Source: a candidate division CSSED10-310 bacterium (lineage in GTDB: Bacteria > CSSED10-310 > JAFGDC01). Taken from it: a stretch of 7,551 nucleotides of DNA. A model generated the notes under the pieces. That model ran no database searches and had not been told where the DNA came from. It saw only the letters and a list, made by a program, of their open reading frames with translations. Made by a program: the position numbers and the translations under genes. Location: contig JAFGDC010000371.1 in NCBI GenBank assembly GCA_016932295.1, forward strand, positions 1-7,551, written 5' to 3'. This document shows, piece after piece, positions 1 to 7,551 of the stretch (position 1 is the stretch's first letter; each line of letters opens with the position of its first letter).

Positions 1-204
1 ATGCTCATACGCAGAAGTCAGACCGAAAAAGCGCTGTCCTGAAGTAGTACATACTCCAACAACCGTCTCAACCACCACAAAAATCGTCTTCGGCCGCGAT
101 CATCCAGCCTTCGCTATCGCTCACCACCCACCCGCCAACCCTCCTAACACCCCACAGCGCAAATGGCTCGAGATTTAGTACAACTTGCCCTGCCTGGCAT
201 TTGT

Positions 205-232
205 TTGATAATAGAAACTGCTGTCGCATAAG
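205..232 (+). promoter_or_regulatory. Possible sigma70-type promoter for the radical SAM operon
   Basis: TTGATA at 205-210 matches the -35 consensus at five of six positions. CATAAG at 227-232 matches the -10 consensus at four of six, with a 16-bp spacer. The predicted transcription start near 239 would place the inverted repeat at 242-274 at the very 5' end of the mRNA. The match is modest and could arise by chance in this locally AT-richer stretch. Confidence 0.25.
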
Positions 233-241
233 ACGAATACA

Positions 242-274
242 GGGATTCAACCCGGGACATACCCCCTGAATCCC
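242..274. repeat. Perfect 8-bp inverted repeat upstream of the radical SAM gene
   Basis: GGGATTCA at 242-249 is the exact reverse complement of TGAATCCC at 267-274, separated by 17 bases. The spacer itself can pair GGG (254-256) with CCC (262-266), so an RNA from this region could fold into a two-part hairpin. The repeat ends 22 bases before the start codon at 297. It could be an operator for a dimeric regulator or a leader-RNA structure. It has no T-run, so it is not a typical intrinsic terminator. Confidence 0.5.
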
Positions 275-296
275 ATTATAGGCGAGGCACGATGTC

Positions 297-1478
297 ATGT
301 ACGAGTGGTTCCATCCTGAACGGGAGAGACGATTGCTGTTGTGGAGTCGAGGAATCCCCGCGCCGCCACTCAACGTGTCGTTCCTGTTCACCCAGAAATG
401 CCAGTTTCACTGCCGGTTCTGCAATGCGACGAACCTTCTCGAAGAGGGAAAGAATCCGGACTTCCGGGAGCTGGACACCGTTGAACTGTGCCGGCTGGCC
501 GAGGCGGGAAGCCGCTTGGGGATCACCTGGTGGGAACTGGTGGGCGGGGAACCGGCATATGATATCGACCGCCTGATCACCTTCATCGAGGCAGTTCGTG
601 ATAACGGCATGTCCGGTCATCTCATCAGCAATGGATGGGGATGGACCGAAGCGGCCGCTCGTCGCGTGGTCGAAGTCGGTTGGAATGCGCTCGTATTCAG
701 CGTGTACAGCCACCGGGCCAGGATCCACGACGACCTGGTAAGACGAAAAGGCGCTCTTGATCGAATACTCGGCATTATCGGTACGATTCAGGCTCAAAAA
801 AACCGCCTTCGAAAAAAGCAACCCCACCTATATGCGAATGTCCTTATCCACCGTTACAACATCCGATCCATCCATAAGATAACCGCCCGGCTTGCCGAAT
901 CCGGTGTGAGCCAAATCAACTTTCAGAACCTCTTCCATACTCCCACCTCCGGCCGGTATCTGGAGCCATCACCCCGGCAACAACTATACCTCCAGCGACA
1001 GCTTACCAAGATCACCGCTGTGGCAGCCAAACATAAAATCGGCACCAATATTCTTACGTACAAAGATCCACGCATGTTCAAGAGCACTCCCACCGACTCT
1101 TTCCTGGAGCGCATCACCGACGAAACGGGTTTCTCCTCGGTGTTCTGTTATGATCCCTGGCTCCGTTTGAACATCAATGCCACCGGCCGGGTCTTCTGCT
1201 GCCGCACTATGATTGACAGCGGGGAATCATTTCGCGATCACGGTGACCTGCAGTCCATCTGGCAGGGCGCCGGGTTTGAACGTCTGCGGCGCGCGTTGCT
1301 CCTGAGGAAATTACCGAATTCGTGTCAGCACTGTTGCGCGCCGATCCTGGATGACAACGAGGGTATCCGGAAAGCCCTCGCAGAAAATGAAACCCGTCTT
1401 CCGACGCAACACACGGCGGCAGAAAGCGAGCCACCTATTTCAATCACGCCGGCCGACAGGATGGTGCACAGGCAATGA
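297..1478 (+). CDS. Radical SAM protein with C-terminal twitch/SPASM-like domain
   Basis: This is a 393-residue radical SAM enzyme. Such enzymes use a [4Fe-4S] cluster to cleave S-adenosylmethionine and start radical chemistry. The cluster motif CQFHCRFC is at residues 35-42 (C35, C39, C42), and the SAM-binding GGEP is at 83-86. The partial TIM barrel continues to about residue 260. A C-terminal auxiliary-cluster region follows: C284, then NATGRVFCCR (C301, C302), then CQHCC (C343, C346, C347). This is the pattern of a twitch or short SPASM domain, found in enzymes that modify peptides, among others. The last 40 residues are polar and probably disordered. The ATG at 297 is preceded by a weak GAGG at 284-287. 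The ATG at 292 opens a different frame that shows no family features. The gene overlaps the next by ATGA, so the two are probably translationally coupled. The substrate is unknown. Confidence 0.9.
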   Translation: MYEWFHPERERRLLLWSRGIPAPPLNVSFLFTQKCQFHCRFCNATNLLEEGKNPDFRELDTVELCRLAEAGSRLGITWWELVGGEPAYDIDRLITFIEAVRDNGMSGHLISNGWGWTEAAARRVVEVGWNALVFSVYSHRARIHDDLVRRKGALDRILGIIGTIQAQKNRLRKKQPHLYANVLIHRYNIRSIHKITARLAESGVSQINFQNLFHTPTSGRYLEPSPRQQLYLQRQLTKITAVAAKHKIGTNILTYKDPRMFKSTPTDSFLERITDETGFSSVFCYDPWLRLNINATGRVFCCRTMIDSGESFRDHGDLQSIWQGAGFERLRRALLLRKLPNSCQHCCAPILDDNEGIRKALAENETRLPTQHTAAESEPPISITPADRMVHRQ

Positions 1479-2422
1479 GCGACCCCATTATCGAGCCTCC
1501 TATCCAACATCTGGGAACGCAGGTGCTTGAAGACACCTTGCTTTTTCCCCACTACTGGGTCGCCACCCTGCTGCGTTCACGCATCGAAGGATGGCTCGAA
1601 GGCCTTTCCAGTCCGCCGACCATCCTTCAACTGGAATGGTGCGCCGGATCCCATGAACCGCCACCGGACGACCGGGCCGAACAATCCCTGCCCCGTCCTC
1701 TGCGCTATTTCCGGGAACAGCTCAGCAGGATCCAACACATACTCTACAAAGAAGGCATAATCTGGTGCCGGGTGAACCTGCTGGATACCACGCCCTTCGA
1801 TCGACTTCGCATCCTTATGGATAACGTGAAATCAGATGACTGCATCGCCACCATCCGCACCAATACTTTCACATGGCTCCCACGGGATCTCGAAAGAATG
1901 GTAATCACGAGATGGGATGAACTGATACTGGCTCCCGATCCCCCCGCCCATGACCAGGCGCAATGGGGCGGGTTGCGTACCATGCTTCGGAGCGTGGAGG
2001 ATTACAAAAGAACTTTCAGCAGTCCCCTTCCCCATGTCACCATCATAAATCATGCATCCAGGGCCTCCGGTTCGTCACGTCAGGTTGGCGGCCCAGGAGA
2101 TGACACGGTATCTGATCAGTCAGGTCCAGGACCGTTCTGTATTGAACCGCTGTTGATGCTCGTCCTGTCCTCGGATGGTTCATACAGCATCTGTCGCGGC
2201 GGGCTGCTCAAAACCCCCTTTCGGGATGTATCGGAACTTATGCCATTCTGGATGGGCGAAGCCGCCATGGCCATTCGCCGGGCACTCGCCGAACACCAGC
2301 CGGTGCCGGAATGCGCCAACTGTCCGTATCGAAACGATCCATTCAACAGGCTGTTGGCCTCCTGCCGCACCGGCGGTTCGTCGATGCTTCGTTCCCTTCG
2401 CACCATCCCCGACCGGTCATGA
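1475..2422 (+). CDS. Degenerate radical SAM/SPASM-like partner lacking the catalytic cluster motif
   Basis: This 315-residue protein has no CxxxCxxC anywhere, yet it appears to be a paralogue of the preceding enzyme. Its C-terminal cysteines C222, C240, C280 and C283 are spaced x17, x39, x2. The neighbour's C284, C302, C343 and C346 are spaced x17, x40, x2. The surrounding text also matches: an SSDGSYSICR segment against NATGRVFCCR. Residues 124-160 (IRTNTFTWLPRDLERM, then WDELILAPDPPAHD) align with the neighbour's LISNGWGWTEAAARRV, then WNALVFSVYSHRARIHD. Where the neighbour has CxxxCxxC this protein has LEWCAGSHEPP, with one cysteine. Where the neighbour has GGEP it has LDTTP. It is therefore likely unable to cleave SAM but able to hold one auxiliary Fe-S cluster. 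A role as partner, scaffold or substrate-binding subunit is inferred. GeoRSP systems are a known precedent for pairing a radical SAM/SPASM enzyme with a SPASM protein. The frame is intact, so this is not a decayed pseudogene. The start overlaps the previous stop. Confidence 0.8.
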   Translation: MSDPIIEPPIQHLGTQVLEDTLLFPHYWVATLLRSRIEGWLEGLSSPPTILQLEWCAGSHEPPPDDRAEQSLPRPLRYFREQLSRIQHILYKEGIIWCRVNLLDTTPFDRLRILMDNVKSDDCIATIRTNTFTWLPRDLERMVITRWDELILAPDPPAHDQAQWGGLRTMLRSVEDYKRTFSSPLPHVTIINHASRASGSSRQVGGPGDDTVSDQSGPGPFCIEPLLMLVLSSDGSYSICRGGLLKTPFRDVSELMPFWMGEAAMAIRRALAEHQPVPECANCPYRNDPFNRLLASCRTGGSSMLRSLRTIPDRS

Positions 2423-2453
2423 CCCGCCTCACCACGCGGCGCCACGTCATGAC
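2416..2453. repeat. Two copies of the 8-bp palindrome GTCATGAC, 30 bp apart
   Basis: GTCATGAC is its own reverse complement and occurs at 2416-2423, overlapping the stop of the partner gene, and again at 2446-2453. The start-to-start distance of 30 bp is close to three helical turns, so both copies would lie on about the same face of the DNA. The second copy ends 14 bp before the -35 box of the tRNA-His promoter. This suggests paired regulator sites, but no regulator is visible and chance cannot be excluded. Confidence 0.4.
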
Positions 2454-2467
2454 TATCGACTTTTCGC

Positions 2468-2496
2468 TTGACATCTCCAGGCTGCATCCGCACAAT
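2468..2496 (+). promoter_or_regulatory. Sigma70-type promoter of tRNA-His
   Basis: TTGACA at 2468-2473 is a perfect -35 box. CACAAT at 2491-2496 matches the -10 consensus at four of six positions, with the optimal 17-bp spacer. Transcription would start near 2503, about ten bases before the mature tRNA 5' end, which fits a short leader removed by RNase P. Confidence 0.75.
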
Positions 2497-2511
2497 ACAG
2501 CGGCCTTCAAT

Positions 2512-2586
2512 GGTGGGTATAGCTCAATTGGTTAGAGCGCCAGACTGTGGATCTGGAGGCTGAGGGTTCAAGTCCCTCTACCCACC
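2512..2586 (+). tRNA. tRNA-His (anticodon GTG)
   Basis: A full cloverleaf can be drawn. The acceptor stem is GTGGGTA (2513-2519) with TACCCAC (2579-2585). The D stem is GCTC/GAGC. The anticodon stem is CCAGA/TCTGG around the loop CTGTGGA, with anticodon GTG at 2547-2549. The T stem is GAGGG/CCCTC with loop TTCAAGT. The histidine-specific extra G at position -1 is encoded (2512) and faces the discriminator C73 (2586), the bacterial identity pair for HisRS. The bases after C73 are CTT, so the CCA end is not encoded and must be added by tRNA nucleotidyltransferase. The gene has its own promoter and terminator. Confidence 0.97.
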
Positions 2587-2595
2587 CTTACCAGG

Positions 2596-2622
2596 ACCGG
2601 CGCGACCAGCGCCGGTTTTTTT
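2596..2622 (+). terminator. Intrinsic terminator of tRNA-His
   Basis: ACCGGCGC at 2596-2603 and GCGCCGGT at 2609-2616 form a perfect 8-bp GC-rich stem with a 5-base loop, followed by seven consecutive T (2616-2622). It starts ten bases after the tRNA 3' end. It therefore closes the tRNA unit and keeps transcription out of the convergent gene downstream. Confidence 0.93.
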
Positions 2623-2662
2623 GTTCCATGGTAAAGATGTGGCCGCCGACACATCATCACCC

Positions 2663-2698
2663 GGGCGATCGCCCCTCATTCCCGCGGCGGGAATGGGG
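2663..2698. repeat. Adjacent palindrome and hairpin at the 3' end of the DUF3592-like gene
   Basis: A perfect 12-bp palindrome, GGGCGATCGCCC, lies at 2663-2674, immediately after the minus-strand stop codon. Next to it, inside the last codons of the gene, CATTCCCG (2677-2684) and CGGGAATG (2688-2695) form a perfect 8-bp inverted repeat with a 3-base loop. On the minus-strand transcript these could make tandem hairpins that stop transcription or protect the 3' end. No T-run follows, so this is not a standard intrinsic terminator. Confidence 0.45.
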
Positions 2699-3332
2699 TA
2701 TTGTGATCCGGCGCCATGGGATCGTAAACCACATGGATCCTGTGACCCGGCTGCAAGCCCAGTGCCGTTTCTGGTTTCATCCCCCACTGACTGAAATGTG
2801 TCGCACCACGTGCGGTGAACGAATAACAGACAATTATATTTTCTCCCCCGAAAACATAGCCAGTCGGTACCCGGACCCGCTTGGCCCAGCCCGGCAGGCA
2901 GATATCCAGCGTGTTCGTCTCCCTGTATTCATCCGCGAACGACTTCATGGATTCAATGGTGGCCACCGCCGAAGCGCCATCGGCCAGCACGCCGTAATAC
3001 TCTTTCTGCAGATCACGATGACCTCTCCAGACATTGTACGACTGCTGGAGGAGGGGCAGGAAACCAAGTATGGCGATACTCCAATGCCCGGTGGCCATGG
3101 CCAGACCGCCGAAGAACAGCAGAAAGGGGAGTGTGAACGGCAACCCCCTCCAGGCGGTATTGAGACGAAACTCGCTGCGTCGCCTGAACGCTCTCGGGAT
3201 TTCCCTGGGAGGCGGCGGGGGGGGCGGGCCGGGATCATCTCCCGGCGGAAATGGCAGCGACAGGCCACACACATTGCAGTGTAGCGCCTTGCCCACCCGG
3301 TACGCACGACACCAGGGACATCGTAACGCCAT
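2676..3332 (-). CDS. Zinc-ribbon membrane protein with DUF3592-like domain
   Basis: This 218-residue protein has no assigned function. An N-terminal zinc ribbon is seen as CPWC (C5, C8) and CNVC (C19, C22). A hinge with seven consecutive prolines (36-42) and a basic stretch (RAFRRR) follow. Two hydrophobic segments at about 64-82 and 84-98 probably form a membrane hairpin. The rest (about 113-214) resembles DUF3592, a domain seen in small bacterial membrane proteins. The supporting features are a CYSFTARG strand, a GLQPGHRIHVVYDP segment and a final DHNTPF. I chose the ATG at 3332 because AGGAGG sits seven bases upstream. An in-frame ATG at 3350 would add six residues but lies on the far side of that site. 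The gene converges with tRNA-His and diverges from the protease operon. The zinc ribbon suggests metal-stabilised binding of a partner at the cytoplasmic face, which is inference. Confidence 0.85.
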   Translation of the reverse strand: MALRCPWCRAYRVGKALHCNVCGLSLPFPPGDDPGPPPPPPPREIPRAFRRRSEFRLNTAWRGLPFTLPFLLFFGGLAMATGHWSIAILGFLPLLQQSYNVWRGHRDLQKEYYGVLADGASAVATIESMKSFADEYRETNTLDICLPGWAKRVRVPTGYVFGGENIIVCYSFTARGATHFSQWGMKPETALGLQPGHRIHVVYDPMAPDHNTPFPPRE

Positions 3333-3339
3333 GGAGCGA

Positions 3340-3345
3340 CCTCCT
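3340..3345 (-). promoter_or_regulatory. Strong Shine-Dalgarno site fixing the start at 3332
   Basis: The minus strand reads AGGAGG seven bases before the ATG at 3332. This decides between two in-frame ATG codons (3350 and 3332) in favour of the downstream one. Confidence 0.85.
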
Positions 3346-3608
3346 CTCATGTCTTACGCCGGCATCCACCCGCGTGTTCCGCATGCAGATTGAGTATCCT
3401 GTTCATTCGAAGTTGTCCAGCATCCGCATGATGGTTCGATCTAACCGGTTGAGCATGGTTGGTTACAGGGCATCGCCGCCGGCGGTAGCCATGGCACCCG
3501 GAGAGTCTCTCCACCACTGACTGGTCGCGCAGGTCACCGTTTGGTTCCGGAACGATTTGCATCGGGCGCTGATTGGAAGTAAAAAATACGAAGCACATCA
3601 CAATGGTC
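3346..3608. other. Divergent intergenic region
   Basis: The region separates the minus-strand membrane protein gene from the plus-strand protease operon and should hold both promoters. For the protease, TTGCAT (3557-3562) and TAAAAA (3580-3585) with a 17-bp spacer are a weak candidate. For the minus-strand gene, TGGACA (3414-3419) and GATACT (3393-3398) on the minus strand have only a 15-bp spacer. A perfect 10-bp palindrome, GTTCCGGAAC, is at 3544-3553, just upstream of the first candidate. No open frame here looks like a gene. Confidence 0.5.
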
Positions 3609-3618
3609 GAGGGGAGCC

Positions 3619-5391
3619 ATGGCAAGGAAATCCATCTGCGCAAGACTATCCGAACGATCGGGCTGGCCAGTGAGCCTTTGCCTGGCGGTCATCTGTCTCA
3701 TCCGGCCGAATTTCACCCAGGGAGCCGGAACAACGTGGGATCCAGCCGCTTCGGTGGTGTCGGCCACCGGGGTGATTGAACGGTATCACAGGGATCTCGG
3801 CAACCTGACAGCCGCCCAGGAAGCCTTCGCCGCGGCAGCGTTGCGCAGCCGGCCGGAAAGCATCGGCTACCATCAGTCGTCATGTTATCCAATCCGCAGT
3901 CACTATCCCGATGTCGCATACTCCGGCATGGCCCTGGAAATCCTGGGTATCATGGAGTACTCCTGGGAGGTCCAGGTGGACGGCTTGGGATTCAGAGCGC
4001 CGCCGGCGGACTATGGAGAAGGCGGCAGCAACGATCTCGATGTCTATATCCAGGACCTGCCGGCAGGCATCGGCGGCTTCGCCGCGTTCTCGAGTTACAT
4101 CGATGAGACTCCGGAAGCAGATGCCGCCAGCTTCATCGTCCTCTCCTCCGCCCTCACTCAGGCCAACCTGCGGGGTTCCGCCACGCACGAGTTCAATCAT
4201 TGTTGCCAGAATGCGGTTGATTACTGGGAACACATGACATTCAAGGAGAACACCGCCACCTGGGTGATGGATCGCGTCTACGACGATGAAAACGCCTACT
4301 TCTTCTTCCTGCGTGCATACCAGCGCCATCCCCACTGGGCGATCCACAAGTTCAGCACGGACACGACATATCAATACGGGGAGTGTATGCTGCTGCATTT
4401 TCTGAGCGAGTACTATTCCGGCCGGGATGGTTCGATCATCGCCCGCTGGTGGGAGGAATGCGCGCAGAACGAACAGTTCAACGAGCCGGACTACATGGAT
4501 GTGCTGCGGGATCTCATCCCCCGAGAGACCCGGGGTCGTGACACGATGGCGGATGCGTTGCGCGAGTACGGCATCTGGCGCTACGCCTGCGCCGGCCGCG
4601 ACGACGGGCGTCATTTTCACGACGGCGGCGCCTGGCCGGACGGCGCCCTGGTGGCGATCGACACCGAGGTGGATGCAGCCAGCCTGCCTTACCTGGGCGG
4701 ACCGGTGGAGCCACCCGCCGATTTCGGTTACAGTTTCTGGCGCCTGCTCGGCCAGCCCGGAGATGACTGGCTGGCGATCGAGTTCGACGGTGATCCGGCG
4801 GTGGGCTGGGAAGTGACACTCATCCAGCGCACCGCGGGACCCACCTATCTTGCCCGGTCCATGACCGTCACCGCCGGCCGCGGCCTTCTTCTGGTCGGAC
4901 CTGAAACCCTTGCCCGTAATGAAGAAACCGTCCTGGCGGTGCTCAACCTGTCCAATCCTGAATTCGATCCCGACGGCAACGAAGACAATCCGCGGGGGTT
5001 CACGGTCTCGATCAACGGGGTCCGCCGCGGCGACTCCCTGTCCATCTGGAGCGACCGGCCCATGCATGGCGGCGGCGACATCCTCAACCTGAACCTTGAT
5101 ATCGAACATTCCGGCGGAAACATGACAACCCAGTTGTATGTTGTTCTGGAACTGTATGGAGAGTACCTGTTTCTGTCAGCCGAACCGGCGTACCCCGCCT
5201 TCACATCCGCCACGAACTGGTTCGAGCTGCCCCTGCCACCGGATTTTTCGGTTTCGATACCACTCCTCGCCCTGGAACTGCCCGCCCTGCCGGAACCGCT
5301 GCACCTCACATGGCACGCGGCGCTGCTCCAGGGTGCAGACCTGATAACGTATGCATCCTCGAAAGACACCCTTATCCCGCAACGTCGTTGA
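3619..5391 (+). CDS. Secreted zinc metalloprotease, MXAN_6640-like, with C-terminal shared domain
   Basis: This 590-residue protein has a basic N-terminus and a hydrophobic stretch at about 16-28, consistent with a Sec signal peptide ending near residue 35. A DLDVYIQD segment (139-146) precedes the catalytic motif HEFNH at 190-194, whose His residues bind zinc and whose Glu is the general base. The downstream KENTATW (E210) matches the position where this type of family places a conserved Glu before Thr-Ala-Thr-Trp, a likely third ligand. Residues 195-330 are helical, and 365-470 look like beta-sandwich. The last about 115 residues (473-590) resemble the C-terminus of the next gene. The ATG at 3619 follows GAGGGGAG (3609-3616) with short spacing, and no other start nearby keeps the signal peptide. 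Its substrate is unknown. It probably forms an operon with the gene that starts 15 bases after its stop. The MXAN_6640 assignment is from motif memory only. Confidence 0.83.
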   Translation: MARKSICARLSERSGWPVSLCLAVICLIRPNFTQGAGTTWDPAASVVSATGVIERYHRDLGNLTAAQEAFAAAALRSRPESIGYHQSSCYPIRSHYPDVAYSGMALEILGIMEYSWEVQVDGLGFRAPPADYGEGGSNDLDVYIQDLPAGIGGFAAFSSYIDETPEADAASFIVLSSALTQANLRGSATHEFNHCCQNAVDYWEHMTFKENTATWVMDRVYDDENAYFFFLRAYQRHPHWAIHKFSTDTTYQYGECMLLHFLSEYYSGRDGSIIARWWEECAQNEQFNEPDYMDVLRDLIPRETRGRDTMADALREYGIWRYACAGRDDGRHFHDGGAWPDGALVAIDTEVDAASLPYLGGPVEPPADFGYSFWRLLGQPGDDWLAIEFDGDPAVGWEVTLIQRTAGPTYLARSMTVTAGRGLLLVGPETLARNEETVLAVLNLSNPEFDPDGNEDNPRGFTVSINGVRRGDSLSIWSDRPMHGGGDILNLNLDIEHSGGNMTTQLYVVLELYGEYLFLSAEPAYPAFTSATNWFELPLPPDFSVSIPLLALELPALPEPLHLTWHAALLQGADLITYASSKDTLIPQRR

Positions 5392-5394
5392 ATG

Positions 5395-5400
5395 AAGGAG
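5395..5400 (+). promoter_or_regulatory. Shine-Dalgarno site deciding the start at 5407
   Basis: AAGGAG lies six bases before the ATG at 5407, an ideal distance. An in-frame ATG at 5392 directly follows the previous stop (TGAATG) but lies upstream of this site and has no ribosome binding site of its own at a comparable distance. Starting at 5407 also gives a cleaner signal peptide. Confidence 0.8.
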
Positions 5401-5406
5401 CGTGTG

Positions 5407-6780
5407 ATGAGCAAATCATTTACTGCCGGACTGTTGATCCTGGCAGCCATGACGGCGCCGGCCGCCGCCGAATTCAAGTGGCTGCAGAATGACGGTTTCA
5501 GCATGGGCGGCATGGCGTATTACCAGATGGGGTTCGTCGCCACTGAGATATGTGCGGCCACCTACACACCGTTCATGGGCGATTACCCGGTGAAACTGTC
5601 GACGGTCCGCATTCTGGTTCAGGACGGCGCCGGCGGCAGCGCTTCCCGCGACTTCGTCCTGCGCGTCTGGGAGGACAGCGGCACCACCCAGCCCGGCGCG
5701 CTGCTGCTGGAAGAAACCCGCACCCTCACCGCCAGCACCAACTGGCAGGACGTGGATATCGCCGGCCACAACATCATTGTCAGCAGCGGCAGCATCCGGG
5801 TGGGCTTCGAATTCACCGGCGCGCCGCCACCGAGCTTCTGCCGCGATGCCGACGGCACCATCACTCCGCACCGCAATCTGATAAAACTCGACATCGGCAC
5901 GTGGGTCTGGGCCGAATCCCTAGGGCTGCAGGGCGATTGGATACTGCGGCTGGGAGTGGAAACGAACTACGGCGGGGCCACGGCGACACCGACACCGAGC
6001 CCGACGATCCCGGGTGCCACCGCCACGCCGACCCCAACGCCCGTAACCACGCCCGGAGGGGACGAAGGGGAGATCAACTGGGATGCGGCCGAGTATTTCG
6101 GTCTTGACGCCCATGGCAGATTGACCGTTGTGGATGGCAATCTGGACGGCGATCCGGGACTACAGGAACAGATCGACGTGTGGGTCTGGAGCCAGTCTGA
6201 TCCATACCCGTCAGGTATTTCCGTCACGCTGTATGAAACATCCCTGTCCAGTGACACGTTTCAATCGGTGTATCCGCACGTGGGATTCACCGACGCCGCT
6301 TCGGACGACATGGAGAATCTGATTCATGTGGCTGACAATGATCCGGTGTACGCGCGTTACCTGGACGATTCTCCTGTCGGTGAACACATTGCATCCGCCC
6401 GATGGCATGCGTACCAGGGCATCTCCATCACGCTGGAAATGCCGTCACACAGCATCTCCGACGGCGACCAGTGCTGGCTGAACCTGGACTTCTCCAATTC
6501 GGGAGATACCAGCCAGGTCGATCTGTACGTCCTGCTGGATGTTTTCGGCTCCTACTTCGCCTATCCGTCATGGAATGCCATCGATCTGGGCCTCGACCAC
6601 GGCGACCTGTTCATTCCCGGCGCTTACCAGGACACCATCGAAGTGCTCGATCCCTTCACCATGCCGCCGGTGGATCCCGTCGGTCCGCTGTTCTTCCACG
6701 CCGCCATGTTCGAAGATGGTGAACTCACCATCGACACCATGATCTCCAACCTGTCCACCTGGGAGTTCTCACTCCGGTAA
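5407..6780 (+). CDS. Secreted two-domain beta-rich protein with Thr-Pro linker, function unknown
   Basis: From the ATG at 5407 the protein has 457 residues. It begins with a textbook signal peptide (MSKSFTAGLLILAAMTAPAAA) predicted to be cleaved before EFKW. Residues 22-188 form a beta-rich domain containing LSTVRILVQDG, LRVWEDSG and GDWILRLGVE, like extracellular jelly-roll domains of unknown role. A disordered Thr-Pro linker covers about 190-218. Residues 235-320 resemble a repeat seen in secreted bacterial proteins that has an ET motif followed by an acidic VADNDPVYARYLDD segment. The final part (340-457), with GDQCWLNLDFSNSG and DLYVLLDVFGSYF, resembles the C-terminus of the metalloprotease just upstream. 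No catalytic motif is seen. It is co-transcribed with the protease, so it may be its substrate, partner or a co-displayed surface protein, which is inference. An alternative start at 5392 adds five residues. Confidence 0.85.
   Translation: MSKSFTAGLLILAAMTAPAAAEFKWLQNDGFSMGGMAYYQMGFVATEICAATYTPFMGDYPVKLSTVRILVQDGAGGSASRDFVLRVWEDSGTTQPGALLLEETRTLTASTNWQDVDIAGHNIIVSSGSIRVGFEFTGAPPPSFCRDADGTITPHRNLIKLDIGTWVWAESLGLQGDWILRLGVETNYGGATATPTPSPTIPGATATPTPTPVTTPGGDEGEINWDAAEYFGLDAHGRLTVVDGNLDGDPGLQEQIDVWVWSQSDPYPSGISVTLYETSLSSDTFQSVYPHVGFTDAASDDMENLIHVADNDPVYARYLDDSPVGEHIASARWHAYQGISITLEMPSHSISDGDQCWLNLDFSNSGDTSQVDLYVLLDVFGSYFAYPSWNAIDLGLDHGDLFIPGAYQDTIEVLDPFTMPPVDPVGPLFFHAAMFEDGELTIDTMISNLSTWEFSLR
5974..6054 (+). 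repeat. Duplicated Thr-Pro linker coding repeat
   Basis: The linker consists of two copies of one unit: GATATPTPSPTIP (5974-6012) followed by GATATPTPTPVTTP (6013-6054). The protein repeat is clear, but the codons differ between copies, so the duplication is old or kept by selection on the amino-acid sequence. Such linkers are flexible spacers between extracellular domains and may be glycosylated. Confidence 0.8.
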
Positions 6781-6840
6781 TCCGCCGGAACGCATTCAGT
6801 ACAAGTGGGAAGGGAGATGCCGACATGCTACAACGTAGCA

Positions 6841-6866
6841 CTGCTGACAAGAGGCTTTCTCAGCAG
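6841..6866. repeat. 7-bp inverted repeat
   Basis: CTGCTGA (6841-6847) and TCAGCAG (6860-6866) are exact reverse complements around a 12-base loop. No T-run follows. It could be a leader or 3'-end hairpin, or chance. Confidence 0.35.
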
Positions 6867-6932
6867 GATGACGCAGTACAACCCCGAACAGATACATTGC
6901 CCCCTGATAATCCCCAATCCCCATTAGTGAGC

Positions 6933-6951
6933 TTGGCGGCGAGGCCGCCGA
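6933..6951. repeat. GC-rich hairpin
   Basis: GGCGGC (6935-6940) and GCCGCC (6944-6949) pair around a 3-base GAG loop, and a T-G and a T-A pair extend the stem to eight. It is stable but not followed by T residues. It could be a terminator-like or mRNA-stabilising structure for the protease operon, or a repeat found elsewhere in the genome. Confidence 0.4.
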
Positions 6952-7024
6952 CGCAACCGGAGCACGGCGCACCATTCAAGGTACGGATCCGGCCTGCGCG
7001 GTCTACACATCACGACTGAAATGG

Positions 7025-7052
7025 TCTACACTTGCACCATGTCGGCCATAAT
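7025..7052 (+). promoter_or_regulatory. Possible promoter of the glycosyltransferase gene
   Basis: TCTACA (7025-7030) matches the -35 consensus at four of six positions and CATAAT (7047-7052) matches the -10 at five of six, with a 16-bp spacer. Transcription would start around 7059, leaving a leader of only about nine bases before the ATG at 7068. That would agree with the lack of a clear ribosome binding site there. Confidence 0.3.
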
Positions 7053-7067
7053 GGAATCATAAAAGTA

Positions 7068-7551
7068 ATGCTGGTCACCACCGATGACAGAAGAACCGGA
7101 GACGGCGGAAGACCCCGCCGCCGCATCCCAGCCGGAGCGGCCGTCCTCGCGCCCATCCTTGTCGTTATGGCCACCAAGCTATTCGCCCTGAACGATCCCC
7201 TGCTCTTCGACGACTACTTCCTTCTGCACCGGGTCGATCCCCGGATCAGTTCCCTGGGTGCGGTGCTCGCTTCGGGTTATATCCTGGCTGAACCCGGTCT
7301 GTACAACGGCTGGCAAGGCTGGTGGAGCACCGATTCAGTGAAGATGAAATACTTCCGTCCTATTCCCGCCCTGCTGCTCAGACTGGAATTCATGCTATGG
7401 GGCGCCAACGCCGCTGGCTATCACCTCGACAGCCTGCTGGCATATCTGCTCTGCACCTGCCTCCTCTTCCTGGCAGCCCTGCGGCTCTACGGCGGATGCG
7501 CCGCCTTGATTGCCGGCATGGTCTTTGCCGCCTCTCCGCTCCATTATACCA
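7068..7551 (+). CDS. GT-C-type membrane glycosyltransferase, N-terminal part, cut by the window edge
   Basis: The reading frame is open from 7068 to the end (161 codons), so only the N-terminus is present. A basic N-terminus (RPRRR) leads into a first membrane segment at about 21-41. The luminal/periplasmic loop that follows begins NDPLLFDDYFLLHRVDP, with the Asp-Asp expected for the catalytic acidic residues of GT-C enzymes. Further on, KYFRPIPALLLRLEFMLWG and AAGYHLDSLLAYLL match a common pattern in PMT/ArnT-like polyprenyl-phosphate-dependent glycosyltransferases. More hydrophobic segments follow to the edge. Such proteins transfer sugars from lipid-linked donors outside the membrane. The frame is open back to a TGA at 7017-7019, but 7068 is the first ATG in it. 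No good ribosome binding site is seen. Donor and acceptor are unknown. Confidence 0.82.
   Translation, partial: MLVTTDDRRTGDGGRPRRRIPAGAAVLAPILVVMATKLFALNDPLLFDDYFLLHRVDPRISSLGAVLASGYILAEPGLYNGWQGWWSTDSVKMKYFRPIPALLLRLEFMLWGANAAGYHLDSLLAYLLCTCLLFLAALRLYGGCAALIAGMVFAASPLHYT

Follow-up and report, generated by a model that had tools for sequence, protein, structure and literature searches.

Dph1-Dph2 is a radical SAM heterodimer with an Fe-S cluster in each subunit, of which only Dph1 has a functional SAM pocket, and the cysteine spacings of both subunits are described as non-canonical (excerpted text of PMC11048331). It offers a precedent for an asymmetric dimer, but it is eukaryotic and CX3CX2C occurs in neither subunit. 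The relation of the gene pair described here, P0002 and P0001, to Dph1-Dph2 is an analogy of mechanism and not membership. Dead radical SAM proteins are not a new idea, since NCBIfam already contains a radical SAM-like family that is called pseudo by name (TIGR04347, pseudo-SAM/SPASM); P0002 matched this family weakly (35.2 bits, cut-off 525) and P0001 gave no match at E up to 1. The NF033640 twitch-type proteins resemble the pair in their first 74 positions, the cysteine domain, which match residues 281-348 of P0002 (35.1 bits) and residues 221-288 of P0001 (17.9 bits). Both scores are far under the cut-off of 170, however, and P0001 lacks CxxxCxxC, GGEP and the part that would hold strands 5-6. 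P0002 reached 47.6 bits against the SPASM radical SAM protein PqqE (cut-off 381), and the annotation of the window includes no pqq genes; the likeness to BlsE and DesII is one of fold only (12-13% identity). Judged by titles and the starts of abstracts, none of the matches listed from the open-licence literature describes a bacterial pair of an inactive and an active radical SAM protein.

Gene Content of the Window

The window, the whole stretch of DNA that was analyzed, has 7551 bases and is a complete contig, since the protein collection gives a single contig of this length for P0001 and likewise for P0002 (Table 1). The putative metalloprotease and the protein with the TPTP-type linker (3619-6780) have C-terminal parts that look alike by eye. 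The region around the tRNA-His gene (window 2468-2619) contains an upstream sigma-70-like site (TTGACA-17-CACAAT, 10/12) and a terminator-like hairpin 3' of the gene (2593-2619), and this tRNA may therefore be transcribed independently; the counts of promoter-like and terminator-like sites in the window are about those of shuffled sequence. An ORF of 38 codons (2419-2535) overlaps the stop codon of P0001 by ATGA and extends into the tRNA-His gene, and is probably due to chance.

Table 1. Positions of genes and sequence features in the window.
Feature	Position	Strand	Remarks
P0002, radical SAM/twitch-type enzyme, predicted active	297..1478	+	393 aa
CxxxCxxC of P0002 (CQFHCRFC, residues 35-42)	399..422	+	invariant in alignment A12
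GGEP of P0002 (residues 83-86)	543..554	+	sequence
Twitch cysteines of P0002, C284 to C347	1146..1337	+	
P0001, putative pseudo-radical-SAM twitch protein	1475..2422	+	315 aa; ATGA overlap with P0002 stop
Presumed half-barrel of P0001 (residues 50-181), strands 1-4 and helices 1-4	1622..2017	+	AF2 model, VIA-align
C56 of P0001	1640..1642	+	only cysteine near lost CxxxCxxC
LDTTP of P0001 (residues 103-107), aligned to GGEP	1781..1795	+	alignment
Twitch-type cysteine set of P0001 (C222, C240, C280, C283)	2138..2323	+	columns invariant in alignment A10
tRNA-His	2513-2587	+	
ORF	2676-3350	-	224 aa
MXAN_6640 metalloprotease family relative	3619-5391	+	590 aa; 109.7 bits, below cut-off of 140
Protein with TPTP-type linker	5392-6780	+	462 aa
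PMT_2-like protein, start only	from 7032	+	19.9 bits, below cut-off

The original prediction of an intact P0001 frame was borne out. The ATG of P0001 overlaps the TGA of P0002 (ATGA, 1475-1478). With codon log-odds learned from P0002, the metalloprotease and the TPTP protein, all on this contig, the P0001 frame scored +0.18 per codon and the other five frames were negative. GC content by codon position (0.60, 0.49 and 0.63) is close to that of P0002 (0.58, 0.45 and 0.66), and base shuffling of P0001 left the frame open in only 2 of 20000 copies. P0001 is not preceded by a normally spaced ribosome-binding site; an AGGA lies 13 bases 5' of its start.

Conserved and Lost Features of P0001

P0002 combines the features of radical SAM/SPASM-twitch enzymes, as it passes PF04055 (39.6 bits, cut-off 29.5) and PF13186 (23.7 bits, cut-off 21.5) and contains both CxxxCxxC and GGEP. 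P0001 had been proposed to keep the auxiliary-cluster cysteines of its neighbor and to have lost both SAM-related motifs, and the alignments agree on both points. Its four twitch cysteines follow the same order as in relatives, the set needed for an auxiliary [4Fe-4S] cluster, and one such cluster can be expected to be bound through them. CxxxCxxC is absent from the entire P0001 protein, the corresponding region holding a single cysteine, and a GGEP-type loop is likewise missing.

Overall identity between P0001 and P0002 is about 24%, and P0001 is best conserved in its twitch domain. The earlier alignment of the two proteins through both the barrel and the C-terminal domain stands in part: homology is firm in the twitch domain and weak in the barrel. 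A comparison of the barrels alone was equaled in 14 of 5000 shuffles and exceeded that with other ORFs by just 1-2 points, an end-free global test gave 122 of 1000, and profile methods detected the twitch part only. The AF2 model of P0001, which was guided by the alignment, has a pLDDT of 52.1 (43-74 in the half-barrel, by blocks of ten residues). Strands 1-4 of the partial TIM barrel of six strands are seen in this low-confidence model and strands 5-6 are not, and its best VIA-align matches are radical SAM folds. The top Foldseek match of the model is 2yxb, a weak and off-topic one (TM 0.20/0.38). The claim of a whole barrel has to be corrected to at most half a barrel. About a third of the barrel is apparently missing, and this lowers the likelihood that the two motifs were simply damaged in recent times. 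Conventional SAM binding by P0001 is not expected, as CxxxCxxC, GGEP and the part for strands 5-6 are all absent.

Profile searches against Pfam and NCBIfam returned no family at cut-off for P0001, hence no radical SAM call, with PF13186 at 13.7 bits (cut-off 21.5). No unrelated fold was assigned either, apart from weak signals: the Foldseek match above and a PADLOC model for a type III methyltransferase, which matched P0001 over the short stretch of residues 65-131 (14.8 bits, E 0.0022). A comparison of P0001 with solved chains brought up cytochrome bc1 subunit 6 alone (E 1.1 and 1.6).

Relatives and Tandem Radical SAM Genes

In a collection of 5.77 billion proteins, whole P0001 found only itself among 1605 candidates, its residues 208-300 only themselves among 15, and P0002 only itself among 7999 scored candidates. 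P0002 gave 60 stretches in genome contigs and 21 in viral contigs, with none confirmed, and P0001 gave no stretch in viral contigs and no homologue in plasmids and phages at E up to 1. The metalloprotease had one unconfirmed stretch in viral contigs and nothing in plasmids. Because the protein search detects only relatives with common five-residue words, and because the P0001 searches covered the protein collection, viral contigs, plasmids and phages, the absence of relatives shows that P0001 is rare, not that it is unique. Genome contigs contained no match to a tRNA-His pattern in which a few positions were left free. With no relative of P0001 or P0002 within reach of the protein search and no match to this pattern, the window belongs to a poorly sampled lineage.

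Viral contigs were also scanned with distant twitch enzymes (alignment A6, P0002 excluded), which yielded 25 loci. Together with plasmids and phages, tandem radical SAM gene pairs less than 600 bases apart occurred in 7 of 39 distinct loci (L013, L015, L027, L028, L032, L035 and L036), all 39 having been fetched for their radical SAM likeness; L018 and L019, which repeat L013 and L012, were counted once with them, and L006 (hxsB, hxsC) scored too low and was excluded. Tandem twins are thus not rare in the broad twitch-type group. The pairs at L015 and L028 adjoin genes of sugar or cell-surface type. At L028, a twitch-type radical SAM protein (2995-4107) that overlaps the stop codon of its canonical twin has CX3CX5C (CTYRCKYDNYC) instead of CX3CX2C, and L041 contains an ORF of 762 aa with a radical SAM match (1696-3981), about twice the usual length. 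CxxxCxxC was found in 56 of 63 profile-matched ORF entries (P0002 and repeats included) and CX3CX5C in one; the remaining six lack CxxxCxxC, and each of them starts on the left edge of its locus. The hxsB/hxsC and sugar-type pairs resemble P0002/P0001 in that the radical SAM genes are adjacent and sometimes overlap, but CxxxCxxC is retained in each member, with CX3CX5C in its place in the one L028 protein. Among the loci compared, a twin with no cluster motif occurs in this window only.

Possible Roles of P0001

We tentatively propose, with a probability of roughly 0.47, that P0001 is an old paralogue of P0002 that kept the auxiliary site, lost the SAM site, GGEP and the final third of its barrel, and serves as a non-catalytic subunit on P0002. 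Gene overlap and common ancestry point to a hetero-oligomer in which P0002 would do the chemistry. The ATGA overlap could couple translation so that both chains are made together, and P0001 would then fold as a half-barrel plus a twitch domain with one [4Fe-4S] cluster and sit on P0002, where it may hold substrate or stabilize the complex and perhaps pass electrons, with SAM cleavage left to P0002 alone. It is more doubtful that the pair is a split-function enzyme, in which the half-barrel protein would supply its auxiliary [4Fe-4S] cluster in trans to P0002 as an electron relay or substrate anchor. P0001 might also act apart from P0002, as a twitch Fe-S (or zinc) protein that descends from a radical SAM enzyme and is co-transcribed but uncomplexed, for instance a redox carrier or regulator. 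The four cysteines could hold a cluster by themselves and lie in the best conserved domain, but the gene overlap and the closest similarity being to its own neighbor fit a joint function better, and we consider this rather unlikely.

The weak barrel comparisons, the confinement of profile matches to the twitch part, the lack of a Pfam or NCBIfam radical SAM match, the low-confidence, alignment-guided model and the PADLOC signal would suit a P0001 whose N-terminal 210 residues are another alpha/beta domain joined to a neighbor-derived twitch domain, which we judge unlikely to much the same degree. That P0001 is a decaying radical SAM gene copy caught before its first stop codon would agree with the lack of homologues and with the loss of the two SAM motifs and of the part for strands 5-6. 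At about 24% identity, however, neutral drift would long since have closed a frame that so seldom survives shuffling, and the codon bias is that of the other genes and all four twitch cysteines are kept, which makes decay very unlikely. Catalysis by P0001 itself would call for an atypical cluster, with C56, C98 and C123 meeting at the half-barrel mouth. These three cysteines do lie in the presumed half-barrel and Dph1 and Dph2 show that spacings can depart from the canonical (excerpted text of PMC11048331), but GGEP and the strand 5-6 part are missing and with them the usual SAM pocket, so that this is highly improbable. P0001 has the look of a non-catalytic partner rather than of a broken gene; the partner interpretation, which rests on one sequence, is plausible and better than the other readings considered here.

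Implications

In many radical SAM enzymes the role of auxiliary clusters is largely enigmatic (excerpted text of PMC10470005). If the partner interpretation is true, P0001, with an auxiliary site only, stands beside an active twin, and SAM cleavage would be separated from the role of the auxiliary cluster, and that role could then be tested on two purified proteins. Such partners would also be seen to escape annotation, as P0001 escapes a radical SAM call in Pfam and NCBIfam.
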